Below are positions 1 through 64,000 of a DNA stretch of 64,000 bases, piece after piece. Origin of the DNA: Spirochaetales bacterium. Lineage in GTDB: Bacteria; Spirochaetota; Spirochaetia; Sphaerochaetales; Sphaerochaetaceae. The notes below the pieces were generated by a model. That model was not told where the DNA came from. It searched no databases and saw only the letters and a list, made by a program, of their open reading frames with translations. The position numbers and the translations under genes were made by a program. The number at the start of each line of letters is the position of its first letter. Position 1 is the first letter of the stretch. The stretch lies in assembly GCA_017614375.1 (NCBI GenBank), contig JAGABZ010000002.1:1-64000 (forward strand). Reading direction: 5' to 3'.

Positions 1-776
1 ATCAAATCGTTTACGTCGTAGAAGGCCATTTCGGGCTCCACCATCCAGAACTCGGCCAGGTGACGCTTGGTCAGCGAGTTCTCGGCGCGGAAGGTCGGTC
101 CGAACGTGTAGATGTTCTTCAGGGCCATCGCGTAGGTTTCGCCCTCCAGCTGTCCGCTCACCGTCAGCAAGGTCGGACGGCCGAAAAAGTCCTTTGAATA
201 ATCAACCGCACCGTCTTCGGTGCGCGGAGGATTGCCGATGTCCAGCGTGGTCACCTGGAACATCGCCCCGGCGCCCTCTGCATCGCTTGCCGTAATCAAC
301 GGAGTATTGACGTAGCAGAAACCGTGCTCCTGAAAGAACGAATGCACGGCATAGGCCATCGTGTTGCGCACCCGGGCCGCCGCTCCAATCGTATTCGTCC
401 TCGCCCTCAGATGTCCGATCTCACGCAGGTACTCCAGCGTGTGGCGTTTTTTCTGAAGCGGATAGGTATCAGCCGGGCAAGCCCCGACCAACTCTATGCT
501 TTCGGCGGCGAGCTCCACAGCCTGGTTGCCCCCGACGGAGTCGACGATCTTTCCCCTGCAAATCAGCGAACAGCCGGTGGTCAGACTGTCGAGAACCTGC
601 AGGTCGGCGAAGGTCTCGTTATTGACGACGACCTGGATGCCCTTAAGGCACGAGCCGTCGTTCACCTCCAGAAAACTCATCGTCTTGCCCACCCTCTTGG
701 TGCGCAGCCAACCTTTGACCGTGACCGTTTCCGGCCCCGCCTGACGCAGAAGCAGTTTTGCAATGCTCTCTTCCAT
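1..776 (-). CDS. asnS: Asparaginyl-tRNA synthetase, 3' end beyond window
   Basis: Class II aminoacyl-tRNA synthetase that charges tRNA-Asn. The visible 258 residues hold the N-terminal OB-fold anticodon-binding domain (about residues 18-100, [14 protein letters not shown]) and the start of the catalytic domain, including the FRAENS motif 2 region, as expected of AsnS. The C-terminal half with motif 3 lies outside the window. A GGGAGGT ribosome site precedes the ATG, and the ATG overlaps the TGA of the upstream hydrolase gene, so the two are translationally coupled at the end of the pfp operon. Confidence 0.95.
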
Positions 777-1603
777 CACTGACCTCCCAGAACGCCGCAG
801 GCCATCTCCCCCTTGGGACATACATAAAGCCTGTCCCCCAGGGATGAATAGCGGCTGCGAAGCAGTTCCACACTGTTGTTTGTGGACGACAGGTGCACCA
901 GGTAAACCCTGCGAACCCTGCAGTCCGGCTGATTATAGCATAATTGACCTTGAATATCTGTACCCGGATCCCGGTAAAAACCGCATCGGACAAGGAAATC
1001 CTTCGCCTGTTCGTTGGACAGGTGGCCGAATCTCCCGTCAATCCTCTTTTTCAGAGGCGGCGGGTACGGGCCGGATTTGAGCATCCGCGGTTCGTAGTTC
1101 GACTCAAGAAACAGCACGTCGCTCTCAAGCGCCGCGCCGACCATCCTCTCATCGAAGCAACCCGTGTCGGTGACGATGCAGAAACACCCCTGTTTGTGGT
1201 CGATCCGGTACCCGACGCTTCCGCTGCTGTCGTGTGAAGTGTAAAAACACCTGACGCGGAACCCTCCGACCGGGCGCTCCTCCCCCTCGTCGATCGTGTT
1301 GAGCTGACCCCCGGGCACTGCCATGCGGGCAAGCTCCGGGGTACAGAGTTTTCCGGCGACAGCGCTGATGAAGACGGGAAAACCGTCCTTGCGCGCCAGC
1401 GTTCCGACCCCGCGGCAATGGTCCGGATGCATGTGGGTGACAAAGACAGCCCGGACGGTATCCCAGTCCGCTCCCGCGGCATCACAGCGGCGGATCAGTT
1501 CCGCCCTGGAAAAACCGTTGTCGACGATAATCGAGTCAGCCCCGTCGGAAAAGACGTAGGCGTTGCCGCTGGAACCGCTGCCCAGGACGGCATACCTGAT
1601 CAT
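776..1603 (-). CDS. WalJ/YycJ-like MBL-fold metallohydrolase
   Basis: A 275-residue metallo-beta-lactamase-fold protein starting [14 protein letters not shown]. Metal ligands are visible: [10 protein letters not shown] (about residue 56-65), a TSHDSSG segment, a VTDTG segment and ESNYE followed by GHLSN. The GSGSSGN start and ESNxx motif are typical of YycJ/WalJ proteins, which are linked to exonuclease activity and cell-wall/DNA processing; the substrate here is unknown. A longer reading frame runs upstream to 1717, but the ATG at 1603 shares its A with the pfp TGA and fits the family start. It sits between pfp and asnS with overlaps on both sides. Confidence 0.88.
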
Positions 1604-3267
1604 CAGAAAGTCTCTCCGTGCTCCAACGCCAACGTGGCGGTGGTCCGGTCGCAGACCTCGGACGGTCCGGCGTACTGGATTGCGCCGGGGAAGGTATAGC
1701 AGGTCTCCACAGCCCACTTTTCACGGTTGGCTGCAAGGGCCTTGAACGGAGCTCCGTCCAGATCGACCAGGGCCTTTCGGATGACGGGCTTGAGGTGGCC
1801 CTTGCGGTTCTCCAGATTCATCATCATCGTAATAGGCACCCCGCCGGCCTTCCATTCGGAAGCGGGCCTGCTCAGGGCGGTCACAGACGAAAGGTATCCG
1901 GAAAATCCCCCGCACACCAGCAGATAGGCGTTGTATCCCAGGCTGTAGCAGTAATCAGCATCGAAGTTGGACGGGAAACTGCACCTGCCCTCGTATCCGA
2001 AGAAGTGACACAGGCTGGAGAATTTGCCGTTGTACTTCCCTTCCTTCTTGAGGGCGGCAAGGCGCTTCTTGACCAGCTGAGCCAGAAGCTTTTCCGTCTC
2101 AATCAGCGACACCTGGACGTTTCCGTGCGGGTCGCGGTCCATCACCAGCTGCTGGCGGATCGACTCGGGAAAGGTATCGAAGAGCTGACCTTTCTTTTCA
2201 TCCAGCAGGCCACGGACATAGGCGGCTTTTCCGGCCGGGTCATCGATTGCGGCCAGTTCATCGGCTTTGGCGGCCATCAGGTCGTTCAGCACATCGATAA
2301 GCTCGCCGACTTCGGGGATGAACTCTATGATTCCCTCGGGAATCAGGGCAACTCCGAAATTCATGCCCTTTTCGGCCCGGCGGACCACCGAGTCGACGAT
2401 AACCTCGGCAACCTCGGCCAGTCCCATCTTCTTGGCACTGACCTCCTCACCGATGAGACAGACGTTCGGCTGGGTCTGCAGGGCGCACTCCAGGGCTATG
2501 TGGCTCGCCGAGCGCCCCATCAGGCGGATGAAGTGCCAGTATTTCTTGGCGCTGTTGGCGTCGCGCTCGATGTTGCCGATCAGTTCTGCAAAGACCTTGG
2601 TGGCGGTGTCGAAACCGAAGGAGGCTTCGATCTGCTCGTTCTTGAGGTCACCGTCGATTGTCTTCGGGCAACCTACGACCGTAATCTTTTCACCCTTTGA
2701 GGCGAAATACTCGGCAAGGACGGCGGCATTGGTATTCGAGTCGTCTCCGCCGATGATCACGATTCCGTTGATGTTGTGGGCATGACAGACCGCCCGGGCC
2801 TTTTCGAACTGCTCCTCGGTCTCCAGCTTGGTCCTGCCGCTTCCGATGATGTCAAACCCTCCGGTGTTGCGGTACCGGTCGATGGTCTCACCGTCCAAAA
2901 CCGTGTATTTGTCGTCGGTCAGCCCGCTCGGGCCGCCGAGGAAACCGTACAGGATGCTGGCCGGATCGGCTTTCGTCATGGCGTCGTACAGACCGCAGAT
3001 TACGTTGTGTCCGCCGGGGGCCTGACCGCCGGAGAGAATGACTCCGATGTTCAGCGGCCCGGGACGGCCCGTCTTGTCCGACCGGACGAAACTGATTGTC
3101 GGCAGGCCGTAGGTATTCGGAAACAGGGCCTTGAGCTCGCGCTCGTCGGATTTTGCCGAGGTCGCGTTGCCCTTTTGCGGAGTAATCGAATCGATGTTTC
3201 CTGCCAGAACGGCGGGAAGTTTGGGCTGATACGAATAACGGAACTTCTGAAGCGGTGAAATGACCAT
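1603..3267 (-). CDS. pfp: Diphosphate-fructose-6-phosphate 1-phosphotransferase
   Basis: Reversible PPi-dependent phosphofructokinase, 554 residues, of the long clade found in spirochaetes and plants (ATP-PFKs are about 320). Key motifs: [11 protein letters not shown] (nucleotide/PPi loop), GGDDSNTNA with the second Asp that blocks ATP binding, PKTIDGDL with the Lys diagnostic of PPi use, and [14 protein letters not shown]. It would carry glycolytic and gluconeogenic flux with the aldolase at 52901-53758. ATG is preceded by AAGGGGATC and a promoter at 3292-3321. First gene of the pfp-hydrolase-asnS operon. Confidence 0.95.
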
Positions 3268-3291
3268 TTTTGATCCCCTTGAATACCGACG

Positions 3292-3321
3292 ATTTTATCT
3301 GTTTTGTTGTATCCGATTCAA
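3292..3321 (-). promoter_or_regulatory. Promoter of the pfp operon
   Basis: On the minus strand TTGAAT (3321-3316), an 18-nt spacer and TAAAAT (3297-3292), about 25 nt before the pfp start. It overlaps the divergent yaiI promoter, so the two may interfere. Confidence 0.6.
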
Positions 3322-3332
3322 GCATGTAGTAT
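3304..3332 (+). promoter_or_regulatory. Promoter of yaiI, near-leaderless
   Basis: TTGTTG (3304-3309), 17-nt spacer, TAGTAT (3327-3332). The ATG at 3342 lies 9 nt after the -10, so +1 would fall within about 3 nt of the start codon. No Shine-Dalgarno sequence is present. Confidence 0.55.
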
Positions 3333-3341
3333 AGTTCAGCC

Positions 3342-3896
3342 ATGCCATCCGAACACCTGATTCTGGTCGACTCCGACTCCTGCCCCCGCCCCATCCGGGC
3401 GGTTGTTCTGCGCAGTTGCCGTAAGAACCGCATCGCCGCCGTCTTTTGCGCCGACCGGGCACTTCCGGACGTCCGTTCCCAGATAGCGGATGACACAGGT
3501 GAGAAACGCAGGGAGTATCTTCAGGCAGGCGGAGAGGCGCAAAACGTCCGCTCTGTGCGCAGCCTGATCAGGATGCTCGTCGTTTCATCCGGCCAGGACA
3601 GTGCCGATGACGCCCTGGTCGACCTCTGCACCCCGGGTTGCCTGGCAATCACCAGGGATCTGCCTCTGGCCTCCCGGCTCATACAAAAAGGCGCCTGTGC
3701 CGTAATCACCGACAGAGGCGTCGTCCTTGATTCTTCAAACATCGCCGAGAAGCTCTCCGAGCGCAACGCGAACGCCGTCTTCAGGGAGGCGGGGCTTTTT
3801 GATGCCGGACGGGAGCAGCACCTGACTCCGAGGGACATCAAGGCCTTTTCCGACGCTTTCTCAGCCCGGATTCAAATTCTCCTACATCAGGAATGA
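3342..3896 (+). CDS. YaiI/YqxD family protein (UPF0178, DUF188)
   Basis: A 184-residue member of the YaiI/YqxD family, PIN-like nuclease-fold proteins of unsettled function. Diagnostic segments are DSDSCPRPIRAVV near the N-terminus (usually DADACPV) and AITRDLPLASRLIQKGA at about residues 105-122, followed by VITDRGV. It is longer than the usual 145-160 residues through a C-terminal tail. It has its own promoter and no ribosome site, and its 3' end overlaps the convergent asnA end by 15 nt. Confidence 0.85.
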   Translation: MPSEHLILVDSDSCPRPIRAVVLRSCRKNRIAAVFCADRALPDVRSQIADDTGEKRREYLQAGGEAQNVRSVRSLIRMLVVSSGQDSADDALVDLCTPGCLAITRDLPLASRLIQKGACAVITDRGVVLDSSNIAEKLSERNANAVFREAGLFDAGREQHLTPRDIKAFSDAFSARIQILLHQE

Positions 3897-4919
3897 ACCG
3901 GCAGAGGCGGCCTGCTCATAGGCGCTGTCCTGCCATACCGAAGCCTGCACCTCGCCGATGTGGGCTTTTTTGAGCAGCCTCATGCAGATTCGGCTCTGAC
4001 CGATTCCGCCGCCGATGGTCTGCGGAAACTCTCCGGCAAGCAGGCGTCTGTGCCAGTACAGGTCTTTTCTTTCGGGTACCCCGCGGATTTCCAGCTGCCG
4101 GATGAGCGCTTCGTTGTCCACCCTGATACCCATCGAGCTCAGCTCCAGCGAGTCCTTCCGGACCGGGTCCCAGACGATGATGTCGCCGTTGAGTCCGTAG
4201 CACCCGTCCTCGTTGGGAGTGGACCAGTCGTCGTAGTCCGGGGCCCTCAGGTCATGGACCTTTCCGTCGGACAGGGTGTGCCCGATTCCGATTACGAAAA
4301 CCGCCCCGTTCTGCTCTGCGGCGATTCTTTCCCTCTGTTTCGGAGTCTTGTCCGGATAGAGCTTCAGCAGATCCTCGCTCTCGATGAACCGGATGTCCTC
4401 GGGAAGGGACGGCTCAAGCTGGGGATAGTTCTCGGCCAGCAGGAACTCGGTACGTTTGAGGGCGTTGTAAATCTTTACCACGATGGATGAAAGGAATCCC
4501 AGGTTCCTCTCATCCGGAGCCATCACCCGCTCCCAGTCCCACTGGTCGACATAGACGGAGTGGATTTCGTCGATGGTGTCGTCCGGACGGAGGGCGTTCA
4601 TATCGGTGTAAATCCCGGTACCGGGGGCATAGCCGTGGTCGGCCAGGGCCATGCGCTTCCACTTGGCCAGGGACTGGACGACTTCCATCGGGCGGTTGCC
4701 CAGATTGCCCACCTCAAACCTCACCGGGCGTTCCACACCGTTGAGATCATCGTTGATTCCGCTGTTGGTCGGAACGAAAAGCGGTGATGTGATGCGTGAC
4801 AGCCTCAGTTCTCCGGACAGTTCGCGTTCGAACGTGTCCTTGACCAGCTTGATTGCCTTCTCGGTCTGTTTGAGTCCGAGAATCGGCCTGTAGTCCTCAG
4901 GGAAGAACGATGAACCCAT
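3882..4919 (-). CDS. asnA: Aspartate-ammonia ligase (asparagine synthetase A)
   Basis: ATP-dependent synthesis of asparagine from aspartate and ammonia in the cytoplasm; fold related to class II aminoacyl-tRNA synthetases. The 345 residues are near the family length of about 330 and carry SPLFVPTNSGINDDLNG, the RPVRFEV segment, and the C-terminal GGGIGQSRICM motif. A strong AGGAGGAG site precedes the ATG, 10 nt after the stop of the upstream sugar kinase, so both are co-transcribed. The window also encodes asnS and a one-domain asparaginase, which bracket asparagine metabolism. Confidence 0.95.
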   Translation of the reverse strand: MGSSFFPEDYRPILGLKQTEKAIKLVKDTFERELSGELRLSRITSPLFVPTNSGINDDLNGVERPVRFEVGNLGNRPMEVVQSLAKWKRMALADHGYAPGTGIYTDMNALRPDDTIDEIHSVYVDQWDWERVMAPDERNLGFLSSIVVKIYNALKRTEFLLAENYPQLEPSLPEDIRFIESEDLLKLYPDKTPKQRERIAAEQNGAVFVIGIGHTLSDGKVHDLRAPDYDDWSTPNEDGCYGLNGDIIVWDPVRKDSLELSSMGIRVDNEALIRQLEIRGVPERKDLYWHRRLLAGEFPQTIGGGIGQSRICMRLLKKAHIGEVQASVWQDSAYEQAASAGSFLM

Positions 4920-4928
4920 AATCTCCTC

Positions 4929-6473
4929 CTATAGTCCGAAACTCCGTCGGTATACCGGTCTGAGGGCCGGGTAAAGGTTTTTGTATACGCTTTCGTATGT
5001 GCGGCGGTACAGCCTGTGGTTGTCCTCGTCGGGCAGAAACGAGGTCGTGTAGTGAACCATGCTCCGCACGGCGTCCTCGTAGGAGGCAAACTGGCCGCAG
5101 GCCATGAAGCTGATAATCGCGGCACCCAACGCGCTGGTCTCGGCGGTGTGGCAGCGATAGGCAGGCAGGCCGAAAACATCACAGGCAAGCTGGCAGATGC
5201 CGTCGCTGCGGGAACCTCCTCCGCAGAGACAGATTGCCTGTATCTTTTTATGGCTTCTGGCGCTGATTCCCTCCAGGCTCTGCAGCAGTTCGTAGTTGAT
5301 GCCCTCCAGAATGGCCCGGTAAAGATGGGCCCGTGTATGGTAGTCCGAAAGCCCGATAATCGACCCGTGTGCCTCCAGTTGCTTCAGGCCGGGACACCAA
5401 TAAGGCTGCAGGACCATTCCGTCACACCCCGGGGGAGTCTGCTCGAGCAGTCTGTCCAGAAGCTGCTCCACAGGGATTCCCGTTTTGCGGCTCTCAATCT
5501 TCTCAGCCTGGCCGAACTGCTCGGCGAACCACCTGACCATCCAGTAGCCGCGGTAGATCTGGACCTCGGGGTTCCAGTGTCCCCTGACGGCAGAGATGTA
5601 AGCCGGCAGGAAGCGCTGGGGTTCGACATACCGGTCGGTTGTGATTTCCACAGTGGCGGTGGTGCCGAAGGATACGGAGGCCAGATCACTTTCCAGCACT
5701 CCGCAGCCGAGGGTCTCGCAGGCCTTGTCCGTGGCTCCGGCAACGACCTTCAGGCCTTTGGGCAGTCCCGTCTTCTGAGCCACGGCGTCGGTGATCGTAC
5801 CTATGGTCTCCCCCACTTCGACGGCAGGAGGCAGCAGTGCCGGGTCGACCGGAGTGGCAGCCCACATCAGGCTGCCCTTGCGACGGTAGGTTCCGTTTTT
5901 GTAGTTGACGGGTATGTGCCCGCAGAGGTTTGCCTTTGAGTCAATCAGGTTGCCGGTGAGTTTGTAGTTCAGCCAGCATTCCAGAGACACATAGTGGGCC
6001 AGATTTCTGAAGGTTCCGGGTTCGTTCTCCTCGAGCCATACGGTCCGGGTGACCTTGCGCTGCTGGCGGATGACTTCGGTCATGCCGACCATGGCAAAGA
6101 TAGCCGCCTGATGAAGCGGGATCTTCTTTCTGTCCTTGGCGACACGCTGGTCCGGCCAGACTATCGCCGGGCGGAGGATGCGTTTCTTGTCATCCAGACA
6201 TATATAGGTATCGCGCAGGCAGGAGATGCAGATGGAAACCAGGCTTTGGCGCTGTTCGTCAGAGAGTTGTTCAGACACACCGCTCAGACCGCGGACAGCC
6301 GCGTCCCACCAGAACTCGGGATCCTGCTCCGCCCAGCCGTTCTTCTGGCTGTAGTAAGGTTCGTCATACCTGACGGCCTCGGTGGCCACCGGCTCTCCGT
6401 CGGTGTTGAAAACGATGGCTCTCAGACTCTGCGTGCCGCAGTCAATACTCAATGCCAAGGGGCTTCTGGACAT
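4929..6473 (-). CDS. FGGY-family carbohydrate kinase
   Basis: A 514-residue sugar kinase of the xylulokinase/glycerol-kinase superfamily, phosphorylating an unidentified pentulose, polyol or related substrate. Seen: LSIDCGTQSLRAIVF phosphate-1 loop at the N-terminus, GWAEQDPEFWW, a SFGTTATVEI phosphate-2 segment and a C-terminal CLCGGGSRSDG nucleotide-binding signature near residue 415. The sequence does not reveal the substrate, and no transporter or isomerase gene is adjacent. AGGAG precedes the ATG, with its own promoter at 6509-6537. Confidence 0.88.
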   Translation of the reverse strand: MSRSPLALSIDCGTQSLRAIVFNTDGEPVATEAVRYDEPYYSQKNGWAEQDPEFWWDAAVRGLSGVSEQLSDEQRQSLVSICISCLRDTYICLDDKKRILRPAIVWPDQRVAKDRKKIPLHQAAIFAMVGMTEVIRQQRKVTRTVWLEENEPGTFRNLAHYVSLECWLNYKLTGNLIDSKANLCGHIPVNYKNGTYRRKGSLMWAATPVDPALLPPAVEVGETIGTITDAVAQKTGLPKGLKVVAGATDKACETLGCGVLESDLASVSFGTTATVEITTDRYVEPQRFLPAYISAVRGHWNPEVQIYRGYWMVRWFAEQFGQAEKIESRKTGIPVEQLLDRLLEQTPPGCDGMVLQPYWCPGLKQLEAHGSIIGLSDYHTRAHLYRAILEGINYELLQSLEGISARSHKKIQAICLCGGGSRSDGICQLACDVFGLPAYRCHTAETSALGAAIISFMACGQFASYEDAVRSMVHYTTSFLPDEDNHRLYRRTYESVYKNLYPALRPVYRRSFGL

Positions 6474-6508
6474 GGTCGGCTCCTGTAAAGCGGTTTGTCT
6501 TTTAGGAC

Positions 6509-6537
6509 AATCTACTCACTTGGACCTTCGTTTGCAA
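6509..6537 (-). promoter_or_regulatory. Promoter of the kinase-asnA operon, with nearby inverted repeat
   Basis: Minus-strand TTGCAA (6537-6532), 17-nt spacer, TAGATT (6514-6509). An inverted repeat, TTGTC and GACAA separated by 6 nt (6495-6510), covers the transcription start region and could be an operator; that role is inference. Confidence 0.6.
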
Positions 6538-6567
6538 TAGTTTCCCGGAAAAACGGAAAGAGCCGAT

Positions 6568-9500
6568 TCAGAGTACCGTAACTGAGTTTGTTGTCGTCTG
6601 GACGGTGGCGTCCTGAGTTTCGTCGTACCAGGTCCAGTCGTCTTCCCACGACCAGCTCTCCTGCTCGGCGAAGATCTTGTCCCAGAACTCCGTCTCGGAC
6701 TCACGCTCGACTTCCCTGAGCATGAACGAGCGTTCGTAGATGTCGGTGGCGATCTGGATTTCCTCGACGGTCTGGTCGTATTCCCAGAAATCCTGGAGCA
6801 GGATGACCTGCGAACCCTGGTCGAGGACCGGCACTTCAAAGAAGAGGCCGTACCAGACCTTGGTCTTCGAACCTTCGGGTGTGACGTCCAGGTCGATGCA
6901 GTACAATCCGGGCTCGAGGTTGCTCTGGATGAACCGGCCTGTTTCGTCGGTGAACATGTAGTTGTCGGTCAGCTGGATCGAGTAAACCTTCTGCCCGTCT
7001 TCGATATCCTCGTAGATCCGGTAAATCGGCGAAGTGTACAGCTCGTTGGGAGTCCCGTCAGCGTTGTAGAGGATTGCCGACATAGTCACCGTCGGAGTGA
7101 CTGCCACATGCATCACATAGCCCTGGCGCGGACGCGGGGTCATTCCGATGAGGAAGGTTCCTCCGCTGCCGAACAGGGAACTGTCATCGCTGTAGATGAC
7201 GATTCCGTTGTGCTGGTACAGCGACAATCCGGTGTAGAGGTAGTTGCCGAATACCTTCCGGTACTGGGTCGAGGAAGAGGCTGTGGCCTTTCCGATCGAA
7301 ACCGGGACGTTCTTCATCAGTCCGTCCGGATGGACTAGCAGGAAGCTACCGGCCACCGAACGGGCCATACCGAACTGCCCGTCGGCAAAGACGACGGCGG
7401 TATTCAGCGACAGGGTCGTTCCGGCCGACTGGTAGCTGTTGGAGAAGTTCTGCCTCAGCGACAGACCGACCAGATCACCGTTGTACGAATAGCTGATGCC
7501 CATCGAATGGTCGAGCCATCTGTCCATGTTCTCAGAATTGAAGGTCGGCCTGATTCCGTTCAGGGCCAGCTGGATGCTCGAACGGATCGAACCGAACGGC
7601 CTCCAGTTCAGGCTGGCGTCGATGGTGGAGTAATCGGACCTGGCATAGGCACTGGCATCGCTTCCGAGCTGGAATGACAGACCGATGGAACCGCGGATCG
7701 GGGCTCCGTCGCCGTTGGCATAGCCGGCCACCAGGGCGCTTGAGGTCGTCAGGCTGGCGTTGAGCTGGATTCCGTCCACCAAAGTGGTGTTCAGAGAGCC
7801 GCTCAGGCTCCATGCCCATTCGTTGTAACTGCCTGTGTACGAGGCGGAACCGGACAAACTGAAACGGACATCATCGACAGTCCAGCCGTAACCGAGCGAG
7901 GCCGACCAGCGGGAACCGGACGAGTCGTAGGACAGGCCCGTGCTGACGGCTGCCAGGAGTCCCTCGTTGAAGCGCGGGGTAATAGAGGCACTCCAGCTTA
8001 TCGTGTCGGTGTCCAGAGCGGCCCACCCTATGGGAATCTCGGCAATCTGGATCTGGGCGGTGTAGTTCAGCGAGCCGAAGTTGAATGCCTGGATTGCCGA
8101 GAACGAATCGTAGAACCTCAGTGAATACTCATCCAAAGCGTTCAGGCTGCCGGAAAGGGCGATGAGGTTGTTGATCGTCATCGAATGGGTAAGCCCGACC
8201 GCCTGCTGAAGCGAAAGCGAGAAGTCGGAGAACTTCGCCACATAGCGGTCCAGATTGAAGTCCACATAGTGGAATCCGGCGAATGTTCCGTCGTCGATTA
8301 CACTGGGGAAGCTGTAGGTGAACTTCCAGAGATATTCACCCTTTGCCATCAGGGATGAATCGTAACCGAGATTGAACGAGAGGATCTTGATTTCCGGAGC
8401 CGGGTCGTTGAAGTCCACCTCCACACCCTCGGGAACCTCCCAGATCTCAATCTCGTTGGCGCCCTGGACAAAGGTGAAGTCCTTGAGTCTGTACTTTCCG
8501 ACCTTCATCTTACGGCTGAAAGCTTCCATACCGTTCATGAAGACGATGACGGTGCAGTCCTGCTCGAGGATTATCTCCTGCTCGAACTGATTGCCCAGCT
8601 TCTCGCCGTTACCATAGGAATAACTCTTTTCAAGCGAGAACCCGAACGGGTTGCTCGGCTCGATTGCCGAGTACGCCGAAACGCTTCCGATCGACAGACG
8701 GAGGCTGTCATCCGGGAAATCGATGTAGGCCAAAGCCCTGGAGACATAAAAGGCGTCCCTGATGCTGACATCCGAATCCGCCCTGGTCGCCCGAACCAGC
8801 CTGTACAGATCCACACTGGCGGTGAAGTCCAGCGCGAGGTCGCAGAACGAGACCATGTTGGAAATCGTCAGGTTGAGGTTCTTTGTCGAAATCTGCCAGT
8901 TTCCCGCCTGTGAATTATGACTGTAGCCAAGATAACCGTAAAGGGAAAGGTTGGCCGACCAGCTCAGAGTGGCGGCGTCTATGTCGGAAACACCGACGAT
9001 GCTCGCCAGAGTCCTGGTGTGCGAAAGGCTCTGGGAGGAAAGCGATACGCTCTGAATGGGAAGCTGCTCGGCGCTGAACTCGAGATAGACGATGAACTGG
9101 TTGGTGTCGAAGCTCAGACCTATTCCGAACGAGGACAAGTATTCCTCTCCGTAGTAGGCCTCCTCCGACGAGAAGAACTCGGTGGCGAAATCCGGTTCGA
9201 GGAAAGCCTGAAGCAACGCCTGCAGCTCTGTTCTGCTGATGAACGGGGAGTTGCTCCTCATGTCGACCTGAATCGAGCCGTAGTACTCACCGTTTACGTA
9301 GATGTACGGATACTGGATTCCGTCGTCGTACACCAGGTCGCCGCCACCGTAGTAGAAGTCGGCGAAGAAATCATCGTTATAGTCTGTATTCGAGAAATCC
9401 CACGGCTCCTCGACATAGACGTAGAGTACCGGAGGCGGGGACGGAACGCGGACCTCCGGTTCAGCCGACAGAGAGGTGATGTCCTGTCCCTCCTGGGAAA

Positions 9501-9987
9501 CCAGTTCGACGACATCCTGGGAAATCTTTTCCTGTACTGGCTCCTCCTCTTCAATCGGGGAAACATAGACGGAGAACTGCTCCTGGGTTTCAGCCTCAGG
9601 CTGAATCGGCGGGGACAGGACCGGCTCCTCTTCCTCCGGGGGAGCCTCGGAGAGATGAACCTCAACGTCTTCCTCCGCCTCGGAGGCAAGGATGGTGGCC
9701 GGGGCGGCTTCCCCGACGTCCTCCTCCGGCCCGGGCATCTGTCCGGCGCTCTGGGGCTGGGAAACGGTCGGTACCACGACGACGACCTCCGGTTCCGCTG
9801 GAACATCGGAGACAGGACTCTCAACGGTCTCGGTGACCGGAACCTGGGCGGGGCCGGACTCGGGCACAAGGGTGCTGACCCGCGGATACACCAGATACGC
9901 TCCGCCCCCTACAATGATGGTGGTCAACACCGAATAGAGAATTATGATTGCGCGCTTTCTGCGCCTGGCTTTTTCTCTTACGCCCAT
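6568..9987 (-). CDS. Usher-like outer-membrane protein with inner-membrane anchor
   Basis: A 1139-residue protein with unusual order. Residues about 8-36 are a basic stretch and one hydrophobic helix without a clear cleavage site (signal anchor). About 42-190 is a Pro/Glu-rich spacer. About 215-320 resembles an usher N-terminal domain (YIYVNGEYYGSIQVDM; GLSFDTNQFIVYLEF). About 320-990 is Ser/Tyr-rich alternating beta sequence, with an usher-like VIVFMNGMEAFSRK...GKYRLKDF segment near 480-505. The C-terminus has a carboxypeptidase-regulatory-like turn (TDETGRFIQSNLEPGLY). Ushers pass chaperone-bound subunits across the outer membrane; the preceding gene encodes such a chaperone. Start: ATG 9987 is preferred over TTG 10008, though neither has a strong ribosome site. 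Confidence 0.72.
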   Translation of the reverse strand: MGVREKARRRKRAIIILYSVLTTIIVGGGAYLVYPRVSTLVPESGPAQVPVTETVESPVSDVPAEPEVVVVVPTVSQPQSAGQMPGPEEDVGEAAPATILASEAEEDVEVHLSEAPPEEEEPVLSPPIQPEAETQEQFSVYVSPIEEEEPVQEKISQDVVELVSQEGQDITSLSAEPEVRVPSPPPVLYVYVEEPWDFSNTDYNDDFFADFYYGGGDLVYDDGIQYPYIYVNGEYYGSIQVDMRSNSPFISRTELQALLQAFLEPDFATEFFSSEEAYYGEEYLSSFGIGLSFDTNQFIVYLEFSAEQLPIQSVSLSSQSLSHTRTLASIVGVSDIDAATLSWSANLSLYGYLGYSHNSQAGNWQISTKNLNLTISNMVSFCDLALDFTASVDLYRLVRATRADSDVSIRDAFYVSRALAYIDFPDDSLRLSIGSVSAYSAIEPSNPFGFSLEKSYSYGNGEKLGNQFEQEIILEQDCTVIVFMNGMEAFSRKMKVGKYRLKDFTFVQGANEIEIWEVPEGVEVDFNDPAPEIKILSFNLGYDSSLMAKGEYLWKFTYSFPSVIDDGTFAGFHYVDFNLDRYVAKFSDFSLSLQQAVGLTHSMTINNLIALSGSLNALDEYSLRFYDSFSAIQAFNFGSLNYTAQIQIAEIPIGWAALDTDTISWSASITPRFNEGLLAAVSTGLSYDSSGSRWSASLGYGWTVDDVRFSLSGSASYTGSYNEWAWSLSGSLNTTLVDGIQLNASLTTSSALVAGYANGDGAPIRGSIGLSFQLGSDASAYARSDYSTIDASLNWRPFGSIRSSIQLALNGIRPTFNSENMDRWLDHSMGISYSYNGDLVGLSLRQNFSNSYQSAGTTLSLNTAVVFADGQFGMARSVAGSFLLVHPDGLMKNVPVSIGKATASSSTQYRKVFGNYLYTGLSLYQHNGIVIYSDDSSLFGSGGTFLIGMTPRPRQGYVMHVAVTPTVTMSAILYNADGTPNELYTSPIYRIYEDIEDGQKVYSIQLTDNYMFTDETGRFIQSNLEPGLYCIDLDVTPEGSKTKVWYGLFFEVPVLDQGSQVILLQDFWEYDQTVEEIQIATDIYERSFMLREVERESETEFWDKIFAEQESWSWEDDWTWYDETQDATVQTTTNSVTVL

Positions 9988-10000
9988 TTTCCGTGCCCGT

Positions 10001-10032
10001 AAAAACAAGAGGCCGATGTTGAATCACCGGCC
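10001..10032 (-). terminator. Intercistronic terminator-like hairpin between chaperone and usher
   Basis: On the minus strand, 8-bp stem GGCCGGTG/CATCGGCC (one G-T pair) with a 6-nt loop, followed by TCTTGTTTTT. It lies 14 nt before the usher ATG, and would lower usher relative to chaperone expression. Partial termination is inferred. Confidence 0.6.
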
Positions 10033-10051
10033 CCACTGTCGCATAGAATTG

Positions 10052-10798
10052 TCACTCGAAGGATATTGCGGCTTTGTAAGACCCTGACAAATCCTCGGGG
10101 AACTCCAGTTCCTCCGGCCACGGGATGAGAACAACCAGCTTCTTTTTTGCCAGGATGTTGATTCCGGCAACTCCGGGGAGCTGGTCCGTACCGGAAAGCG
10201 TTATCTGCTTTCCCTTGGGATCGGTGATGGTAACCGACATGCCGATGGTCACCTGATGGACGTTTCCGGAGTTGACCATGGTAACTTCCATCTTCTTGTT
10301 CCCCTCCTCGTCAATGACCGGCTTGAGTGATGTGATGTCCAGACGGGATACGACCTGAGCAGGCGCCACGTAAACGGCCGTGGTGTAGATGTACAGGAAG
10401 TTGAACATGTTCTGCTGGGATTCCTGACGGCCGAGTGAGTAGTTGACCTGCTCTGCCCTCAGACGGAATGACAGCTCGCTGGTGACGGTCGACGGACCTC
10501 TGTACTGAACCCTGACATACTGCGAGGAGTTGGCGGGTACGACAACCTTGCTCGGGGAAATCGAGAAGTACCTGGAGGCGTCGGTGTTCAACTCCTCTCC
10601 CGTCTCGGATTGATCCCTGACGAGGGCAGTGATTACGACGGCGATGGAGTCGTTGGAGTCATTGACTATCGTAAAGGTCTTCTGACTGTCTGCGCCGGTC
10701 GGTGAGAACGTCTGCTCCAGAGGTGAGAACTGGAATGCGAAGACGCTGCAAACCGCGAACAACACAACGGCGGTGACTGCGGAGAATCTCTTAATCAT
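10052..10798 (-). CDS. Periplasmic pilus-assembly chaperone (PapD-like)
   Basis: A 248-residue secreted protein: signal peptide residues 1-22 (ending VFAFQ), then an immunoglobulin-like domain with F-x-FSPTGADSQKTFTIVNDS, a RDQSETGEELN turn and VVVPANSSQYVRVQYRG, the pattern of the fimbrial chaperone family (COG3121), and a second beta domain from about residue 150. Such chaperones stabilise pilin subunits in the periplasm by donor-strand complementation. It precedes the usher-like gene by 64 nt under one promoter. No subunit gene is adjacent, so clients must be encoded elsewhere or be non-pilin. Confidence 0.78.
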   Translation of the reverse strand: MIKRFSAVTAVVLFAVCSVFAFQFSPLEQTFSPTGADSQKTFTIVNDSNDSIAVVITALVRDQSETGEELNTDASRYFSISPSKVVVPANSSQYVRVQYRGPSTVTSELSFRLRAEQVNYSLGRQESQQNMFNFLYIYTTAVYVAPAQVVSRLDITSLKPVIDEEGNKKMEVTMVNSGNVHQVTIGMSVTITDPKGKQITLSGTDQLPGVAGINILAKKKLVVLIPWPEELEFPEDLSGSYKAAISFE

Positions 10799-10857
10799 AA
10801 ATCGTCGTTCCTCTTTTCGCGCGTGTTCCTATGTATCGGAAATACGCACTTTGTTGA

Positions 10858-10886
10858 AGCATATATCAATTCAGGGCGTTTTGCAA
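10858..10886 (-). promoter_or_regulatory. Promoter of the chaperone-usher pair
   Basis: Minus-strand TTGCAA (10886-10881), 17-nt spacer, TATGCT (10863-10858), giving a leader of about 50 nt before the chaperone ATG. Confidence 0.6.
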
Positions 10887-10930
10887 GGCTCATACTGTGT
10901 TTTCTCCGGCCGGCTCCCCTCCGGCTCTTG

Positions 10931-10960
10931 TTGACAGCCGGAAAGTGAAAGTGCTATGGT
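10931..10960 (+). promoter_or_regulatory. Promoter of tRNA-Pro(GGG)
   Basis: TTGACA (10931-10936), 18-nt spacer, TATGGT (10955-10960), about 18 nt before the mature tRNA 5' end. Confidence 0.65.
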
Positions 10961-10978
10961 CTTGATTGCGAAAATGCT

Positions 10979-11052
10979 CGGGTTGTAGCGCAGGGGTTTA
11001 GCGTACAAGTCTGGGGGACTTGGGGTCGGCGGTTCAAATCCGCCCAGCCCGA
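10979..11052 (+). tRNA. tRNA-Pro (anticodon GGG)
   Basis: Cloverleaf read by eye: acceptor CGGGTTG/CAGCCCG with discriminator A, anticodon stem CAAGT/ACTTG around the loop CTGGGGG (anticodon GGG), T arm with TTCAAAT loop closed by GGCGG/CCGCC. The CCA end is not encoded. Confidence 0.95.
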
Positions 11053-11061
11053 ATAAAAGCA

Positions 11062-11099
11062 GGCCGCGGATGAAATTACATTCCGCGGCCTTTCTTTTT
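11062..11099 (+). terminator. Terminator after tRNA-Pro(GGG)
   Basis: GGCCGCGGA/TCCGCGGCC stem (11062-11070 with 11082-11090) followed by TTTCTTTTT. Confidence 0.9.
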
Positions 11100-11145
11100 G
11101 CTCCGTTACCGGGCAGCTGGGCTCCGCCAACTGCCTGCCCGCGTA

Positions 11146-11173
11146 TTGAAAAAACCGCCGCCCGTGCTATCAT
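11146..11173 (+). promoter_or_regulatory. Promoter of nth, near-leaderless
   Basis: TTGAAA (11146-11151), 16-nt spacer, TATCAT (11168-11173). The nth ATG starts 9 nt later with no Shine-Dalgarno sequence. Confidence 0.5.
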
Positions 11174-11182
11174 TGTCAGACG

Positions 11183-11851
11183 ATGAAGTACGACGACGCG
11201 TATTGGGATGATTTCTTCAACCGGGCAGCAGGCGCGCTGAGGGCCGTCGGGGCAAAGGTCCCCGCCGTATCGGTAATCCAGCGTGAGCTGAGGGATCCTT
11301 TCTCGGTTCTGGTTTCGACCATTCTGTCTCTCAGGACAAAGGACGATGTGACTCTCCTGGCCAGCAAGCGGATCCTTTCGATAGCCCCTACACCACAGAA
11401 AATGCTCGAAACTCCGATTGAAACGATAGAACAGGCCATCTTTCCAGTCGGCTTCTACCATACAAAGGCCGAGAACCTTCATCGCATTTCCAGGGAACTC
11501 ATCGAGCGTTACGACGGGGCCGTGCCTCCTTCAAGGGAAGAGATGATGAAACTCTCGGTGGTTGGAATAAAGACAGCCAACCTGGTTCTGAACCTGGGTT
11601 TCGGAATCGACGCCATCTGTGTCGACTGTCACGTACACCAGATTTCCAACCGTCTGGGCTGGATAAAAACCAGGACTCCCGAGGAAAGCGAGAAAGTCCT
11701 CCAGGACGTCATGCCGGTGCGTTACTGGATACCTCTGAACGAACTTCTGGTCACCTACGGCCAGAACATATGCACTTCGGTCAGTCCCAAGTGCAGTCTC
11801 TGCCCGTTCTGCGAAACCTGTCCGGCAATCGGCGTGACCCGCCGGAGATAA
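11183..11851 (+). CDS. nth: Endonuclease III (base-excision DNA glycosylase/AP lyase)
   Basis: A 222-residue HhH-GPD glycosylase that removes oxidised pyrimidines. The helix-hairpin-helix reads LSVVGIKTANLVL, containing the catalytic Lys, followed by VDCHVHQISNRLGW with the catalytic Asp. The C-terminus has a CX6CX2CX5C iron-sulphur motif (CTSVSPKC...). Family length is about 210. A second HhH-GPD enzyme, the Ogg-like protein at 31270-32034, handles oxidised purines. It is monocistronic with a promoter placed so close to the ATG that the mRNA is probably leaderless. Confidence 0.93.
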   Translation: MKYDDAYWDDFFNRAAGALRAVGAKVPAVSVIQRELRDPFSVLVSTILSLRTKDDVTLLASKRILSIAPTPQKMLETPIETIEQAIFPVGFYHTKAENLHRISRELIERYDGAVPPSREEMMKLSVVGIKTANLVLNLGFGIDAICVDCHVHQISNRLGWIKTRTPEESEKVLQDVMPVRYWIPLNELLVTYGQNICTSVSPKCSLCPFCETCPAIGVTRRR

Positions 11852-11878
11852 AAAAAGACTGTCGCCTGAGCAACAGTC
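11850..11878 (-). terminator. Terminator of tRNA-Met
   Basis: Minus-strand stem GACTGTTGC/GCGACAGTC with a 4-nt loop followed by seven T. It abuts the nth stop codon. Confidence 0.8.
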
Positions 11879-11882
11879 CATT

Positions 11883-11955
11883 TAGCGGCGAAGGGCCACG
11901 ATCCCCTGACATTCCGGATATGAGCCGGGTGCTCTACCAACTGAGCTACGCCGCC
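11883..11955 (-). tRNA. tRNA-Met (anticodon CAU), unusual T loop
   Basis: 73-nt cloverleaf: acceptor GGCGGCG/CGCCGCT (G1-U72), D arm GCTC/GAGC, anticodon loop CTCATAT, 5-nt variable loop, T arm AGGGG/CCCTT. The overall form resembles elongator tRNA-Met of other bacteria; tRNA-Ile2, which has the same unmodified anticodon, is not excluded. Odd points: the T loop is ATCGTGG, so position 54 is A and 58 is T in place of the near-universal T54 and A58, and pair 27-43 is C-A. It has its own promoter and terminator, which argues for a functional gene. Confidence 0.85.
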
Positions 11956-11966
11956 GTACTCAGCGG

Positions 11967-11995
11967 AATATAGCAGATTTGACCGAGTTAGGCAA
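11967..11995 (-). promoter_or_regulatory. Promoter of tRNA-Met
   Basis: Minus-strand TTGCCT (11995-11990), 17-nt spacer, TATATT (11972-11967), 11 nt before the tRNA 5' end. It lies just past the DUF4954 gene stop. Confidence 0.65.
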
Positions 11996-11998
11996 GAC

Positions 11999-14356
11999 CT
12001 AGTACCTGAGCGACCCGATCAGGGCCTTGATGCTGTCCGAAGTGGCCTTTGCGGAGTTTATGAACGAGTTGTCGGCGATGTTCCCCACCACGGCGTCCTG
12101 CTCCTCTTCGCTGCGGTAGGTAATCGAGCGGAAGAAGTTGCGGTAGTCCTTGTCCCTGGTGAGGAAGACCTGCTCATCGATAAACGAGCGGGAATTGAGG
12201 GCAACTTCGACGCAACTGCCGAACTGGTCCTTTGACAGGTGGTCCGTCCTGTACAGGCTGTGCAGGGCCAGACAGGCATCGACGGCCTTGTACAGGGGGT
12301 AATCCCCATCCAGGGCCCGGTATCTGTCATGAACCGCATCCCAGCTGTCCAGAACCCCGGATTTGACGTCGTCCAGCAGGGATCTGACCAGCGTGGTCGG
12401 TATCAGCTGGCCGCCGACGTTCTCCCACCTGATTAGCCCGTAGTCCTGGGTCAGGGCATAGGCCGAAACCTGTTCACGGGGATACTCGACCAGGGGGCAG
12501 GTAGACACAGATTTTTCCAGCTGCCGGAAGTTGATACCGTGCTCCGAGCAGTACCGTGCAGCCTCGGTGATTCCGTAGTACTGCAGCATCATAACGTAGG
12601 CGGCATAGGCCTGGACCGGCTTGACTATCACCACGGGATTGTTTGAATTCTCCATCCCCTCCCCGGTGACTTCGATGTCCTCGACCAACTGCGGCTGCCT
12701 GTTCAGCAGATAGCGCCCGATTCTGGCCAGGTCGGTGACCTGTCTGAGGTTGCCCTCGTCGATATGCTCCCACGGATGGAAGACGGAGGATTTCTCCAGA
12801 GCGGCGGTGTACTGCGGATTCAGGTCGATTCCCACCGCCTGTCCGAGGTCCCGGATGACCGAACAGTCCGCCCCGAAGTTCCTCAGAAGGCTCTTTGCCG
12901 TCCAGACTTCAAGCAGGAACAGGGCTTTTCGGATTTCATTGGCTGTATCCGGGGCCAGATAGGCCGTCTCGATAATCTGCTTTGGGTGTTTGCGCCGGTC
13001 GCGGGCCTTGTACTTGTAGCAGTTGCGCTCAAGGGCGTACATGTTGTACATCCACCAGTACGCCGGCATGATCTCGCGGCGGTGGGCGGCGGTGTTGTCC
13101 CACAGAAGTGAGAACGGCAGTTCGATAAACAGTTCGTTCGGGTAGTTTCCCTTGTTGAGCAGGGTGTAGGAGGCGAACTTGCTGTTGTGCTTGAGCGTGC
13201 TGGAAAGAGCCGGCCAGAATCCCCGGCCACCAACCAGCTCCCCGTCTGCTCCGCGGCTGTTGTGGTTCGAGCCTACGGTGGCTCCGGCGGCTATGTTGGA
13301 CTGCCCCATGACCAGGGACGCAATCAGGAACGAGTTGTTGTGATGCTGCTCGTGTCCGGGGAAAATCAGGTTGCTTATCATCTCGCAGCAGGAAACGGTC
13401 GAGTTGTCTCCCAGAATCGAGTGAATCAGACGGGCTCCGTAACTGAGTTTGCAGTTGTCCCCCATCAGAAAGCGCACGGCCTTGCACCCGTAGAAGATGT
13501 TCGAGCCGCAGCCTATGATTCCGTTGACCAGTTCCACGCCCTCGCCGATCTGCACCGGACTGTCCTCAACCGAAAGCAGGCTGAGGTTCTTCAGTTTGTT
13601 GGCCCCCTTGATGTAGCTGCACGGGCCGATGTAGACGTCCTTTATGATTCTGCAGCCCTTGATTACGCTGTCATGCCCGACTATTCCGTATCTGCCCCGT
13701 CGGGAATCACATACTTTGGAGGTTAGGTCCATGAAGCGCTGAAGAAGCTGCGGATCGGAGCGGTAGCTGCCCCAGAGATAGGCGTCGGCCGGGGTCATTC
13801 CCACGAACGGAGCGACCCTGCGCCCGCCGTTTTCGTTCATTATCTCGATGGTGACCAGGACATCCGGGTCCTCGCCCTCCTTGACCACCCCGTTTCCGAA
13901 CTTGGAGTGGTTGGTCGTCTGGAGTTCGTCGACCCTGGAGAGTATGCAGTGGTCCTGGATTATGTAGTTTGCCACATAGGCGCAGCGCATGATGCTGCAG
14001 TGCGCCCCAATGTCCGAAGAAATCAGTCTGCTGGAAACGATACCCTCCGGTTGGGCGAAGTCATGGAAGCTCAGGATCTGTTTCTGGAGCGGTCCGAGCC
14101 TGACCAGTCCGTAGAACCCGCTGGTGCGGATCACGCCCGGGTCAAAAGGATCCTGGACCAGGACCTGACCCCAGTCGTCGCTGTAGTTTCCGCCGGCTTC
14201 AAGGGCGGTAACTTCGGCGGGTGTGAGGTGCCGGTAGTTGCAGTTGTCCCCGTTCTGCTGAAAACGGAAGCTGTACTCGTCCTCTCCCTCTCTCAGAAAC
14301 TCGTCGGGTACGAAACCGTAACCCAGGGTGTTTTCCTGTGAAACCTTTACGGGCAT
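11999..14356 (-). CDS. DUF4954 family protein with left-handed beta-helix repeats
   Basis: A 785-residue cytoplasmic protein recognised as DUF4954, known from Bacteroidetes and spirochaetes, function unknown. The first half contains many hexapeptide-type turns (IGAHCSIMRCAYV, GHDSVIKGCRIIKDVYIGPCSYI, IGEGVELVNGIIGCGSNIFYG, LSYGARLIHSILGDNSTV) forming a left-handed beta-helix like those of nucleotidyl- and acyltransferases. The second half (from about residue 420) is helical. ATG at 14356 is chosen because AGGGAGGG precedes it; an upstream ATG at 14404 lacks a good site. It follows the acyltransferase fusion gene, suggesting an envelope link. Confidence 0.82.
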   Translation of the reverse strand: MPVKVSQENTLGYGFVPDEFLREGEDEYSFRFQQNGDNCNYRHLTPAEVTALEAGGNYSDDWGQVLVQDPFDPGVIRTSGFYGLVRLGPLQKQILSFHDFAQPEGIVSSRLISSDIGAHCSIMRCAYVANYIIQDHCILSRVDELQTTNHSKFGNGVVKEGEDPDVLVTIEIMNENGGRRVAPFVGMTPADAYLWGSYRSDPQLLQRFMDLTSKVCDSRRGRYGIVGHDSVIKGCRIIKDVYIGPCSYIKGANKLKNLSLLSVEDSPVQIGEGVELVNGIIGCGSNIFYGCKAVRFLMGDNCKLSYGARLIHSILGDNSTVSCCEMISNLIFPGHEQHHNNSFLIASLVMGQSNIAAGATVGSNHNSRGADGELVGGRGFWPALSSTLKHNSKFASYTLLNKGNYPNELFIELPFSLLWDNTAAHRREIMPAYWWMYNMYALERNCYKYKARDRRKHPKQIIETAYLAPDTANEIRKALFLLEVWTAKSLLRNFGADCSVIRDLGQAVGIDLNPQYTAALEKSSVFHPWEHIDEGNLRQVTDLARIGRYLLNRQPQLVEDIEVTGEGMENSNNPVVIVKPVQAYAAYVMMLQYYGITEAARYCSEHGINFRQLEKSVSTCPLVEYPREQVSAYALTQDYGLIRWENVGGQLIPTTLVRSLLDDVKSGVLDSWDAVHDRYRALDGDYPLYKAVDACLALHSLYRTDHLSKDQFGSCVEVALNSRSFIDEQVFLTRDKDYRNFFRSITYRSEEEQDAVVGNIADNSFINSAKATSDSIKALIGSLRY

Positions 14357-14417
14357 GAACCCTCCCTGTGGCGCTCTGCCGGCCACGCAGTCATTGTCCG
14401 ACATTGACCGCCAATCG

Positions 14418-16820
14418 TCAAGATTCGTACTTTCCGGCCAATCCCTTTTCGGTGATTATCCTTGAGGCCACATGGAATTTCTGGGAAATCCGCCCGTCCC
14501 CGGTAAAGGCAAAGCGTCTGCTGTGCTTCTTGAACGGCAGCTCGATGTGCTTGCCCATCTTCATTATGGCGACCGGAACGCTGGACAGGGTATCGTGCTC
14601 ACGGACCTGCTCCCCGAGCAGGGTTCCGGTGTATACCCAGCCGTCCTTCAGGCTGAGGCTGATGATACCCTCCCCTTTGTCCACGTAGCCGTCGGTGTCG
14701 ACAATGTCGATTCCGTACCGCACAGGGGCTTCCAGACGCCAGTTGGGATCCTCCATCTCGGCGGACAAAGCCTGATACTGCCAGTCGTACCACTGGCTGT
14801 AGTTGTCGAACCGGCAGTTGCCGCTGACCCAGTCAAAGCGGAAATCATCGTTGATTGTCGCCCTCAGGGAGCATGAGGTGCACCAGATGTCATTGCCCTC
14901 CGTCTTGAGGGTGAATTCCTTCCCGCAGTCCGGGCACCTGAACAGCAGATCATCCAGCCCTTCGGCCTTTGTCGTGCCTCTGATCTTTACGCCGGTGCGC
15001 CTCTGGAACTCGAAGTCATCGAAATCAAGGGCCTGAACTATACGTTTGTGCATCGTCTCAGAATCAAGCGAACGGACCTCTTCGGCGGTGAAAAGCGGAG
15101 CCATCGACACATCGACACGGCCCTTCTGGCAGACCTTCTGCCACTTGCCCTGCCCCAGCCCGGCACCCTCGATCTTTATCGTGTAGACCGGCACCGAGAG
15201 GAATCTCACCATCTTTACTATCGCGTTGGATATATAGCCGCTCTTACCGTTGGCGTAGACCGTCCCCTCCGGCGCGACGAACGTCACTCCGCCGTGCCTG
15301 GTGATGTACCTGAGCTTCTTCATCGCCGTGATATCGGTGGCAAACTGGTACTTGGGAATCACCCCCATGTACCTCAGCCAGGGCCTGAGTTTGCGGAAGG
15401 TGAACCAGTAGTAGGTGGCGAGGAAGTTGATCCGCACGGGCCAGCAGGCGGCGGCAATGAAAAGATAGTCGTAGTTCGACGCGTGGTTGGTCAGAATCAG
15501 AGCTGGACCTTTGATCTTCGTCCTTTTGACCACCCTCATTCCATGTCCGAAGCGGCACAGAGGCCCTACTCCCAGATAGGCCAGCAGATACAGCCAGAGC
15601 GGGGGCCTCTTGTGGGCGTCGGTCGGACGGATCATCATCCTCTGAAGCTGCTCGTGGACCACCGGATTATCCTTTCCGCCCTCCAGGTAGTCATCCAGTT
15701 CCGGCTCTCCGGCCAGCGCCTTTGACGAAACCAGCATCAGGAAAAATCCGATTATCCCGTAGCCGAGCGCGACCCAGCCCAGGGGCAAGCCCTGACCGCC
15801 AGCCAACCCTCCGATTCCGATGCCCAGAATCAGGCAGACCTCCGATGTTACGCAAAAAAGCGGAATGTCGGCGTTTCCGGAAAGCAACCTCAGCGTCCTC
15901 GAGGCGGTCACCGACCAGCCTCCGGCGCTGCCGGCTATACCGCCGATACCCAGTCCGAAAGCAACGCAGGCAACCAGATTCGCCGCCCCACCGTCAGGAT
16001 AGATGGCCAGCAGAACCGAGCCGCAGAGGGTAAACAGCAGGCCCGCCAGGAACCTCAGCCCCTTGGAAAACGTCTTTGCCGTAAGGAGCATCAGCAGAAT
16101 CCCGAGCGCCACCCCGAGCAGGAAACGAATCGGACGGTCCGATTCAGAAAGACAAACCGCGGCAAAACCTGACAGCAGACCGGTCAGAGTCGAAAGAACC
16201 AGCGAGAACCGCGGGACGGACATCTTCAACAGCGAGTAGAAGCGCAGTTTCCTCTGACCGTCAAAGACCGCCCTCCCGTCGTCCCGGTCGCGAAGCCCCA
16301 GCCCCGTCTCCACGCAAAGCCCCTCCAGATTGAGAAGAAGCCCGAAAAGAACCGACGGGAAAAGCACCGACAGAAGTACACAGATCTGTCTGAAAGACCC
16401 GACTCGGAGGCGGATGAACAGACCTCCGGCAACAAGCAGGGCGGCAATGACCAGGGCAAGCAGGGTGCTGTCCCCGGCGGAAGACCCCAGGGCGGATGCA
16501 GTCCTGATTGCGCTCAGAATCGATGAAAAGCACCAGACGCAGACGATACCCAAAGTCAGGACAGCCCATGCCGGCAGCCCCTCGAATGCGGACAGGACAA
16601 AGACGCTGAGCGAACCGAGGACCAGAAGGATCCTCTCCAGAATCAACGCGGATTTCGATGCCCTGTCATGGGGAATTACCGCGCCGAGAAGCAGAGCAAC
16701 GAGGAGCAAAGGCAACCGTTCAGAGCCGGGACTCTCCGAAACATAAAGGAAAACACCGGCAATGCCGGCCAAGACAATCGCCCCTGCCGAAGTGGAAACC
16801 GGGCTGCTGCATCTGCGCAT
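14418..16820 (-). CDS. MFS-like transporter / acyltransferase / zinc-ribbon fusion
   Basis: An 800-residue fusion. Residues 1 to about 375 are a string of hydrophobic helices resembling a major-facilitator lysophospholipid transporter (LplT-like). About 420-600 is a PlsC-type acyltransferase: NHASNYDYL (HX4D catalytic motif) and VAPEGTV. About 630-670 holds a zinc ribbon (CPDCGKEF, then CTSCSL), followed by a beta-rich tail. Transporter-acyltransferase fusions flip and re-acylate lysophospholipids. The zinc ribbon is not part of the standard architecture. Site AAGGAAGG precedes the ATG. Confidence 0.8.
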   Translation of the reverse strand: MRRCSSPVSTSAGAIVLAGIAGVFLYVSESPGSERLPLLLVALLLGAVIPHDRASKSALILERILLVLGSLSVFVLSAFEGLPAWAVLTLGIVCVWCFSSILSAIRTASALGSSAGDSTLLALVIAALLVAGGLFIRLRVGSFRQICVLLSVLFPSVLFGLLLNLEGLCVETGLGLRDRDDGRAVFDGQRKLRFYSLLKMSVPRFSLVLSTLTGLLSGFAAVCLSESDRPIRFLLGVALGILLMLLTAKTFSKGLRFLAGLLFTLCGSVLLAIYPDGGAANLVACVAFGLGIGGIAGSAGGWSVTASRTLRLLSGNADIPLFCVTSEVCLILGIGIGGLAGGQGLPLGWVALGYGIIGFFLMLVSSKALAGEPELDDYLEGGKDNPVVHEQLQRMMIRPTDAHKRPPLWLYLLAYLGVGPLCRFGHGMRVVKRTKIKGPALILTNHASNYDYLFIAAACWPVRINFLATYYWFTFRKLRPWLRYMGVIPKYQFATDITAMKKLRYITRHGGVTFVAPEGTVYANGKSGYISNAIVKMVRFLSVPVYTIKIEGAGLGQGKWQKVCQKGRVDVSMAPLFTAEEVRSLDSETMHKRIVQALDFDDFEFQRRTGVKIRGTTKAEGLDDLLFRCPDCGKEFTLKTEGNDIWCTSCSLRATINDDFRFDWVSGNCRFDNYSQWYDWQYQALSAEMEDPNWRLEAPVRYGIDIVDTDGYVDKGEGIISLSLKDGWVYTGTLLGEQVREHDTLSSVPVAIMKMGKHIELPFKKHSRRFAFTGDGRISQKFHVASRIITEKGLAGKYES

Positions 16821-16844
16821 CGAGTAACCTTCCTTACACTAGGG

Positions 16845-16873
16845 ATTATAAGAAAGGCTCAGCGGATTCTCAA
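16845..16873 (-). promoter_or_regulatory. Promoter of the transporter-acyltransferase fusion gene
   Basis: Minus-strand TTGAGA (16873-16868), 17-nt spacer, perfect TATAAT (16850-16845). It lies directly after the upstream synthetase gene. Confidence 0.75.
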
Positions 16874-16874
16874 G

Positions 16875-18569
16875 TCAGAGGATGCGGATAAAACTGCCGA
16901 TGACATCGCCTACCTTGCCCCTCTGGATCTTGCGGGTGGTGGTGGTACTCATCGGCTGGTCTAGGACGGTGACGGAGGAGATTTTTTTGTAGGAAGGAAG
17001 CTTTGCGTTGACCGAGGAGACGATGTTTCCGATTTCCTCGTCCCGCTTCTCGGCAGAAAGCCCGGCGGAAAACTCCGGCGCGGGATAGATAAGAGCCTCG
17101 ATACCCTCGCTCTTTGTGGATCGGTTCTGCATGAAGCCGCGGACCATCACCTGGGCAATCTGGGGATACAGCTGGAAGTGATCCTCAATCTCCTCGGGAT
17201 AGACGTTCTTTCCGCCCTCGGTGACGATTATGTTCTTTGCCCGCCCCATAAGATACAGATAGCCGTCACGGTCTACTCTGCCGATGTCCCCGGTCCTGAG
17301 GTATCCGTCCTCGGTGAACAGATCCTGTGTTGAGGCGGAATCCTTGAAATAGCCCTCGCAGCAGTTCGGGCCCTTTACCACCACTTCGCCGATGCCCATT
17401 ATGTCGGGCCGTTCAATCCGGTAGCGTACGTCATCAAAGAATCTTCCGACCGAGCGGACCTTGAAGTTGCTCACGGGATTGAGGGTAAGAACCGGGGCCG
17501 TCTCAGTCATCCCGTATCCCTGGATGAAATCCACACCGAGCTGCTGATAGGCCCTGAAAGTCTTTGCCGCCAGGGGACCTGCCCCGCAGATGGCACATTT
17601 GAGGTCCATCATGCCCAGGCCCTCGAGAATCGGACGGAACCAGACCTTGCCGTGGTTGATGCCGAAAAGCTTGCGCGAAACGCCGTTGACCCACATCATC
17701 GTGCGGGTCAGGGCGTAGGTCCAGCGGCCCTTTTCCCTGACCTTTTTCAGAGCCGTGCTGAGGAACTTGTTGTAAATCAGGGGGATGGCAAGCATGAAGG
17801 TCACATGTCCTGACCTCAGGTCCGAAAGGATCTTTGCCGGAGTCATCCCCTGACCGAAAAGACACACGGATCCGTTGAGTACAGCCTCGATGAGGACGGT
17901 GGTGCAGCAGTATGCGTGATGAAGCGGCAGAAGGGCGAAAATCACATCTTCAGGCTGCAGATCCAGATATGCGCTGTCGCAGGCCATGAAGGCGTCGGAA
18001 ATGATGTTCCTGTGGGTCAGTACCACAGCCTTTTCACTTCCGGTGGTTCCGCTTGTAAAGAGCATCGAGAGCGGGTCGGAAGAGGTTATCCGGACTCTTT
18101 TCCTGATCTTTTCGGGAGTCAGGGTCTCGACCTGCTCCAAAGCAAACACGGGCAGGTCTGCGGTGTCCGTCCGCTGCAGCACATCCGAGTCGGCGAAGAA
18201 CATCTTCGCTTCGGAGAAGGCCAGCAGGCGCTGAAGTTTCTCCGGTTCCATCTGGTTGTCGAACGGAACGACGACCGCTCCGGCATAGGAAGCACTTATG
18301 TACAACAGAGCCCACTGAATCGAGTTGTGTCCGTTGAGGGCGACCTTGTCCCCGGGTCGGATACCCTTCTCGATCAGCCAGGAGCCGATGCGCTCAACCA
18401 GTCTGGCAACTTCGCTGAAGGTCAGGGTCCGGGCGCTTTTCCCGGTGGTTGCGAAGAGGACCCTGTCCGGATATCTGCTGACGGAAATCCCGAGGGCTTC
18501 CTGAAGCGTAGGATAGTCCCCGAAGAACCTTTTTCCGGAGTATTGGCGGTAATAGTCATTCTTAACCAT
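16875..18569 (-). CDS. AMP-dependent acyl-CoA (fatty acid) synthetase
   Basis: A 564-residue ANL-superfamily enzyme activating a fatty acid as acyl-AMP, then as a thioester. Seen: P-loop LFTSGTTGSEKAVVLTH (about residue 189-205), GYGMTETAP near 347, GDIGRVDRDGYLYLMGR near 430, and a C-terminal GGKNVYPEEIE segment. The C-terminal domain is shorter than in acetyl-CoA synthetases. With the downstream transporter-acyltransferase fusion it makes an Aas-like set that could re-acylate lysolipids with exogenous fatty acids; acyl-ACP ligase activity is an alternative. Confidence 0.88.
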   Translation of the reverse strand: MVKNDYYRQYSGKRFFGDYPTLQEALGISVSRYPDRVLFATTGKSARTLTFSEVARLVERIGSWLIEKGIRPGDKVALNGHNSIQWALLYISASYAGAVVVPFDNQMEPEKLQRLLAFSEAKMFFADSDVLQRTDTADLPVFALEQVETLTPEKIRKRVRITSSDPLSMLFTSGTTGSEKAVVLTHRNIISDAFMACDSAYLDLQPEDVIFALLPLHHAYCCTTVLIEAVLNGSVCLFGQGMTPAKILSDLRSGHVTFMLAIPLIYNKFLSTALKKVREKGRWTYALTRTMMWVNGVSRKLFGINHGKVWFRPILEGLGMMDLKCAICGAGPLAAKTFRAYQQLGVDFIQGYGMTETAPVLTLNPVSNFKVRSVGRFFDDVRYRIERPDIMGIGEVVVKGPNCCEGYFKDSASTQDLFTEDGYLRTGDIGRVDRDGYLYLMGRAKNIIVTEGGKNVYPEEIEDHFQLYPQIAQVMVRGFMQNRSTKSEGIEALIYPAPEFSAGLSAEKRDEEIGNIVSSVNAKLPSYKKISSVTVLDQPMSTTTTRKIQRGKVGDVIGSFIRIL

Positions 18570-18599
18570 CGGATGTAACTCCCGTGTTTACCGTACTTG

Positions 18600-18629
18600 A
18601 CTCTATCTGAAAACATACCTCTCAGTCAA
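18600..18629 (-). promoter_or_regulatory. Promoter of the acyl-CoA synthetase gene
   Basis: Minus-strand TTGACT (18629-18624), 18-nt spacer, TAGAGT (18605-18600), about 30 nt before the ATG. Confidence 0.6.
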
Positions 18630-18692
18630 GCCGACCGGGCTGCTAGTAAACAATCACCATTGCTCCCGCCGTACTTTGCACCCGGGTCGGCC

Positions 18693-18721
18693 TTGACAGT
18701 CCCCGAAGCTGAACTTACGAT
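18693..18721 (+). promoter_or_regulatory. Promoter giving a leaderless rluA-family mRNA
   Basis: TTGACA (18693-18698), 17-nt spacer, TACGAT (18716-18721). The ATG begins at 18728, where +1 is expected. Confidence 0.7.
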
Positions 18722-18727
18722 TTCCAC

Positions 18728-19975
18728 ATGAATCCGATTCTCCCCGATTCCAGGGCCCGCTCTGTATGCCTGCAGATGATCCGCAGTTTTGACGAAACCG
18801 GCTTCATCGACTACGATGGCGACCGCACCGTGCCCTCAGGTCTGCTTCTGGAACCGGGGTGCGGTCATATGTTCGGGGTTCTGGTCACCTACGAGGGGAC
18901 CATCATCAAGGCCTTTTCCGGAGCCCTGAACGGGAGATGGACGGTTCCGGGATTCGCCGGTCCGACGTTTGACGAAAAACAGTACCATGACGTGCTGGAC
19001 AGGTATACCCCGGCCCTGGATGAGCTGACACGGCGCATCGGAGGCGGAGAGGCCCTTCTGCGCAGAGAGAGGGAAGCCCTTTCTGCCGAAGCGATGGCTG
19101 AACTGAAGAAGACCTACCGCTTTTTCTGCTTTGACGGTAAAACCAGAAGCCTGGATGAGATCTTCCCCGACGCACCTTCGGGTACCGGTGACTGCTGCGC
19201 CCCAAAGCTTCTGTCCAAAGCCTATGAGATGGGGCAGCGTCCGGCATATCTGGCCGAGTTCTTCTACGGTTCAGGTGCCCACCCTCACTGCTCGTTCCAC
19301 GCTCCGTGCGACTCCCGCTGCAGGCCGATACTCAAACACATCATCGGTCTGGACATCGTCTACCGTGACGATGACATCGTTGTCATCGACAAACCGGCCG
19401 GGCTGTTGAGCATACCGGGCATCGGGCCTGAGAAGGCCGACTGCGCGGCCACCAGGGTCCGGAGATTCTTTTCACACTGCATAGCCCAGCCGTGCATCCA
19501 CCGCCTCGACCAGGATACGAGCGGTCTTATGGTCCTCGGGCTGACCGACAGGGCTCACAACGCCCTCAGCATCGATTTTGAAAAACGCCGGGTTACAAAG
19601 GAGTACGTTGCCCTGGTCGAAGGCATCCTCAGAGACCCGGAGGGAACCGTAAACCTGCCGATTCGGCCGGATCCGGAAAACAGGCCCCGTCAGATTGTCG
19701 ACCCGGACAGAGGCAGGCCTGCCGTGACGCATTGGAAGACAATCCGCGTCGAGAAACATCCCGGGGGACCGCAGACCAGGCTGCTTATAAAACTCGAAAC
19801 CGGGAGAACCCATCAGATCAGGGTTCACATGAGCGCGGGACTGGGGCATCCGGTAGTCGGAGACAGGCTTTACGGACACCCGGGAGACAGACTTATGCTG
19901 CACGCCGGGCATCTGGTCTTCACCCACCCCGTCACCGGGCAGAGGATGGAGTTCGTCAGCGAACCGGAGTTCTGA
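18728..19975 (+). CDS. RluA-family pseudouridine synthase with N-terminal extension
   Basis: A 415-residue protein. Residues about 205-410 are a RluA-type catalytic domain: DDIVVIDKPAGLLSIPG, HRLDQDTSGLMVLGLT with the catalytic Asp (about residue 262), and GRTHQIRVHMSAGLGHPVVGDRLYG. The first 200 residues are a separate domain with CGHMFGVLVTYEG and a CxxHxxC-like segment near 195-203, resembling the N-terminal part of longer RluA homologues. It modifies a tRNA or rRNA uridine; the site cannot be told. No ribosome site; transcription probably starts at the ATG. The 3' end overlaps the convergent gene by 20 nt. Confidence 0.88.
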   Translation: MNPILPDSRARSVCLQMIRSFDETGFIDYDGDRTVPSGLLLEPGCGHMFGVLVTYEGTIIKAFSGALNGRWTVPGFAGPTFDEKQYHDVLDRYTPALDELTRRIGGGEALLRREREALSAEAMAELKKTYRFFCFDGKTRSLDEIFPDAPSGTGDCCAPKLLSKAYEMGQRPAYLAEFFYGSGAHPHCSFHAPCDSRCRPILKHIIGLDIVYRDDDIVVIDKPAGLLSIPGIGPEKADCAATRVRRFFSHCIAQPCIHRLDQDTSGLMVLGLTDRAHNALSIDFEKRRVTKEYVALVEGILRDPEGTVNLPIRPDPENRPRQIVDPDRGRPAVTHWKTIRVEKHPGGPQTRLLIKLETGRTHQIRVHMSAGLGHPVVGDRLYGHPGDRLMLHAGHLVFTHPVTGQRMEFVSEPEF

Positions 19976-20507
19976 TTCCCAGATCGGAAACCGGAGGATA
20001 GGCGCGGACTACGGACCTTGAAACAGAGAACCCCAGAACCGCTCCTACAGACGCCTGGAGAATGTTGCCGGGAACCTCGACGAGGGCGGCGCCGAACCCG
20101 GTCAGAAGCAGGCCTCCCAGGGCAAAATAACCGCCTGCGACAACCAGAACACCGGTGAAAGCCGACGCGAACTCACGCCACAGGCTGTTTTTTCCGTGAA
20201 GCACCCAGGCCACGCAGAATCCTTCGGCACCATGGACGACCAGTGAGATCAAAGCCCACTGGGGATAGCCCGAAAGGATGTCGGCGACGGCCGTACCCAG
20301 AGCTCCGGAAACCATGGCCACCATCGGATTGAATACAAAGGCGCAGAAATAAATAGCCACGTCGCAGAGGTTCAGATAGCCCCTGCCGGTCGGTATGCGG
20401 ACAAACAGACAAAAGACCACGGTGACGGAAGTCATGACCGCCGTCGTGGCTACGCTGAGCCCCAGTCTCGGCCCCTGAGCGGTTCCCGTTCCCTGCGCAT
20501 CAGTCAT
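19956..20507 (-). CDS. ECF transporter S component (substrate unknown)
   Basis: A 183-residue membrane protein with about five to six hydrophobic segments, resembling S components of energy-coupling-factor vitamin importers. The segment MVAMVSGALGTAVADILSGYPQWAL and the following VVHGAEGFCVAWV are typical. It needs a shared EcfAAT module, which is not in the window. The start is uncertain: ATG at 20507 is listed, but a TTG at 20516 overlaps the TGA of the upstream asparaginase-like gene and is possible. Substrate is not predictable; pairing with an asparaginase-domain gene is suggestive only. Confidence 0.75.
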   Translation of the reverse strand: MTDAQGTGTAQGPRLGLSVATTAVMTSVTVVFCLFVRIPTGRGYLNLCDVAIYFCAFVFNPMVAMVSGALGTAVADILSGYPQWALISLVVHGAEGFCVAWVLHGKNSLWREFASAFTGVLVVAGGYFALGGLLLTGFGAALVEVPGNILQASVGAVLGFSVSRSVVRAYPPVSDLGIRTPVR

Positions 20508-20512
20508 GGCGA

Positions 20513-21019
20513 TCAACTTTGGATATCAATGAAGACGCCGCGGCTGCGGTCCTTTCGGACCTTGTCTGCTTCAAAGATCCGTCCGCTCATGCAGATGTAG
20601 ACCCCGGGCCCGAGCAACTGGACAGCCGTCTGGGCGCATCCGAGGTTGAAAACGGCATCGGAACCCTGAAGCGAGAACGGAACCATGGCCCCGGTGAACA
20701 CTATCACATGTCCGTCATCCGCGCCGCGTTCGGAAAGAACCACCTTTGCCGTCTCTACCATCGTGTCCGTTCCGTGGACGACAACAACCATCCTCTGAGG
20801 ACTGGAAAGGCACAGCTTCGCCACTTCCCTGCGCTGGTCATCGTTCATGTAAAGGCTGTCGATTGCCAGCGGGCCTTCGAGTTTGACATCCACCGAGCAG
20901 CGGCTCTGGGCCAGGATGGCCGGAAGCTGGGATTCCCTGAATGTCAGTTCCCCGGTAATCGGGTCATAGAGTTTGTCGAACGTGCCGCCGGTTGTTATGA
21001 TTCGGATTGATTCGGCCAT
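20513..21019 (-). CDS. Single-domain asparaginase-like protein
   Basis: A 168-residue protein matching only the N-terminal catalytic domain of L-asparaginases (full enzymes are about 330). The catalytic motifs are present: ITTGGTFDKLYD with the nucleophile Thr, and VVVHGTDTMVETAKVV with the Thr-Asp pair, then VIVFTGAMVPFSLQGSDAVFN. The C-terminal domain is absent. It may act on a small amide or be an amidohydrolase of unknown specificity. ATG at 21019 is preferred to the upstream start at 21067 because GGAGGAG precedes it. It overlaps the ECF S gene and is probably co-transcribed. Confidence 0.82.
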   Translation of the reverse strand: MAESIRIITTGGTFDKLYDPITGELTFRESQLPAILAQSRCSVDVKLEGPLAIDSLYMNDDQRREVAKLCLSSPQRMVVVVHGTDTMVETAKVVLSERGADDGHVIVFTGAMVPFSLQGSDAVFNLGCAQTAVQLLGPGVYICMSGRIFEADKVRKDRSRGVFIDIQS

Positions 21020-21128
21020 GGGCTCCTCCGCGGCCTCTGATATACCACAACGGCCGTGAGCTTTCAAGTCTGAAACACCTTGTGGACTTCACTCCTATAT
21101 TATGAGATAATCAGCCCGGAGGTTTTTC

Positions 21129-22886
21129 ATGAAGAAAACTGTTCTCTCTCTGATTATTCTCCTTCTCTGCCTGCCGCCCCTTCTGGCATATGACAACATG
21201 CAGAAGATATTCCCTGTGGACAGCGAAGTTTACCAGGCCATCAAAAACCTGTATGTACAGCAGGGTCTTTCCCTGCCCTCAGCCACCGGACCGTGGAGCG
21301 CCGCCGAGCTTTCACTGATGCTTGAAAAGATCGATGCTTCGGCACTCAACTCAGCACAGAAGTCAATCTATGACTTCGCAGTTTCCGAGCTTTCCCCCAC
21401 TCTCGACTACGAGGGAAAGGGAGTCGGTTTCGACTTCACCCCGGAGCTCAATCTGGAAATCTACGCCCACAAGGACACCGGAGTGGCCTTCCAGGGACGT
21501 GAGAACTGGATCTACGGCACGATGGACCAGCAACCCTTCCTGGCTCTGGACTTCGAGACATGGGCAGCGAACAACTTCTACGGCTGGTTCGAGTTCGACG
21601 TGATGAACAGCTACAAGACCCACACTCCGTTCGGATCGACAAAGCTGGCGACCAACATCCCTGCGTTTCAGAACCTCAGCCTGTACATCACCGACCTGAA
21701 CTTCAACTTTCCCTACCGGGCATTCGTCTCCGCAGGCGGTGATTACTGGACCGTCCAGCTCGGACGCGACAGGGTCAGCTGGGGCGCCGGTCAGACGGGC
21801 AACCTGATCATCGGCGACAACCTGATGTACCACAACATGCTCCGCTTCACAGCCTTTGCCGACAGGTTCAAGTATACCTTCCTCGCCAGCGTCTTCCCCC
21901 ACCCGATGAACTACGACGGGGACAACTGGGGTCAGACCCCGGGACAGGAGCTGATCAACGAGGGCCTGTACATGTTCCTCGGACACCGTCTGGAGGGCCG
22001 CTTCTTCAAAGACCGCCTGGGATTCACCCTCACCGAATCAATCATGTACGCCTCTGAGAACGGAACAATCGACCTTCAGATCTTCAATCCTGCGATGTTC
22101 TACCACAACCTCTACTACCGCTACATGTCCAACTCGATCCTCGGATTTGAGGCCGACTGGGCCGTCATGCCGGGTCTGAACGTCTACGGCTCCCTGGTCA
22201 TCGACGAGTTCTGGCTCTTTGAGACCGATTGGAAACCCGGTGTAAACTCGCAGGGCTTCCCGTCGGCCAACGGATTCATCCTCGGAGTCGACGGCTCGTT
22301 CACCGCCGCAGACGGCCTGCTCTACGGCTCGGCGGAGTTTGCCAAGACCAGCCCGTTCCTCTATCTCAGATACGGAACCAACACCTCCCAGAACAAGGGA
22401 CAGTACGGAATCAACTACGTCGTGGCGGTCAGACACTTCCACGCCCAGGACGGGGCCAGCATCGAGGAGGAGTTCCTCGGATACAAGTACGGCGGAGACG
22501 CCATCGTGGCCAACCTCAATGTCGGTTACAAGGTCTTCGGAAGCTTCCACGTCGAGGGCAACATCTTCTTCATGGCACACGGAACGTTTGACAAGGACAC
22601 CTGCTGGACAATCGTAGGAAACGGGGACGGAACCTATCCCGACTACAACCAGCTCCAGACACCGACCACCTGGCATCCGACGGACAACCACACCGACGCA
22701 AACGCCAACAGCCGCAACAGCGTATCCTACACCACGGTCATCGGAATCAACGGAGGTTACACCATCAACAAAAACCTCTCCGCCATGGCCCAGCTTGACT
22801 TCATCAACATCTCCAACTACGGCAACATCAGCGGACAGAAGGCCAGTGATGTGCAACTGACCGTCGGACTGAAACTGACCAACTGA
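21129..22886 (+). CDS. Outer-membrane beta-barrel protein, Wzi-like
   Basis: A 585-residue secreted protein: signal peptide 1-20 (ending LLA|YDN), a helical region to about 95, then alternating amphipathic strands rich in aromatic residues to the C-terminus (ending VGLKLTN). The segment LGRDRVSWGAGQTGNLIIGDN followed by NMLRFTAF resembles the WG-containing motif of capsule-assembly Wzi-like proteins, but that identity is tentative. It would sit in the outer membrane. GGAGG lies 8 nt before the ATG, and an acyltransferase gene follows 2 nt after the stop. Confidence 0.65.
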   Translation: MKKTVLSLIILLLCLPPLLAYDNMQKIFPVDSEVYQAIKNLYVQQGLSLPSATGPWSAAELSLMLEKIDASALNSAQKSIYDFAVSELSPTLDYEGKGVGFDFTPELNLEIYAHKDTGVAFQGRENWIYGTMDQQPFLALDFETWAANNFYGWFEFDVMNSYKTHTPFGSTKLATNIPAFQNLSLYITDLNFNFPYRAFVSAGGDYWTVQLGRDRVSWGAGQTGNLIIGDNLMYHNMLRFTAFADRFKYTFLASVFPHPMNYDGDNWGQTPGQELINEGLYMFLGHRLEGRFFKDRLGFTLTESIMYASENGTIDLQIFNPAMFYHNLYYRYMSNSILGFEADWAVMPGLNVYGSLVIDEFWLFETDWKPGVNSQGFPSANGFILGVDGSFTAADGLLYGSAEFAKTSPFLYLRYGTNTSQNKGQYGINYVVAVRHFHAQDGASIEEEFLGYKYGGDAIVANLNVGYKVFGSFHVEGNIFFMAHGTFDKDTCWTIVGNGDGTYPDYNQLQTPTTWHPTDNHTDANANSRNSVSYTTVIGINGGYTINKNLSAMAQLDFINISNYGNISGQKASDVQLTVGLKLTN

Positions 22887-22888
22887 AG

Positions 22889-23782
22889 ATGAACGAAGAT
22901 GACAAAACCCCTGTATCGGAACACAGGGACATAGTCCTGCGCGAGCTTGCCGACCGTTGGAATCCCAAAATCGCCAAGTTGATTCCTCAGTTCATGTACC
23001 GCAAGCTCCACAGGACATTGCATCTGGACCAGATCAACACCCTGCTCAGAGACACCCGGGACTTCGGACCGCAGGAGTTCCTGGACAGGCTCGTCAATGA
23101 GGAGTTCAAACTCCGCCTGTCGTTCCGGGGCAGGGAAAAGATCGACGCTCTCAAGGGTCGCGGCGATCTGATTTTCGCCGCAAACCACCCCATCGGCGGC
23201 CCTGAGGGCTTTGCAATAGCACAGCAGCTTCTGCCGGACTTCCCGGACCTGAAGATCATGATCCAGAGCATGCTCGGAGTCCTCAAGCCCCTCAAGCCGA
23301 TTGCGGTCTACAACGGCACTCAGCTTCACTCCACCCTCGAGGCTGTCCGCCGCCACGATCCCCTGATGATCTTCCCCGCCGGCTACTGCTCCAGGCGCCT
23401 TAAGAACGGGGAAATCTTCGACCTCAACTGGAAGGCAACGTTCGTCAAGCTGGCCCAGCGCTACAAGCACACGATTGTGCCCATCCACATCTCCGGCCGG
23501 CTGGGCGACAGGATGTACCGATGGTACGGTCTGCGCAGGTTTTTCGGGATGAAGATGTCCGTTGAGACACTGTTCCTGGTCGATGAGATGTACCGCTTCT
23601 CCGGAGGAGAGCTGCAGTTCACCGTCGGTGACCCGATCAGCCCGGGGACCCTCACCTCAGACGTGACCCCGGACGAATGGGCCAACAGAATCCGACAGTA
23701 TGTCCACGCCCTGGGTTCGGACCCCGATGCCGGTTTCGACCCGGAACTACCCAACACCTACCACCTGGAGGAACCGCTTTGA
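22889..23782 (+). CDS. Lysophospholipid-type acyltransferase (OlsA/PlsC-like)
   Basis: A 297-residue membrane-associated acyltransferase resembling the COG3176/OlsA-type group. The first motif reads AANHPIGGPEGFAI, where the usual acidic residue is Glu instead of Asp, and the third motif is IFPAGYCSRR. The region around IVPIHISGRLGDRMYRWYGLRR fits this group. Likely role is glycerolipid or ornithine-lipid acylation; substrate unknown. There is no clear ribosome site. The ATG lies 2 nt after the barrel gene stop, suggesting coupling. Confidence 0.78.
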   Translation: MNEDDKTPVSEHRDIVLRELADRWNPKIAKLIPQFMYRKLHRTLHLDQINTLLRDTRDFGPQEFLDRLVNEEFKLRLSFRGREKIDALKGRGDLIFAANHPIGGPEGFAIAQQLLPDFPDLKIMIQSMLGVLKPLKPIAVYNGTQLHSTLEAVRRHDPLMIFPAGYCSRRLKNGEIFDLNWKATFVKLAQRYKHTIVPIHISGRLGDRMYRWYGLRRFFGMKMSVETLFLVDEMYRFSGGELQFTVGDPISPGTLTSDVTPDEWANRIRQYVHALGSDPDAGFDPELPNTYHLEEPL

Positions 23783-24663
23783 AAGTCCTCGTCTACGGCT
23801 CAATCAACATCGATCTGGTCTTTTCCGTCGAGCACATCGTCCGCCCGGGCGAGACGGTGGCCTCGAGGCATTTCGAGCGCAAAGCCGGGGGCAAGGGCGC
23901 CAATCAGGCAGTCGCGCTCTCCCGCGCGGGAAGCGATGTCTGGTTCGCTGGCAAGTCCGGACCCGACGCCCAGTGGATCGTCGATCTCATGCAAAAAAGC
24001 GGTGTCAATACGGATTTGCTCTGCCGCACCGACAGCCCCAACGGCCAGGCCGTGATCCAGGTGGAACACAAAGCGCAGAACGCCATAATCCTGATGCCCG
24101 GCTCGAACGCGAAGATTACTACGGAGGAAATCGACACGGTGCTGGAGCACTTCGGAGCAGATGACTGTCTGGTCCTGCAGAACGAGATACCCCATATTGC
24201 CTACCTCATCGAAAAGGCCTGGGAAAAGGACATGTTCGTCGTCTTCAACCCATCCCCCCTGCCCGATTTCTCAGCCCTGCCGCTGGACAAGGTCGACCTC
24301 TTCGTGCTCAACGAAATCGAAGCCGCCGCCATGGCCGGGATGGACTCCGACGCCGATTACGAAGCGGTCCTCGACGCCCTGGCCGCCACCTGGCCTCAGA
24401 CCGAGTTCGTCCTGACAGCCGGCAGCGCCGGGGCCTTTTACCGCATGGATGATATTTCGGCATACTCCTCCAGCCCTAAGGTAAAGGCAGTTGACACCAC
24501 CGGTGCCGGGGATACATTCCTGGGTTATTTCCTGACGCTGAAAAACGAGATGCGCCCGGTTGAGGACTGCCTCTGCGACGCCTGTCTGGCGGCAAGCATA
24601 GCCTGCACCCGCAAAGGAGCCATGCCCTCGATTCCCGAACGCAGGGAAATCGACGGGGACTGA
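23779..24663 (+). CDS. PfkB/ribokinase-family sugar kinase
   Basis: A 294-residue ribokinase-like enzyme: N-terminal GSINIDLVFSVEHIVRPGET, AGGKGANQAVALSRAG, and the C-terminal DTTGAGDTFLGYF with the catalytic Asp. NPSPLPDF and NEIEAAAMAG are ribokinase-type segments, so ribose is plausible but unproven. The start is TTG at 23779, which overlaps the upstream TGA and has GGAGG 7-8 nt before it; the longer frame back to 23677 runs inside the acyltransferase gene. Confidence 0.88.
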   Translation: MKVLVYGSINIDLVFSVEHIVRPGETVASRHFERKAGGKGANQAVALSRAGSDVWFAGKSGPDAQWIVDLMQKSGVNTDLLCRTDSPNGQAVIQVEHKAQNAIILMPGSNAKITTEEIDTVLEHFGADDCLVLQNEIPHIAYLIEKAWEKDMFVVFNPSPLPDFSALPLDKVDLFVLNEIEAAAMAGMDSDADYEAVLDALAATWPQTEFVLTAGSAGAFYRMDDISAYSSSPKVKAVDTTGAGDTFLGYFLTLKNEMRPVEDCLCDACLAASIACTRKGAMPSIPERREIDGD

Positions 24664-24792
24664 TCAGTCCTTGCCCGAGCCTTTGCGGGGCGAGAGGGCC
24701 AGCAGCACGAGCAGAATCAGGAACATGACGACGAAAATCGCCAGCATTCCCTTCCACATCAGACCGAGAGAAACAAGCACGGTATTCATCAT
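24664..24792 (-). CDS. OadG-like small membrane subunit of a Na+-pumping decarboxylase
   Basis: A 42-residue protein, short enough to be missed by length cut-offs: one transmembrane helix (about residues 13-33, GMLAIFVVMFLILLVLLALS) and a basic tail. Its sequence matches the pattern of oxaloacetate decarboxylase gamma subunits, which anchor the alpha subunit to beta. AGGAGGAG lies directly before the ATG, 6 nt after the beta-subunit stop, so the gene order is beta-gamma. The stop abuts the convergent kinase gene. Gamma subunits are usually about 80 residues, so this one is short. Confidence 0.75.
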   Translation of the reverse strand: MMNTVLVSLGLMWKGMLAIFVVMFLILLVLLALSPRKGSGKD

Positions 24793-24798
24793 CTCCTC

Positions 24799-25947
24799 CT
24801 AAAGCATCTTCGGGACAAGTCCCAGAATCACTCCGCCGGCAATGACCGAACCGATCTGACCGGCGACGTTTGCGCCGACGGCGTGCATCAGCAGATGGTT
24901 CTGCGGGTCGGCTTCCTGGCCGAGTTTCTGGATGACCCTGGCCGACATCGGGAATGCCGAGATTCCGGCCGCACCGACCATCGGGTTGACCTTTGTCCTT
25001 GAGAACAGGTTGATGAACTTGGCGAACAGGCAACCTGCCATCGTGTCAAAGACGAACGCCAGCAGTCCCAGGCACATGATCATCAGCGTCTCGAGCTTCA
25101 CAAACTGCTCCGCCCTCATCGTCGAGGCAATCGTGATTCCCAGAAGCAGGGTTATCAGGTTCACCAGGGCGCTCTGGGCCGTATCCGAAAGCGAGCCCAG
25201 AACTCCGCATTCACGGATCAGGTTCCCGAACATCAGCAGCCCGACCAGGCTGACCGAAGCCGGGGCAATCAGTCCGGCGATAAAGGTCACGATTATCGGG
25301 AAAAGAATCCGTGCCGTCTTGGACACGCTTCTGGGGTTGTAAGGCATCCTGATGGCCCTTTCTTTTTTCGTCGTGACCAGTTTGATGGCCGCGGGCTGGA
25401 TAATCGGCACCAAAGCCATATACGAATACGCTGCTACGGCTATCGGACCTATGTAGTTGCTCTTGAGCACCTGGGACACGAGAATCGAAGTCGGCCCGTC
25501 CGCAGCGCCGATGATTCCTATCGAGGCGGCGTCCGCCAGATTGAACCCGAGCAAACAGGCTACGGTTATCGTCCCGAAGATCCCCCACTGGGCCGCGGCC
25601 CCGAAGAGAATCAGTTTCGGGTTGGAGAGGAGCGGTCCGAAGTCGATCATCGCCCCAATACCTATGAACAGCAGAAGAGGCATCGCCTCCGAGGCCTGGA
25701 TTCCCACCCTAAACAGCCAGTCGAGAATGCCGGCCACTGTCCAGCTCTCCCCGTTTGCTGCGACCATAAGGCTGTCAAGCGCACCTGACAGCGGGATGTT
25801 GCAGAGAATCGCTCCGAAGCCCATCGGCAGCAGGAGCGACGGCTCCATCTGTTTTCTGATGGCCAGATAAATCAGAAGGGCACCGATGGCGTACATGATG
25901 ACCTCTTTCCATCCGATGCCCAATAATCCCTCGTAAAGAAAACTCAT
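24799..25947 (-). CDS. Na+-translocating decarboxylase beta subunit (OadB/GcdB/MmdB-like)
   Basis: A 382-residue integral membrane protein with about ten helices. It carries IGIGAMIDFGPLLSNP with the conserved Asp, GIIGAADGPTSI, and NPMVGAAGISAFPMSARV, the ion-binding and substrate-coupling segments of the beta subunit. It couples decarboxylation of a biotin-bound carboxyl group to Na+ export. GGAGG precedes the ATG at 25947; the upstream frame extension to 26061 is leader. No alpha (carboxyltransferase) or biotin-carrier gene is adjacent. Confidence 0.93.
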   Translation of the reverse strand: MSFLYEGLLGIGWKEVIMYAIGALLIYLAIRKQMEPSLLLPMGFGAILCNIPLSGALDSLMVAANGESWTVAGILDWLFRVGIQASEAMPLLLFIGIGAMIDFGPLLSNPKLILFGAAAQWGIFGTITVACLLGFNLADAASIGIIGAADGPTSILVSQVLKSNYIGPIAVAAYSYMALVPIIQPAAIKLVTTKKERAIRMPYNPRSVSKTARILFPIIVTFIAGLIAPASVSLVGLLMFGNLIRECGVLGSLSDTAQSALVNLITLLLGITIASTMRAEQFVKLETLMIMCLGLLAFVFDTMAGCLFAKFINLFSRTKVNPMVGAAGISAFPMSARVIQKLGQEADPQNHLLMHAVGANVAGQIGSVIAGGVILGLVPKML

Positions 25948-26032
25948 GAGGGGCCTCCGTGATACGGGGTTGGGGAAGAAGTTGACTCTGCCGCTCTCTT
26001 GCACGCGACCAAGAGCTTCCCCGACAAGGAAC

Positions 26033-26061
26033 AATATATCAGAGCCCGGCTTTGCAATCAA
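26033..26061 (-). promoter_or_regulatory. Promoter of the oadB-oadG-like pair
   Basis: Minus-strand TTGATT (26061-26056), 17-nt spacer, TATATT (26038-26033). The approximately 80-nt leader contains CTCTTG/CAAGAG and GGGGAAG/CTTCCCC complementary segments. Confidence 0.6.
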
Positions 26062-26175
26062 TCGCGGTTTTCTACCCTGCTTTGCCCGATGACTGCAATC
26101 CCGCCTGGCGCCTCAAGCCGATGACGCAAAAAACCGGAACAGGAAAAACTTTTTGATGTTTCTATGCAAAAGTAC

Positions 26176-26204
26176 TTGTCACTCCGGATGATTCTGTGTA
26201 CAGT
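26176..26204 (+). promoter_or_regulatory. Promoter of the ABC substrate-binding protein gene
   Basis: TTGTCA (26176-26181), 17-nt spacer, TACAGT (26199-26204), then AAAGGAG 9 nt downstream. Confidence 0.6.
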
Positions 26205-26227
26205 AACACTCAAAGGAGACAAAAACG

Positions 26228-27250
26228 ATGAAAAAGGTTGTTCTTGCCGTATTGATGCTCACTTTCGCCCTCTTTGCCCTGACCGCCGCCGGCTCGCCGG
26301 AAAACAAGAGCGGGGAAAAGACCTACCTCATAGGTGTGTCGAAAATCATGGCCCATCCCGCACTGGACCAGATCGAACAGGGAATCCAGGATTACCTGGC
26401 CACCACCGACCTCAAGGTCACCTATGATTTTCAGAACTGCAACGGAGACGTCGGTACCGCCGCCCTGATTGCCCAGTTGTTCAAGGAAAAGAACGCCGAC
26501 ATCGTCGTAGGAATCGCCACTCCTCCGGCCCAGGCCCTGGCCAACACATTCGGCGGCAGTTCCGTTCCGGTTGTCTTCAGCGCAATCAGCGACCCCGTCG
26601 CGGCCGGATTCACCGACGCGCACAACAAATCCCTGATGCCCAACATCTGCGGAATCTCCGACAAGAACCCGATTAAAGTCCAGCTGGACACCTTCATCAA
26701 GGCCACAGGGGTCAAGACAATCGGCATGGTCTATTGCTCCGGCGAAGCCAACGGTGTCTCCCAGATGGAAGAAGCCGGCCAGGCCTGTGCCGAACTCGGC
26801 GTTGAACTGGTGACCGCCGCAGTCTCCAACTCCGCCGAAGTCATGACCGCGCTGCTTTCAATCATCGAAAGAGTTGACGGCGTCTACGTCGCAATCGACA
26901 ACACAGTGGTCAGCGCCATCGCCTCGGTCGATCAGGTCTGCACCCAGTACGCCAAACCGTTGTTCAACACCGACACTACCAGCAGCGAAGGAACCGGATT
27001 CTTCATGTCATGGAGTTTCCGCTACTACACCGTCGGCTACGAGACCGGCCGCCAGATTGAAAAGATCCTCACCGGACAGGCCTCGCCTGAAAGCATCGGC
27101 GCCGTGTACTTCGACAACCCTGCCCAGTTCGAGCTGGTTTTCAACCTCGACAGTGCCGCCCGTCTCGGTCTGACCATCCCGGACGACATCCTCAAGAGTG
27201 CCACGTTCGTGGTCAAAGACGGCAAGACAATCGACAATCCGTACAAATAA
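26228..27250 (+). CDS. ABC transporter substrate-binding protein (TrpX/YtlA-like)
   Basis: A 340-residue periplasmic binding protein with a signal peptide of about 20 residues ending ALTAAGS; no lipobox Cys. The body, with LIGVSKIMAHPALDQIEQGIQDYL, ADIVVGIATPPAQALAN and VPVVFSAISDPVAAGF, matches the TrpX/YtlA-type family (Pfam ABC_sub_bind), which binds amino acids or related small molecules. No permease or ATPase gene follows, so the membrane components are elsewhere. A hairpin terminator ends the unit. Confidence 0.88.
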   Translation: MKKVVLAVLMLTFALFALTAAGSPENKSGEKTYLIGVSKIMAHPALDQIEQGIQDYLATTDLKVTYDFQNCNGDVGTAALIAQLFKEKNADIVVGIATPPAQALANTFGGSSVPVVFSAISDPVAAGFTDAHNKSLMPNICGISDKNPIKVQLDTFIKATGVKTIGMVYCSGEANGVSQMEEAGQACAELGVELVTAAVSNSAEVMTALLSIIERVDGVYVAIDNTVVSAIASVDQVCTQYAKPLFNTDTTSSEGTGFFMSWSFRYYTVGYETGRQIEKILTGQASPESIGAVYFDNPAQFELVFNLDSAARLGLTIPDDILKSATFVVKDGKTIDNPYK

Positions 27251-27270
27251 CCTTTCTTCTTCCTCCTCCG

Positions 27271-27300
27271 GCCCGGCGGCTTCCGCCGGGCTTCTTTGTT
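27271..27300 (+). terminator. Terminator after the substrate-binding protein gene
   Basis: GCCCGGCGG/CCGCCGGGC stem with a 3-nt loop followed by TTCTTTGTT. Confidence 0.8.
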
Positions 27301-27343
27301 TCCGTTGCTTGGGATATAATTGTCCTGTCTAAAGGAGGCTCAG

Positions 27344-28321
27344 ATGCCGGACACTTCAAACCTTTCCATCTCCGAAGCCATCCTCAGCGGTCGGTCCTTC
27401 ACCCCGTCGGAGTTCCCGACCTCGGGGTTTGCCGCCCTTTCCGCCGCAGGCTCCATACCCGAGCTCGCGTTCGAGGCTCTGGCCCCCTACTTCGCCGGAG
27501 ACAAACTTTTTTCTCCGCTGGCGGAAATCTGCTGCGAAGCCTTTGACTTCCCCATTCCCATAGCCGAAGTCGCACCGAACTGCAGGGCGCTGGAGCTGTT
27601 CGCCGGTCCGGGTCAGTCATATATCGATTTCGGAGCGCGCTTCATTGTTTCAATCATGCAACGACTGAATCCGGGCGCGGTCCTTACCGCGGAAATCCGC
27701 AAGCCATCCGAGGCCGCTGCCTGGGCCCGGGCCTTGGCCGGAAAGGGGATGACACTCTTCCTGACCGGAGTCAAAGAATGCCCGGGTCTGCCGCAGAATG
27801 TGTCAGTCTGCGACAGCGCTCCCGCAGGAGCAATCTGCGTAGATGAACGCAATACGGCCTTTATCATGGGGCTGAGCGTTCCTTTCATCTACTGCGCCCT
27901 TCATCAGGCAATCAGCGAGGACCGGATCCGTCCCTCCAAGGAAATATTCCTGACCCACTTCGCCCTTCCGGCCTGCAATCAGGCCCTCCAGGCGGCAGTC
28001 TTCTTCGCGAGGGCAATCGGTGCCCCGATCGGCCGGGTTCTGCTCGCCTGCAGAAAAGACCATGGAATAAAGGCTTTTCTTGACGGCAAAGCCCCGGCCC
28101 CCGCTGTTCTGGGCCTGCTTTTGAAGTACTTCTCCGAGCAGGAAGTCAAAGAAACAGTTCTGGCGGGAACCCCGGATGACGAAGCCGTGGGCCAGGCAAT
28201 CCAGAGGGTAACCGAAAAGACCGGCTACTGTCTGAGCAGCCACGGCGCTGTTCTGGAAGCGGCCCGTTTTGCTCTGCTTCCGGTTCACCGGACAGTGCTT
28301 GCCGTCACCGAGCCGCAATAA
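27344..28321 (+). CDS. Threonine-synthase-like protein lacking the PLP lysine
   Basis: A 325-residue protein aligning by eye along the whole of ThrC (about 430-480 residues). Shared features: the N-terminal ELAFEALAPYFAG segment, EAFDFPIPI, ELFAGPGQSYIDFGARF, then a GNFGD-region equivalent (LTHFALPACNQAL) and SSHGAVLEAARFALL near the C-terminus. In active enzymes the third segment ends AFKDFGARF, whose Lys binds PLP; here it is Ile. The ATSGDTG phosphate loop is missing too. Catalysis as a threonine synthase is therefore unlikely. AAAGGAGG precedes ATG 27344. Confidence 0.8.
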   Translation: MPDTSNLSISEAILSGRSFTPSEFPTSGFAALSAAGSIPELAFEALAPYFAGDKLFSPLAEICCEAFDFPIPIAEVAPNCRALELFAGPGQSYIDFGARFIVSIMQRLNPGAVLTAEIRKPSEAAAWARALAGKGMTLFLTGVKECPGLPQNVSVCDSAPAGAICVDERNTAFIMGLSVPFIYCALHQAISEDRIRPSKEIFLTHFALPACNQALQAAVFFARAIGAPIGRVLLACRKDHGIKAFLDGKAPAPAVLGLLLKYFSEQEVKETVLAGTPDDEAVGQAIQRVTEKTGYCLSSHGAVLEAARFALLPVHRTVLAVTEPQ

Positions 28322-28343
28322 CTCTCAACAGGCAGATAAAGGA

Positions 28344-28371
28344 AAAGGCCGCTGCATCCGCAACGGCCTTT
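28344..28371. terminator. Bidirectional terminator between the ThrC-like gene and rpmB
   Basis: AAGGCCG/CGGCCTT stem (28345-28351 with 28364-28370), flanked by A and T runs on either side, serving both convergent genes. Confidence 0.8.
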
Positions 28372-28391
28372 GTTTCGCCTGAGGCTGGTTG

Positions 28392-28637
28392 TCACTCTGC
28401 CTTCTGGCTGACGACCTTGTCCACCCTGCCGGCTCTGAGGCAGCGGGCGCATACATGGATGGTCATCGGAGTGCCTTCGACCATGGCCTTCACAGCGATG
28501 ATGTTCGGGCGGAAAACGCGGTTCTTGGTGACGCCGACGTGCTGTCCGACACCACCCTTTTTCTTGGCCTGTCCCTTTCTGGGAACGGTGCAACCGAACT
28601 GAGTACCCTTTCCGCAAATATCACATCTACGTGCCAT
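28392..28637 (-). CDS. rpmB: 50S ribosomal protein L28
   Basis: An 81-residue ribosomal protein: MARRCDICGKG at the N-terminus with CxxC, and a second Cys pair in HVCARCLRAG, so this is the zinc-binding (C+) form. Length and the SNNV-type core (TKNRVFRPN) fit the family. An AAGGTGG site lies before the ATG at 28637. The gene is alone under its own promoter and has a structured leader. Confidence 0.95.
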   Translation of the reverse strand: MARRCDICGKGTQFGCTVPRKGQAKKKGGVGQHVGVTKNRVFRPNIIAVKAMVEGTPMTIHVCARCLRAGRVDKVVSQKAE

Positions 28638-28661
28638 ATCTTCCACCTTGTCGTTGTTGTA

Positions 28662-28690
28662 TGCAAAAACAGACGCGTCCTTCGACGCGC
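28662..28690 (-). promoter_or_regulatory. Hairpin with U tract in the rpmB leader
   Basis: Minus-strand GCGCGTC/GACGCGT stem, 4-nt loop, then CTGTTTTTGC. It starts about 3 nt after the predicted +1. Attenuation or 5'-end protection are both possible. Confidence 0.5.
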
Positions 28691-28699
28691 ACTTTTAGG

Positions 28700-28728
28700 A
28701 CAATAACAGAAAAGTCATTCAATGTAAA
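28700..28728 (-). promoter_or_regulatory. Promoter of rpmB
   Basis: Minus-strand TTTACA (28728-28723), 17-nt spacer, TATTGT (28705-28700). Confidence 0.6.
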
Positions 28729-28772
28729 TACCTTACAGGCAGTTTGAGCCTCTGACCCAGCAGACCCGGAAG

Positions 28773-28802
28773 TTGACGGGAAAGCCGCCGAGGGAATATA
28801 CT
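28773..28802 (+). promoter_or_regulatory. Promoter of tRNA-Pro(UGG)
   Basis: TTGACG (28773-28778), 18-nt spacer, TATACT (28797-28802), 15 nt before the tRNA. Confidence 0.7.
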
Positions 28803-28817
28803 CACCTCACATGAAAT

Positions 28818-28890
28818 CGGGGCGTTGCCCAGCGGCCAGGGCGCCTGCTTTGGGAGCAGGATACCGGAGGTTCGAGTCCTCTCGCCCCGA
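28818..28890 (+). tRNA. tRNA-Pro (anticodon UGG)
   Basis: Acceptor CGGGGCG/CGCCCCG with discriminator A, anticodon stem CCTGC/GCAGG around TTTGGGA (anticodon UGG), T arm GGAGG/CCTCT-type with TTCGAGT loop. No encoded CCA. Confidence 0.95.
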
Positions 28891-28895
28891 AGAGC

Positions 28896-28933
28896 GAAGG
28901 AGTCGGTGCAGAGCATCGGCTCCTTCACTTTTG
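28896..28933 (+). terminator. Terminator after tRNA-Pro(UGG)
   Basis: Long stem GAAGGAG...CTCCTTC with an inner CGGTGC/GCATCG stem, followed by ACTTTTG. Confidence 0.75.
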
Positions 28934-28952
28934 GGCGCACATTTCCACTGTT

Positions 28953-29075
28953 TTCAGAATAAAACCTTGAAAATTGCCAGTTTATTCTGAAAATTCAGAA
29001 TAAAACCTGAAAAACCGATGGCTTATTCTGAAATTTCAGAATTGAAGGCCAAAAATCTGGAGTTTATTCTGAAAC
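28953..29075. repeat. Three tandem 41-nt units, each a hairpin
   Basis: Units at 28953-28993, 28994-29034 and 29035-29075, each exactly 41 nt, starting TTCAGAAT and ending in ATTCTGAA plus two bases. Terminal inverted repeats form stems of 11, 10 and 8 bp. The inner 17-20 nt vary. The block is AT-rich against a GC-rich genome. The gap from 28934 to 29231 has no gene; besides this array it holds only the promoter at 29165-29194. Confidence 0.9.
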
Positions 29076-29164
29076 TCTGCAATCTTGAAAAACCTCCGTT
29101 TGCCCGGCTATCAGCGCCAAAGGGAGTTTCGCTGAGATTGCCGAGAAGATTCTGTTATTTTTTC

Positions 29165-29194
29165 TTGCCGACAGAGCAAAAACGTATGTAGAAT
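29165..29194 (+). promoter_or_regulatory. Promoter of the DUF2188-like gene
   Basis: TTGCCG (29165-29170), 18-nt spacer, TAGAAT (29189-29194). Confidence 0.55.
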
Positions 29195-29231
29195 ATTGTT
29201 CAGGAAAAAACCAATCACACGGAGGCTGGAT

Positions 29232-29483
29232 ATGGCAAACGAAGAGGTAAAAGAAGTCCACGAACTGGCGTGGGTCGACGGCAAGGGCTGGGCGGTAAAG
29301 CGCCAGGGAAGCGAGAAGGTCATCAAGTACTTCCCGACCAAGATGGAAGGGCTGAAATACATTCTCAAGGTCAGTGAGAATCAGGGCACAAGAGTCGTTG
29401 TCAGACTTAAGAACGGAAAGTTCCAGAAGTTCGAGAACGCCACCCGCGCCCTCAACTATGCCAAGGAGAATGGCGAGGACTAA
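29232..29483 (+). CDS. Small DUF2188-like protein
   Basis: An 83-residue cytoplasmic protein, MANEEVKEV start, with DGKGWAVKRQGSEKVIKYF and GTRVVVRLKNGKFQKF. The WAVKR-then-T-K-x-E pattern followed by a second strand resembles DUF2188 (about 60-80 residues), a family of unknown function. A CGGAGG site precedes ATG 29232. It stands alone between the hairpin-repeat array and a strong terminator, so it is expressed separately. Confidence 0.7.
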   Translation: MANEEVKEVHELAWVDGKGWAVKRQGSEKVIKYFPTKMEGLKYILKVSENQGTRVVVRLKNGKFQKFENATRALNYAKENGED

Positions 29484-29500
29484 GCTCCTCCCCTTTCACA

Positions 29501-29533
29501 AACAACCCTGTCATCCGGCAGGGTTGTTTTTTT
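29501..29533 (+). terminator. Terminator after the DUF2188-like gene
   Basis: AACAACCCTG/CAGGGTTGTT stem with an 8-nt loop running into a T tract. Confidence 0.92.
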
Positions 29534-29541
29534 CCGCCCGT

Positions 29542-29570
29542 TTGACCAAAAAGCTGAACATCAATAGTAT
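29542..29570 (+). promoter_or_regulatory. Promoter giving a leaderless yhcH mRNA
   Basis: TTGACC (29542-29547), 17-nt spacer, TAGTAT (29565-29570). ATG at 29577 coincides with the expected +1. Confidence 0.75.
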
Positions 29571-29576
29571 TTAGGC

Positions 29577-30032
29577 ATGATTTTCGACACCCTTTCAAAT
29601 CTTGAACTCTACCGCCCCGTAGTCCCGGGGCTTCAGCCGGTAATCGACGAGATGGACCGCGGAGACATCTACCGCCTAGCCCCGGGCTCGTACATGACCG
29701 CGGACGGCAAGGTTCCGTACATCATCACAGAATTCGACGCCTACACCGAGCGCAGGCCGTATATGTTCCACAAAAGCACGACCGTCGTCGAGATTGTCCT
29801 GTCCGGGCACGATGTTATGGGCATCGCCTGGAGGGAGAACCGCGACCGCACGACAGGCTATGACACCAAAACCGATACCGGCACGCTGGACGGAGACCCG
29901 ATCGGGGTTTTCCACGGCGAGGAGGGTCGGTTCGCAGTCTTTTTCCCCGGCGAGCCGTACAGTCTGGGCATGACCCCCAGCGGGCTGCCTGAAAAAGTTA
30001 AGAGAGTTGTCTTTCTCCTGAAGGAAAACTGA
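29577..30032 (+). CDS. YhcH/YjgK/YiaL family protein (DUF386)
   Basis: A 151-residue beta-barrel (cupin-like) protein of the YhcH/YjgK/YiaL family, often linked to sugar-acid or sialic-acid metabolism, with activity toward anomers of acid sugars proposed. Seen: MIFDTLSNLELYR start, EFDAYTERRPYMFHKS, VVEIVLSGHDVMGIAW, and AVFFPGEPYSLGM near the C-terminus with the usual acidic/His metal-site neighbourhood. It is monocistronic, has no Shine-Dalgarno sequence and appears leaderless. Confidence 0.88.
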   Translation: MIFDTLSNLELYRPVVPGLQPVIDEMDRGDIYRLAPGSYMTADGKVPYIITEFDAYTERRPYMFHKSTTVVEIVLSGHDVMGIAWRENRDRTTGYDTKTDTGTLDGDPIGVFHGEEGRFAVFFPGEPYSLGMTPSGLPEKVKRVVFLLKEN

Positions 30033-30038
30033 AGGGAA

Positions 30039-31187
30039 TCACACTCCCAGAATCAGTTTCGTTTTACGGCTGATCAGGTCCTCGTAACGCTCGAGGGCCA
30101 TTTTTATGACTTTGTCCCAAGAGAGCGGGATGGTCTGACGGGCCCTGGCACCGACCTCGGCGGCCATCGGAAGGGCAGACTCGATTCTGGCGGCGAGGTC
30201 CTCAGGAGAGTTCTCGCACAAAAAGCCGTTTTCGTTGTCGGTGACGCCCTCGGCGGAGCAGCTGCCCCGCATCAGGATGCTCGGAGTACCGGCAGCGGCG
30301 GCTTCGCGGACAACCATGGGAGCATTGTCGTAGACCGAAGGGAAGATGAACAGATCGGCGCGGGCGAAGATCTGCATCATCAGGTTCCTGTCGGAGAGAT
30401 GTCCGGCAAAGACGATCCGGTCATCCAGACCCTTTTCCCTGACCAGGTTCTTTATCGCCTGCTCGTCAGGTCCCTGACCGACGAAAAGCATCCTGAAATC
30501 CTCGTGGCGCTGTCTGTAGACCGCGACGGCCTCAATTATCAGCTTTATGTTCTTCTTGAAGGCGTGCTGGCCTACAAAGAGGAATACCGGGCCGGTGCCG
30601 AGGTTGTATTTCTCCTGGGCAGCGAGCCTGTCCTCCTCGGTCGGATACCAGAGGTTCGTTCCGTTGGGCATGACGGTAATCTCACGCTTGTACCCGTAGT
30701 CCCTCAGGACGTCGGCGGTGGCGTTGTTCACCGCCCAGACTTCGTCGCAGCGGTTGTAAAAGCGGATAATCATCGAGACAATGCTTTCGGCTATCAGTTT
30801 GCTCCCGGTCTTGATCAGGAAATCATCGTAGTATTTCGAGTGGAATGAGGCTACCAGGGGGATGGTCTGCCTCTCGGCTATCGTGGCCCCGTCCAGACCG
30901 ATGAGAAACGGTGAATGGGCGTGGATTATGTCCAGACCCAGCTTTTTCATCGTCTGATGGAACTCAATGCTCAACTGAGGAATCCCGCAGGTGTATGGCT
31001 CGTTGAGGACCGGCACGCTGGGCACCTCGATCATCGGAAAGTCGACCGGGTACGGATTGCGGGGCTTGGGCCCTATGTAATAGGCCTTGTGCCCCATAGC
31101 GTTGAGCTGCTGGACATAACTCTTGCAAACCATCCCCACGCCGTCGAGGTCAGGGGGAAAACAGTCAATGAACTGGCCAATTACCAA
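30039..31187 (-). CDS. Glycosyltransferase family 4 (1,2-diacylglycerol glucosyltransferase-like)
   Basis: A 382-residue GT-B glycosyltransferase: N-terminal IGQFIDCFPPDLDGVG, HAHSPFLIGLDG and ASFHSKYYDDF in the acceptor domain, and FVGQHAFKKNIKLIIEA, FVGQGPDE and the EX7E-type FPSVYDNAPMVVREAAAAGTP in the donor domain. It resembles membrane glycolipid synthases, so the acceptor may be diacylglycerol. The start is TTG at 31187 with AGAGG 8 nt upstream; the longer frame to 31346 would overlap the ogg gene. Confidence 0.87.
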   Translation of the reverse strand: MVIGQFIDCFPPDLDGVGMVCKSYVQQLNAMGHKAYYIGPKPRNPYPVDFPMIEVPSVPVLNEPYTCGIPQLSIEFHQTMKKLGLDIIHAHSPFLIGLDGATIAERQTIPLVASFHSKYYDDFLIKTGSKLIAESIVSMIIRFYNRCDEVWAVNNATADVLRDYGYKREITVMPNGTNLWYPTEEDRLAAQEKYNLGTGPVFLFVGQHAFKKNIKLIIEAVAVYRQRHEDFRMLFVGQGPDEQAIKNLVREKGLDDRIVFAGHLSDRNLMMQIFARADLFIFPSVYDNAPMVVREAAAAGTPSILMRGSCSAEGVTDNENGFLCENSPEDLAARIESALPMAAEVGARARQTIPLSWDKVIKMALERYEDLISRKTKLILGV

Positions 31188-31269
31188 AGCGGAACCTCTG
31201 AAACAGTACTGAGGAAAGTATACCCGCGGGAAAGAATAAAGACAAGGTCGCGGAATCCGGCAGCACCCG

Positions 31270-32034
31270 TCAGCGTCCGGCCCCGGAGGGCGCGTACACA
31301 CAGCAACGGGCATAGAAGAACAGGTACTGCTGTGCCAGACCGGCAAGCGGCCCGAACAGAGCCCTCCCGTCCCTGTTGTCGAACAGGTCCGCCATCACGC
31401 GCTTCATCCAGACATCCATCGGGAAGCACTCCATCCGGTGAAAGCCGAACAGCAGGGCGCAGTCGGCGACCTTGTCCCCTATCCCGTCCACGGTTTTGAG
31501 CAAGTCCCTGGCATCCCCCACCGGTAGCGAGGCCACCTCGTCCAGATTCAGCGTTCCCTCATGAACACGCCGGGCCAGGTCGTACACATATCTGTCCCTG
31601 AACCCGAGCCCCATGGCCCGCAAACCGTCGACACCGATTTCAAGCAGCGCCTCAGGCGACGGAAAGCATCCCCCGTTGCAGAGTCTGGAAATAATCAGTT
31701 TGATTCTCTTGATGTTGTTGTTCTGAGAGATTACGAAACTGCACAGAGCCTCCCAGCGGTCCTGGTTGAGAATCTGGATTCCCCGGGAAAAGGCGCAGGC
31801 CTTTTCCATCACCGGCGAAACAAGAGCCAGTTCGCGACACGCCGCAGCGTAATCGAAGTCGAAGTCGAAGTAATGCCGCCAGAACGGGTCGGATTTGATG
31901 AAGTCCAGACTGTCCTGTCTGACGGAGAGCATCCTGCCGCAGGCTTGTCCACTCCACAGGCCCGTTTCATCAGCCGTCCAGCGGAAAGCCTGACCGCAGT
32001 CCAGTGTGCGTGCCAGATTGATCTCGTAGTCCAT
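31270..32034 (-). CDS. ogg: 8-oxoguanine DNA glycosylase-like protein (Ogg1 family)
   Basis: A 254-residue HhH-GPD glycosylase/AP lyase. It begins LARTLDCGQAFRW as in Ogg1/AlkA, has FVISQNNNIKRIKLIISRL, and a hairpin TVDGIGDKVADCALLF with the catalytic Lys followed by MDVWMKRVM with the catalytic Asp. It excises oxidised purines, complementing nth at 11183-11851. GAGGG precedes the ATG, 7 nt after the trmL stop. Confidence 0.88.
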   Translation of the reverse strand: MDYEINLARTLDCGQAFRWTADETGLWSGQACGRMLSVRQDSLDFIKSDPFWRHYFDFDFDYAAACRELALVSPVMEKACAFSRGIQILNQDRWEALCSFVISQNNNIKRIKLIISRLCNGGCFPSPEALLEIGVDGLRAMGLGFRDRYVYDLARRVHEGTLNLDEVASLPVGDARDLLKTVDGIGDKVADCALLFGFHRMECFPMDVWMKRVMADLFDNRDGRALFGPLAGLAQQYLFFYARCCVYAPSGAGR

Positions 32035-32041
32035 CGCGCCC

Positions 32042-32554
32042 TCACCAGCTGAGTCTGTGAAGCTGACCGGCGGTCTTCATCCCCGCAAATGACGATTGGC
32101 GCAGAACCTCATAGACGGCGACGGCGACGCTGTTTGAAAGGTTCAGCGACCTGGTTTCGCCGAGCATCGGAATTCTCAGGCAGGTGTCGGGACTGGCCTT
32201 CAGAATCGGCTCGGGGATACCGGCGCTTTCCTTGCCGAAGACCAGCCAGACCTCCGGAGGTCCGAAATCGACATCCGAATAGCAATGAAGGCCTTTGGTT
32301 GAGAAATACCACAGTTTTTTGTCGCCGTTCTCAGACATGAAGCCATCAATGCTATCATATGTGCGGATACGGACATCGGGCCAGTAGTCCAGCCCGGCGC
32401 GACGGACATGCTTCTCGTCAATGGAGAAACCCAGCGGTCCGACCAGATGGAGAACCGAACCGGTCGCCGCGCAGGTACGGGCGATATTCCCCGTGTTCTG
32501 GGGAATCTCCGGCTCGAACAGCACGACGTTGATTTTCGGTCTCAGGCTCTCCAT
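32042..32554 (-). CDS. trmL: tRNA (cytidine/uridine-34 2'-O)-methyltransferase
   Basis: A 170-residue SPOUT methyltransferase that 2'-O-methylates wobble position 34 of tRNA-Leu. The SAM-binding knot is visible: EPEIPQNTGNIARTCAAT, LVFGKESAGIPEP and IPMLGETRSLNLSNSVAVAVYE. Length is near the usual 155. The ATG has no strong ribosome site and lies 10 nt after tyrS, so translational coupling is likely. Confidence 0.93.
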   Translation of the reverse strand: MESLRPKINVVLFEPEIPQNTGNIARTCAATGSVLHLVGPLGFSIDEKHVRRAGLDYWPDVRIRTYDSIDGFMSENGDKKLWYFSTKGLHCYSDVDFGPPEVWLVFGKESAGIPEPILKASPDTCLRIPMLGETRSLNLSNSVAVAVYEVLRQSSFAGMKTAGQLHRLSW

Positions 32555-32563
32555 GACGGACGT

Positions 32564-33799
32564 CTATCTGACGATGATGCGGAAGAATCTCTTCTTTCCT
32601 GCACGGAGAATAATGTCCCCGTCCTTTACAAAGGAGCTGTCGACCGTGATTTTCCAGTCGGTGACCTTCTCTGAGTTGATCGAGGCGCCTCCGTCGGCAA
32701 TCAGTCTGCGGACATCGCTTTTGGTCTTGCACAGGTCGGTCATCGCGAAAAGATCGATTACTCCGATACCCTGCTCCAGTTCGGAGGCGGAAAGCTCGAT
32801 CGAGGGCATCCCGTCGCGGTCTCCGGCCCCGGAAAAGATTGCCTTGGCCGCGGCGCGGGCCTTGTCGGCCTCTTCCTGTCCGTGGATGATCTTCGTCTGC
32901 TCGTAGGCAAGCTTCTCCTTGGCGGCGTTTACATCGCCCTTTTCCCACTCGGCGATTTCATCCAGGCTGAGGAAGGTAAAGAGCTTCATGAACTTGATTA
33001 CATCGGCGTCGGCCACGTTGCGCCAGTACTGGTAGAAGTTGTACGGGCTGCACAGTTCCGGGTCGAGGAAGATGGCGCCGCTCTCGGTCTTGCCCATCTT
33101 CTTGCCGTCGGAGCGGGTGATCAGGTGCATGGTAAGTCCGTAGCACTCCACACCTTCCAGACGCCGGATCAGATCCGTTCCGGCGACGATGTTTCCCCAC
33201 TGGTCGTCTCCGCCGATCTGGAGCCTGGCACCGGATTCACGGTACAACGTCAGGAAGTCAAACGACTGCAGAAGCTGGTAGTTGAACTCGATGAAGCTCA
33301 GTCCCCTCTCCAGCCTCTGTTTGTAGCTCTCGAAGGTCAGCATCCGGTTCACCGAGAAATGGGCTCCGATGTCGCGGAGGAACTGGATGTAGTTCAGCCC
33401 CAGCAGCCAGTCGCCGTTGAACATCATCCGGGCCTTTCCCATGCCGGGTGCGGGGTTTTCGGAGAAGTCGACGACGGTGGACAGCTGCTGCCTGATATGG
33501 GCACAGTTGTCCATAATCTGCTCCTGTGAGAGCATCTTGCGCATCTCGGTCTTTCCCGACGGGTCGCCGATCATAGCCGTACCGTTTCCTACCAGGGCTA
33601 TCGGATTGTGTCCGTTCTCCTGCAGGTGGTGCATGGCGAAAAAGGGCACCATGTGTCCGATGTGCAGGCTGCGCCCGGTGGGGTCGCAACCCAGGTAGAA
33701 TGTCACCGGGCCTTTGTCCATCAAATCGCTCAGGGCGTCTAGGTCGGTACAGGCCTTGACGAACCCTCTGTCAAAGAGTACCTGAAGGGCCTTGTTCAT
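32564..33799 (-). CDS. tyrS: Tyrosyl-tRNA synthetase
   Basis: A 411-residue class I synthetase: YLGCDPTGRSLHIGHMVP (HIGH motif), QIGGDDQWGNIVAGTDLI, and KKMGKT as the KMSKS-equivalent loop, then a C-terminal S4-like RNA-binding domain (SDVRRLIADGGASINSEKV). The ATG at 33799 shares its A with the glyQS TGA and has AGGAG upstream. Confidence 0.95.
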   Translation of the reverse strand: MNKALQVLFDRGFVKACTDLDALSDLMDKGPVTFYLGCDPTGRSLHIGHMVPFFAMHHLQENGHNPIALVGNGTAMIGDPSGKTEMRKMLSQEQIMDNCAHIRQQLSTVVDFSENPAPGMGKARMMFNGDWLLGLNYIQFLRDIGAHFSVNRMLTFESYKQRLERGLSFIEFNYQLLQSFDFLTLYRESGARLQIGGDDQWGNIVAGTDLIRRLEGVECYGLTMHLITRSDGKKMGKTESGAIFLDPELCSPYNFYQYWRNVADADVIKFMKLFTFLSLDEIAEWEKGDVNAAKEKLAYEQTKIIHGQEEADKARAAAKAIFSGAGDRDGMPSIELSASELEQGIGVIDLFAMTDLCKTKSDVRRLIADGGASINSEKVTDWKITVDSSFVKDGDIILRAGKKRFFRIIVR

Positions 33800-35124
33800 C
33801 ACACTCTCCTGTAGGCGCGGTTCTCCTCACGGATTCTGGAGACCAGTTCGGAAACGGGAACACGGACCTGCTGCATCGAGTCGCGGAAGCGCAGGGTCAC
33901 CGTGTTGTCCTTGAGGGTGTCATAGTCGACGGTCACGCAGTACGGTGTGCCGATTTCATCCTGGCGGCGGTATCTGCGGCCGATGGCTCCGCTCTGGTCG
34001 TAATAGGTCATGAAGTCCGAACGCAGTTCATGCTCGAGCTTGTCGGCGTATTCGGCAAGTCCGTCCTTTTTGACCAGCGGAAGCACTGCGACCATCACCG
34101 GAGCGATTTCCGGGTGGAAGTGCAGTACGGTGCGGATGTCGCCCTCGGGGGTCGGCTCCTCGTCGTAGGCGTCGGAAAGCACCATCAGGACGTTTCTGGT
34201 AAGTCCGGCCGAGGTCTCGACGACGTACGGGATGTAGCGTTCCTGGGTATCCGGGTCGAGGTACGTCAGGTCCTTGCCCGAGAACTTCTGGTGCTGCGAC
34301 AGGTCGTAGTCGGTCCGGTCGTGGATGCCCTCGAGCTCCTGCCATCCCATCGGGAAGAGGAACTGGATGTCATAGGCGTCCTTGGCGTAAAATGCCAGTT
34401 CGTCCGGTCCGTGCTGGTGCCATCTGAGGTGCTCCGGGACGATTCCCATCTTTTTGTAGAATTCCATCCTCTGCTCCCTCCAGTAGGGGAACCACTGGTC
34501 GTCGCTGCCCGGCTTGCAGAAGAACTGCATCTCCATCTGCTCGAATTCGCAGGAGCGGAAGATGAAGTTCTTTGTGGTGATTTCGTTGCGGAACGACTTT
34601 CCGACCTGAGCGATTCCGAAAGGAACCTTGACCCGGCTGGACTGTACCACGTTCTTGAACTCGGTGTAGATTCCCTGGGCCGTCTCCGGGCGGAGGAAAA
34701 TCGTGCTGGCGCTGTCGGTGTTCGGGCCGATATGGGTGGCGAACATCAGGTTGAAGTTGCGCGGCGCGGTGAAGCTGTCACGGGTTCCGCAGACGGGACA
34801 CGGGGCATTGAGGTCGATCTGGTCGGCGCGGAAGCGGCTCTTGCACTGCTTGCAGTCGACCATCGGGTCGGTGAAGTTGCTCACGTGACCGGAAGCTTCC
34901 CAGACCTTTGACGCCATCAGGATCGAGCTGTCTAGGCCGACTATGTTGTCGTGCAGCTGGGTCATTTCCTTCCACCAGAAGTCCCTGATGTTGTTCTTGA
35001 GGTGCACGCCGAGAGGACCGTAGTCATAGGCTCCGTTCAGTCCGCCGTAGATTTCGCTGGACTGGAAGATGAATCCCCTGCGTCTGCACAGCGATACGAG
35101 TTTTTCCATAGTGACTTCAGCCAT
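33799..35124 (-). CDS. glyQS: Glycyl-tRNA synthetase, alpha2 type
   Basis: A 441-residue class II synthetase of the homodimeric type (not alpha2beta2), as in spirochaetes and Gram-positives. Seen: RRGFIFQSSEIYGGLNGAYDYGPLG, a zinc knuckle CKQCKSRF...CPVCG, LRPETAQGIYTEF (motif 2 region), and the C-terminal anticodon domain. GAAGGAGG precedes the ATG, which overlaps the gltX 3' end by 8 nt. Confidence 0.95.
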   Translation of the reverse strand: MAEVTMEKLVSLCRRRGFIFQSSEIYGGLNGAYDYGPLGVHLKNNIRDFWWKEMTQLHDNIVGLDSSILMASKVWEASGHVSNFTDPMVDCKQCKSRFRADQIDLNAPCPVCGTRDSFTAPRNFNLMFATHIGPNTDSASTIFLRPETAQGIYTEFKNVVQSSRVKVPFGIAQVGKSFRNEITTKNFIFRSCEFEQMEMQFFCKPGSDDQWFPYWREQRMEFYKKMGIVPEHLRWHQHGPDELAFYAKDAYDIQFLFPMGWQELEGIHDRTDYDLSQHQKFSGKDLTYLDPDTQERYIPYVVETSAGLTRNVLMVLSDAYDEEPTPEGDIRTVLHFHPEIAPVMVAVLPLVKKDGLAEYADKLEHELRSDFMTYYDQSGAIGRRYRRQDEIGTPYCVTVDYDTLKDNTVTLRFRDSMQQVRVPVSELVSRIREENRAYRRV

Positions 35125-36622
35125 TCTGTCCTCCTTCGGCCGCGACCGCCTCTCTGAGCGTGTCGAGCGACCTCTCTATCCTTTCAAACGTTTTTTCAAA
35201 TCCGAGCACCCTGATGCTGGGCAGAAGCGGCGGGCTTACCTGACTACCGGTGACCGAAGCGCGGATCGGCATGAACACGCCGTTGATTTTGATTCCGAGC
35301 TCCGGTGCCAGAGCGCAGAGGTTCTCCTCAATTGCCGCGTCCTCAAGTCCGCCCTCCAGGCCCGCGCGCAGCACCGGATAGGCCCTCTCAAGCGCCGCAA
35401 GCTCCTGCTGGGGTGTATGACCCTTGGCACAGAGCGTTTTTGCGTCGGGAGCCTGCGGGTCGGCAAAGACGAACCTGACCATCTCGGTCACATCGGAGAG
35501 GACCTTGAGTCTCTCCTTGACCAGCGGCACCACGCCCAGGAGCTTTTCGGCGACCGTCTTTTCATCCAGCCCCTCCAGAAGCCCCGCTTCTTTCAGGTAA
35601 GGCTTCACCGCCTCCGCCAGACTGGCATCGGACCGCTGGCGGATGTACTGCCCGTTGAACCATTCGAGCTTTCTGTAATCAAAGACTCCGGGAGCCTTGT
35701 TGATCTTGTCGATCGTAAAGACCTTTTCCAGCTCCTCGCGGCTGAAGAACTCCTGTTTGTCGTCATACGACCAGCCGACCAGGGTGACGTAGTTGAGCAG
35801 GGCCTCGGGAAGATACCCCTTTGCCCTGAAGTCCCTTACCGAAGTCGAGCCGTGGCGTTTGGACAGCTTCTGCCCGTCGCTGCCCATCACCATGGGCAGG
35901 TGACAGTACACCGGCGGCGTCCATCCGAAGGCGTTGTACAGGATGACGTGAAGCGGCCCGGAGGGAATCCACTCCTGCGCCCGCAGGATGTGGGTGATCC
36001 CCATCAGATGGTCGTCGATGACGTTGGCCAGGTGATAGGTCGGGAAACCGTCGCTTTTAAGCAGAACCGGGTCCGGGCTGATATCGCTGTTTTCGCGGGT
36101 GATGTCCCCCATCAGGATGTCGTGGAACGTCGTCGAGCCCTCGGCGGGAACCTTGAGCCTGATAACCGGCTTGAGCCCGCTGTCGAGAAGCCTCCGGACC
36201 TCCTGCGGGTCCAGGTCGCGGCAGTGTCTGTCATAGCCGACGTGGGGGCTGTGGGTCGCCTCCTGCTCCTTTCTCAGCGCCTCGAGCCGCTCGGAGGTGC
36301 AGAAGCAATAGTAAGCCAGGCCCCTGTCCACCAGGTCCTTTGCGTATTTCTGATAGATCCCCAATCGTTCGCTCTGGATGTAAGGACCGCAGGGGCCGCC
36401 GACGACGGGGCCCTCGTCCCACTTGATTCCCAGCCAGTCCAGGGTGTCGTACAGGTCCTGGAGGCTTTCGTCACTGTAGCGGGTCCTGTCGGTGTCCTCG
36501 ACGCGGAGGATGAACTTACCCCCCGACGAACGGGCAAAGAAATAATTGAAAAGGGCCGTTCTGACCCCGCCTATGTGCTGCAACCCCGTGGGAGACGGAG
36601 CGTATCTGACCCGGACTTCCAT
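35117..36622 (-). CDS. gltX: Glutamyl-tRNA synthetase
   Basis: A 501-residue class I synthetase starting MEVRVRYAPSPTGLQHIGG (HIGH motif), with LRVEDTD, a DDHLMGITHILRAQEW segment and KLSKRHGS as KMSKS. ATG at 36622 has TTGGAGG 7 nt upstream; a frame extension to 36652 lies in the leader. With glyQS and tyrS it makes a three-synthetase cluster. Whether it is discriminating cannot be judged here; GatCAB genes are not in the window. Confidence 0.95.
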   Translation of the reverse strand: MEVRVRYAPSPTGLQHIGGVRTALFNYFFARSSGGKFILRVEDTDRTRYSDESLQDLYDTLDWLGIKWDEGPVVGGPCGPYIQSERLGIYQKYAKDLVDRGLAYYCFCTSERLEALRKEQEATHSPHVGYDRHCRDLDPQEVRRLLDSGLKPVIRLKVPAEGSTTFHDILMGDITRENSDISPDPVLLKSDGFPTYHLANVIDDHLMGITHILRAQEWIPSGPLHVILYNAFGWTPPVYCHLPMVMGSDGQKLSKRHGSTSVRDFRAKGYLPEALLNYVTLVGWSYDDKQEFFSREELEKVFTIDKINKAPGVFDYRKLEWFNGQYIRQRSDASLAEAVKPYLKEAGLLEGLDEKTVAEKLLGVVPLVKERLKVLSDVTEMVRFVFADPQAPDAKTLCAKGHTPQQELAALERAYPVLRAGLEGGLEDAAIEENLCALAPELGIKINGVFMPIRASVTGSQVSPPLLPSIRVLGFEKTFERIERSLDTLREAVAAEGGQNG

Positions 36623-36633
36623 TTTTCCTCCAA

Positions 36634-36648
36634 AAGGCCTTCGGCCTT
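36634..36648 (-). promoter_or_regulatory. Hairpin at the 5' end of the gltX transcript
   Basis: Minus-strand AAGGCC-GAA-GGCCTT, 6-bp perfect stem, starting at the predicted +1 (about 36648). Confidence 0.45.
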
Positions 36649-36654
36649 GCACTA

Positions 36655-36684
36655 TATTTAACGCAAAACGGGGTATTTGTACAA
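36655..36684 (-). promoter_or_regulatory. Internal promoter before gltX
   Basis: Minus-strand TTGTAC (36684-36679), 18-nt spacer, TAAATA (36660-36655), in the gap after the hydrolase gene. Confidence 0.5.
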
Positions 36685-36689
36685 CACGC

Positions 36690-37547
36690 TCAGGGGGTGC
36701 CGAAATGCTTGAGGCACTCCTCCACGCAGGCAGCCTGAACCGTGTAATCCTTGTCGTACTGCAAAAGATGCGTCCCGTTTTCGATGGTGACGGAGGTGGT
36801 CAGGCCCCGGTTGAGCCTGCCGATGATTTTCGCGCTGACCGGGTCGACGGAAATGTCCTGCGTCCCGAACAGCACCAGGGCATCGGAGTCCATCTCCGGG
36901 GCGCTTTTGCGCGCAATGGCCATGACATCCAGAAGCTCACAGACCGGGCCCGGGTAGCGGTATGCCCAATACTGCTCCCCCATCGCCCTGTCGTCCCGCG
37001 GAGCCCCCTCATAGTACAGGTCGAAATCGGTATTCGGCTGCCATCCGGTGGGAATCCTGCGGACAAAGGGCCTGAGCAGCCTCACCGGCCAGACAGTGCC
37101 GCGAAGCACGATGGCCGGGGCGATCAGGGCCACTTTGCCGATTTTCAGACGGGCGGCCAGAATCACGGCTATAGCTCCGCCCATAGAGTGTCCGACCAGA
37201 TAAACCTGCTCATACCGGCCCATCAAATCCTCGCAGGCAGCCTGTGCCGCAGCAATCCACACCTGCGCTCCGCTGCGGATGAAATCATCCCCCGAGGTCC
37301 CGTGCCCGGGCAGCCTGACCGCCAGACAGTCGAAACCTGCCTCGTAAAGGTCGATTGCCGGCCTGATCACCTCCCCCGGGTAACCGGAAAAGCCGTGGAT
37401 AAGCAAAACCGCGGTCCTCGGACGCTGTTCATGGTACAGGGCAAACGGCCTGGCGCAGTCAAAGACCGGGGCGGTCTCGGTGTAGAAACGGCCGGCGTAA
37501 TCCGGCACATCGTAGGAAAACAGACTGTAATCGATTGTTCTGAGCAT
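36690..37547 (-). CDS. Alpha/beta hydrolase (monoacylglycerol-lipase/carboxylesterase-like)
   Basis: A 285-residue cytoplasmic hydrolase: LLIHGFSGYP (oxyanion region), VRLPGHGTSG, nucleophile elbow VGHSMGGAIAV (about residue 117-127), catalytic Asp in FGTQDISVDP and His in ENGTHLL. Similar to carboxylesterases and monoacylglycerol lipases. It follows the membrane LuxR gene by 1 nt, so it is co-expressed with that regulator; the two might share an acyl-lipid substrate or signal. Confidence 0.86.
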   Translation of the reverse strand: MLRTIDYSLFSYDVPDYAGRFYTETAPVFDCARPFALYHEQRPRTAVLLIHGFSGYPGEVIRPAIDLYEAGFDCLAVRLPGHGTSGDDFIRSGAQVWIAAAQAACEDLMGRYEQVYLVGHSMGGAIAVILAARLKIGKVALIAPAIVLRGTVWPVRLLRPFVRRIPTGWQPNTDFDLYYEGAPRDDRAMGEQYWAYRYPGPVCELLDVMAIARKSAPEMDSDALVLFGTQDISVDPVSAKIIGRLNRGLTTSVTIENGTHLLQYDKDYTVQAACVEECLKHFGTP

Positions 37548-37548
37548 A

Positions 37549-38463
37549 TCAGGGCTGTTTGGCCTGTACCTCCTTGAGCATGTTGAGCAAATCTATGCGG
37601 CTTCTCACCCCGGTTTTGGCAAAGATGTTCGCGACGTGGTTGTTGACGGTATTCACCGAAATGTTCAGCCGGATTCCGATTTCCTTGTTTGTCAGGCCCT
37701 CGGCAATGAGACGGATGACGCCGAACTCACGCTCGGAGATCCGGTACCCGGCCAGATCCTCAAGCTCAAGTTCCTTAGGCTCGCCCTGAGGGGAGGCTTC
37801 ATCCGAAGCGAAGGAGGAAAAGAAGAACACCACCATGACGATCTCAAAGGCCATGCAGTACAGGGCGTAACCGGCGCTGCGCAGCGAATCGAACACCACG
37901 GTAAAGATGAATACCGGGACCAGGGAAAGGCTGACAATGTTTGCGGCGAGAATGACCCTGCGGGTCCCCTGGGCCTGAATCTTTGACAGATTCACCCAGA
38001 GCACAGTCATGCTGGCGAAATAGTCGGCGACGAAAATCACCGCCTGCAGATAGAACAGCCACGGGACATCGCCTATCAGCCTGAACAACCCTGCCCCGGT
38101 GTACAGGGCACAGGCCAGACTCAGGCCGGACCAGAAAAGCCTCTGGTGATGGAGAGTCCCGACGACCAGTCCGATGAAAAACGGGATGAACAGGACGAGG
38201 AACCCTCCGCAGAGGGTGATGATGCACTCAAATACGACGGCCACCACCCGGGCGGCTTCCGGACGCCCGAACATCGTCAGCGAAAAGCTGGTGTAATGCT
38301 CCAGGGACATAAGGGAAACCGCCCCCAGAAGCACGGAGAGGAAGGCCACCATCAGGGTGGTCCATCTGACGTTGTTCCGTCTGCGGTAGAGAATACACAA
38401 GCCGAGCGCCATGCTGCCCAGTGCCACCGAGAGCATGGACGCCAGCATCGTGATTATATCCAT
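37549..38463 (-). CDS. Membrane-anchored LuxR-family transcriptional regulator
   Basis: A 304-residue protein with about seven hydrophobic segments (residues 5-225) and a C-terminal LuxR/GerE helix-turn-helix (about 240-300: ISEREFGVIRLIAEGLTNKE, then NISVNTVNNHVANIFAKTGV). This topology suggests a membrane sensor whose cytoplasmic HTH binds DNA directly. It lies between the RloB-like gene (4-nt gap) and the hydrolase gene (1-nt gap). Signal and targets are unknown. Confidence 0.85.
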   Translation of the reverse strand: MDIITMLASMLSVALGSMALGLCILYRRRNNVRWTTLMVAFLSVLLGAVSLMSLEHYTSFSLTMFGRPEAARVVAVVFECIITLCGGFLVLFIPFFIGLVVGTLHHQRLFWSGLSLACALYTGAGLFRLIGDVPWLFYLQAVIFVADYFASMTVLWVNLSKIQAQGTRRVILAANIVSLSLVPVFIFTVVFDSLRSAGYALYCMAFEIVMVVFFFSSFASDEASPQGEPKELELEDLAGYRISEREFGVIRLIAEGLTNKEIGIRLNISVNTVNNHVANIFAKTGVRSRIDLLNMLKEVQAKQP

Positions 38464-38467
38464 CGGC

Positions 38468-39106
38468 TCAGGTCCGTTTGGTCAGCATCTTCTGGTTGTG
38501 GGTCAGGTCGGCCTTTCCGCAGATACGATGAATCTCGGCGTAGATTTCGGGAAGGTTCGTCGCCTGGATACCGAACTTCGCCTCATAGGTCCGGTTGTAG
38601 ACCATGCTGTTGGAGACAGCCTTTGAGAAGTTGGTGAACAACTCCAGATGCAGGTTCTGGCCTTCTCCCAGAAGGAAGTCGGTCGTCTCCTCGTAGGACT
38701 TGATCTGCTTCGGCAGGGCCTCGGCAAACGGCTCGGGATCATCAATGGCCATCTGCGGAGATTTGAAGTGCAGGTAGAACCACAAACTCAGCGAAGGGAA
38801 CGCCCATCCGAGATTGACTTTCTTCTTCTGGGCGTATTCCTGCGCTTCCTTGATTTCCTGCGCGGTCACCGGAAAATCGGCCGGGGAAAAGAATGCCCAG
38901 ACGCTGTCGTATTTGCCTTTGAGCCGGGCGGCGGAAGCCTTTGAAATGAACGAGCCAAGGCTGTCGGCACCCTGGGCGCACCGGACTGTCAGGTTTGAAT
39001 AGCGGCAGTCCTTGCGGACCTGGCTGAAATACATAGCTTCGAACTCTCCGCCGGTGACAATCAGCATAGCCGGCTTGACCTTCATCTTGGTTCTTGTGCG
39101 TTTCAT
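38468..39106 (-). CDS. RloB-like protein with altered active-site residues
   Basis: A 212-residue protein resembling RloB, the partner of the RloA ATPase in putative phage-defence pairs. Order of recognisable segments: MLIVTGGEFEAMYF (RloB consensus CEGEKTEPxYF), VWAFFSPADFP (consensus VFDKDDF) and AFPSLSLWFYLHF (consensus NPxFExWLLLHF). Several acidic residues of the TOPRIM-like consensus are replaced. The ATG shares its A with the RloA stop, and AAGGAGG precedes it; a GTG one codon upstream is also possible. Confidence 0.65.
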   Translation of the reverse strand: MKRTRTKMKVKPAMLIVTGGEFEAMYFSQVRKDCRYSNLTVRCAQGADSLGSFISKASAARLKGKYDSVWAFFSPADFPVTAQEIKEAQEYAQKKKVNLGWAFPSLSLWFYLHFKSPQMAIDDPEPFAEALPKQIKSYEETTDFLLGEGQNLHLELFTNFSKAVSNSMVYNRTYEAKFGIQATNLPEIYAEIHRICGKADLTHNQKMLTKRT

Positions 39107-40332
39107 CACTTTGCCTCCTTGTTGAAGGTGAACTCGGAAATAATCGGCAGGGCTCCGAACGACCCGTTCTCGTACATCCTGCGGGCCTTCTCACCCACGT
39201 TGGAAACCTTGAAATCGGCCAGACTGTAGTACTCGGTGGCCCCGTCGGAGTTCTTCTGGGCGAACCAGATTCCGTCCTTGCGGAGCAGGCCGTTGACCAA
39301 CAGGGCCGGGTTGCAGTCTACCGCCAGCAGCTGGGAGCCGTCCTCACAGGAGCGTTCGAACACTCCGAGAACATGCTCGATCACCGCCGGATGGAGGTAC
39401 ATGCCGAAGTCATCAACCACCAGGGTCTTTCTGGAGGTGAAGCTCTCGAACATTGCCAGCCCCATGACACAGAGCCTTCTGAGGCTGAGGCTTTCTCCGA
39501 GGAAGTTCGCCGAATAGTGCTGGGTGACGTTGGTGTGGATGAATATCACCTTGGAGTCCTTCACCCTGATTCCGCGGATGTCGGTGATGTCCAGGCTCCA
39601 GAGATAATCGACCAGTTGCTTGGCCCAACCGGGGTTGGCCTCAAGCTTTGAAACGATGTAACTCTCCGAAGTGGCCGCGACTCCGATGGGGACGACGTTC
39701 AGGCTGTTGCAGATCCAGTCGTACAGCTCACCGCTCGTCTCGCCGCCCTTGAGGGCGGTCTGGGCCAGATATGAGCGGGTGGCGGGGAGCTTTTTCTCCA
39801 TCCTCTTCTTTTCTCCGCGGTACATCTTGCCCCAGCGATAGCGGTAACGGATGTTCTCATCGTCGAGAGAGGGCATCATCTTGCGCTCGAACATGATCTT
39901 TTTCGAGTTACCGAAGCTGTAGATCAGCGACTCCTCGTGAAACTTGTTCATGTCCGCGACAATCTTGTAGATGGCGGTGATAGGCTCACCCTTTTTGGTT
40001 GTCTTCGGCAACAGGACCTTGATCTGGATTTCACAGGGCTGGCCCTTGACCTCGGAATAGGCAAAGGCGGTTCCGGCGAAGGCCCTGAGCAGGGGGTTCT
40101 CTACCGACTCGTCCGCGGTGACAATGTTCTTCAGCGCATCCAGAGCCCTGACGAAGGTGCTCTTTCCCGCCCCGTTCGGGCCGATGATGGCCGAAGTCTT
40201 GATCACGTTCACGCCTCCGGGAGCGGCGTAGGTCTTCGTGCCGGCCATCCTGGAGTCCTTCATGGCCAGAAACGAAATCGTCTGCGCTTCCTTTACCGAG
40301 CGGTAATTCGCGACCTTGATTTCAATAAGCAT
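39106..40332 (-). CDS. RloA-like AAA/ABC-type ATPase
   Basis: A 408-residue ATPase of the AAA_15/AAA_21 (OLD-, RloA-, AbiL-related) group. The N-terminus MLIEIKVANYRSVKE leads to Walker A GPNGAGKST (about residue 51). A signature-like LGESLSLRRL precedes a Walker B region TLVVDDFGMYLHP, where the usual Glu after the first Asp is Asp. AGGAGG precedes the ATG. It is followed by the RloB-like gene in a 1-nt overlap. A defence function is inferred from family only. Confidence 0.75.
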   Translation of the reverse strand: MLIEIKVANYRSVKEAQTISFLAMKDSRMAGTKTYAAPGGVNVIKTSAIIGPNGAGKSTFVRALDALKNIVTADESVENPLLRAFAGTAFAYSEVKGQPCEIQIKVLLPKTTKKGEPITAIYKIVADMNKFHEESLIYSFGNSKKIMFERKMMPSLDDENIRYRYRWGKMYRGEKKRMEKKLPATRSYLAQTALKGGETSGELYDWICNSLNVVPIGVAATSESYIVSKLEANPGWAKQLVDYLWSLDITDIRGIRVKDSKVIFIHTNVTQHYSANFLGESLSLRRLCVMGLAMFESFTSRKTLVVDDFGMYLHPAVIEHVLGVFERSCEDGSQLLAVDCNPALLVNGLLRKDGIWFAQKNSDGATEYYSLADFKVSNVGEKARRMYENGSFGALPIISEFTFNKEAK

Positions 40333-40348
40333 AATCGCCTCCTGATTC

Positions 40349-41008
40349 TCACGCCGTGACGGCGTTTTCTATTTCATTCATACGGGACACCACATCGGGG
40401 TACCGTTCACAAGCTCTTAAGAGGACCTCCGGCAGGCCGGGCGCCCTGCCGTGGTTGTCGGTGGCGAACATATCCACCATGCCGCTTGCCAGCCAGCGTG
40501 CCGTGGTTTTCTTTTCCTCCGGCCAGACATCCGAGGCGTTGACCTGGAACAGATAACCGCGTTCCTTGAGCTGGCGGGCCTTTGCGCTGCCGGGCTCCAG
40601 CCATTCGTAGCGCTCCACGTGGGCCAGGATTACATCCAGCCCCTGCCCTTCAACCAAATCCCGGTCAATCCGGTCGGCGAATCCGAGCGGCTCGTTGTAT
40701 ACGTCGAACTCACAGAGGGCGAACCTTCCGAAGGCGGGGATGGTCTTCAGTTCCTGATAGCGGACAAAGAGCTCTGCCCCGAGCCAGGTCCGGATTCCCA
40801 TGCCTTCGGCCTCGGCCTGCAGGTCCTCGAAGACGGTCCGGATTGCCTTTACGTTCGTCTTGACGTAGGGGTTGTAGATGTGGGGGGTAAAGACGATGCC
40901 GCGGATGATTCCCAGGGCGCGGTATTCCTCCAGCGCCTTGAGGCTTCCCTCACGGTCCTTCACGCCGTCGTCAACGCCGTAGAGAAGATGTGAATGAAAA
41001 TCAATCAT
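40349..41008 (-). CDS. PHP-domain tyrosine phosphatase (CpsB/YwqE-like)
   Basis: A 219-residue metal-dependent PHP phosphatase. Metal ligands: MIDFHSHLLYGVDDG, FTPHIYNP, GAELFV, LAHVERYEWL and ATDNHGR. CpsB-type enzymes dephosphorylate tyrosine kinases that control polysaccharide export; no kinase is nearby, so another substrate is possible. GGAGG precedes the ATG; it heads the long minus-strand series under the promoter at 41026-41054. Confidence 0.85.
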   Translation of the reverse strand: MIDFHSHLLYGVDDGVKDREGSLKALEEYRALGIIRGIVFTPHIYNPYVKTNVKAIRTVFEDLQAEAEGMGIRTWLGAELFVRYQELKTIPAFGRFALCEFDVYNEPLGFADRIDRDLVEGQGLDVILAHVERYEWLEPGSAKARQLKERGYLFQVNASDVWPEEKKTTARWLASGMVDMFATDNHGRAPGLPEVLLRACERYPDVVSRMNEIENAVTA

Positions 41009-41025
41009 CCGGACCTCCGGGATTG

Positions 41026-41054
41026 ATTATAGAACAGTCCCCGTCGTTTGTACA
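41026..41054 (-). promoter_or_regulatory. Promoter at the head of the PHP-RloAB-LuxR series
   Basis: Minus-strand TGTACA (41054-41049), 17-nt spacer, perfect TATAAT (41031-41026). Confidence 0.65.
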
Positions 41055-41149
41055 GAATCAACGTGAACAGCCGCTTCACAGGACACCGTTTTGGCAAAAA
41101 GCCTGACGTTTCAGGAGCGTTTTTGCAATTTGATGCCTTATTCAGCTTA

Positions 41150-41191
41150 TAAACAATCAAAAATGGCCTCACAATCAGTTTTGAGACCATT
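41150..41191 (-). terminator. Terminator of the lipoprotein gene
   Basis: Minus-strand 10-bp stem AATGGTCTCA/TGAGGCCATT with a 10-nt loop followed by TTTGATTGTTT. The remaining gap to 41009 holds only the PHP promoter. Confidence 0.75.
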
Positions 41192-41225
41192 TATGTCCGG
41201 ATTATGCGTTTTTCAGCCCGATTGA

Positions 41226-42398
41226 CTACAAAACGTATATATTCCAGACCTCGTTCTCGTTCAAAGAAGAGTTGACCCCGGTGGTTGTTCCGCTGACCTG
41301 GGCATCCGCAATCTGCGCCTGCTGGAGTTTGTACTTAAGCTCCTGTGCCTTTTCGTATGCCCTCTGCGAACCGGTGCGGGTGTAGACCTCCTGCATCAGA
41401 ACCACGGCATCCTCCAGCCATCCGCGGGCATAGAGGAGGATTGCGGCATTGTATCCGGAATTTACATCACCATACCTGAGCCAGGCGTCGTAGAACACAT
41501 CATAGGCCATCGAATAGTTGGCGGATTGGGCCAGTTCATAACCCCTGTCGATTTCCTTTACCTTTGCGCTGTTGGGAAGCAGCTCCTCGTAGGAGTATAC
41601 CCAGCGGGGGGCCAGATCATTCACGATGCCGGTCAGCATGTCGTTGATGGCAGAGCGGCAGTCATCCAGCAGCGACGGGGCGGTATAGGCCTTGTATGTG
41701 AAGCGGGCCGGTTCGGATCCGGCGGCGTACTTGTACGTGGCAACCAGGGTTTCCTTTTCAATCTTCCGGTTGTAGTTCTTCGAGATTACAAGTTTGCTCT
41801 GCTCTACCCCGATGACGTTGTACTCGAGCAGGATGGCCATGGTGGTCTTCAGGTAGTAGTTGATTCCGTCGGCAACCTTGTTTCCGGTAGCCTGGTCGGT
41901 GTGATAGAACTCCTTTGAGAAGATATACTCATCATAGGTCAGAACTGTGAGCCTCGAGGAGAGGACAGCGTCGATTCCCGCCTGGATGAACTGATCTTTG
42001 GTGGAACCGAGAATCACGCCGGATGTATACAGGGCATCGGCCACAGTGGGCTCTGCCACGGTGAAGTAGTCGGTTTCACTGAGTTTCTGGCAGAGGCTGC
42101 TCTGGGTGTGGATTCCGAGAGTGGCCGGGAGGCTGCCCTGCCATGCCGTGTAAAGCTGGATCTGTGAATCGGGAGCCCCGATGTGGGCATTCTGGATTCT
42201 GATGTACGGGTTCGGCGAGTAGTTGGAATAGTTGTTCACGACGTTTGTCGAAGTGACGGCAATCTTCTTCATGCTGCTCATATTCACCGCGGCCGGGACA
42301 TGGTCGCGGACCTGGACGAAGGTTGAGCATGAAACTCCGAGGGCCAGAACCGCGGCGCAAAGCAGAATCAGGAGTGTATTAAGGCTTTTCTTCATCAT
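41226..42398 (-). CDS. Predicted lipoprotein with TPR-like C-terminus
   Basis: A 390-residue envelope lipoprotein: N-terminal KK, hydrophobic stretch, then lipobox-like LGVSCS with Cys at residue 24. Residues 40-270 have an alternating alpha/beta pattern with AGIDAVLSSRLTVLTYDEY. The region around 285-365 (GYELAQSANYSMAYDVFYDAW, GYNAAILLYARGWLEDAVVLMQ) looks like tetratricopeptide repeats. It resembles envelope lipoproteins annotated DUF6340; function unknown. Start: two consecutive ATGs at 42398 and 42395 behind AGGTAGG. Confidence 0.7.
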   Translation of the reverse strand: MMKKSLNTLLILLCAAVLALGVSCSTFVQVRDHVPAAVNMSSMKKIAVTSTNVVNNYSNYSPNPYIRIQNAHIGAPDSQIQLYTAWQGSLPATLGIHTQSSLCQKLSETDYFTVAEPTVADALYTSGVILGSTKDQFIQAGIDAVLSSRLTVLTYDEYIFSKEFYHTDQATGNKVADGINYYLKTTMAILLEYNVIGVEQSKLVISKNYNRKIEKETLVATYKYAAGSEPARFTYKAYTAPSLLDDCRSAINDMLTGIVNDLAPRWVYSYEELLPNSAKVKEIDRGYELAQSANYSMAYDVFYDAWLRYGDVNSGYNAAILLYARGWLEDAVVLMQEVYTRTGSQRAYEKAQELKYKLQQAQIADAQVSGTTTGVNSSLNENEVWNIYVL

Positions 42399-42470
42399 TC
42401 ACCTACCTGCGGGAATTGTATCAGACAGGCACTGCCCTGTCCACCTGCGCTTTCTTTGTTCATTCCTTCG

Positions 42471-42500
42471 TTGACAAGAAAAACTGCCTTGGATTATCCT
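42471..42500 (+). promoter_or_regulatory. Promoter of the acidic-protein gene
   Basis: TTGACA (42471-42476), 18-nt spacer, TATCCT (42495-42500). Confidence 0.55.
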
Positions 42501-42527
42501 AGGCTAAGGAAAAAAACGGAGGCCCGA

Positions 42528-42812
42528 ATGCTTCGCTTCTATTACGATGATGACGAGATGGACGATGATGATTCCGACCTCATCTACGACTTCGAGGACA
42601 ACGAGGAGCCGGAGGATGAGGAGGACGATGATGACGATTTCGACGATGACGACGATCTCGACGAGTTCGATGAGGACGAGGAATACGAAGACCCCTACGA
42701 CGCTCCCGAAGTAATCAGCTTCGACGATGACGATGACATGTACCGGGACGAGGATGATTCCGACGAGGACCTCCTGGACGAGGGCTTCTACTACGACGAC
42801 CAGAACCGCTGA
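42528..42812 (+). CDS. Extremely acidic 94-residue protein
   Basis: By count 39 Asp and 16 Glu among 94 residues (59 % acidic), no Lys and three Arg. It starts MLRFYYDDDEMDDDD and keeps aromatic residues spaced through the acid runs (FYY, IYDF, EFDE, FYYDD). ATG 42528 has CGGAGG 6 nt upstream, with a promoter and a terminator of its own, so it is a dedicated gene. It has no recognisable domain. Possible roles (Ca2+ or polycation binding, nucleic-acid mimicry, RNA polymerase delta-like tail) are guesses. Confidence 0.8.
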   Translation: MLRFYYDDDEMDDDDSDLIYDFEDNEEPEDEEDDDDDFDDDDDLDEFDEDEEYEDPYDAPEVISFDDDDDMYRDEDDSDEDLLDEGFYYDDQNR

Positions 42813-42848
42813 CTGAATCTCTCAATCCTGACAATATGACAAAAAGAA

Positions 42849-42884
42849 CGGGAGCCTCCGAACGGAGACTCCCGGCTTTTTATT
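42849..42884. terminator. Bidirectional terminator between the acidic-protein gene and a binding-protein gene
   Basis: CGGGAG-CTCCG / CGGAG-CTCCCG stem with small bulges, flanked by T5 downstream and A5 upstream. Confidence 0.85.
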
Positions 42885-42896
42885 TGAGAAAACCTA

Positions 42897-43904
42897 TCAG
42901 AACTGTGCTTTGATCTTTGCCAGTGCCTGAGCCATGGCGGCCCCGTCCTGGGCGAGGATTCCCTTCGCTGCGGCCTGGGCAATCTCCGGCTCTCCGGCGG
43001 GGAAGAAGTTGAAGCCGAACAGCGGAACATACTCGGCGGTCAGCTCGGTTTCGGCAATTCCCGCGAACTTGAAGAATCTGGCAAGCAGGAGATCATCAAC
43101 CTCGGAACCCTCGGCAACAGCGAATGCCTCGACTCCCAGTACGTAGAACGGCTCTCCTTCGGGAGTGGAGGCCGGAACGGGAATGAATTCCCCGGCGGGT
43201 TCCTGAAGGAAGGCGAACCCGGCGTCTCCGGAAACAAGAGCCTCGGCTCCGTCGGCAACCTTCACATAACCCTTCTTGACCCAGCGGTCAATCATGGCGG
43301 AAACCTGATCCCAAACAACCGGGTCAATCCCGCCCTTTACGAACCTCTCGGCCTGGACCTCGTGGGGAAGGACATAGGCGGCGCCGGCCAGTTCATAAAC
43401 CCAGGCCGCCTGCTCGGCAGTCATGGCAATCGGGGTCATCCCGGCGAAGCGGATCGCCTGGCAGGCTTTTTCGAAATCCGCCCAGGTGAGAATCGACTCG
43501 GGATCCACTCCGGCAGCCGTCAGAACAGCCGGGTTGAAACTGATTCCGGTGTAGGTTGCGGAAACGACATAGGCAAAGGCCTTTGTCTCACCGGCAGCGG
43601 CAATCCACGAACCTCCGTCGGGAACGGCGGTCCGGATGTCCTTGTAACCCGCGGAACCGGCGGTCAGGGCAAGTCCGCTGAGCTCAACGATGTCGGCACC
43701 GGCATTTTTGTACTCTACGGCATAACCGGTCCTGGCGTTGAACGCGTCGACCAACGCGCTGACAACGGGGCCGTTTCCCGCAAGGGTGGCCACGGTGGCA
43801 GAAGGATGGCCCTCGGCGGCCTTTACTCTCTCTTCATAAATCGCCTGTGCAGAAAGAGAAAAGCAACATGCCAGTACCAAAAGGATAATCAAAAATTTCT
43901 TCAT
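42897..43904 (-). CDS. Extracellular solute-binding protein, family 1-like
   Basis: A 335-residue periplasmic binding protein: signal peptide about 1-20 (CCFSLSAQA), then ATLAGNGPVVSALVDAFNARTGYAVEYKN and AYVVSATYTGISFNPAVLTAAGVDPESILTWADFEKACQAI, typical of ABC sugar-binding proteins. About 80 residues shorter than many family members. No permease or ATPase gene is adjacent, so it is orphan or serves a distant system. GGAGGG precedes the ATG. Confidence 0.85.
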   Translation of the reverse strand: MKKFLIILLVLACCFSLSAQAIYEERVKAAEGHPSATVATLAGNGPVVSALVDAFNARTGYAVEYKNAGADIVELSGLALTAGSAGYKDIRTAVPDGGSWIAAAGETKAFAYVVSATYTGISFNPAVLTAAGVDPESILTWADFEKACQAIRFAGMTPIAMTAEQAAWVYELAGAAYVLPHEVQAERFVKGGIDPVVWDQVSAMIDRWVKKGYVKVADGAEALVSGDAGFAFLQEPAGEFIPVPASTPEGEPFYVLGVEAFAVAEGSEVDDLLLARFFKFAGIAETELTAEYVPLFGFNFFPAGEPEIAQAAAKGILAQDGAAMAQALAKIKAQF

Positions 43905-43943
43905 AATGTCTTTCCCTCCGACATTGTTTCAATCACTACTGAC

Positions 43944-43971
43944 ATTCTAGCATGGTTTTTCACCGGATGAA
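43944..43971 (-). promoter_or_regulatory. Promoter of the solute-binding protein gene
   Basis: Minus-strand TTCATC (43971-43966), 16-nt spacer, TGC-TAGAAT extended -10 (43949-43944). Confidence 0.5.
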
Positions 43972-44002
43972 ACTTTTTTATCGCATTTCTTTGCAAGTGT
44001 TC

Positions 44003-44008
44003 TATAAT
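44003..44008 (+). promoter_or_regulatory. -10 element before the 199-residue secreted protein
   Basis: Perfect TATAAT 21 nt before the ATG; no convincing -35 is seen at the right distance. Confidence 0.4.
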
Positions 44009-44028
44009 GGCTGTCGAGGTTAACAAAG

Positions 44029-44628
44029 ATGAAACGTTTCATAGTCTGTCTGCTCATTTCGGTCGTTCTTTCCGCTTCGCTCCTCGCCGGGCCTTTCGGC
44101 GTGGAACTCGGCTGGTCCGTCGGAGACCTGGCCCGCAACGGAATCCGCTACGAGGACCACAAAGATGACCATTACGTAGCCTTCGAACCGCCGTTCGCCT
44201 ACTACTACATGCCCAATTACTACGCAGACTATGACCAGGACGGGATTTACTGCGTGAGTTGCTTCACAAACACCATTCAGACCCAGAAGGACGGCACCGA
44301 ACTCTGGACCTATTACAAGGGCATCCAGGAGGACTTCAACGCCCTGTACGGCCTGCCCTACATGATTGTCGATTACTATGCCTCCGATGCGCTGAGAAAC
44401 CAGCCGCAGAACTTCACTCTGGGTCTGGTCAACGGGGCAATCAAGATTCTGACCGTCTGGTTCATAGACATGTACGTCATAATGATGGACATCTATGCCT
44501 ATTCCGAGACCGAGGGCGACATCTGCTGCGAGGTCTGGGAATACAGCAAAATCGCCTCGTATCTCGGGGATCTGAAGAACGAATACACCGTCATCTATCC
44601 CCAGACGAAGGCCGACATCCCCTGGTAA
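44029..44628 (+). CDS. Secreted protein of unknown function
   Basis: A 199-residue exported protein with a signal peptide of about 20 residues (ending SLLAG). The mature part is rich in Tyr, Asp and Phe (VAFEPPFAYYYMPNYYADYDQDG) and contains CVSC and CC cysteines. I do not recognise a family. GAGG is 9 nt before the ATG. The 3' end overlaps the convergent pgsW gene by 38 nt. It may relate to the poly-gamma-glutamate genes only by position. Confidence 0.65.
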   Translation: MKRFIVCLLISVVLSASLLAGPFGVELGWSVGDLARNGIRYEDHKDDHYVAFEPPFAYYYMPNYYADYDQDGIYCVSCFTNTIQTQKDGTELWTYYKGIQEDFNALYGLPYMIVDYYASDALRNQPQNFTLGLVNGAIKILTVWFIDMYVIMMDIYAYSETEGDICCEVWEYSKIASYLGDLKNEYTVIYPQTKADIPW

Positions 44629-45736
44629 GCTTTCTTCTTTCAATCCGTCCCGCGACCGCTCCGCAGATCAGGATTCCCACAGTCAGGATTATCGTCAGGA
44701 TAATCACGGCGGGGTTGTAACTTACGCTGGCGTAAACCCCGCTCTGCCCCGCCCTCTCCATCGGAACGCTGTCATAGACGATTCCGTTCTCCTGGGCGAG
44801 CAGTTTGACGTTGAGCAGATTCAGCACCGGTATGCCCCGCGCGGCGAACTCGAAGTTAAGCCCGCGGTCCGGCACGTCGGGGATTTCCGGACTCTGAAGG
44901 ACCAGACCCTGCGGGAAGTTCAGCGTATATGAGGATGAACCGCTGTTCGGCGCCGATCCCCCGATGTTGACAAAGAGTCTGATCCCGTCTCCGTACAGTT
45001 CCTGCCTGCGGTTTATGCTGCCTGTCAGGGTTTCCTCCCTGATTGTTTCGGCTCCGAAGCGCTCGGCGGCCCTGTCGACCAATGAGGCGAAAATCTCCTC
45101 GGTCCCCTCATAGAGGAAGTCCTCGAATGCACTCACACCCAGGTCATCCTTGCCCCCTCCGGAAACGGCCAGAAGGTTGAAATCGGCCCATCCGCCCTCT
45201 CTGAGGTCCCACAACAGGTCAAACACGTTGTATTCCAACCTGGTAGCCCCGTGCATCGAGGATCCCAGTGAGGCAATCAGGCGCACATCAAGCTCCATCA
45301 CGGTGGCGGCTATGGTGCTGGCGATTATGAAACCGGGAAAGGACCCGCTGGTCCCTATTGCTATTGTGTCTCCGGCCTTCAGCCCCGCCTCGGTATACCA
45401 TCGGACCATGGCTGCGGCGAAGTTCGGATTGAGGGCGGTACGTTTGGCATCCTCGTTTCCGGGGGTTGTGGTGAGCTCAGTGAACTCCGGCCCCATCAGG
45501 GCGGTCCTGTTGAGGTCTTCCTTTTCAATCCCGATTCCCTTGGCAAGAATCCTTTGCTTCAGCCAGGCTTCGGCCTCCTCCATCCGCAAGGCGGCCTGAA
45601 GTTGGAGTCCGATACAGTCCCGCTCCTCCCTTTGGGCGGTATACAGGCACAAAATGACTCCGATGGCCAGAACAACACAGGCGGCGATCACCCAGCAGAG
45701 ACGGATCTTGGGTTCCCGGAATCTTGCGGTCTTCAA
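44591..45736 (-). CDS. pgsW: Poly-gamma-glutamate system protein PgsW
   Basis: A 381-residue membrane protein: N-terminal helix (about 13-31), periplasmic domain with NPNFAAAMVRWYTEAGLKAGDTIAIGTSGSFPG and SLGSSMHGA, and a C-terminal helix near 345-365. This matches the PgsW family seen beside pgsB and pgsC in genomes that lack PgsA, with unknown biochemical role. The start is TTG at 45736 with GGAGG upstream, 1 nt after the pgsC stop. Confidence 0.82.
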   Translation of the reverse strand: MKTARFREPKIRLCWVIAACVVLAIGVILCLYTAQREERDCIGLQLQAALRMEEAEAWLKQRILAKGIGIEKEDLNRTALMGPEFTELTTTPGNEDAKRTALNPNFAAAMVRWYTEAGLKAGDTIAIGTSGSFPGFIIASTIAATVMELDVRLIASLGSSMHGATRLEYNVFDLLWDLREGGWADFNLLAVSGGGKDDLGVSAFEDFLYEGTEEIFASLVDRAAERFGAETIREETLTGSINRRQELYGDGIRLFVNIGGSAPNSGSSSYTLNFPQGLVLQSPEIPDVPDRGLNFEFAARGIPVLNLLNVKLLAQENGIVYDSVPMERAGQSGVYASVSYNPAVIILTIILTVGILICGAVAGRIERRKLTRGCRPSSGDR

Positions 45737-45737
45737 C

Positions 45738-46169
45738 TCAGGACCTCCACAGGCACAGAACCAGCCAGATAAGCCCGGTAGTCAGGACGACCATCAGGAG
45801 CGTCCTGAAAATCCCCTGCTTTTCCATGTCATTGGCAATCAGGCCGGGGACCAGATAACCGATTATCCTCAGATCCTGTCCTATCGAGGCTGTGTATACC
45901 AGGAGGGACTCGAGAATCTGCGAAAACAGGATACTCAGAAGAACGGTCAGTACAAAGCGGCGCCGCCCGTAGAGGATCATGCAGTGTCCGAGTGCCCTTA
46001 CGCACAGGCAGACCGCCACGGAAAGCATCAATGTCGAGACAACCCTGAGGGGAGTAGCGAAATAATAGGCCAGATACCCGGCGCTGACCAGTCCGCCTGA
46101 CAGGATACCGAGGAACTCCGACTCGGCAAACCCGAGTACAATGCTCAGAACAACCGCAACACGAAGCAT
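45738..46169 (-). CDS. pgsC: Poly-gamma-glutamate synthase subunit PgsC/CapC
   Basis: A 143-residue integral membrane protein with four to five helices; VVLSIVLGFAESEFLGILSGGLVSAGYLAYY is the conserved CapC start and GYLVPGLIANDMEKQG the C-terminal signature. It forms the membrane complex with PgsB. ATG 46169 shares its A with the pgsB TGA and has GGAGGG upstream. Confidence 0.88.
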   Translation of the reverse strand: MLRVAVVLSIVLGFAESEFLGILSGGLVSAGYLAYYFATPLRVVSTLMLSVAVCLCVRALGHCMILYGRRRFVLTVLLSILFSQILESLLVYTASIGQDLRIIGYLVPGLIANDMEKQGIFRTLLMVVLTTGLIWLVLCLWRS

Positions 46170-47281
46170 CAGATTCCCTCCTCCAAACACTCCAAAAGCC
46201 GCTCTCCGCCGCCCTTGATATTGCCGATTCCGACATAGACCCTTTCAGGTCCGGCCTGCCTGATTTCGAGGGCGAGCTCATCCGCACCTGCAAAGCGGAC
46301 GCGGCAGGAACACCGGCGGCTGAAATACCTGCGGACCTTGCCGGGATAGTCACCTATGCAGCAGACCTCGCTGATCAGGCCGCTGCAGTTACCGACAACC
46401 CTCGCGGCCAGGCCGATGCGGTACTCCCTGTCCGCCCTGTTGTTGAAGACAAGCACGAGCGAACGCCCGGGATAGTTTTCAGATGCTTTTCTCACCGCTT
46501 CTTCCATGCATGTCAGGTCGTTGACGGCAAAACCGGGCACTAGCACCGCTCCTCCACCGGGATTGATGTCCTTTCCAAGCCCTTTGTCGGGCACAATATC
46601 CGCAAATGAGGCAATTGCGGTATCGGAGTCAACCCCCAGATCGGCACAGACTGCCAATGTAAGGGCGGCGTTGGCAGGATGAATCTTTATCCCTCCTGAA
46701 AAGGTCCGGTTGTCATCCGGTCTCACCACGATGCACAGGCTTTTCTTCTGCTCACAGTAGGGTCGGTAGGCTTCCTCGGTGCAATAGACCCGGCATCTGG
46801 GGTTGATTGAACGGGCCAGTGTCCAGACAGTTTCCTCCCCGGTGGCACCGATTTCGGAGACGTGGTCCACATAGGAGTTCGTTATCACCACATGCGTCGG
46901 GCGGACCAGGACTTCGGAGATGACACGCTGGTTCTCCTCGCCCAGAGCCATGCACTCGACGACGGTGCAGTGCACTCCTTCACGGGAACACAGCCTGATC
47001 AGGGGAATCATCTCGGAAATCCGCGCGGGAAGCCTGCGTCTGAACGGTCGGACAGTGCCGTCCGGGTAGATAATCTGGGCCTCGGAACCGGTGGTGCGGC
47101 AGATTGTCCTGATTCCCGCGCGGTTGAGGGCAGCGGCAATCATCCTGGCAGTGCCGGTCTTTCCCCTGGTCCCGTTGACGAGAATGCGGATGGGAATACT
47201 CTCAAGCCTCTTCCGGTGCAGAAGGTATTCAGCCACCCCCGCGGCAATCAGGACGAGCACACAGGCCAATGTCAGGTACAT
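46169..47281 (-). CDS. pgsB: Poly-gamma-glutamate synthase ligase subunit PgsB/CapB
   Basis: A 370-residue amide ligase of the Mur-ligase/folylpolyglutamate synthase superfamily: N-terminal membrane helix, P-loop VNGTRGKTGTARMIA (about residue 35-49), VVECMALGEENQRV and TNSYVDHVSEIGATGEE. It polymerises glutamate through gamma-amide bonds with ATP. It heads the pgsB-C-W operon. No pgsA (CapA, export) or capsule-anchoring gene is adjacent. Confidence 0.92.
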   Translation of the reverse strand: MYLTLACVLVLIAAGVAEYLLHRKRLESIPIRILVNGTRGKTGTARMIAAALNRAGIRTICRTTGSEAQIIYPDGTVRPFRRRLPARISEMIPLIRLCSREGVHCTVVECMALGEENQRVISEVLVRPTHVVITNSYVDHVSEIGATGEETVWTLARSINPRCRVYCTEEAYRPYCEQKKSLCIVVRPDDNRTFSGGIKIHPANAALTLAVCADLGVDSDTAIASFADIVPDKGLGKDINPGGGAVLVPGFAVNDLTCMEEAVRKASENYPGRSLVLVFNNRADREYRIGLAARVVGNCSGLISEVCCIGDYPGKVRRYFSRRCSCRVRFAGADELALEIRQAGPERVYVGIGNIKGGGERLLECLEEGI

Positions 47282-47313
47282 ACCTATGTTTTACCACAGA
47301 TTCACCGGCATTC

Positions 47314-47347
47314 AAAATAAAAAGAGGGCCCGCTTGCGCAGGCCCTC
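47314..47347 (-). terminator. Terminator of the dipeptidase operon
   Basis: Minus-strand GAGGGCC/GGCCCTC-type stem (47347-47324) followed by TTTTTATTTT, before pgsB. Confidence 0.85.
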
Positions 47348-47370
47348 GGGCTTGATTCACCGTATCCGGA

Positions 47371-49011
47371 TCAGAGTGCCGGCTTGGTGAACGGGCTGGT
47401 CTCAAGATCTCTCTTGGGCTGGTCAGCCATGATGCCGTTCCACCACTGGGAAGCTCTCGGAGTGGAGAAGTTGATTCTGCCCCACATGAAGGTCTTCAGC
47501 AGCTGGTCGCCCAGGGCGAGCCATCTGTCGTGCCAGTCGATGGCATTGTAGTAGGCATAGTCGGAAATCATCTTCATTGCGGCTTCTTTGTTGCCCTCGC
47601 GGATCATCCTGGCGGCAACTTCCTGCAGAGCGTCGACGGTGGCGTACTGGCCGTCCATCTTGGCCTGTCTGTTGGCGTGGATGATTTCGATTCCGTACTG
47701 ATAGTTGATTTCACAGATCTGCTGGACATAGGAGTTGGTCCACCATCCGGAGTCTCTTCTGAAGGTTTCATAGCGGCTTCCGGTGTAGTAGAACTCAGGC
47801 AGCTTTTCCATCGAGGCCCAGAGCGGGGTCAGATAGGTCGTGTCAGCTCCGCCGTAGCCGAACCATACCAGACATCTGATTTCCTCAGGCAGCCAGGACT
47901 TGACGTTTCCGATCTGGACGTAGCAGGACTGCGGGACTCCGATCGAGCGGACCTTTGAGTGGGCGTTCGGGTTTCCGTAGGGGCCGGCTTCGGGGAACAG
48001 GGACTTGTCGTACTCGGTGCCCTGGTAGTAGTCGCCCTTGATCTCGAAGATGTCCTGGACGGAGAGCAGTCTCTCCGGCTTGACGGACAGCGGATAGTCG
48101 TGGGCGGCGTTGGCGGTCGGGTCGAGGTCAAGCGACGGGGCGACGAGCATGAATCCTCTCCAGACGCGGAGGTTGGCTCCGGACGGGCAGAAGATGTCGG
48201 CCGGCGAGAACTCCTTCAGATCGCGGGAAGCATCCCACAGACCGTTGTCGATGGCGAACTGGACCATGTTGGGAGCCCAGTAGTAGTTCTCGTGATTGGT
48301 GTCGTTGAAGTCGATGTAGGCGATTCTGGCGCTGTTTGCGGCGATGAAGAAGTGGTCATCCGGAATGCGGACTGCGCACCACATGTCTTTTCCGTAAGTC
48401 TCCAGAACCCAGATTTCGTTTCCGTCGGTGATGTTGATGGTCTCGGAAGCATCGCGCCATCCGTAGGTCTCGCAGAGGTATCCGATGACCTCGACAGCCT
48501 CACGGGCGGTGCTGGCTCTCTCGAGCGCGATATCCTGGGCGTTCCAGCAGTCGATGCTGCCGGTGTTGCCTACGAACAGGGCGTTGTAGGCGGCCAGTCC
48601 GGCTTCGCTTCTGCGGTTCAGGCTGTTGGTGGCCTCACCCATGGCAACTCCGACGTCGTTCATGAACGAGTAGCGTGAGTGCAGATAGGCGTGGGTGTGG
48701 GCAGGCTGCTTGTCATCCGTTCCCTTGAGAATTCCGCCGCCGAGATCCGGGTTTTCCCACGGATCACTGAAATCGGCATAGTTGTGGGAGTCCACAACCA
48801 GATCTCTGGTCGAACCCTCTTCCCAGTCGTGGGCGGGGATGATCCAGAGTCTGAAGTCTGCCGATCCCGAGTCGTCGTTGTGGGTGACGATTGTCGACCC
48901 GTCAACGGTGGCTTCCTTTCCGACTGCTACAATAGTACATGCAAAGATGTTCTGAGCAGGTATCAGAAGCAGCAACAGAGTGACGAGGATTGCAATTAGT
49001 CCTTTCTTCAT
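47371..49011 (-). CDS. Secreted C69-family dipeptidase
   Basis: A 546-residue N-terminal-nucleophile peptidase of family C69. A 24-residue signal peptide ends IFA, directly before Cys25 (CTIVAVGKEATVDGSTIV), so cleavage exposes the catalytic Cys. Other family segments: THNDDSG, GVAMGEATNSLNRRSE, and AREAVEVIGYLCETYGW. It would hydrolyse dipeptides in the periplasm. AAAGGAGCG precedes the ATG. A stem-loop at 49061-49086 separates it from the upstream hydrolase gene. Confidence 0.9.
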   Translation of the reverse strand: MKKGLIAILVTLLLLLIPAQNIFACTIVAVGKEATVDGSTIVTHNDDSGSADFRLWIIPAHDWEEGSTRDLVVDSHNYADFSDPWENPDLGGGILKGTDDKQPAHTHAYLHSRYSFMNDVGVAMGEATNSLNRRSEAGLAAYNALFVGNTGSIDCWNAQDIALERASTAREAVEVIGYLCETYGWRDASETINITDGNEIWVLETYGKDMWCAVRIPDDHFFIAANSARIAYIDFNDTNHENYYWAPNMVQFAIDNGLWDASRDLKEFSPADIFCPSGANLRVWRGFMLVAPSLDLDPTANAAHDYPLSVKPERLLSVQDIFEIKGDYYQGTEYDKSLFPEAGPYGNPNAHSKVRSIGVPQSCYVQIGNVKSWLPEEIRCLVWFGYGGADTTYLTPLWASMEKLPEFYYTGSRYETFRRDSGWWTNSYVQQICEINYQYGIEIIHANRQAKMDGQYATVDALQEVAARMIREGNKEAAMKMISDYAYYNAIDWHDRWLALGDQLLKTFMWGRINFSTPRASQWWNGIMADQPKRDLETSPFTKPAL

Positions 49012-49060
49012 TGATTCGCTCCTTTTTTTCCCTTTTTACAGGTTTTGGTTCCTTTTCCGA

Positions 49061-49086
49061 CTGCGTCGGGCGCAGGCCCGGCGCAG
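49061..49086 (-). other. Intercistronic stem-loop before the dipeptidase gene
   Basis: CTGCG/CGCAG and CGGGC/GCCCG stacked stems around a 4-nt loop, with no T tract on the minus strand. Likely an mRNA processing or stability element. Confidence 0.55.
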
Positions 49087-49097
49087 ACTATTTCCTA

Positions 49098-50324
49098 TCA
49101 GTTGTTCACTGATACAGGCTTGTGATACACAACCTGGACACGGTCGATGTTCTCAGCCAGTGCCGGGTCATGGAGGTAATACCCCAGTCCGTTTTCCGCC
49201 AGATCGTCATAGGTCGGCCATGTGACCTCGACCGCCTTGTCATCATAGAACAGGCCGGTCCAGTTGATGGCTTCAAGAGCACCAGAGAGGTGACGTCCGA
49301 CTCTGTACCACATCGGCTCGCCCTCTACTCCCCAGTAGCTGACCGGATAGTCGACGTAGACCAGGCCCTTTTCCGCCGCCTTTACGAGGAACTCGTCCAT
49401 ACCGTAGAGCATCAGGTTCTCGGTAATCGGTCCGGTGATGCGGTCGATGAACGGCTCCGGCGTTTCCATCAGGAACGCCAGGGTGTCGGAGTAGTCACCC
49501 CATTCGCGGTGGGACAGACCCTTCAGGCTCTTGGGCGAAGCTTCGCACTTCATGTCGAACACCGAGTCGGACAGGGTCATGGCGGCCATCATCGCGATGT
49601 CGATCGAGCTGTCCGGAGCGACGTAGGTACCTACAACTGGGTACATGATCGAGGCTTCGTGGATGTCGATTGAGATGTCGATCTTCTCGCGGCGGATGAA
49701 CTCCATGACGGCATAGGCTGCTCTTTCGGTCAGTGTTCCGTCCTCACGGCCGGGATAGGTGCGGTTCATGTTGCGGATGTCCTGATAGGCCAGGTTCTGC
49801 CCGTCGGGATAGTGGACGTAGGTGAAAGGATCGGGCCACTGGTCGAGCGGGTTGGACTCGCGGGAACCGATCTTGTATGTCTTTTCACCCCACTCCGTCT
49901 CGATGTGGACGTACTTCGGATAGGCACCGCCGATGGACCCCATCGTCGAACCGCTGAAGTTGCCCTGAGGCATGATGAACACCTTTCCGGTAGTGACATG
50001 GATGTTCTCGAGCATCACGTATGTGGTGATGCTTGAGGCCGGCTCGTACGGGTGGACATTACCCATGACGAACACCGAGCCGCCCTCTACCCCGGAGTCA
50101 AAGACGTAAATCGGAGTGTCGGCCCATGTCCCCTTCAGGCTGGGCAGGTAGTCGCTGAGCCACTTGACCTGGGTCAGGTCCTCGGAGGCAACGAAGGTCT
50201 CCTTGTAGTGACGCAACTCCCAGAACTCCTTTCCGGCGAAAAAGGCGATGATTGCCATGATGATCAGGAGGATGACCTTCGTCTTGAAGGCGACGGGGGC
50301 TTTTGCTGTGGTTTCGTTACTCAT
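49098..50324 (-). CDS. Membrane-anchored succinylglutamate desuccinylase/aspartoacylase-like hydrolase
   Basis: A 408-residue M14-related zinc hydrolase with an N-terminal helix (about 18-36) and no cleavage site. Zinc-site motifs are seen: MGNVHPYEPAS (HxxE) near 93-103 and SIDIHEASI (second His) near 220. In AstE/aspartoacylase enzymes this fold removes acyl groups from N-acyl-glutamate or aspartate; related carboxypeptidases cut gamma-glutamyl chains. Topology suggests the active site faces the periplasm. ATG 50324 has GGGGGAAG upstream. Confidence 0.8.
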   Translation of the reverse strand: MSNETTAKAPVAFKTKVILLIIMAIIAFFAGKEFWELRHYKETFVASEDLTQVKWLSDYLPSLKGTWADTPIYVFDSGVEGGSVFVMGNVHPYEPASSITTYVMLENIHVTTGKVFIMPQGNFSGSTMGSIGGAYPKYVHIETEWGEKTYKIGSRESNPLDQWPDPFTYVHYPDGQNLAYQDIRNMNRTYPGREDGTLTERAAYAVMEFIRREKIDISIDIHEASIMYPVVGTYVAPDSSIDIAMMAAMTLSDSVFDMKCEASPKSLKGLSHREWGDYSDTLAFLMETPEPFIDRITGPITENLMLYGMDEFLVKAAEKGLVYVDYPVSYWGVEGEPMWYRVGRHLSGALEAINWTGLFYDDKAVEVTWPTYDDLAENGLGYYLHDPALAENIDRVQVVYHKPVSVNN

Positions 50325-50341
50325 CTTTCTTCCCCCTTTCC

Positions 50342-50518
50342 TCATTTGATGAACAGTATGCGCAGCACGAAAGGTATGATGCAGTACGCATAGACGATGT
50401 CATAGACCAGGCCGTTGCGCTTCTCCCTCTTGAACAGGTTCTTCACCAGGAAGAATGCGATGATACCCGCAATGACGAAATACAGATAGTGGACTAAATC
50501 TCCCCAGAATACCAGCAT
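50342..50518 (-). CDS. 58-residue membrane protein between permease and hydrolase genes
   Basis: A short gene with two hydrophobic helices (HYLYFVIAGIIAFFLV at about 10-25; a second at about 40-57, YAYCIIPFVLRILF) separated by a basic loop KNLFKREKRNG. AGGAGGAAGAGG precedes the ATG. It fits exactly between the permease (12-nt gap) and the hydrolase (17-nt gap), so it is a real operon member. It might be an accessory subunit of the permease, comparable in place, though not size, to the small DctQ subunit of TRAP transporters. Confidence 0.8.
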   Translation of the reverse strand: MLVFWGDLVHYLYFVIAGIIAFFLVKNLFKREKRNGLVYDIVYAYCIIPFVLRILFIK

Positions 50519-50530
50519 TTCCTCTTCCTC

Positions 50531-51844
50531 CTACTTCAAGAACGTGAACGTGCCCGGAGTGATGAACATCACCAGGGCGAGGGCTCCGAGCAGGGCGCAC
50601 GGAATGGCGATCTGCTTGAGGAACGACATGTACGAACCCTGGTAACCGACGGTCTCGCAGGTCAGACGTCCGGTGATTCTCGACGGCGGCAGGCAGTCAC
50701 CGATCGGGAACATCAGGCTCAGGGCGGCGCAGACGACGGTGGTGTCCATACCGCGGGTGTTGAACATGAACACCAGCGGGGCGCCGATGATGATGGCCGA
50801 GCCGTAGCTCAGACAACCCTGGGCGAACGGGCCGAACAGCAGGACGGTGACGTAGAGCATGACCAGCGGCAGGGTGATGAAGGTGACTCCGATGAGTCCC
50901 TTGACACCGATCTGGGTCATCGAGCTCTGCAGGACACCTACGCTGAGAACGGTGGCGACCAGCGGGAACACCTGCTCCATCGTGTCATTGACGACCTTGA
51001 AGTACTCCTTGAAGGTCCTCTTGACCGGGTTGCAGAGAACAACGATGAACGAACCGATGATGAAGGTCAGCGGCAGTCCGATGACCGGCACGTCGAACGG
51101 GGCGTACAGGGTCAGCAGGATCAGGCCGATAACGACCACCAGCGGAAGCAGGATCCGCAGCATGTTCATCTTTTCAGGTGCCTCAGGCAGCTCTGCCAGA
51201 ATCTTTTCCTTCGGCTCGCGCTTTGAGCCCCATCCGAGATAGATGATGGTGAAGATTCCGACGATTGCTATGGGCAGGGCAAGAAGCTTTGTGAATCCGA
51301 CGTACGGCATGTTGCACTGCGCGGTCATCATCATCGTCCAGAGGTTGATTGGCGGGCAGGCCGCTGAGAGGATGGCGAAGATGAACACGAAGGCTGTCGT
51401 CTTGCGGTCGGAAAGGCCCATGTAGCGGACTACGGTGGCGACCAGACCGCCGAGGACGAAGACGGAGATGCTTCCGGCACCGGTCAGGGCTCCGGGAACC
51501 AGCATGAAGGCAGCCATGAAGGTCAGCAGAATCCACTTGTTGTCGAAGGTGCCGACCAGTTTTCTGGTAACCGCCGTCATGGCTCCGGAGTACGAATACA
51601 GGTTGACGAACACTGAGGCGCAGACGAAGGAGATTGCCAAATCGAAGTTGGTGAACAGACCCTCGACCAGGATTCTCACGGGGAAGTCGATCTGGTATTC
51701 CCCGCCGAGGTACATGAAGTACGCCACAAGTGCTCCCACAACACCCGTGATGGCCATCGAGATTTCGGGCGATTTGAGCTTTCTGCTGCAAATCACGAAA
51801 CTCGCGACCATAATCACGAACAGGATGGTTGTGTACAGATACAT
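50531..51844 (-). CDS. DctM-like (TRAP large-subunit / ion-transporter superfamily) permease
   Basis: A 437-residue integral membrane protein with about twelve helices. The repeated intramembrane segments VPGALTGAGSISVFVLGGLVATVV and SAACPPINLWTMMM, with a second-half equivalent GDCLPPSRITGRL, fit DctM-like carriers of the ion-transporter superfamily. The cargo is unknown; neighbouring hydrolases suggest peptides or N-acyl amino acids. ATG 51844 is preferred over TTG 51853 on ribosome-site spacing. The 199-residue secreted protein upstream could be a binding partner. Confidence 0.78.
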   Translation of the reverse strand: MYLYTTILFVIMVASFVICSRKLKSPEISMAITGVVGALVAYFMYLGGEYQIDFPVRILVEGLFTNFDLAISFVCASVFVNLYSYSGAMTAVTRKLVGTFDNKWILLTFMAAFMLVPGALTGAGSISVFVLGGLVATVVRYMGLSDRKTTAFVFIFAILSAACPPINLWTMMMTAQCNMPYVGFTKLLALPIAIVGIFTIIYLGWGSKREPKEKILAELPEAPEKMNMLRILLPLVVVIGLILLTLYAPFDVPVIGLPLTFIIGSFIVVLCNPVKRTFKEYFKVVNDTMEQVFPLVATVLSVGVLQSSMTQIGVKGLIGVTFITLPLVMLYVTVLLFGPFAQGCLSYGSAIIIGAPLVFMFNTRGMDTTVVCAALSLMFPIGDCLPPSRITGRLTCETVGYQGSYMSFLKQIAIPCALLGALALVMFITPGTFTFLK

Positions 51845-51868
51845 TCTATTCAAACCCCTTTGAAGTCT

Positions 51869-52468
51869 TTATCTGTTGAAAATCTTCTTTGCCAGAGCGA
51901 TGAAGTCGGACTGGGAATCGATGATTGTAAGCGGGATGTTGTACTTCGCCTTGATTTCGTCGAAACGTCCGTCGCTGTTTCCTCTCTTGACGACGATCAT
52001 CCACTCGGCGTTCGGGCAGATCAGGTCGATACAGCGCTCGTTGGCGTTGGTCGGGATTCCGGAGGCGCGCTTGTCCTGCTCCAGCAGCACGGCGACTATG
52101 GGAAGGTTGATTTCCTTGCACACTTCGACGACACGCTGCAGTCTCTGGATTTCGTCCTCAATGGTGATTCCGGAAGCTCCGAGACCTTTGTCGGTGGAGC
52201 CGATGATGACCATCAGACAGGAGTACTTGCGGGTCACAAGTTCGGGTCTCTCGGGCTCGGACTCATAGAAGTAATCGGTGTCCAGGATGATGGTCTTTGT
52301 CTGGCTGACCAGCAGACGGGCCAGCTTTCCGCCGGGTCCCTGTCCTGCGTTTGTGATCAGCATGGGCAGATCGTAATTCTTGATCGGATCGCCGGAAATC
52401 GCGGCGAAGGCCTGGGCTGAAAGGACGACAAGCAGCACCAGGACGGCTAACAGAAACTTCTTGCGCAT
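51869..52468 (-). CDS. Secreted DUF6305-like protein
   Basis: A 199-residue exported protein: signal peptide about 1-22 (LSAQAFA), then LPMLITNAGQGPGGKLARLLV, YSCLMVIIGSTDKGLGASGIT, LPIVAVLLEQDKRASG and CPNAEWMIVVKRGN, an alternating Rossmann-like fold. It resembles DUF6305; the repeated glycine loops (GQGPGGK; GSTDKGLG) look like a ligand site. First gene of the operon with the DctM-like permease, so a periplasmic substrate-handling role is likely. GGGGG lies 10 nt before the ATG. Confidence 0.7.
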   Translation of the reverse strand: MRKKFLLAVLVLLVVLSAQAFAAISGDPIKNYDLPMLITNAGQGPGGKLARLLVSQTKTIILDTDYFYESEPERPELVTRKYSCLMVIIGSTDKGLGASGITIEDEIQRLQRVVEVCKEINLPIVAVLLEQDKRASGIPTNANERCIDLICPNAEWMIVVKRGNSDGRFDEIKAKYNIPLTIIDSQSDFIALAKKIFNR

Positions 52469-52525
52469 ATTACAAGACCCCCTTGATGTACCAAAACTGA
52501 GCTTATTGAAACAGTTTTTCCCTTT

Positions 52526-52555
52526 GAAGGGATTCCGGTTTCCCGGGCTCCCTTC
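52526..52555 (-). promoter_or_regulatory. GAAA-tetraloop hairpin at the 5' end of the permease-operon mRNA
   Basis: Minus-strand GAAGGGA/TCCCTTC outer stem, a 2x2 internal loop, CCGG/CCGG inner stem and a GAAA loop. It begins at about +2 of the predicted transcript. Confidence 0.6.
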
Positions 52556-52562
52556 TCTTAAC

Positions 52563-52591
52563 ATTATCACACGAGTTCACCATGCCCGCAA
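52563..52591 (-). promoter_or_regulatory. Promoter of the DUF6305-permease-hydrolase-dipeptidase operon
   Basis: Minus-strand TTGCGG (52591-52586), 17-nt spacer, TGT-GATAAT extended -10 (52568-52563). Confidence 0.6.
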
Positions 52592-52710
52592 CCAAAAAAA
52601 AACAGTATCGGCGTTCCCGAAAAGATACCAAAAAGGAAGCGCCCCCGACGGGAACCGGAAGGTCCGCCGGGAAAGCGCTTCGAAGGGAAAAACAAAAGAA
52701 GCTTGACTGA
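52582..52710 (+). CDS. Possible 42-residue basic protein (doubtful)
   Basis: An open frame starting MPATKKKQYRRSRKD and ending REKQKKLD, with 17 Lys/Arg in 42 residues. It occupies the 432-nt gap between 52469 and 52900, which otherwise holds only two promoters and a hairpin. There is no ribosome site, and it overlaps the divergent operon promoter at its 5' end, so it may be chance. Confidence 0.2.
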   Translation: MPATKKKQYRRSRKDTKKEAPPTGTGRSAGKALRREKQKKLD

Positions 52711-52844
52711 ATTGCCTCTTTGCAGGGGATTGCCCGCCTGCAGTTACAACTTACACCGGATGGCCGCCTGGGAAAAAGCGTTCCGGGCGATTCTACATAT
52801 TTCTACACGGCCGTTTTCATCCGCCGGGGCGGTAATTGTTCAAC

Positions 52845-52873
52845 TTGCAAACCGCAAAGACAGCACTTATAAT
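52845..52873 (+). promoter_or_regulatory. Promoter of the aldolase gene
   Basis: TTGCAA (52845-52850), 17-nt spacer, perfect TATAAT (52868-52873), 27 nt before the ATG. Confidence 0.8.
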
Positions 52874-52900
52874 TCCGGACAGAGAAAAAAGGAGCTCTGC

Positions 52901-53758
52901 ATGGGACTTGTCACACTTGAATACGTATTGAGAAAGGCCCGCCTCGGAAAATACGCCGTCGGCGGATTCAACTTCTTCACCCTTGAGAACCTCCAGGGAA
53001 TAGCCGAGGGCGCCGCACGCCAGAACAGCCCGGTCATCGCCATGGCCTCAACCGGAGCCATGAAGTTGTTCGGAGAGAAGACCACCGCCGCCATCGCCCG
53101 GACCGTGGCGGAGGAGTACGGAGTCCAGATGGTTCTCCACCTCGACCACTGCACCGACATGGAGATCCTCAAGCGCTGCGTCGACAACGGGTTCACATCG
53201 GTAATGATCGATGCATCCTCCAAGGAGTATCAGGAAAACGTCGACATCACCGCCGAGGCAGTCGATTACGCCTCCAGATACGGCTGCTCCGTCGAAGCCG
53301 AGCTGGGACACGTCGGCGGAAAGGAAGACGACATCAGCGTCGACGAGCGCACAGCCATGTTCACCAAACCCGAAGAGGCCCTGAAGTTCGTCAAAGACAC
53401 CGGAATCGATGCCCTTGCCGTCGCCGTCGGAACCGTCCACGGTTTCTACAAGAGCGAGCCCAAGCTCGACTTCCCCCGCATCTCAGCCATACACGAGCTG
53501 ATTCCCGAGATGCCGCTGGTACTGCACGGGGGCACCGGAGTACCCGAGCCGGACTTCATCGAATCGATCCGCCGCGGAGTGTGCAAGATCAACATCGGCA
53601 CCGAGCTGAAATCCATCGGAGTCTACGAGACCTCGCGCCTGGCGTACCTCGAGGACAACGGACAGGACCCGCGCAAGGTCAGCAAGAAGGTCGTCAAGGC
53701 CTGTGCCGACATCGTCGCCCACAAACTGGAAGTATTCGGAAGCGTGGGCAAGGCCTGA
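52901..53758 (+). CDS. Class II fructose-bisphosphate (or tagatose-bisphosphate) aldolase
   Basis: A 285-residue zinc aldolase: AVGGFNFFTLENLQGI start, VLHLDHCTDME with the catalytic Asp and metal His, VEAELGHVGGKEDD, VGTVHGFYKSEPKLDF (metal His) and VLHGGTGVPE (third His). Length fits the short class IIb group. The usual LDHG is LDHC. It gives the triose step of glycolysis alongside pfp. GGAG precedes ATG 52901; the frame extends upstream to 52703 but lacks promoter support. Confidence 0.93.
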   Translation: MGLVTLEYVLRKARLGKYAVGGFNFFTLENLQGIAEGAARQNSPVIAMASTGAMKLFGEKTTAAIARTVAEEYGVQMVLHLDHCTDMEILKRCVDNGFTSVMIDASSKEYQENVDITAEAVDYASRYGCSVEAELGHVGGKEDDISVDERTAMFTKPEEALKFVKDTGIDALAVAVGTVHGFYKSEPKLDFPRISAIHELIPEMPLVLHGGTGVPEPDFIESIRRGVCKINIGTELKSIGVYETSRLAYLEDNGQDPRKVSKKVVKACADIVAHKLEVFGSVGKA

Positions 53759-53794
53759 CCGTCCCCCGCCGGACAGAACGCAACGTGATAAAGA

Positions 53795-53827
53795 AGAGGG
53801 ACCGCAGCGTGGCGGTCCCTCGTTTTG
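53795..53827. terminator. Terminator between the aldolase gene and the ABC operon
   Basis: AGGGACCGC/GCGGTCCCT stem with a 6-nt loop, followed by CGTTTTG on the plus strand and CTTCTTT on the minus strand. Confidence 0.85.
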
Positions 53828-53847
53828 TGTCTGACAGGCAGTGAGAA

Positions 53848-54957
53848 TCAGAGAGGAGTTACCCTTCCCCTTCCGACGTTCTTTCCGGTCTGCTTGTCGA
53901 ACAGGATGATTCCGTCGCCCTCGATGGAGAAGTTCATGTCGCTGTTGAGCTTGTAGTCGACGTTTCCGAACTTGACCGAGGTGAGGATGAAACCGTCGAC
54001 ATCCAGCTTGACCGTCGTCTCCATACCGGCAGGCAGGGTTCCGTAGATCTTCGCCTGTCCCTCGCCCTCCTCCAGACGGACGAACTCCGGGCGAACGCCG
54101 ACGACGGCCTCTGCGCCGATTTCTCCGATCGGCCTGGCGGCCTCAAAGGCAAATCTGCGGCCGAAGAACTCAACAGTGGCCTTTGCCCCGTCGGCCGAGA
54201 CAAGTTTTGCCGGGATGAAGTTCATCGATGGATTTCCGACGAAGTCGGCGACGAAGAGGTTGGCCGGGTTGGAATAGGTTTCCATCGGCGGGTCGAACTG
54301 CTGAAGGATGCCGTTCTTGATCAGGCAGATCCTCGAGGAGAGGGTCATGGCCTCCAACTGGTCGTGGGTGACGTAGACAAAGGTCGAGTCGGTGTCGGTG
54401 TGCAGCCTCTTGAGCTCGATGCGCATCTCCAGCCTCAGCTTGGCGTCGAGATTGGAAAGCGGCTCGTCCATGAACAGAACCTTGGGCCTGGGGGCCAGGG
54501 TACGGGCGATGGCGACACGCTGCTGCTGTCCTCCGGAGAGCTCGGACGGATAACGCTTGTCGAACTCCTCGATCTTGAGCATCTGGAGCATCTCCTTGAC
54601 ACGGGCCTCAATCTGGGGCTTGGGCCACTTGAGGTTCTCAAGTCCGAAGGCGATGTTCTGGTGGACCGTCATGTGCGGCCAGAGGGCGTAGTTCTGGAAA
54701 AGGAAACCGATGTCGCGCTTTGAGGGCGAGAGGTTTATCTGCTTTTCCGAGTCGAACACCACGGTGTCTCCGATGGTGATGCGGCCCTCGGTCGGGGTCT
54801 CGAGTCCGGCGATCATTCTCAGCGTGGTGGTCTTTCCGCAGCCGGAAGGACCGAGGAGAATGATGAACTCGCGGTCTTCGATGACCATGTTCAGGTCTTC
54901 GACCGCTGTGAATTTCTGGAATCTTTTGGATACATGTTCAAGTACGATCTTCGGCAT
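53848..54957 (-). CDS. ABC importer ATP-binding protein (MalK/PotA/FbpC-like)
   Basis: A 369-residue ATPase: Walker A GPSGCGKTT (about 36-44), Q-loop FLFQNYALWPHMTV, signature LSGGQQQRVAIARTL, Walker B VLFMDEPLSNLD, His loop VTHDQLEAM, and a C-terminal TOBE/OB regulatory domain (VGVRPEFVRL). It energises uptake by the two-domain permease next door. ATG follows the permease stop by 1 nt. Confidence 0.95.
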   Translation of the reverse strand: MPKIVLEHVSKRFQKFTAVEDLNMVIEDREFIILLGPSGCGKTTTLRMIAGLETPTEGRITIGDTVVFDSEKQINLSPSKRDIGFLFQNYALWPHMTVHQNIAFGLENLKWPKPQIEARVKEMLQMLKIEEFDKRYPSELSGGQQQRVAIARTLAPRPKVLFMDEPLSNLDAKLRLEMRIELKRLHTDTDSTFVYVTHDQLEAMTLSSRICLIKNGILQQFDPPMETYSNPANLFVADFVGNPSMNFIPAKLVSADGAKATVEFFGRRFAFEAARPIGEIGAEAVVGVRPEFVRLEEGEGQAKIYGTLPAGMETTVKLDVDGFILTSVKFGNVDYKLNSDMNFSIEGDGIILFDKQTGKNVGRGRVTPL

Positions 54958-54958
54958 A

Positions 54959-56806
54959 TCAGTTTCCTCCCACTCCCTTGTCGATGCTTGCTCCGGTCAG
55001 CTTGTTGACGATGAACTGGATAACCAGGACAACGATGATTATCAGCAGGTTGACCGCGTTGCTGGACTGCGAAAGTCCTGTCCTGCTGTATTCCTGCAGC
55101 ATGCTGGTCGCCAATGTCTTGAAGCTCGGAACGAGCAGTACGAAGAGCGACAGTTCCCTCATGCAGGAGATGAACGGCAGCAGGTAGCCGCTGATGAAGC
55201 TGGCCTTCTGGATCGGGAACAGGATCTTTGTCATCCTCCTGATCCAGGGCACGCCGATGACGATGGCCGCTTCCTCGATTTCACCGGAGAGCTGCAGCAT
55301 TGCGCTGGTGCCCGTCCTGGATGCGAACGGCATGAACTTGATCGAGCCTACCATGATCAGAATCAGGAACGAGCCGTCCAGCCAGGTAAAGCCCTTGGTG
55401 TAGGACAGGGCCAGATAGACGGCACCGAAGCTCATCGACGGAATCAGATACGGCAGGAAGGCCAGGTTGGAAACCATCGAGGCAGCCCTGCTTCCCCTCT
55501 TGCGGGCCACCGCGTAACCGATGAGGATTCCGAAGGTTCCGGCCACGCCGGCGACGATCAGCGACAGCAGCAGGCTCCGGCCGAGTGCACTCCACATGAA
55601 CGCGCTGCGCAGGATTCCGACGGTGTCGCCCTTGTTGCTTCCCTCAAACGGCTCGGCGGAGAACCAGTAGCGCAGAGTCAGCGTCGAGAAGTCTCCGGGA
55701 ACCTCGAGCAGGCTTTCGGCGGCGAACGAGAGCAGCGGCACGATGGCAAAGAAAGCCACCAGGATCAGCAGGAAAACCGCCAGAGGCTTCCGGGCCTTGC
55801 CCAGTTTGACCAGGGAAACCTGACCGGATTTTCCGGTTACCGTGGTGAAAGACTTGCGGCTGCCGGTGATCTTGTTGTTCGCCATGAGGATGGCAATCGA
55901 GAACAGCATCAGGATGATGGCCAGAACATAGCCCTGCCCCTTTGTCATGCCGTTGTTGAGCAGGCTGCGCATCTGGATGGAAATGGCGATGAAGTTGTTT
56001 CCGCCCTTGATCGAGCTCTTGTTGAGGAAGAACGGAACGGTGAAGCTGCTTATGGAGCTTGAGAACACCAGCAGAACCGTCGAGACCAAAGCCGGCATGA
56101 CGATCGGCAGGGTAACCCTGTAGAGAATCTTGAAGCGGCTGGCCTTGAGAACGGTGGCAGCCTCCTCAAGGTTGGCGTCCATGTTGCGCAGGATACCTCC
56201 GATGAGAATGTAGGCAAAGGGCGCGTAGTGGAGTCCCAGGGCCATGGCGCAGGGGAAAAGCCCGTAGACCATCGACTCGGGAACGCAGATTCCGGTCAGC
56301 GCCTCAAGCATGCCTTTGCCGGCGTTGATCGAGGTGTTCTTGAAGAAGTTCTCCCAGAACATTGCCATCGACCAGCTGGGCATTATGTACGGAAACACGA
56401 ATACCGTTGACAGGAACTTCTTGAAGGGCAGGTCGCTGCGGGTGATGAACCACGCCACTACTCCCCCGAAGAGCACCGCCACGAAGCAGGCAAGCAGGGC
56501 CATCAGGGTGGACTGGTACAGGGGTTCCCAGAATGCCGTCAGGGCGTAATGGTACTCCTTGCTCGTCAGCAGTTCGACCCAATGGTGGAATGTGAAATCG
56601 CCGTCCTCGACCGGATTGTCAAAGGTTGAAACGTACACGGCCTCCTGGTTTCCGTTGATCTTGAAAGAGCCCAGCAGCAGGGTGCTCAGCGGCAGGACGA
56701 CCGTCAGAACCAGGATTACGAGGAAGACGACTGTAATAATGTTCGCCGGTTTGGAGAAATAGGTCCTGAACCTGTTCCCGACCGGGCTAATGGTCTTTTC
56801 AGCCAT
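54959..56806 (-). CDS. Two-domain ABC importer permease (FbpB/ThiP-like)
   Basis: A 615-residue permease with two fused BPD-transport domains, about twelve helices. EAA loops are visible in both halves: DANLEEAATVLKASRFKILYRVTLP (first, near residue 215) and SGEIEEAAIVIGVPWIRRMTKILFP (second, near 520). This architecture is typical of ferric-iron, thiamine and 2-aminoethylphosphonate importers. Two in-frame ATGs, 56812 and 56806, lie behind GGGAG; the second has the better spacing. Confidence 0.92.
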   Translation of the reverse strand: MAEKTISPVGNRFRTYFSKPANIITVVFLVILVLTVVLPLSTLLLGSFKINGNQEAVYVSTFDNPVEDGDFTFHHWVELLTSKEYHYALTAFWEPLYQSTLMALLACFVAVLFGGVVAWFITRSDLPFKKFLSTVFVFPYIMPSWSMAMFWENFFKNTSINAGKGMLEALTGICVPESMVYGLFPCAMALGLHYAPFAYILIGGILRNMDANLEEAATVLKASRFKILYRVTLPIVMPALVSTVLLVFSSSISSFTVPFFLNKSSIKGGNNFIAISIQMRSLLNNGMTKGQGYVLAIILMLFSIAILMANNKITGSRKSFTTVTGKSGQVSLVKLGKARKPLAVFLLILVAFFAIVPLLSFAAESLLEVPGDFSTLTLRYWFSAEPFEGSNKGDTVGILRSAFMWSALGRSLLLSLIVAGVAGTFGILIGYAVARKRGSRAASMVSNLAFLPYLIPSMSFGAVYLALSYTKGFTWLDGSFLILIMVGSIKFMPFASRTGTSAMLQLSGEIEEAAIVIGVPWIRRMTKILFPIQKASFISGYLLPFISCMRELSLFVLLVPSFKTLATSMLQEYSRTGLSQSSNAVNLLIIIVVLVIQFIVNKLTGASIDKGVGGN

Positions 56807-56824
56807 TATCATTATCTCCCTTTA

Positions 56825-56850
56825 CGAAAAAAGGGGGCGTTTCCGCCCCC
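56825..56850 (-). terminator. Terminator-like hairpin between binding-protein and permease genes
   Basis: Minus-strand GGGGGCG/CGCCCCC stem with a 4-nt GAAA-type loop and TTTTTT. It limits read-through from binding protein to permease, a common arrangement in ABC importer operons. Confidence 0.85.
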
Positions 56851-56864
56851 CGTGTATATAAGGT

Positions 56865-57938
56865 TTACTTTCCGGCCAGAGCCATGTTGATGAACTTGAC
56901 GACGCTGGCGTAGGACTGGTCGATATACTGGACGTCCTCGACGACGCACAACTTCTTCCATTCGGCCAGGGCGGGGTCGCCGTCGACCGACGGGATGTTG
57001 GAGTTGGAGGAGTAGTATCCGAGGATTCCGCCCCATCCGGCTTTGTAGCCTTCGGCGGAGTGGATGTACTTGATGAACAGACAGGCGGTGTACGGGAGCT
57101 TGGCCGTGACGGGAATCAGGGTCCACATGTTGTACACGAATCCGTTGAAGCCCTCGATCTGGTTGTTCCAACCGCCGGCGGTGACGGTCTTGGTGTAGTA
57201 GTCGTCGGTGTCCTTGTAGGTGTCCTTGTAGTACTCGTAGTCCTTGAGCTTGCACAGTCCGGCGAAGATAATTCTGCCGTCGGCGGCGTAGTTCTTCAGG
57301 CCCTTGATCTCACTGGAGTCCGAGCTGTGCCAGTAGCCGACGTTCTGGATGAATTCCTTGACGAACTTGTAGCCGATGTTGACGTAGTTCGGATCCTCTT
57401 CGTAGTCCTTTCCGAAGTAGCTCTTGTAGGCGGCCTTGAGTCTCTCGCAGGAGCTCGGGCTGGTCAGCATGATAAGGAAGCTCATGTTGATGTCCTCTCC
57501 GAGCGGGTTCTGGTAGGAGACGTTGTGCAGGCCCTTGAGGGAAACGCCGTCGACTCCGGTCATCTGCCAGACGTTCTTCAGCTGCTCGGTTCCGACCGTG
57601 GTGTTGTCGTAGATAAAGACCTTGTTGAAGGTGACTCCGACCAGCGGGTTCTTGTCCTCGTCGGCAATCTTGATGTCGGCGTCGGACGGGTCATAGCTGA
57701 GCAGGAAGTTGGTGTCGAGCATGGCGTTCTTGAGGAACGAGGCATCCTGGATCATGACGAAGTCGGCGATGTAGGCGTTGGCCTTCTGGGCTGCGATCAG
57801 CTTGGGCTGGTACTCTGAACCCTTCTTGGAGTTGTAGGCGACTCTTCCGGCTGCCCATTCGTATTTCTTCTCGAACGCGGCGAGGGCCTTCTTGATTCCG
57901 GAGGTGAGAGAGTCGGCGTTGAAGGTCAGGTCTTGCAC
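56865..57938 (-). CDS. ABC substrate-binding protein lacking its signal peptide (5'-truncated)
   Basis: The readable frame encodes 357 residues from a GTG at 57938. The body (SGIKKALAAFEKKYEWAAGRVAYN, AYIADFVMIQDASFL, and GWGGILGYYSSNSNIPSV) fits extracellular solute-binding proteins, and the permease and ATPase follow. But it begins inside the mature domain, VQDLTFNADSL, with no signal peptide; the frame meets TAG about 40 nt upstream with no ATG and no ribosome site. The GTG lies inside the his promoter-operator. The 5' end appears lost or replaced, so it may be a pseudogene. Confidence 0.7.
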   Translation of the reverse strand: MQDLTFNADSLTSGIKKALAAFEKKYEWAAGRVAYNSKKGSEYQPKLIAAQKANAYIADFVMIQDASFLKNAMLDTNFLLSYDPSDADIKIADEDKNPLVGVTFNKVFIYDNTTVGTEQLKNVWQMTGVDGVSLKGLHNVSYQNPLGEDINMSFLIMLTSPSSCERLKAAYKSYFGKDYEEDPNYVNIGYKFVKEFIQNVGYWHSSDSSEIKGLKNYAADGRIIFAGLCKLKDYEYYKDTYKDTDDYYTKTVTAGGWNNQIEGFNGFVYNMWTLIPVTAKLPYTACLFIKYIHSAEGYKAGWGGILGYYSSNSNIPSVDGDPALAEWKKLCVVEDVQYIDQSYASVVKFINMALAGK

Positions 57939-57960
57939 TTTAATATGATAAAGTGATAAT
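57933..57960 (+). promoter_or_regulatory. Promoter of the his operon
   Basis: TTGCAC (57933-57938), 16-nt spacer, GATAAT (57955-57960), 30 nt before the yerC ATG. Confidence 0.6.
57936..57955. promoter_or_regulatory. Palindromic operator in the his promoter
   Basis: Perfect inverted repeat CACTTTA-6 nt-TAAAGTG spanning the -35 to -10 spacer. Position suggests repression, most simply by the YerC product of the first gene. Confidence 0.6.
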
Positions 57961-57989
57961 GTGATAGCACGCTAACACGGGAGGCGGAT

Positions 57990-58292
57990 ATGACGTACAG
58001 AAACGAAGCGACGGATTTGTTGTTCAGGGCCATCGGACTGCTTGAGTCGGACGAAGAGTGTGCGGCTTTCCTGGAGGACCTGTGCACCATCAGGGAGATT
58101 CAGGACATGGCCCAGCGTCTGCAGACGGCAATCCTGCTCTCCGAGGGGCGCAACTACCAGACCATCTCCTCCCGGGCGGGGGTGAGCACCGCCACGATCA
58201 GCAGGGTATCCCGGGCGCTGAATTACGGAAGCGGCGGATACGGCCTGGTAATCGGGAAGCTTGTTTCACAGGGAGAGGGCGATGAGAATTGA
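57990..58292 (+). CDS. yerC: YerC/TrpR-related regulator (HisR-like)
   Basis: A 100-residue DNA-binding protein of the YerC/YecD family, related to the Trp repressor. Seen: LLESDEECAAFLEDLCTIREIQDMAQRL and a helix-turn-helix NYQTISSRAGVSTATISRVSRAL. In other bacteria YerC (HisR) genes stand near his genes and repress them in response to histidine. GGGAGG precedes the ATG. The stop overlaps the hisZG start by 11 nt. Confidence 0.9.
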   Translation: MTYRNEATDLLFRAIGLLESDEECAAFLEDLCTIREIQDMAQRLQTAILLSEGRNYQTISSRAGVSTATISRVSRALNYGSGGYGLVIGKLVSQGEGDEN

Positions 58293-59847
58293 CGACGCGG
58301 TTCTGGCACCGGGGGAAAAACTGGCGCTCGGGCTCAGGCAGCTGTACCTGGACAGAGGCTACCTCCCCTACCGGATGGGAAAATTCGAGGAGTACGATTT
58401 CTACGCCCGACACAAGGACTTTCTGGTTTCGGACAATGTTCTGACCTTCACCGACACCGACGGGAAGCTTCTGGCGCTCAAGCCGGACGTGACACTTTCG
58501 TTGATCCGAAACCTTTCCGACGAGCCCGACAAGGTCAGGCGGTTCTTTTACAACGAAAACGTCTACAGGGTGAGCAAGGGCACCGGCTCTTTCGGCGAAA
58601 TCATGCAGTCGGGTGTCGAGTGCCTGGGAAAGGTGGGCACGGCGGAAGTCGCCGGCGTGATTGATCTGGCCTGCGAAAGCCTGGAAATGATAAGCCCGCG
58701 GTCCTTGCTTTGCATCTGTCCGCTGGGGCTGGTCGAGGCGCTTGTGAGGCAGACCGGAGCCGACGACGGTACCGCGGGTGCGCTGATTTCGGCCCTCTCG
58801 CGCCGCCAGAGCGCCGGGATGAAGAAGATCTGCGATGAGAACGGACTGGATTACACGATTCTTCAGGGGCTGACGGGCAACCCGGTCGGCCTGAAAGAGG
58901 CCTCTGCGCTGATCGAACGCCGGGCCGCCTCAGGTGACGGGGCCGTCCGTGATCAGGCCCGGGAAACTGCCGGCCTTATCCGTATCCTGGAGACAGGAAA
59001 ACGGGCGGCGATGATACGGGTCGATTTTTCCGCCGTGGCCGACGGGGCTTACTACAACGGCACCGTATTCAGCGGCTTTGTGCCGGGTGTCCCGGAGGCG
59101 GTGCTTTCGGGTGGCCGGTACGACAACCTGATGGTCAAGCTTTCACGCCGCTCCAGGGCTGTGGGCTTTGCGGTTTACACCGACAGACTCGCCCGGGCTC
59201 CTTTGGCCGCGACAGCGGATGACACGCTGAGTATCGCCCTGCCGAAGGGAAGGCTCGGAGAGGAGGTCTACTCCCTCTTTGAAAAAGCCGGATACGGCTG
59301 CGGCACTCTCAATCCGGACAGCAGGGCGCTGATTCTGGAGAACCCTGAGCACAGGGTGCGGTTCTTCTGGGTCAAGCCCTCGGATGTGGCGGTGTACGTC
59401 GAGCGCGGGGCGGCCGACCTGGGGGTCACCGGACAGGACATAATAATGGAGTACAAGCCGGACGTGTATGAGCTGTTGGATCTGAACGTCGGAAAGTGCA
59501 CCCTTGCCGTTGCCGCCCCGGACGGCTGGCAGGACAACCGCGAAGGAACCCTCAGGGTGGCCACCAAGTTCCCGTCGGCGGCCCGCTCGTTTTTCCGCAG
59601 CCGGGGACGGGACATCGACATCATCAGGCTCAACGGCTCAATTGAGCTGGCTCCTCTGCTGGGGCTGTCGGACGTAATCGTCGATATCGTACAGACCGGC
59701 ACAACGCTTAAGGAGAATTCGATGTCCGTTGTTGAGAAAATCGCCCCGTTAAGCGCACGGCTCACGGCCAACAAGGCATCGTTCCGGTTCAAATCGGAAT
59801 CGGTAAAGAGTTTGGTCGCCGCCCTTGTGGAGGAGGTGCCCGTATGA
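58282..59847 (+). CDS. hisZG: Fused HisZ-HisG ATP phosphoribosyltransferase
   Basis: A 521-residue fusion. Residues 1 to about 303 are HisZ, a catalytically inactive HisRS-like regulatory chain (KPDVTLSLIRNL, RRFFYNENVYR, LSGGRYDNL). About 314-521 are the short form HisG (DTLSIALPKGRLGEEVY, VTGQDIIME, the PRPP loop DIVQTGTTL). The linker is about ten residues. HisG catalyses the first step of histidine synthesis, and the short form normally needs separate HisZ. ATG 58282 has GGGAGAGG upstream and overlaps yerC. Confidence 0.93.
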   Translation: MRIDDAVLAPGEKLALGLRQLYLDRGYLPYRMGKFEEYDFYARHKDFLVSDNVLTFTDTDGKLLALKPDVTLSLIRNLSDEPDKVRRFFYNENVYRVSKGTGSFGEIMQSGVECLGKVGTAEVAGVIDLACESLEMISPRSLLCICPLGLVEALVRQTGADDGTAGALISALSRRQSAGMKKICDENGLDYTILQGLTGNPVGLKEASALIERRAASGDGAVRDQARETAGLIRILETGKRAAMIRVDFSAVADGAYYNGTVFSGFVPGVPEAVLSGGRYDNLMVKLSRRSRAVGFAVYTDRLARAPLAATADDTLSIALPKGRLGEEVYSLFEKAGYGCGTLNPDSRALILENPEHRVRFFWVKPSDVAVYVERGAADLGVTGQDIIMEYKPDVYELLDLNVGKCTLAVAAPDGWQDNREGTLRVATKFPSAARSFFRSRGRDIDIIRLNGSIELAPLLGLSDVIVDIVQTGTTLKENSMSVVEKIAPLSARLTANKASFRFKSESVKSLVAALVEEVPV

Positions 59848-61130
59848 TCTGCGTCAGTGACTACGCTCCACAGCTGCTGAACCGCAACTGCTCCCCGGAG
59901 GCGGACCGGGACATCAGGGAAACCGTCCGCGCGATTATCAGCGACGTCAGAAGATGCGGGGATACGGCCCTGCTGGAGTACAGCCGTCGCTTCGACAAAG
60001 TCCGGGACCTGTGCATCGAGGTTCCCGGGCAAGTCATCGACGCCTCTGCCGCCGGGATCGACCCGGAACTGCTTGGGACCATGCGCCTGGCCGCAGGAAG
60101 GATAGAGAGGTATCACCGCTCCCAGCTGAGGGAGGGCTTTGAGATCAGGGAACCGGACGGAACCGTGATGGGCCAGAAGGTCCTGCCGATTGAAAAGGTC
60201 GGAATCTACGTCCCCGGAGGAAGGGCCGCATACCCTTCGACGGTGCTGATGACAGCCATTCCGGCCCGGATCGCCGGTTGCGGTACGATCGTCATGGTCA
60301 CCCCGCCCGATTCAGACGGCACAATCAGTCCCACCGTACTGGCGGCCTCGAAAATCGCCGGTGTGGACCGGGTGTTCGCCATCGGCGGGGCACAGGCCAT
60401 AGCCGCCCTGGCCTACGGGACACAGACGGTGCCCAAGGTGGACAAAATCGTCGGACCGGGAAACGCATATGTGGCCGAGGCAAAGCGACAGGTATTCGGA
60501 GCGGTCAGCATAGACATGATTGCCGGTCCGAGCGAGATTCTGATCATCGCGGACAAGTCGGCCTGCCCGGCTTTTCTGGCTGCCGACATGCTGGCCCAGG
60601 CGGAGCACGACCCGATGGCAAAGGCGGTGCTTCTCACAGACAGCCGTGAGCTCGGTCTGAATGTGCTCGATGAGATTCAAAAGAGACTGCCTCAGCTGAC
60701 CCGCGGAGAAATCGCCGGCCGGAGCATCTCCGACAACGGGAGGATTCTGATTGTCGATTCGATAAGCCAGGCAATCGAGATCTCAAACGAATGGGCTCCG
60801 GAGCATCTGGAATTGTGTCTGGACGACCCGATGCCCCTTTTGGGAAGCATCAGGAACGCCGGCTCGGTTTTCCTCGGGCACTACTGCCCCGAGGCGATGG
60901 GAGACTATCTGACAGGGCCGAACCACACCCTGCCGACGTCGGGGACAGCCCGGTTCTCAAGCGCCCTGGGGGTGGATGACTTCACAAAGAGGGTGCAGTA
61001 TTCCTCCCTGCCGCGGGAGGTCGCATGCGCCCTGGCAGATGATGTGAACCGTTTTGCCCTGGCCGAAGGGCTGGGTGCCCACGCTTCAAGCGCGCTCATC
61101 AGAAAACAAGCGAAGGAGGGACAGTTATGA
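59844..61130 (+). CDS. hisD: Histidinol dehydrogenase
   Basis: A 428-residue zinc enzyme oxidising L-histidinol to histidine with two NAD+. Seen: KVGIYVPGGRAAYPSTVLMTA, FAIGGAQAIAALAYGT, GPGNAYVAEAKRQV, IAGPSEILIIAD, LAQAEHDPMA and the C-terminal NHTLPTSGTARFSSALGV. Full length. It overlaps hisZG by 4 nt (ATGA) and hisC by 4 nt. Confidence 0.96.
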   Translation: MICVSDYAPQLLNRNCSPEADRDIRETVRAIISDVRRCGDTALLEYSRRFDKVRDLCIEVPGQVIDASAAGIDPELLGTMRLAAGRIERYHRSQLREGFEIREPDGTVMGQKVLPIEKVGIYVPGGRAAYPSTVLMTAIPARIAGCGTIVMVTPPDSDGTISPTVLAASKIAGVDRVFAIGGAQAIAALAYGTQTVPKVDKIVGPGNAYVAEAKRQVFGAVSIDMIAGPSEILIIADKSACPAFLAADMLAQAEHDPMAKAVLLTDSRELGLNVLDEIQKRLPQLTRGEIAGRSISDNGRILIVDSISQAIEISNEWAPEHLELCLDDPMPLLGSIRNAGSVFLGHYCPEAMGDYLTGPNHTLPTSGTARFSSALGVDDFTKRVQYSSLPREVACALADDVNRFALAEGLGAHASSALIRKQAKEGQL

Positions 61131-62191
61131 GCCGTTTTCTCAGACCGGGTCTGTCGGGCCTGACCCCGTACACTCCGGGGGAGCAGCCGCGGGACATTGA
61201 GTTCGTCAAACTCAACACCAACGAGTCACCCTTCCCTCCCTCCGCCTATGCCCAGCGTCTGGCCCGGCAGGCCGCGGGAGATCTGAACCTCTACTGTGAC
61301 CCGGAGTGCACCGCCCTCAAGCAGGCGGCTTCGGAGGTCCTGGGGGTCGGCAAGGACCGCATCCTCTTTTCCAACGGTTCGGATGAGGTCATCGCCTGGG
61401 CTTTCCAGGCATTCTGCGATGCTGACACTCCGGCCGTGCTGACGGAAATCACCTATGGTTTTTATTCCTCCTGCGCGGCCCTGTACAACGTGCCGGTCGT
61501 CACGGTGCCGCTCAGGGATGATTTCACAGTCGACATCCGGCCGCTGGCCGGGGCCCGGGGAACCGTATTCCTGGCCAACCCCAACGCCCAGACGGGGATT
61601 GCCGTCGGGACGGAACTGATCAGAAATCTGGTCTCATCCGACCCGGACAGGCTGGTCATCGTCGATGAGGCTTACGTCGGATTCGGAGCACCCAGCGCCC
61701 TGTGCCTGACGGAGGAGTATCCAAACCTTCTGATAATCAGGACCCTCTCAAAATCGCACTCGATGGCGGGAGCCAGACTGGGGATCGCAATCGGCGACCC
61801 CGGGCTGATTTCCGATCTGGAGAAGATCCGCTGTTCGTTCAATCCGTACAACATCAACCGCATGACCCAGGCGGCGGGAATCGGGGCATTGCTGGACACC
61901 GAGTACTGCAGGGCAAACTGCGCGACGGTGGCCTCAAACCGCGAATACACTGCGAAAGAACTTCGCAGAATGGGTTTCAGGGTACTGCCGTCAAGTGCCA
62001 ACTTCCTGCTTGCCTCGCCGGGGAAAGCGGACGCGGAATACTTGTACCGGTCGCTGCGCTCCGAGGGCGTGCTTGTCCGGCACTTCGACTCACCCAGGCT
62101 CAGGGACTGGATCAGGGTGACCATAGGGACCAGGGAACAGATGGACACCTTCCTGACAAAGACGGGAAAGATCCTCGGGGAGAAATCATGA
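61127..62191 (+). CDS. hisC: Histidinol-phosphate aminotransferase
   Basis: A 354-residue PLP class II aminotransferase: KLNTNESPFPPS start, FSNGSDEVIAW, VFLANPNAQTG (usually NPNNPTG), VDEAYVGFG, and the PLP-Lys motif TLSKSHSMAGARLG. It converts imidazole-acetol phosphate to histidinol phosphate. Overlaps on both sides show translational coupling. Confidence 0.95.
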   Translation: MSRFLRPGLSGLTPYTPGEQPRDIEFVKLNTNESPFPPSAYAQRLARQAAGDLNLYCDPECTALKQAASEVLGVGKDRILFSNGSDEVIAWAFQAFCDADTPAVLTEITYGFYSSCAALYNVPVVTVPLRDDFTVDIRPLAGARGTVFLANPNAQTGIAVGTELIRNLVSSDPDRLVIVDEAYVGFGAPSALCLTEEYPNLLIIRTLSKSHSMAGARLGIAIGDPGLISDLEKIRCSFNPYNINRMTQAAGIGALLDTEYCRANCATVASNREYTAKELRRMGFRVLPSSANFLLASPGKADAEYLYRSLRSEGVLVRHFDSPRLRDWIRVTIGTREQMDTFLTKTGKILGEKS

Positions 62192-62772
62192 GACAGGCCT
62201 CAATCAGAAGAACAACCGCGGAAACGGACATAGAACTGACCCTCCGGCTGGAAGGCGGAGATGTAAGAATCGACAGCGGCTGCGGGTTTCTCAACCACAT
62301 GCTCACCCTGCTGGCAGTGCACGGGGGACTTGGGCTGACTCTCAGGTGCAAGGGGGATACCGATGTCGACTACCACCACAGCACCGAGGACATAGGAATC
62401 GTACTGGGCCAGGCCTTTGCACAGGCCCTGGGAGACAAGAAAGGCATCCGCAGGTACGGGGATTGCTTCCTGCCGATGGACGAGACCCTGGTCCTCTGCT
62501 CGCTGGATCTGAGCGGACGCAGTTATCTGGGATTCTTTCTCCCCATGGAGGCTCAGAAGGTCGGGGATTTCGACACCGAACTGGTAAGGGAGTTCTTTGC
62601 AGCCTTTACACGGGGTTGCCCCGGTGCCGTGCACCTGAGGCTGCTCAGCGGTCAGAACACGCACCACATCATCGAGGCCGCGTTCAAGGCCTTTGGCCGG
62701 AGCCTGCGTCAGGCGGTCTCGATTGACCCGCTTAACGCCGGTGTGATTCCTTCGTCAAAGGGAGTGCTCTGA
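62188..62772 (+). CDS. hisB: Imidazoleglycerol-phosphate dehydratase
   Basis: A 194-residue manganese dehydratase without the phosphatase domain of enteric HisB. Metal motifs: GFLNHMLTLLAVH, DVDYHHSTEDIGI and NTHHIIEAAFKAFGR. The ATG overlaps the hisC TGA and the TGA overlaps the hisH ATG. Confidence 0.96.
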   Translation: MRQASIRRTTAETDIELTLRLEGGDVRIDSGCGFLNHMLTLLAVHGGLGLTLRCKGDTDVDYHHSTEDIGIVLGQAFAQALGDKKGIRRYGDCFLPMDETLVLCSLDLSGRSYLGFFLPMEAQKVGDFDTELVREFFAAFTRGCPGAVHLRLLSGQNTHHIIEAAFKAFGRSLRQAVSIDPLNAGVIPSSKGVL

Positions 62773-63404
62773 TGACGGTGATTGTCGACTACGGGGTCGG
62801 AAACATCTTTTCCCTGCGTTCATCGTTTGGCACACTCGGAGAGGAGGCAGCGGTCACGTCTTGCCCGCAAACGGTAAGGCAGGCGGGGCGGATCGTGCTG
62901 CCCGGAGTCGGAGCGTTTGCGGATGCCGCAAAGCAGCTGAAACGGACGGGACTGGCCGGGGCTGTTGCCGACGCGGCCCTGTCGGGAACGCCGGTGCTGG
63001 GAATCTGCCTGGGGATGCAGCTGCTGTTTGAGAGGAGTTTTGAAAACGGCGTGCATCAGGGCCTGGGGCTGATCGGGGGCAGCGTCCGTCCCATCCGTGA
63101 ATCCGCCGCTGAGGGGCTGAAGACTCCCCAGATCGGCTGGAACCGGCTGATTCTCTCACAACCGGTCCATCCGCTTTTCAGATTCCTCAAAGAATCTGAA
63201 TATGTCTATTTCGTCCACTCGTACCACGCGGTCTGCCCGGAACGGTTCATAACGGCCAGAACCGAGTACGGAGGGCTTCTGACCGCCGCCGCGGCGAAGG
63301 GCAATGTCATGGGTTGCCAGTTCCATCCGGAAAAGAGCGGACCGGCGGGACTGAAGATTCTCAAGGCGTTCTGCATGATGCAAAGGGGGGACTTCGTATG
63401 CTGA
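62772..63404 (+). CDS. hisH: Imidazole glycerol phosphate synthase, glutaminase subunit
   Basis: A 210-residue class I amidotransferase: IVDYGVGNIFSLRSSF, VLPGVGAF, nucleophile GICLGMQLLFE (Cys about residue 79) and the His-Glu pair in GCQFHPEKSG. It feeds ammonia to HisF, which lies beyond the window. It overlaps hisA by 7 nt. Confidence 0.96.
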   Translation: MTVIVDYGVGNIFSLRSSFGTLGEEAAVTSCPQTVRQAGRIVLPGVGAFADAAKQLKRTGLAGAVADAALSGTPVLGICLGMQLLFERSFENGVHQGLGLIGGSVRPIRESAAEGLKTPQIGWNRLILSQPVHPLFRFLKESEYVYFVHSYHAVCPERFITARTEYGGLLTAAAAKGNVMGCQFHPEKSGPAGLKILKAFCMMQRGDFVC

Positions 63405-64000
63405 TATTTCCCGCCATGGACCTCTGCTCAGGCAAGGTAGTCAGGCTGAGAAAGGGCGACTACGACGACATGACGGTGTTCAGTTCCGATCCGCTCAAGG
63501 TCGCGCGCACAATCGCCGGAGTGTCCGACCGCGTACACATCGTCGATCTCGACGGGGCGAGGGACCTCGGAGCGGTCCATCTGGACGTGATTGCCCGGAT
63601 CAAGAAGGAAACCGGATTGTTCTGCCAGGTCGGCGGCGGCATCAGGTCCGAAGATATGATTTCAAGGTACATCGACAGCGGAATCGACCGGGTGATTCTG
63701 GGGACGGCGGCGGTAACCGATCCGAAGCTGCTGGACCGGGCCCTGGAGCGTTGGGGCGAGGCAATCGCCGTCGGCGTGGACATCCGAGACGGTTTTGCCG
63801 CCATCCGGGGCTGGAAGGAAACAAGCTCTCTTAAGGCTATGGGGTTCTGCCGGGACCTGCACAACCGGGGAGTATCCAACATAATCTGCACCGACATTTC
63901 CCGCGACGGTATGCTCGGAGGAACTAACCGGGAGCTTTACCGCAGACTCTCCGGGATAACCGGACTGGACATTACCGCCTCGGGCGGGGTTTCGGGAATT
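63398..64000 (+). CDS. hisA: ProFAR isomerase, 3' end beyond window
   Basis: The first 201 residues of the TIM-barrel isomerase of histidine synthesis: MLIFPAMDLCSGKVVRL with the catalytic Asp (usually PAIDL), VHIVDLDGA, VGGGIRSEDMI, VILGTAAV and the second catalytic Asp region CTDISRDGMLGG. The end of the gene, and probably hisF, are outside the window. Confidence 0.95.
   Translation, partial: MLIFPAMDLCSGKVVRLRKGDYDDMTVFSSDPLKVARTIAGVSDRVHIVDLDGARDLGAVHLDVIARIKKETGLFCQVGGGIRSEDMISRYIDSGIDRVILGTAAVTDPKLLDRALERWGEAIAVGVDIRDGFAAIRGWKETSSLKAMGFCRDLHNRGVSNIICTDISRDGMLGGTNRELYRRLSGITGLDITASGGVSGI

Follow-up and report, generated by a model that had tools for sequence, protein, structure and literature searches.

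We report that a two-gene unit in a Sphaerochaetaceae genome probably encodes a chaperone–usher pilus system in which the usher would combine an inner-membrane anchor, a disordered periplasmic tether and an outer-membrane usher, would take the pilins P1–P4 as its substrates and would have a mechanical role. Membership of the chaperone–usher pathway is well supported, because the usher fold, the chaperone and the pilins all place it there. A distinct secretion system, which the earlier note on this DNA had considered, is not supported; what is new is the architecture of the usher, an anchor plus a leash, and not a new class of secretion.

The window, that is, the whole stretch of 64,000 nucleotides that was analysed (G000:C10:1-64000), comes from a 1.54 Mb genome that is 98% complete; relatives with names show its spirochaete family to be the Sphaerochaetaceae. 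The unit lies on the minus strand, with the usher gene next downstream of the chaperone gene (Table 1). The chaperone matches the Pfam family PF00345 (PapD_N) at 28.8 bits, above a cut-off of 23. The ORF tool called the usher as 6568–10008(−) from a TTG at 10008, a codon that falls inside the T-run of a terminator-like hairpin (such hairpins are no more numerous in the region than in shuffled sequence), and alignment with same-genus homologues set the start at the ATG at 9987. The resulting picture, a PapD-like chaperone gene followed by a 1,139-residue usher-like protein with a sugar kinase and a tRNA as neighbours, agrees with the earlier note. No subunit gene stands directly beside the pair, and PADLOC returned no match. 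A search of related genomes, which the note had pointed to, found the adjacent pair and the anchor–spacer–usher order in 26 of 37 Sphaerochaetaceae genomes, so the arrangement in the window is not a chance one; the gap between chaperone and usher is mostly 6–51 bp.

Table 1 Features of the chaperone–usher locus and its flanks (positions counted from the first letter of the window)
Feature	Position	Strand	Basis
FGGY sugar kinase, downstream flank	4929–6473	−	
Anchored usher, 1,139 aa from ATG at 9987	6568–9987	−	Same-genus alignment, AlphaFold, Foldseek
Acidic disordered C-terminal tail (predicted), residues 1109–1139	6571–6663	−	AlphaFold
C-terminal beta domains (predicted), about residues 871–1108	6664–7377	−	AlphaFold
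Usher beta-barrel (predicted), about residues 331–870	7378–8997	−	AlphaFold, Foldseek
Plug domain within barrel (predicted), about residues 466–522	8422–8592	−	FimD profile comparison, AlphaFold
Usher N-terminal domain (predicted), about residues 218–330	8998–9336	−	FimD profile comparison, AlphaFold, hydropathy
Acidic Pro/Glu-rich spacer, predicted disordered, residues 35–217	9337–9885	−	AlphaFold, hydropathy/composition
Membrane anchor (predicted), residues 13–34, RRRKR before it	9886–9951	−	Homologue N termini, AlphaFold, hydropathy
Terminator-like hairpin and T-run, chaperone stop to usher start	10009–10034	−	Consensus match only
PapD-like periplasmic chaperone, 248 aa	10052–10798	−	Pfam PF00345, homologue alignment
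tRNA-Pro, upstream flank	10978–11053	+	

The chaperone begins with an ordinary cleavable signal peptide (..SVFA/FQ). Among known chaperones EcpB aligns best with it, and comparison with FimC yielded nothing useful. Pro82 and Arg112 are invariant in 27 homologues and coincide with the Pro and Arg of EcpB, assuming an offset of 15 in chain numbering. A conserved Pro and Arg form the signature of non-classical chaperones such as CsuC and EcpB (PMC4654587), and with that offset the window chaperone carries both. The system probably belongs to the non-classical chaperone–usher pathway. The archaic family has been described from Proteobacteria, Cyanobacteria and Deinococcus–Thermus, and Spirochaetota is not among these phyla (PMC4654587).

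The usher protein has no sequence match in Pfam, NCBIfam or the PDB, and an usher profile gave only chance-level matches when compared with PDB sequences. We nevertheless assign it firmly as an usher on its predicted fold. The AlphaFold model, for which the protein was aligned with 26 relatives, places a helix at residues 2–33, disorder at 34–217 and a small domain at 223–315. Next come a barrel interrupted by the plug, the C-terminal beta domains and a tail that is again disordered; by our reading of the DSSP string, about six barrel strands precede the plug and about 18 follow it, in keeping with an usher barrel of about 24 strands. In a Foldseek comparison with the PDB, places 1–17 were all FimD or PapC (best E 5.5e-28, probability 1.00), with target-normalized TM-scores of up to 0.65 at a sequence identity of about 11–15%. 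Structure prediction thus gives the usher barrel with plug that the earlier note had expected. Profile comparison with FimD recovers the N-terminal domain and the plug in the correct order, weakly (E 0.0033, probability 9.7%). The Pfam family Usher (PF00577) has no match in the protein or in the genome and matches 4 of 27 relatives; it tests the library and not a biological feature, and the fold is the stronger test. CarboxypepD_reg is weakly matched in the C-terminal beta domains of 8 of the 27 relatives.

Ahead of this body, the usher begins with MGVREKARRRKR-AIIILYSVLTTIIVGGGAYLVY and continues into a spacer about 183 residues long. The anchor is hydrophobic over 22 residues, lacks a clear AxA site after this run and, by the positive-inside rule applied to RRRKR, is predicted to be oriented N-in. 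The pLDDT of the model is about 50–70 in the helix and 23–45 in the spacer. As measured, the stretch from the transmembrane segment to the N-terminal domain is 32% Pro plus Glu, with a net charge of −37; the Pro/Glu-rich composition noted earlier is borne out, and the length of about 150 residues given with it is too short. At about 0.34 nm per residue, the extended 183-residue leash could reach up to roughly 60 nm, which would be longer than a periplasm. Anchoring as a lipoprotein was considered and rejected: many relatives have a Cys at the end of the helix, whereas the window usher has none there and no lipobox. A lipobox-like motif occurs in 3% of single-helix ushers.

The N-terminal membrane helix and a spacer of periplasmic length are real features, kept in related genomes. 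In a hydropathy survey of about 70 ushers, most of them taken from a set of 80 named loci, essentially every Sphaerochaetaceae usher examined has at least one transmembrane segment, with a spacer that is always net acidic and never shorter than 102 residues. Segments were counted with a simple hydropathy window, and the weak second segments of L213 and L232 were assigned to the spacer. A single segment is the rule in ushers that neighbour V-ATPase genes or stand alone, and the pilin-followed ushers of a sister clade (28 loci) have 2–7. In a chaperone tree of the Spirochaetota, the multi-segment group is one clade (support 99/95), and the single-segment group falls on one side of a branch, weakly (62/29). 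Omega over the anchor codons is mostly 0.06–0.47 between close relatives, reaching up to 0.85 in one short, diverged pair; by this measure of the aligned codons, the anchor is under purifying selection. Beyond the family, none of 30 ushers inspected from other families of the class has a transmembrane helix plus spacer. Nearly all of these have an ordinary signal peptide before the N-terminal domain, and ushers from these families are 780–960 residues long with few exceptions; L343 and L344 carry a different insertion ahead of the N-terminal domain. The anchor is therefore a derived trait of the Sphaerochaetaceae.

A scan of 1,530,008 of the genome's 1,539,278 bases (about 99%) found one unlinked four-gene pilin module at G000:C5:149711–152986, in which P1–P4 (195, 225, 229 and 443 residues) are encoded by genes that each overlap the next by 4 bp. 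The lack of a pilin gene reported in the earlier note is correct at the locus and does not extend to the genome, and a pilinless system is rejected for this organism; for the donor-strand pilins that the note proposed to look for elsewhere, this homologous module is a candidate. Close relatives have their pilin genes directly behind the anchored usher: the order chaperone–usher–pilins occurs in 25 loci, in most of which the end of the usher gene and the start of the next share 4 bp. The sister-clade genes behind the usher encode a string of secreted proteins, each about 200 residues long, and one of 413–565 residues, and P2, P3 and P4 stand in the same order as these genes. The P4 profile matches three genes downstream of pilin-linked ushers (4e-23, 4e-20 and 9e-18), the P3 profile two usher-linked genes (1e-12 and 3e-12) and the P2 profile one (4e-6). 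An AlphaFold model of P4 (pLDDT 84.5) has CfaE–CfaB, CfaB and the CupB6 tip adhesin as its best PDB matches, and P3 matches CsuE weakly (E 0.46). From the profile matches to usher-linked genes and the tip-adhesin fold of P4, we infer that P1–P4 are the best candidate substrates of the window usher.

The pilin modules differ in their genomic setting. Modules of the P1–P4 type are also unlinked in related genomes, and outgroup operons from other spirochaete families have the order pilin, chaperone, usher and SCPU-domain tip; the SCPU domain found in these outgroup tip genes has no match in P1–P4. A P4 match is present in 13 of the 26 family genomes with a chaperone–usher pair and in 1 of the 11 without, a co-occurrence that, uncorrected for relatedness, is only suggestive.

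Two related pairs of loci have kept the chaperone and anchor and exchanged the usher barrel and pilins. L262 and L267 are 93.5% identical in DNA over the upstream genes, the chaperone and the anchor, to about usher codon 146 in the spacer; beyond this point there is no DNA match, and protein identity is about 45% for the usher body and 22–38% for the pilins. L269 and L272 show a like pattern, with the switch near codon 224. On this pattern the anchor and chaperone make up a constant module and the barrel and pilins a variable one. This favours a role for the anchor that is distinct from that of the usher body. It is quite possible, if somewhat short of an even chance, that the inner-membrane portion serves the machine beyond export, as a constant chaperone–anchor platform onto which barrel and pilin cassettes are swapped by recombination in the spacer. 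If so, this would be the first chaperone–usher system to span both membranes in one polypeptide, and assembly or load may be coupled to the inner membrane.

The permanence of the anchor bears directly on a role as a tether. The helix might be only an export signal-anchor that signal peptidase or some other protease then removes, leaving the mature usher free in the outer membrane with a disordered N-terminal tail. We regard such clipping as unlikely, while giving it appreciable weight: about half of the single-helix ushers offer a possible site in a (small)-x-Ala pattern close to where the helix ends, and ushers from other families have ordinary cleaved signal peptides, but the 2–7 transmembrane segments of the sister clade could not be removed by signal peptidase as a signal peptide. 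Conservation of the anchor codons, the lack of a clear AxA site behind the hydrophobic run in the window and the retention of the long spacer throughout also argue for an anchor that stays uncleaved. There is scarcely any chance that the anchor is instead a fusion, frameshift or start-site artefact, a reading whose sole point in its favour is that the ORF caller took a TTG upstream of the real start. The architecture is common to independent genomes of more than 15 genera and the chaperone–usher gap is mostly short; family-wide conservation and purifying selection on the anchor exclude a start-site error. The earlier note would have taken homologues with a normal signal peptide as a sign of such an error, and these occur outside the family only, with the anchor conserved within it.

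A different doubt concerns the pilus itself. Most single-helix copies lie upstream of a V-ATPase operon and not of pilins, which makes another function possible: in 32 single-helix loci the V-ATPase subunit operon comes next, often 3–100 bp away, with no pilins nearby. The V-ATPase-linked pair may have lost its pilus function and act as an inner-to-outer membrane tether, or export something else. This reading can also draw on the 13 genomes that have the pair and no P4 match, and on peptidoglycan transpeptidases, which give at most one match per Sphaerochaetaceae genome versus mostly 3–5 in other families. We consider it improbable, for the residues that mark a pilus chaperone are invariant, the window genome has its own P1–P4 module, and several V-ATPase-linked genomes carry P2–P4 modules elsewhere, or tandem small secreted genes that match the P3 profile weakly. 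V-ATPase linkage is missing at the window locus and is therefore dispensable for function.

In the tethered-pilus system that we favour, the usher would have three parts: a signal anchor set N-in in the inner membrane, a disordered, acidic tether some 183 residues long and an otherwise normal outer-membrane usher. As in the established pathway, subunits exported by Sec would be held by the chaperone, which would bring P1–P4, made from the unlinked operon, to the window usher and pass them to its N-terminal domain. Through donor-strand exchange, the barrel would then polymerize them into a fibre tipped by the two-domain P4. With the pore in the outer membrane tied to the inner membrane by the tether, the fibre would gain a mechanical base and the pore a fixed position near the site of subunit export. 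None of the 37 Sphaerochaetaceae genomes has a flagellin match, and an inner-membrane foothold for fibres may, to judge from co-occurrence, suit an envelope with no flagellin and few transpeptidases.

FimD and PapC, the classical ushers of type 1 and P pili, resemble the window usher in N-terminal domain, plug, barrel, C-terminal domains and an adjacent chaperone gene, but begin with a signal peptide that is cleaved off and are not known to have a membrane anchor or spacer. The archaic (Csu) and alternative (Ecp, CFA/I) systems are similar in that the chaperone is nearest to EcpB and the P4 tip fold resembles CfaE and CupB6; they usually keep their subunits in the operon, and to our knowledge their ushers have no inner-membrane part. 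Spirochaete ushers outside the Sphaerochaetaceae (L086, L087 and L342–L371) come with a homologous chaperone and usher, and L086 and L087 also with pilin and SCPU-type tip genes, but they lack the helix plus spacer. TonB, TolA and similar anchored, periplasm-spanning proteins likewise have a long Pro/Glu-rich spacer behind a membrane helix that is oriented N-in. The likeness to TonB drawn in the earlier note extends to this layout and not to sequence, for which no relation was detected; Pfam finds no C-terminal TonB domain in the window usher, which carries at its far end, within the one chain, an outer-membrane barrel instead of a docking domain. We know of no chaperone–usher machine with an anchor-and-leash usher, and a literature search of partial coverage turned up nothing on Sphaerochaetaceae ushers or anchored ushers.

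The pore that assembles chaperone–usher pili is described as an outer-membrane structure unconnected to the inner membrane. Here a single usher polypeptide may bridge both membranes. An usher that is tethered to the inner membrane throughout a family, and is polytopic in one of its clades, would depart from that outer-membrane-only picture. It would make testable whether the inner membrane can anchor or regulate such fibres, and how a pilus may be held in cells that have no flagellin and little peptidoglycan synthesis machinery.

A V-type ATPase operon lies directly downstream of the chaperone–usher pair in most genomes whose ushers have a single transmembrane segment before the spacer (32 loci, among them L202, L204–L210, L212 and L226–L245). 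In Sphaerochaeta-like genomes (loci L335, L336, L337 and L339), two to four small secreted proteins (about 170–190 residues) are encoded in a conserved cluster, which lies near an HtpG-like chaperone gene. The search profile for P3, from the four-gene pilin module P1–P4, matches these proteins weakly, and they are candidate pilins of the V-ATPase-linked ushers. Genome G035 (locus L176) carries a complete P1–P4 module, with no chaperone or usher detected in that genome.

In the window, a terminator-like hairpin between the chaperone and usher genes could lower the amount of usher relative to chaperone; the same interval in relatives is mostly a short gap. Two large genes are neighbours.

Coordinates of window features and of the identity breaks in usher spacers
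Feature	Sequence	Position
Terminator-like hairpin	window	10009–10034
DUF4954/DUF6819 hexapeptide-like protein	window	11999–14404
Acyltransferase-domain protein, 800 residues	window	14418–16820
Identity break against L267	L262	9807
Identity break against L272	L269	11432

Across the 37 Sphaerochaetaceae genomes (G000–G036) there were no flagellin matches, and transpeptidase matches numbered 0–1 per genome, compared with mostly 3–5 in other families of the class.

The ushers of L343 and L344, from another spirochaete family, have about 130 extra residues inserted between signal peptide and N-terminal domain. An in-frame TAA truncates the usher copy at L241 (G009, contig C7), possibly a pseudogene or an assembly error. 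When L262 is compared with L267, and L269 with L272, identity falls abruptly within the usher spacer: chaperone and anchor are kept, and the barrel and all pilins are replaced. These swaps may represent antigenic or phage-driven cassette exchange.

Follow-up and report, generated by a model that had tools for sequence, protein, structure and literature searches.

A threonine-synthase-derived protein very probably retained by selection as a pseudoenzyme in one genus of the Sphaerochaetaceae

An open reading frame at 27344–28321 (+ strand) of the 64 000-nucleotide stretch of DNA analysed here (the window) raises the question of whether an inherited threonine synthase (ThrC) that has lost its pyridoxal phosphate (PLP) lysine is a gene in decay or a protein with another use and, if the latter, what that use might be. 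The frame runs uninterrupted, as had been predicted from the letters alone, and encodes a product of 325 residues, referred to below as ThrC′ (gene thrC′). The genome to which the window belongs (G000) consists of 17 contigs with a total of 1.54 Mb, at a completeness of 98.4%; its named relatives are recorded as Spirochaetales bacterium and Sphaerochaetaceae bacterium.

A Pfam search of the ThrC′ protein gave no match up to E = 10. In NCBIfam the sole relevant match was the threonine synthase model TIGR00260 (E = 0.0011, 18.2 bits), which lies below the curated threshold of that model (167.1 bits), and the rest consisted of one chance-level match. A profile built from the three ThrC′ proteins of the genus matched Escherichia coli ThrC (PDB entry 1vb3) with E = 2.8e-12, and because of these two matches the similarity between the ThrC′ and ThrC sequences is judged not to be due to chance. 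With a ThrC of the family as the query, tblastn located the gene in the window at E = 1.2e-23. Residues 1–116 align closely with the family's ThrC of about 425 residues (SIPELAFEALAPYFAGD, LELFAGPGQSYIDFGARF). The claim that the protein follows ThrC from end to end holds strongly over this part but fails beyond it. ThrC′ has lost five residues around DGGL, the greater part of the small PLP domain, the loop TLANAMDVG and some 50 residues at the C-terminus, which leaves it about 100 residues, or roughly a quarter of the length, shorter than ThrC. In the alignment Ile94 (codon 27623–27625, + strand) stands opposite the PLP lysine of ThrC, GPGQSYIDFGARF corresponding to GPTAAFKDFGARF; SGDTG and SGNVG are replaced. 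The replacement of lysine by isoleucine and the missing SGDTG loop had both been predicted and are borne out by this alignment, in which SGNVG and TLANAMDVG are gone as well.

The signals around the gene were also described in the original prediction. A perfect −10 hexamer, TATAAT, can be read at 27315–27320 (+ strand) and is a candidate promoter element, but no good −35 accompanies it and the promoter scan gave no + strand promoter there, so that the promoter-like region stands in respect of the hexamer only. The ribosome-binding site is present as AAAGGAGG at 27331–27338 (+ strand), 5 bases before the ATG. The terminator reappears in the terminator scan as a terminator-like hairpin at 28344–28371 (− strand), between thrC′ and the convergent rpmB; another at 27270–27292 (+ strand) belongs to the upstream gene and sets that gene apart from thrC′. 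The upstream gene itself (26228–27250, + strand), directly adjacent, codes for a TrpX-like ABC substrate-binding protein (NF041285, 227 bits, below the cut-off of 390; Pfam ABC_sub_bind, above its cut-off). The rpmB gene (28392–28646, − strand; ribosomal protein L28) scores 66.1 bits against TIGR00009, for which the cut-off is 48.3.

The position beside rpmB bears on the origin of the gene. The order rpmB–thrA–thrC was found by tblastn in all five of the sampled other genera of the family, and rpmB, thrA′ and thrC′ stand in this order in the two other members of the genus, G023 (L034, also L081) and G024 (L035, also L082); in the window thrC′ adjoins rpmB, which serves as the syntenic anchor of the ancestral arrangement. 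Since this synteny is combined with the place of thrC′ beside rpmB, ThrC′ is, on gene order, the positional orthologue of the family's inherited ThrC and no paralogue from elsewhere. Horizontal or phage origin was considered and rejected: neither a viral-contig scan with the ThrC′ profile nor PHROGs gave a relative, and next to rpmB thrC′ occupies the place that thrA–thrC have in the family.

The family search covered 139 genomes (the order-level search comprised as many), of which 111 gave a match to the ThrC′ protein. Apart from the window's genome, matches over most of the length occurred only in the two other genus members (46 and 56% identity), so the conserved copies that the original prediction had proposed to look for exist in both. 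The remaining family matches covered mainly residues 1–140 and lay in frames mostly of ThrC length. In a draw of 392 genomes from the phylum, scores far above the ThrC level (598–607 bits versus at most 107) were confined to G000 and G023; G024 was not among the matches of that draw, presumably because it was not drawn. A scan of genome contigs with two narrow peptide patterns, which distant forms could escape, returned just the two known orthologues. In another genus (G036, contig C9, 9930–10469) the window protein had a weak match (27%) interrupted by seven in-frame stops, possibly a decaying ThrC copy or a chance match.

The three ThrC′ proteins have deletions in common, their frame is open in all three genomes, and in the tree they form one clade (support 100/100) whose stem measures 1.71 changes per column and whose exact neighbour is uncertain owing to long branches. 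A single origin of the degenerate form in the genus is what these sequences show. An assembly or sequencing error was rejected as an explanation, given that three separate genomes have the deletions in common.

None of the three ThrC′ proteins has kept the PLP lysine, which is replaced by Ile, Ser and Ala, while it is retained (FKDFGAR) in all 29 ThrC proteins examined from other genera of the family. This count was drawn from the 111 genomes with a match and comprises open frames of at least 250 residues matching xDFGAR in the fetched loci (32 distinct proteins, three from the genus and 29 others), leaving aside unfetched loci, a frame of 127 residues (L027) and any ThrC without DFGAR. The SGDTG and (S/T)GNxG loops are absent from all three proteins. 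No lysine is invariant among them, and relocation of the PLP lysine is for that reason unlikely. Descent from ThrC together with loss of the PLP site in the alignment upholds the predicted class, a ThrC-derived pseudoenzyme, and ThrC′ would not be expected to catalyse the ThrC reaction. It might still bind PLP or phosphohomoserine without catalysis and act as a metabolite sensor, for which the retention of D95-F-G-A-R-F beside the lysine site and of N170 in all three proteins could be cited. The SGNxG loop of ThrC holds the PLP phosphate. With this loop and SGDTG gone, no invariant lysine and the small domain mostly deleted, such a sensor is very improbable, and the phospho-ligand sensor suggested originally is unlikely at the old site, which is no longer there.

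Whether the gene is kept by selection does not follow from an intact frame, as the original prediction had supposed, but comparison with the relatives bears the claim out. The three proteins are 47, 52 and 57% identical in pairs, and the nucleotide identities are 0.53–0.59. Pairwise pN was 0.30–0.37 and pS 0.74–0.78, at which synonymous sites are saturated, giving pN/pS of 0.41–0.47; on the columns common to all three the ratio was 0.41–0.46 (bootstrap 0.34–0.54). For comparison, hom and lysC gave 0.16–0.27, rpmB 0.12–0.15 and intact ThrC 0.32–0.54. In a codon model on the three-species tree, in which every branch postdates the ancestor of the genus, letting ω vary freely improved on ω = 1 by 124.8 log units (285 codons); the estimate of ω itself (0.02–0.05) is not reliable, one branch being at the ceiling. 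When neutral drift was simulated along one lineage to 80% nucleotide identity, the three thrC′ genes retained an open frame in 22, 14 and 32 of 1000 runs, and when 0.7 neutral changes per site separated two copies the identity was at most 34% and in none of 300 pairs were both copies open. The strongest constraint is found at residues 30–100 (46 of 71 columns invariant, pN/pS 0.20–0.26), a stretch that includes residues 40–100 (27461–27643, + strand), followed by residues 161–191 (16 of 31 columns invariant, pN/pS 0.30–0.33). The argument is built on three sequences with saturated synonymous sites and assumes that loss of the ThrC site predates the split of the species, as the common deletions and the supported single clade lead us to believe. 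On this comparison ThrC′ is under purifying selection and neutral evolution, the outcome named beforehand as the one that would count against the prediction, is rejected by the codon model and the simulations.

A relic in slow decay whose frame is open by luck would account for the very long stem, for the shrinking length (290 residues in G024, where a piece near the C-terminus is lost) and for the weaker constraint at residues 101–160 and the C-terminus (pN/pS 0.45–0.74). Such a relic is nevertheless improbable: ω = 1 is rejected, and copies drifting neutrally over 0.7 changes per site would be no more than 34% identical and full of stops, against 47–57% identity and not one stop in any of the three genomes. 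ThrC′ is thus very probably a selected, genus-specific pseudoenzyme derived from ThrC and no decaying gene.

Hom, LysC, Asd and an intact ThrC of the long type are present in all three genus genomes. The second, intact thrC that had been named as something to look for lies on contig C6 of the window's genome (68038–69078; L002, L093); its product scores 245 bits, above the model cut-off, contains the lysine, SGDTG and TGNFG, and adjoins a ThrH (TIGR02137, 245.5 bits). In G000 hom (C13:185928), lysC (C13:186659) and asd are grouped together. In G023 asd, lysC and hom are divergent from the intact long-type thrC plus thrB, and the G024 contig, as far as it extends, shows asd, lysC and hom with a divergent thrC. 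Identity of the long ThrC of G000 is 42–50% to its counterparts in G023 and G024 and 61% to that of G084, from another genus; because it is closer to G084 than to its own genus, the window's lineage seems to have exchanged the replacement ThrC as well, a change through which ThrC′ was kept. It was also noted that thrB is missing from the hom–lysC–asd site of G000, where G023 carries it, which together with the closer G084 ThrC suggests a second swap of threonine enzymes in the G000 lineage.

The gene accompanying thrC′ in two of the three genus genomes, as an operon-like pair, is thrA′. Its product in G023 and G024 has 705 residues (803–824 in the open frames of family ThrA), and identity is 62.5% between the two proteins and 28–34% between them and family ThrA. 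The homoserine dehydrogenase part has kept GxGxxG and DLSGxDxxRK, motifs of that enzyme, with Glu replaced by Asp directly before DLSGxDxxRK in G023; the kinase part is cut down. As thrA′ is as strongly diverged as thrC′, the sequences indicate that the two diverged together. In the window's genome thrA′ is absent, and tblastn of the window for a remnant of thrA found none. Outside the genus, the kinase part of ThrA was observed to lack KFGG and GRxGSD, motifs of aspartate kinase, in all five of the other genera inspected (L036, L037, L038, L039 and L040), and KFGGSS was present in four of the five separate LysC proteins of the family that were checked. It may be that the 'bifunctional' ThrA of this family combines a homoserine dehydrogenase with a pseudokinase domain.

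What ThrC′ does can be stated only with reserve. The best explanation as a whole, which we put somewhat short of an even chance, is that of a repurposed inherited ThrC that is non-catalytic and acts as a partner or regulatory subunit. The genus's own threonine synthase would have passed its catalytic job to other threonine synthases and would have become a PLP-free, non-catalytic protein retained by selection, its ThrC-derived body docking on an enzyme of the aspartate–homoserine–threonine branch, which it might tune or scaffold. Its original partner would have been the co-encoded, co-diverged ThrA′ and, in the window's species after the loss of ThrA′, the partner might be Hom, LysC, Asd or the intact ThrC. 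That ThrC′ works by binding a partner enzyme is the likeliest mechanism but a tentative proposal, put a little below an even chance, in which mechanism and partner are guesses; it is prompted by the joint divergence of thrA′ and thrC′ and by a precedent in plants, TSB-like (PMC12727527). The loss in the window's genome of thrA′, the sole partner that gene order suggests, is the main fact against ThrA′ in this role and speaks against the partner model.

ThrC′ might instead be a new PLP-independent enzyme or small-molecule binder in the ThrC scaffold, unrelated to threonine synthesis; in favour of this, it has outlived both thrA′ and, in the window's lineage, the exchange of the intact ThrC. Conservation in at least 93% of the 29 ThrC rows was found for 183 columns (two viral-contig rows being left out of the comparison with the three ThrC′); all three ThrC′ keep 45 of these, in 16 they agree on a different residue, and the remaining 122 are lost or variable. 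In total, there are 54 positions at which the three ThrC′ have one residue in common where ThrC has another or varies; these include S22, E23, E65, D68, N79, C80, E123, R169, S198, E200, R223, H240 and E270. Such positions likewise speak for this reading, but three sequences cannot tell new constraint from common ancestry, and the Pfam and NCBIfam searches showed no known catalytic motif. This reading is accordingly regarded as unlikely.

Pseudoenzymes are a known kind of protein; one derived from ThrC was not found in the open-access literature, nor was one with so much of the site removed found described there, and published examples of a selected pseudoenzyme with PLP fold type II seem to be few. 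PDX1.2 of Arabidopsis is reportedly an inactive paralogue beside active ones in a metabolic pathway, as is the case with ThrC′, but is said to differ in fold and pathway. Closer to ThrC′ is TSB-like, a tryptophan-synthase-β-like pseudoenzyme of eudicot plants with the PLP fold type of ThrC, which is reported to activate its partner TSA and, with two key residues changed, to have kept the complex with it (PMC12727527). Both would be non-catalytic relatives of a PLP fold type II synthase beside a working copy; they differ in that most of the site is gone from ThrC′ and that TSB-like is complexed with TSA, whereas the partner of ThrC′ is only postulated (PMC12727527).

It is conceivable, if unlikely on balance, that the whole operon was repurposed as a unit, thrA (its kinase already degenerate) and thrC having co-evolved after other enzymes took over threonine synthesis; the product would be a module of homoserine dehydrogenase and PLP-free pseudo-synthase, reduced to the pseudo-synthase alone in the window's species. 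ThrC′ would then be the first of a family of PLP-free regulators with the threonine synthase fold, a bacterial counterpart of TSB-like. Because a single syntenic site allows comparison of the states before and after, of the enzymes that took over and of three diverged copies, ThrC′ offers a tractable case of how an enzyme without its old job gains another.

ThrC′ is unlike the E. coli type of ThrC (TIGR00260; PDB entries 1vb3 and 4f4f) in its missing PLP lysine, SGDTG and SGNxG, its reduced length and its 18 bits against the cut-off of 167; it is like this type in descent, in its position after rpmB(–thrA) and in the 116 N-terminal residues. A fold model from the three ThrC′ sequences alone reached a pLDDT of 54.5, with good confidence only at about 91–170. 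When the alignment included two real ThrC rows, the best model had a pLDDT of 76 and a pTM of 0.78 (50–61 for the pLDDT of the other four models). Although no proof, this predicted model, built with the two ThrC rows, resembles 1vb3 in overall fold (Z = 21.6, 301 residues, 4.2 Å) and is consistent with a trimmed ThrC fold.
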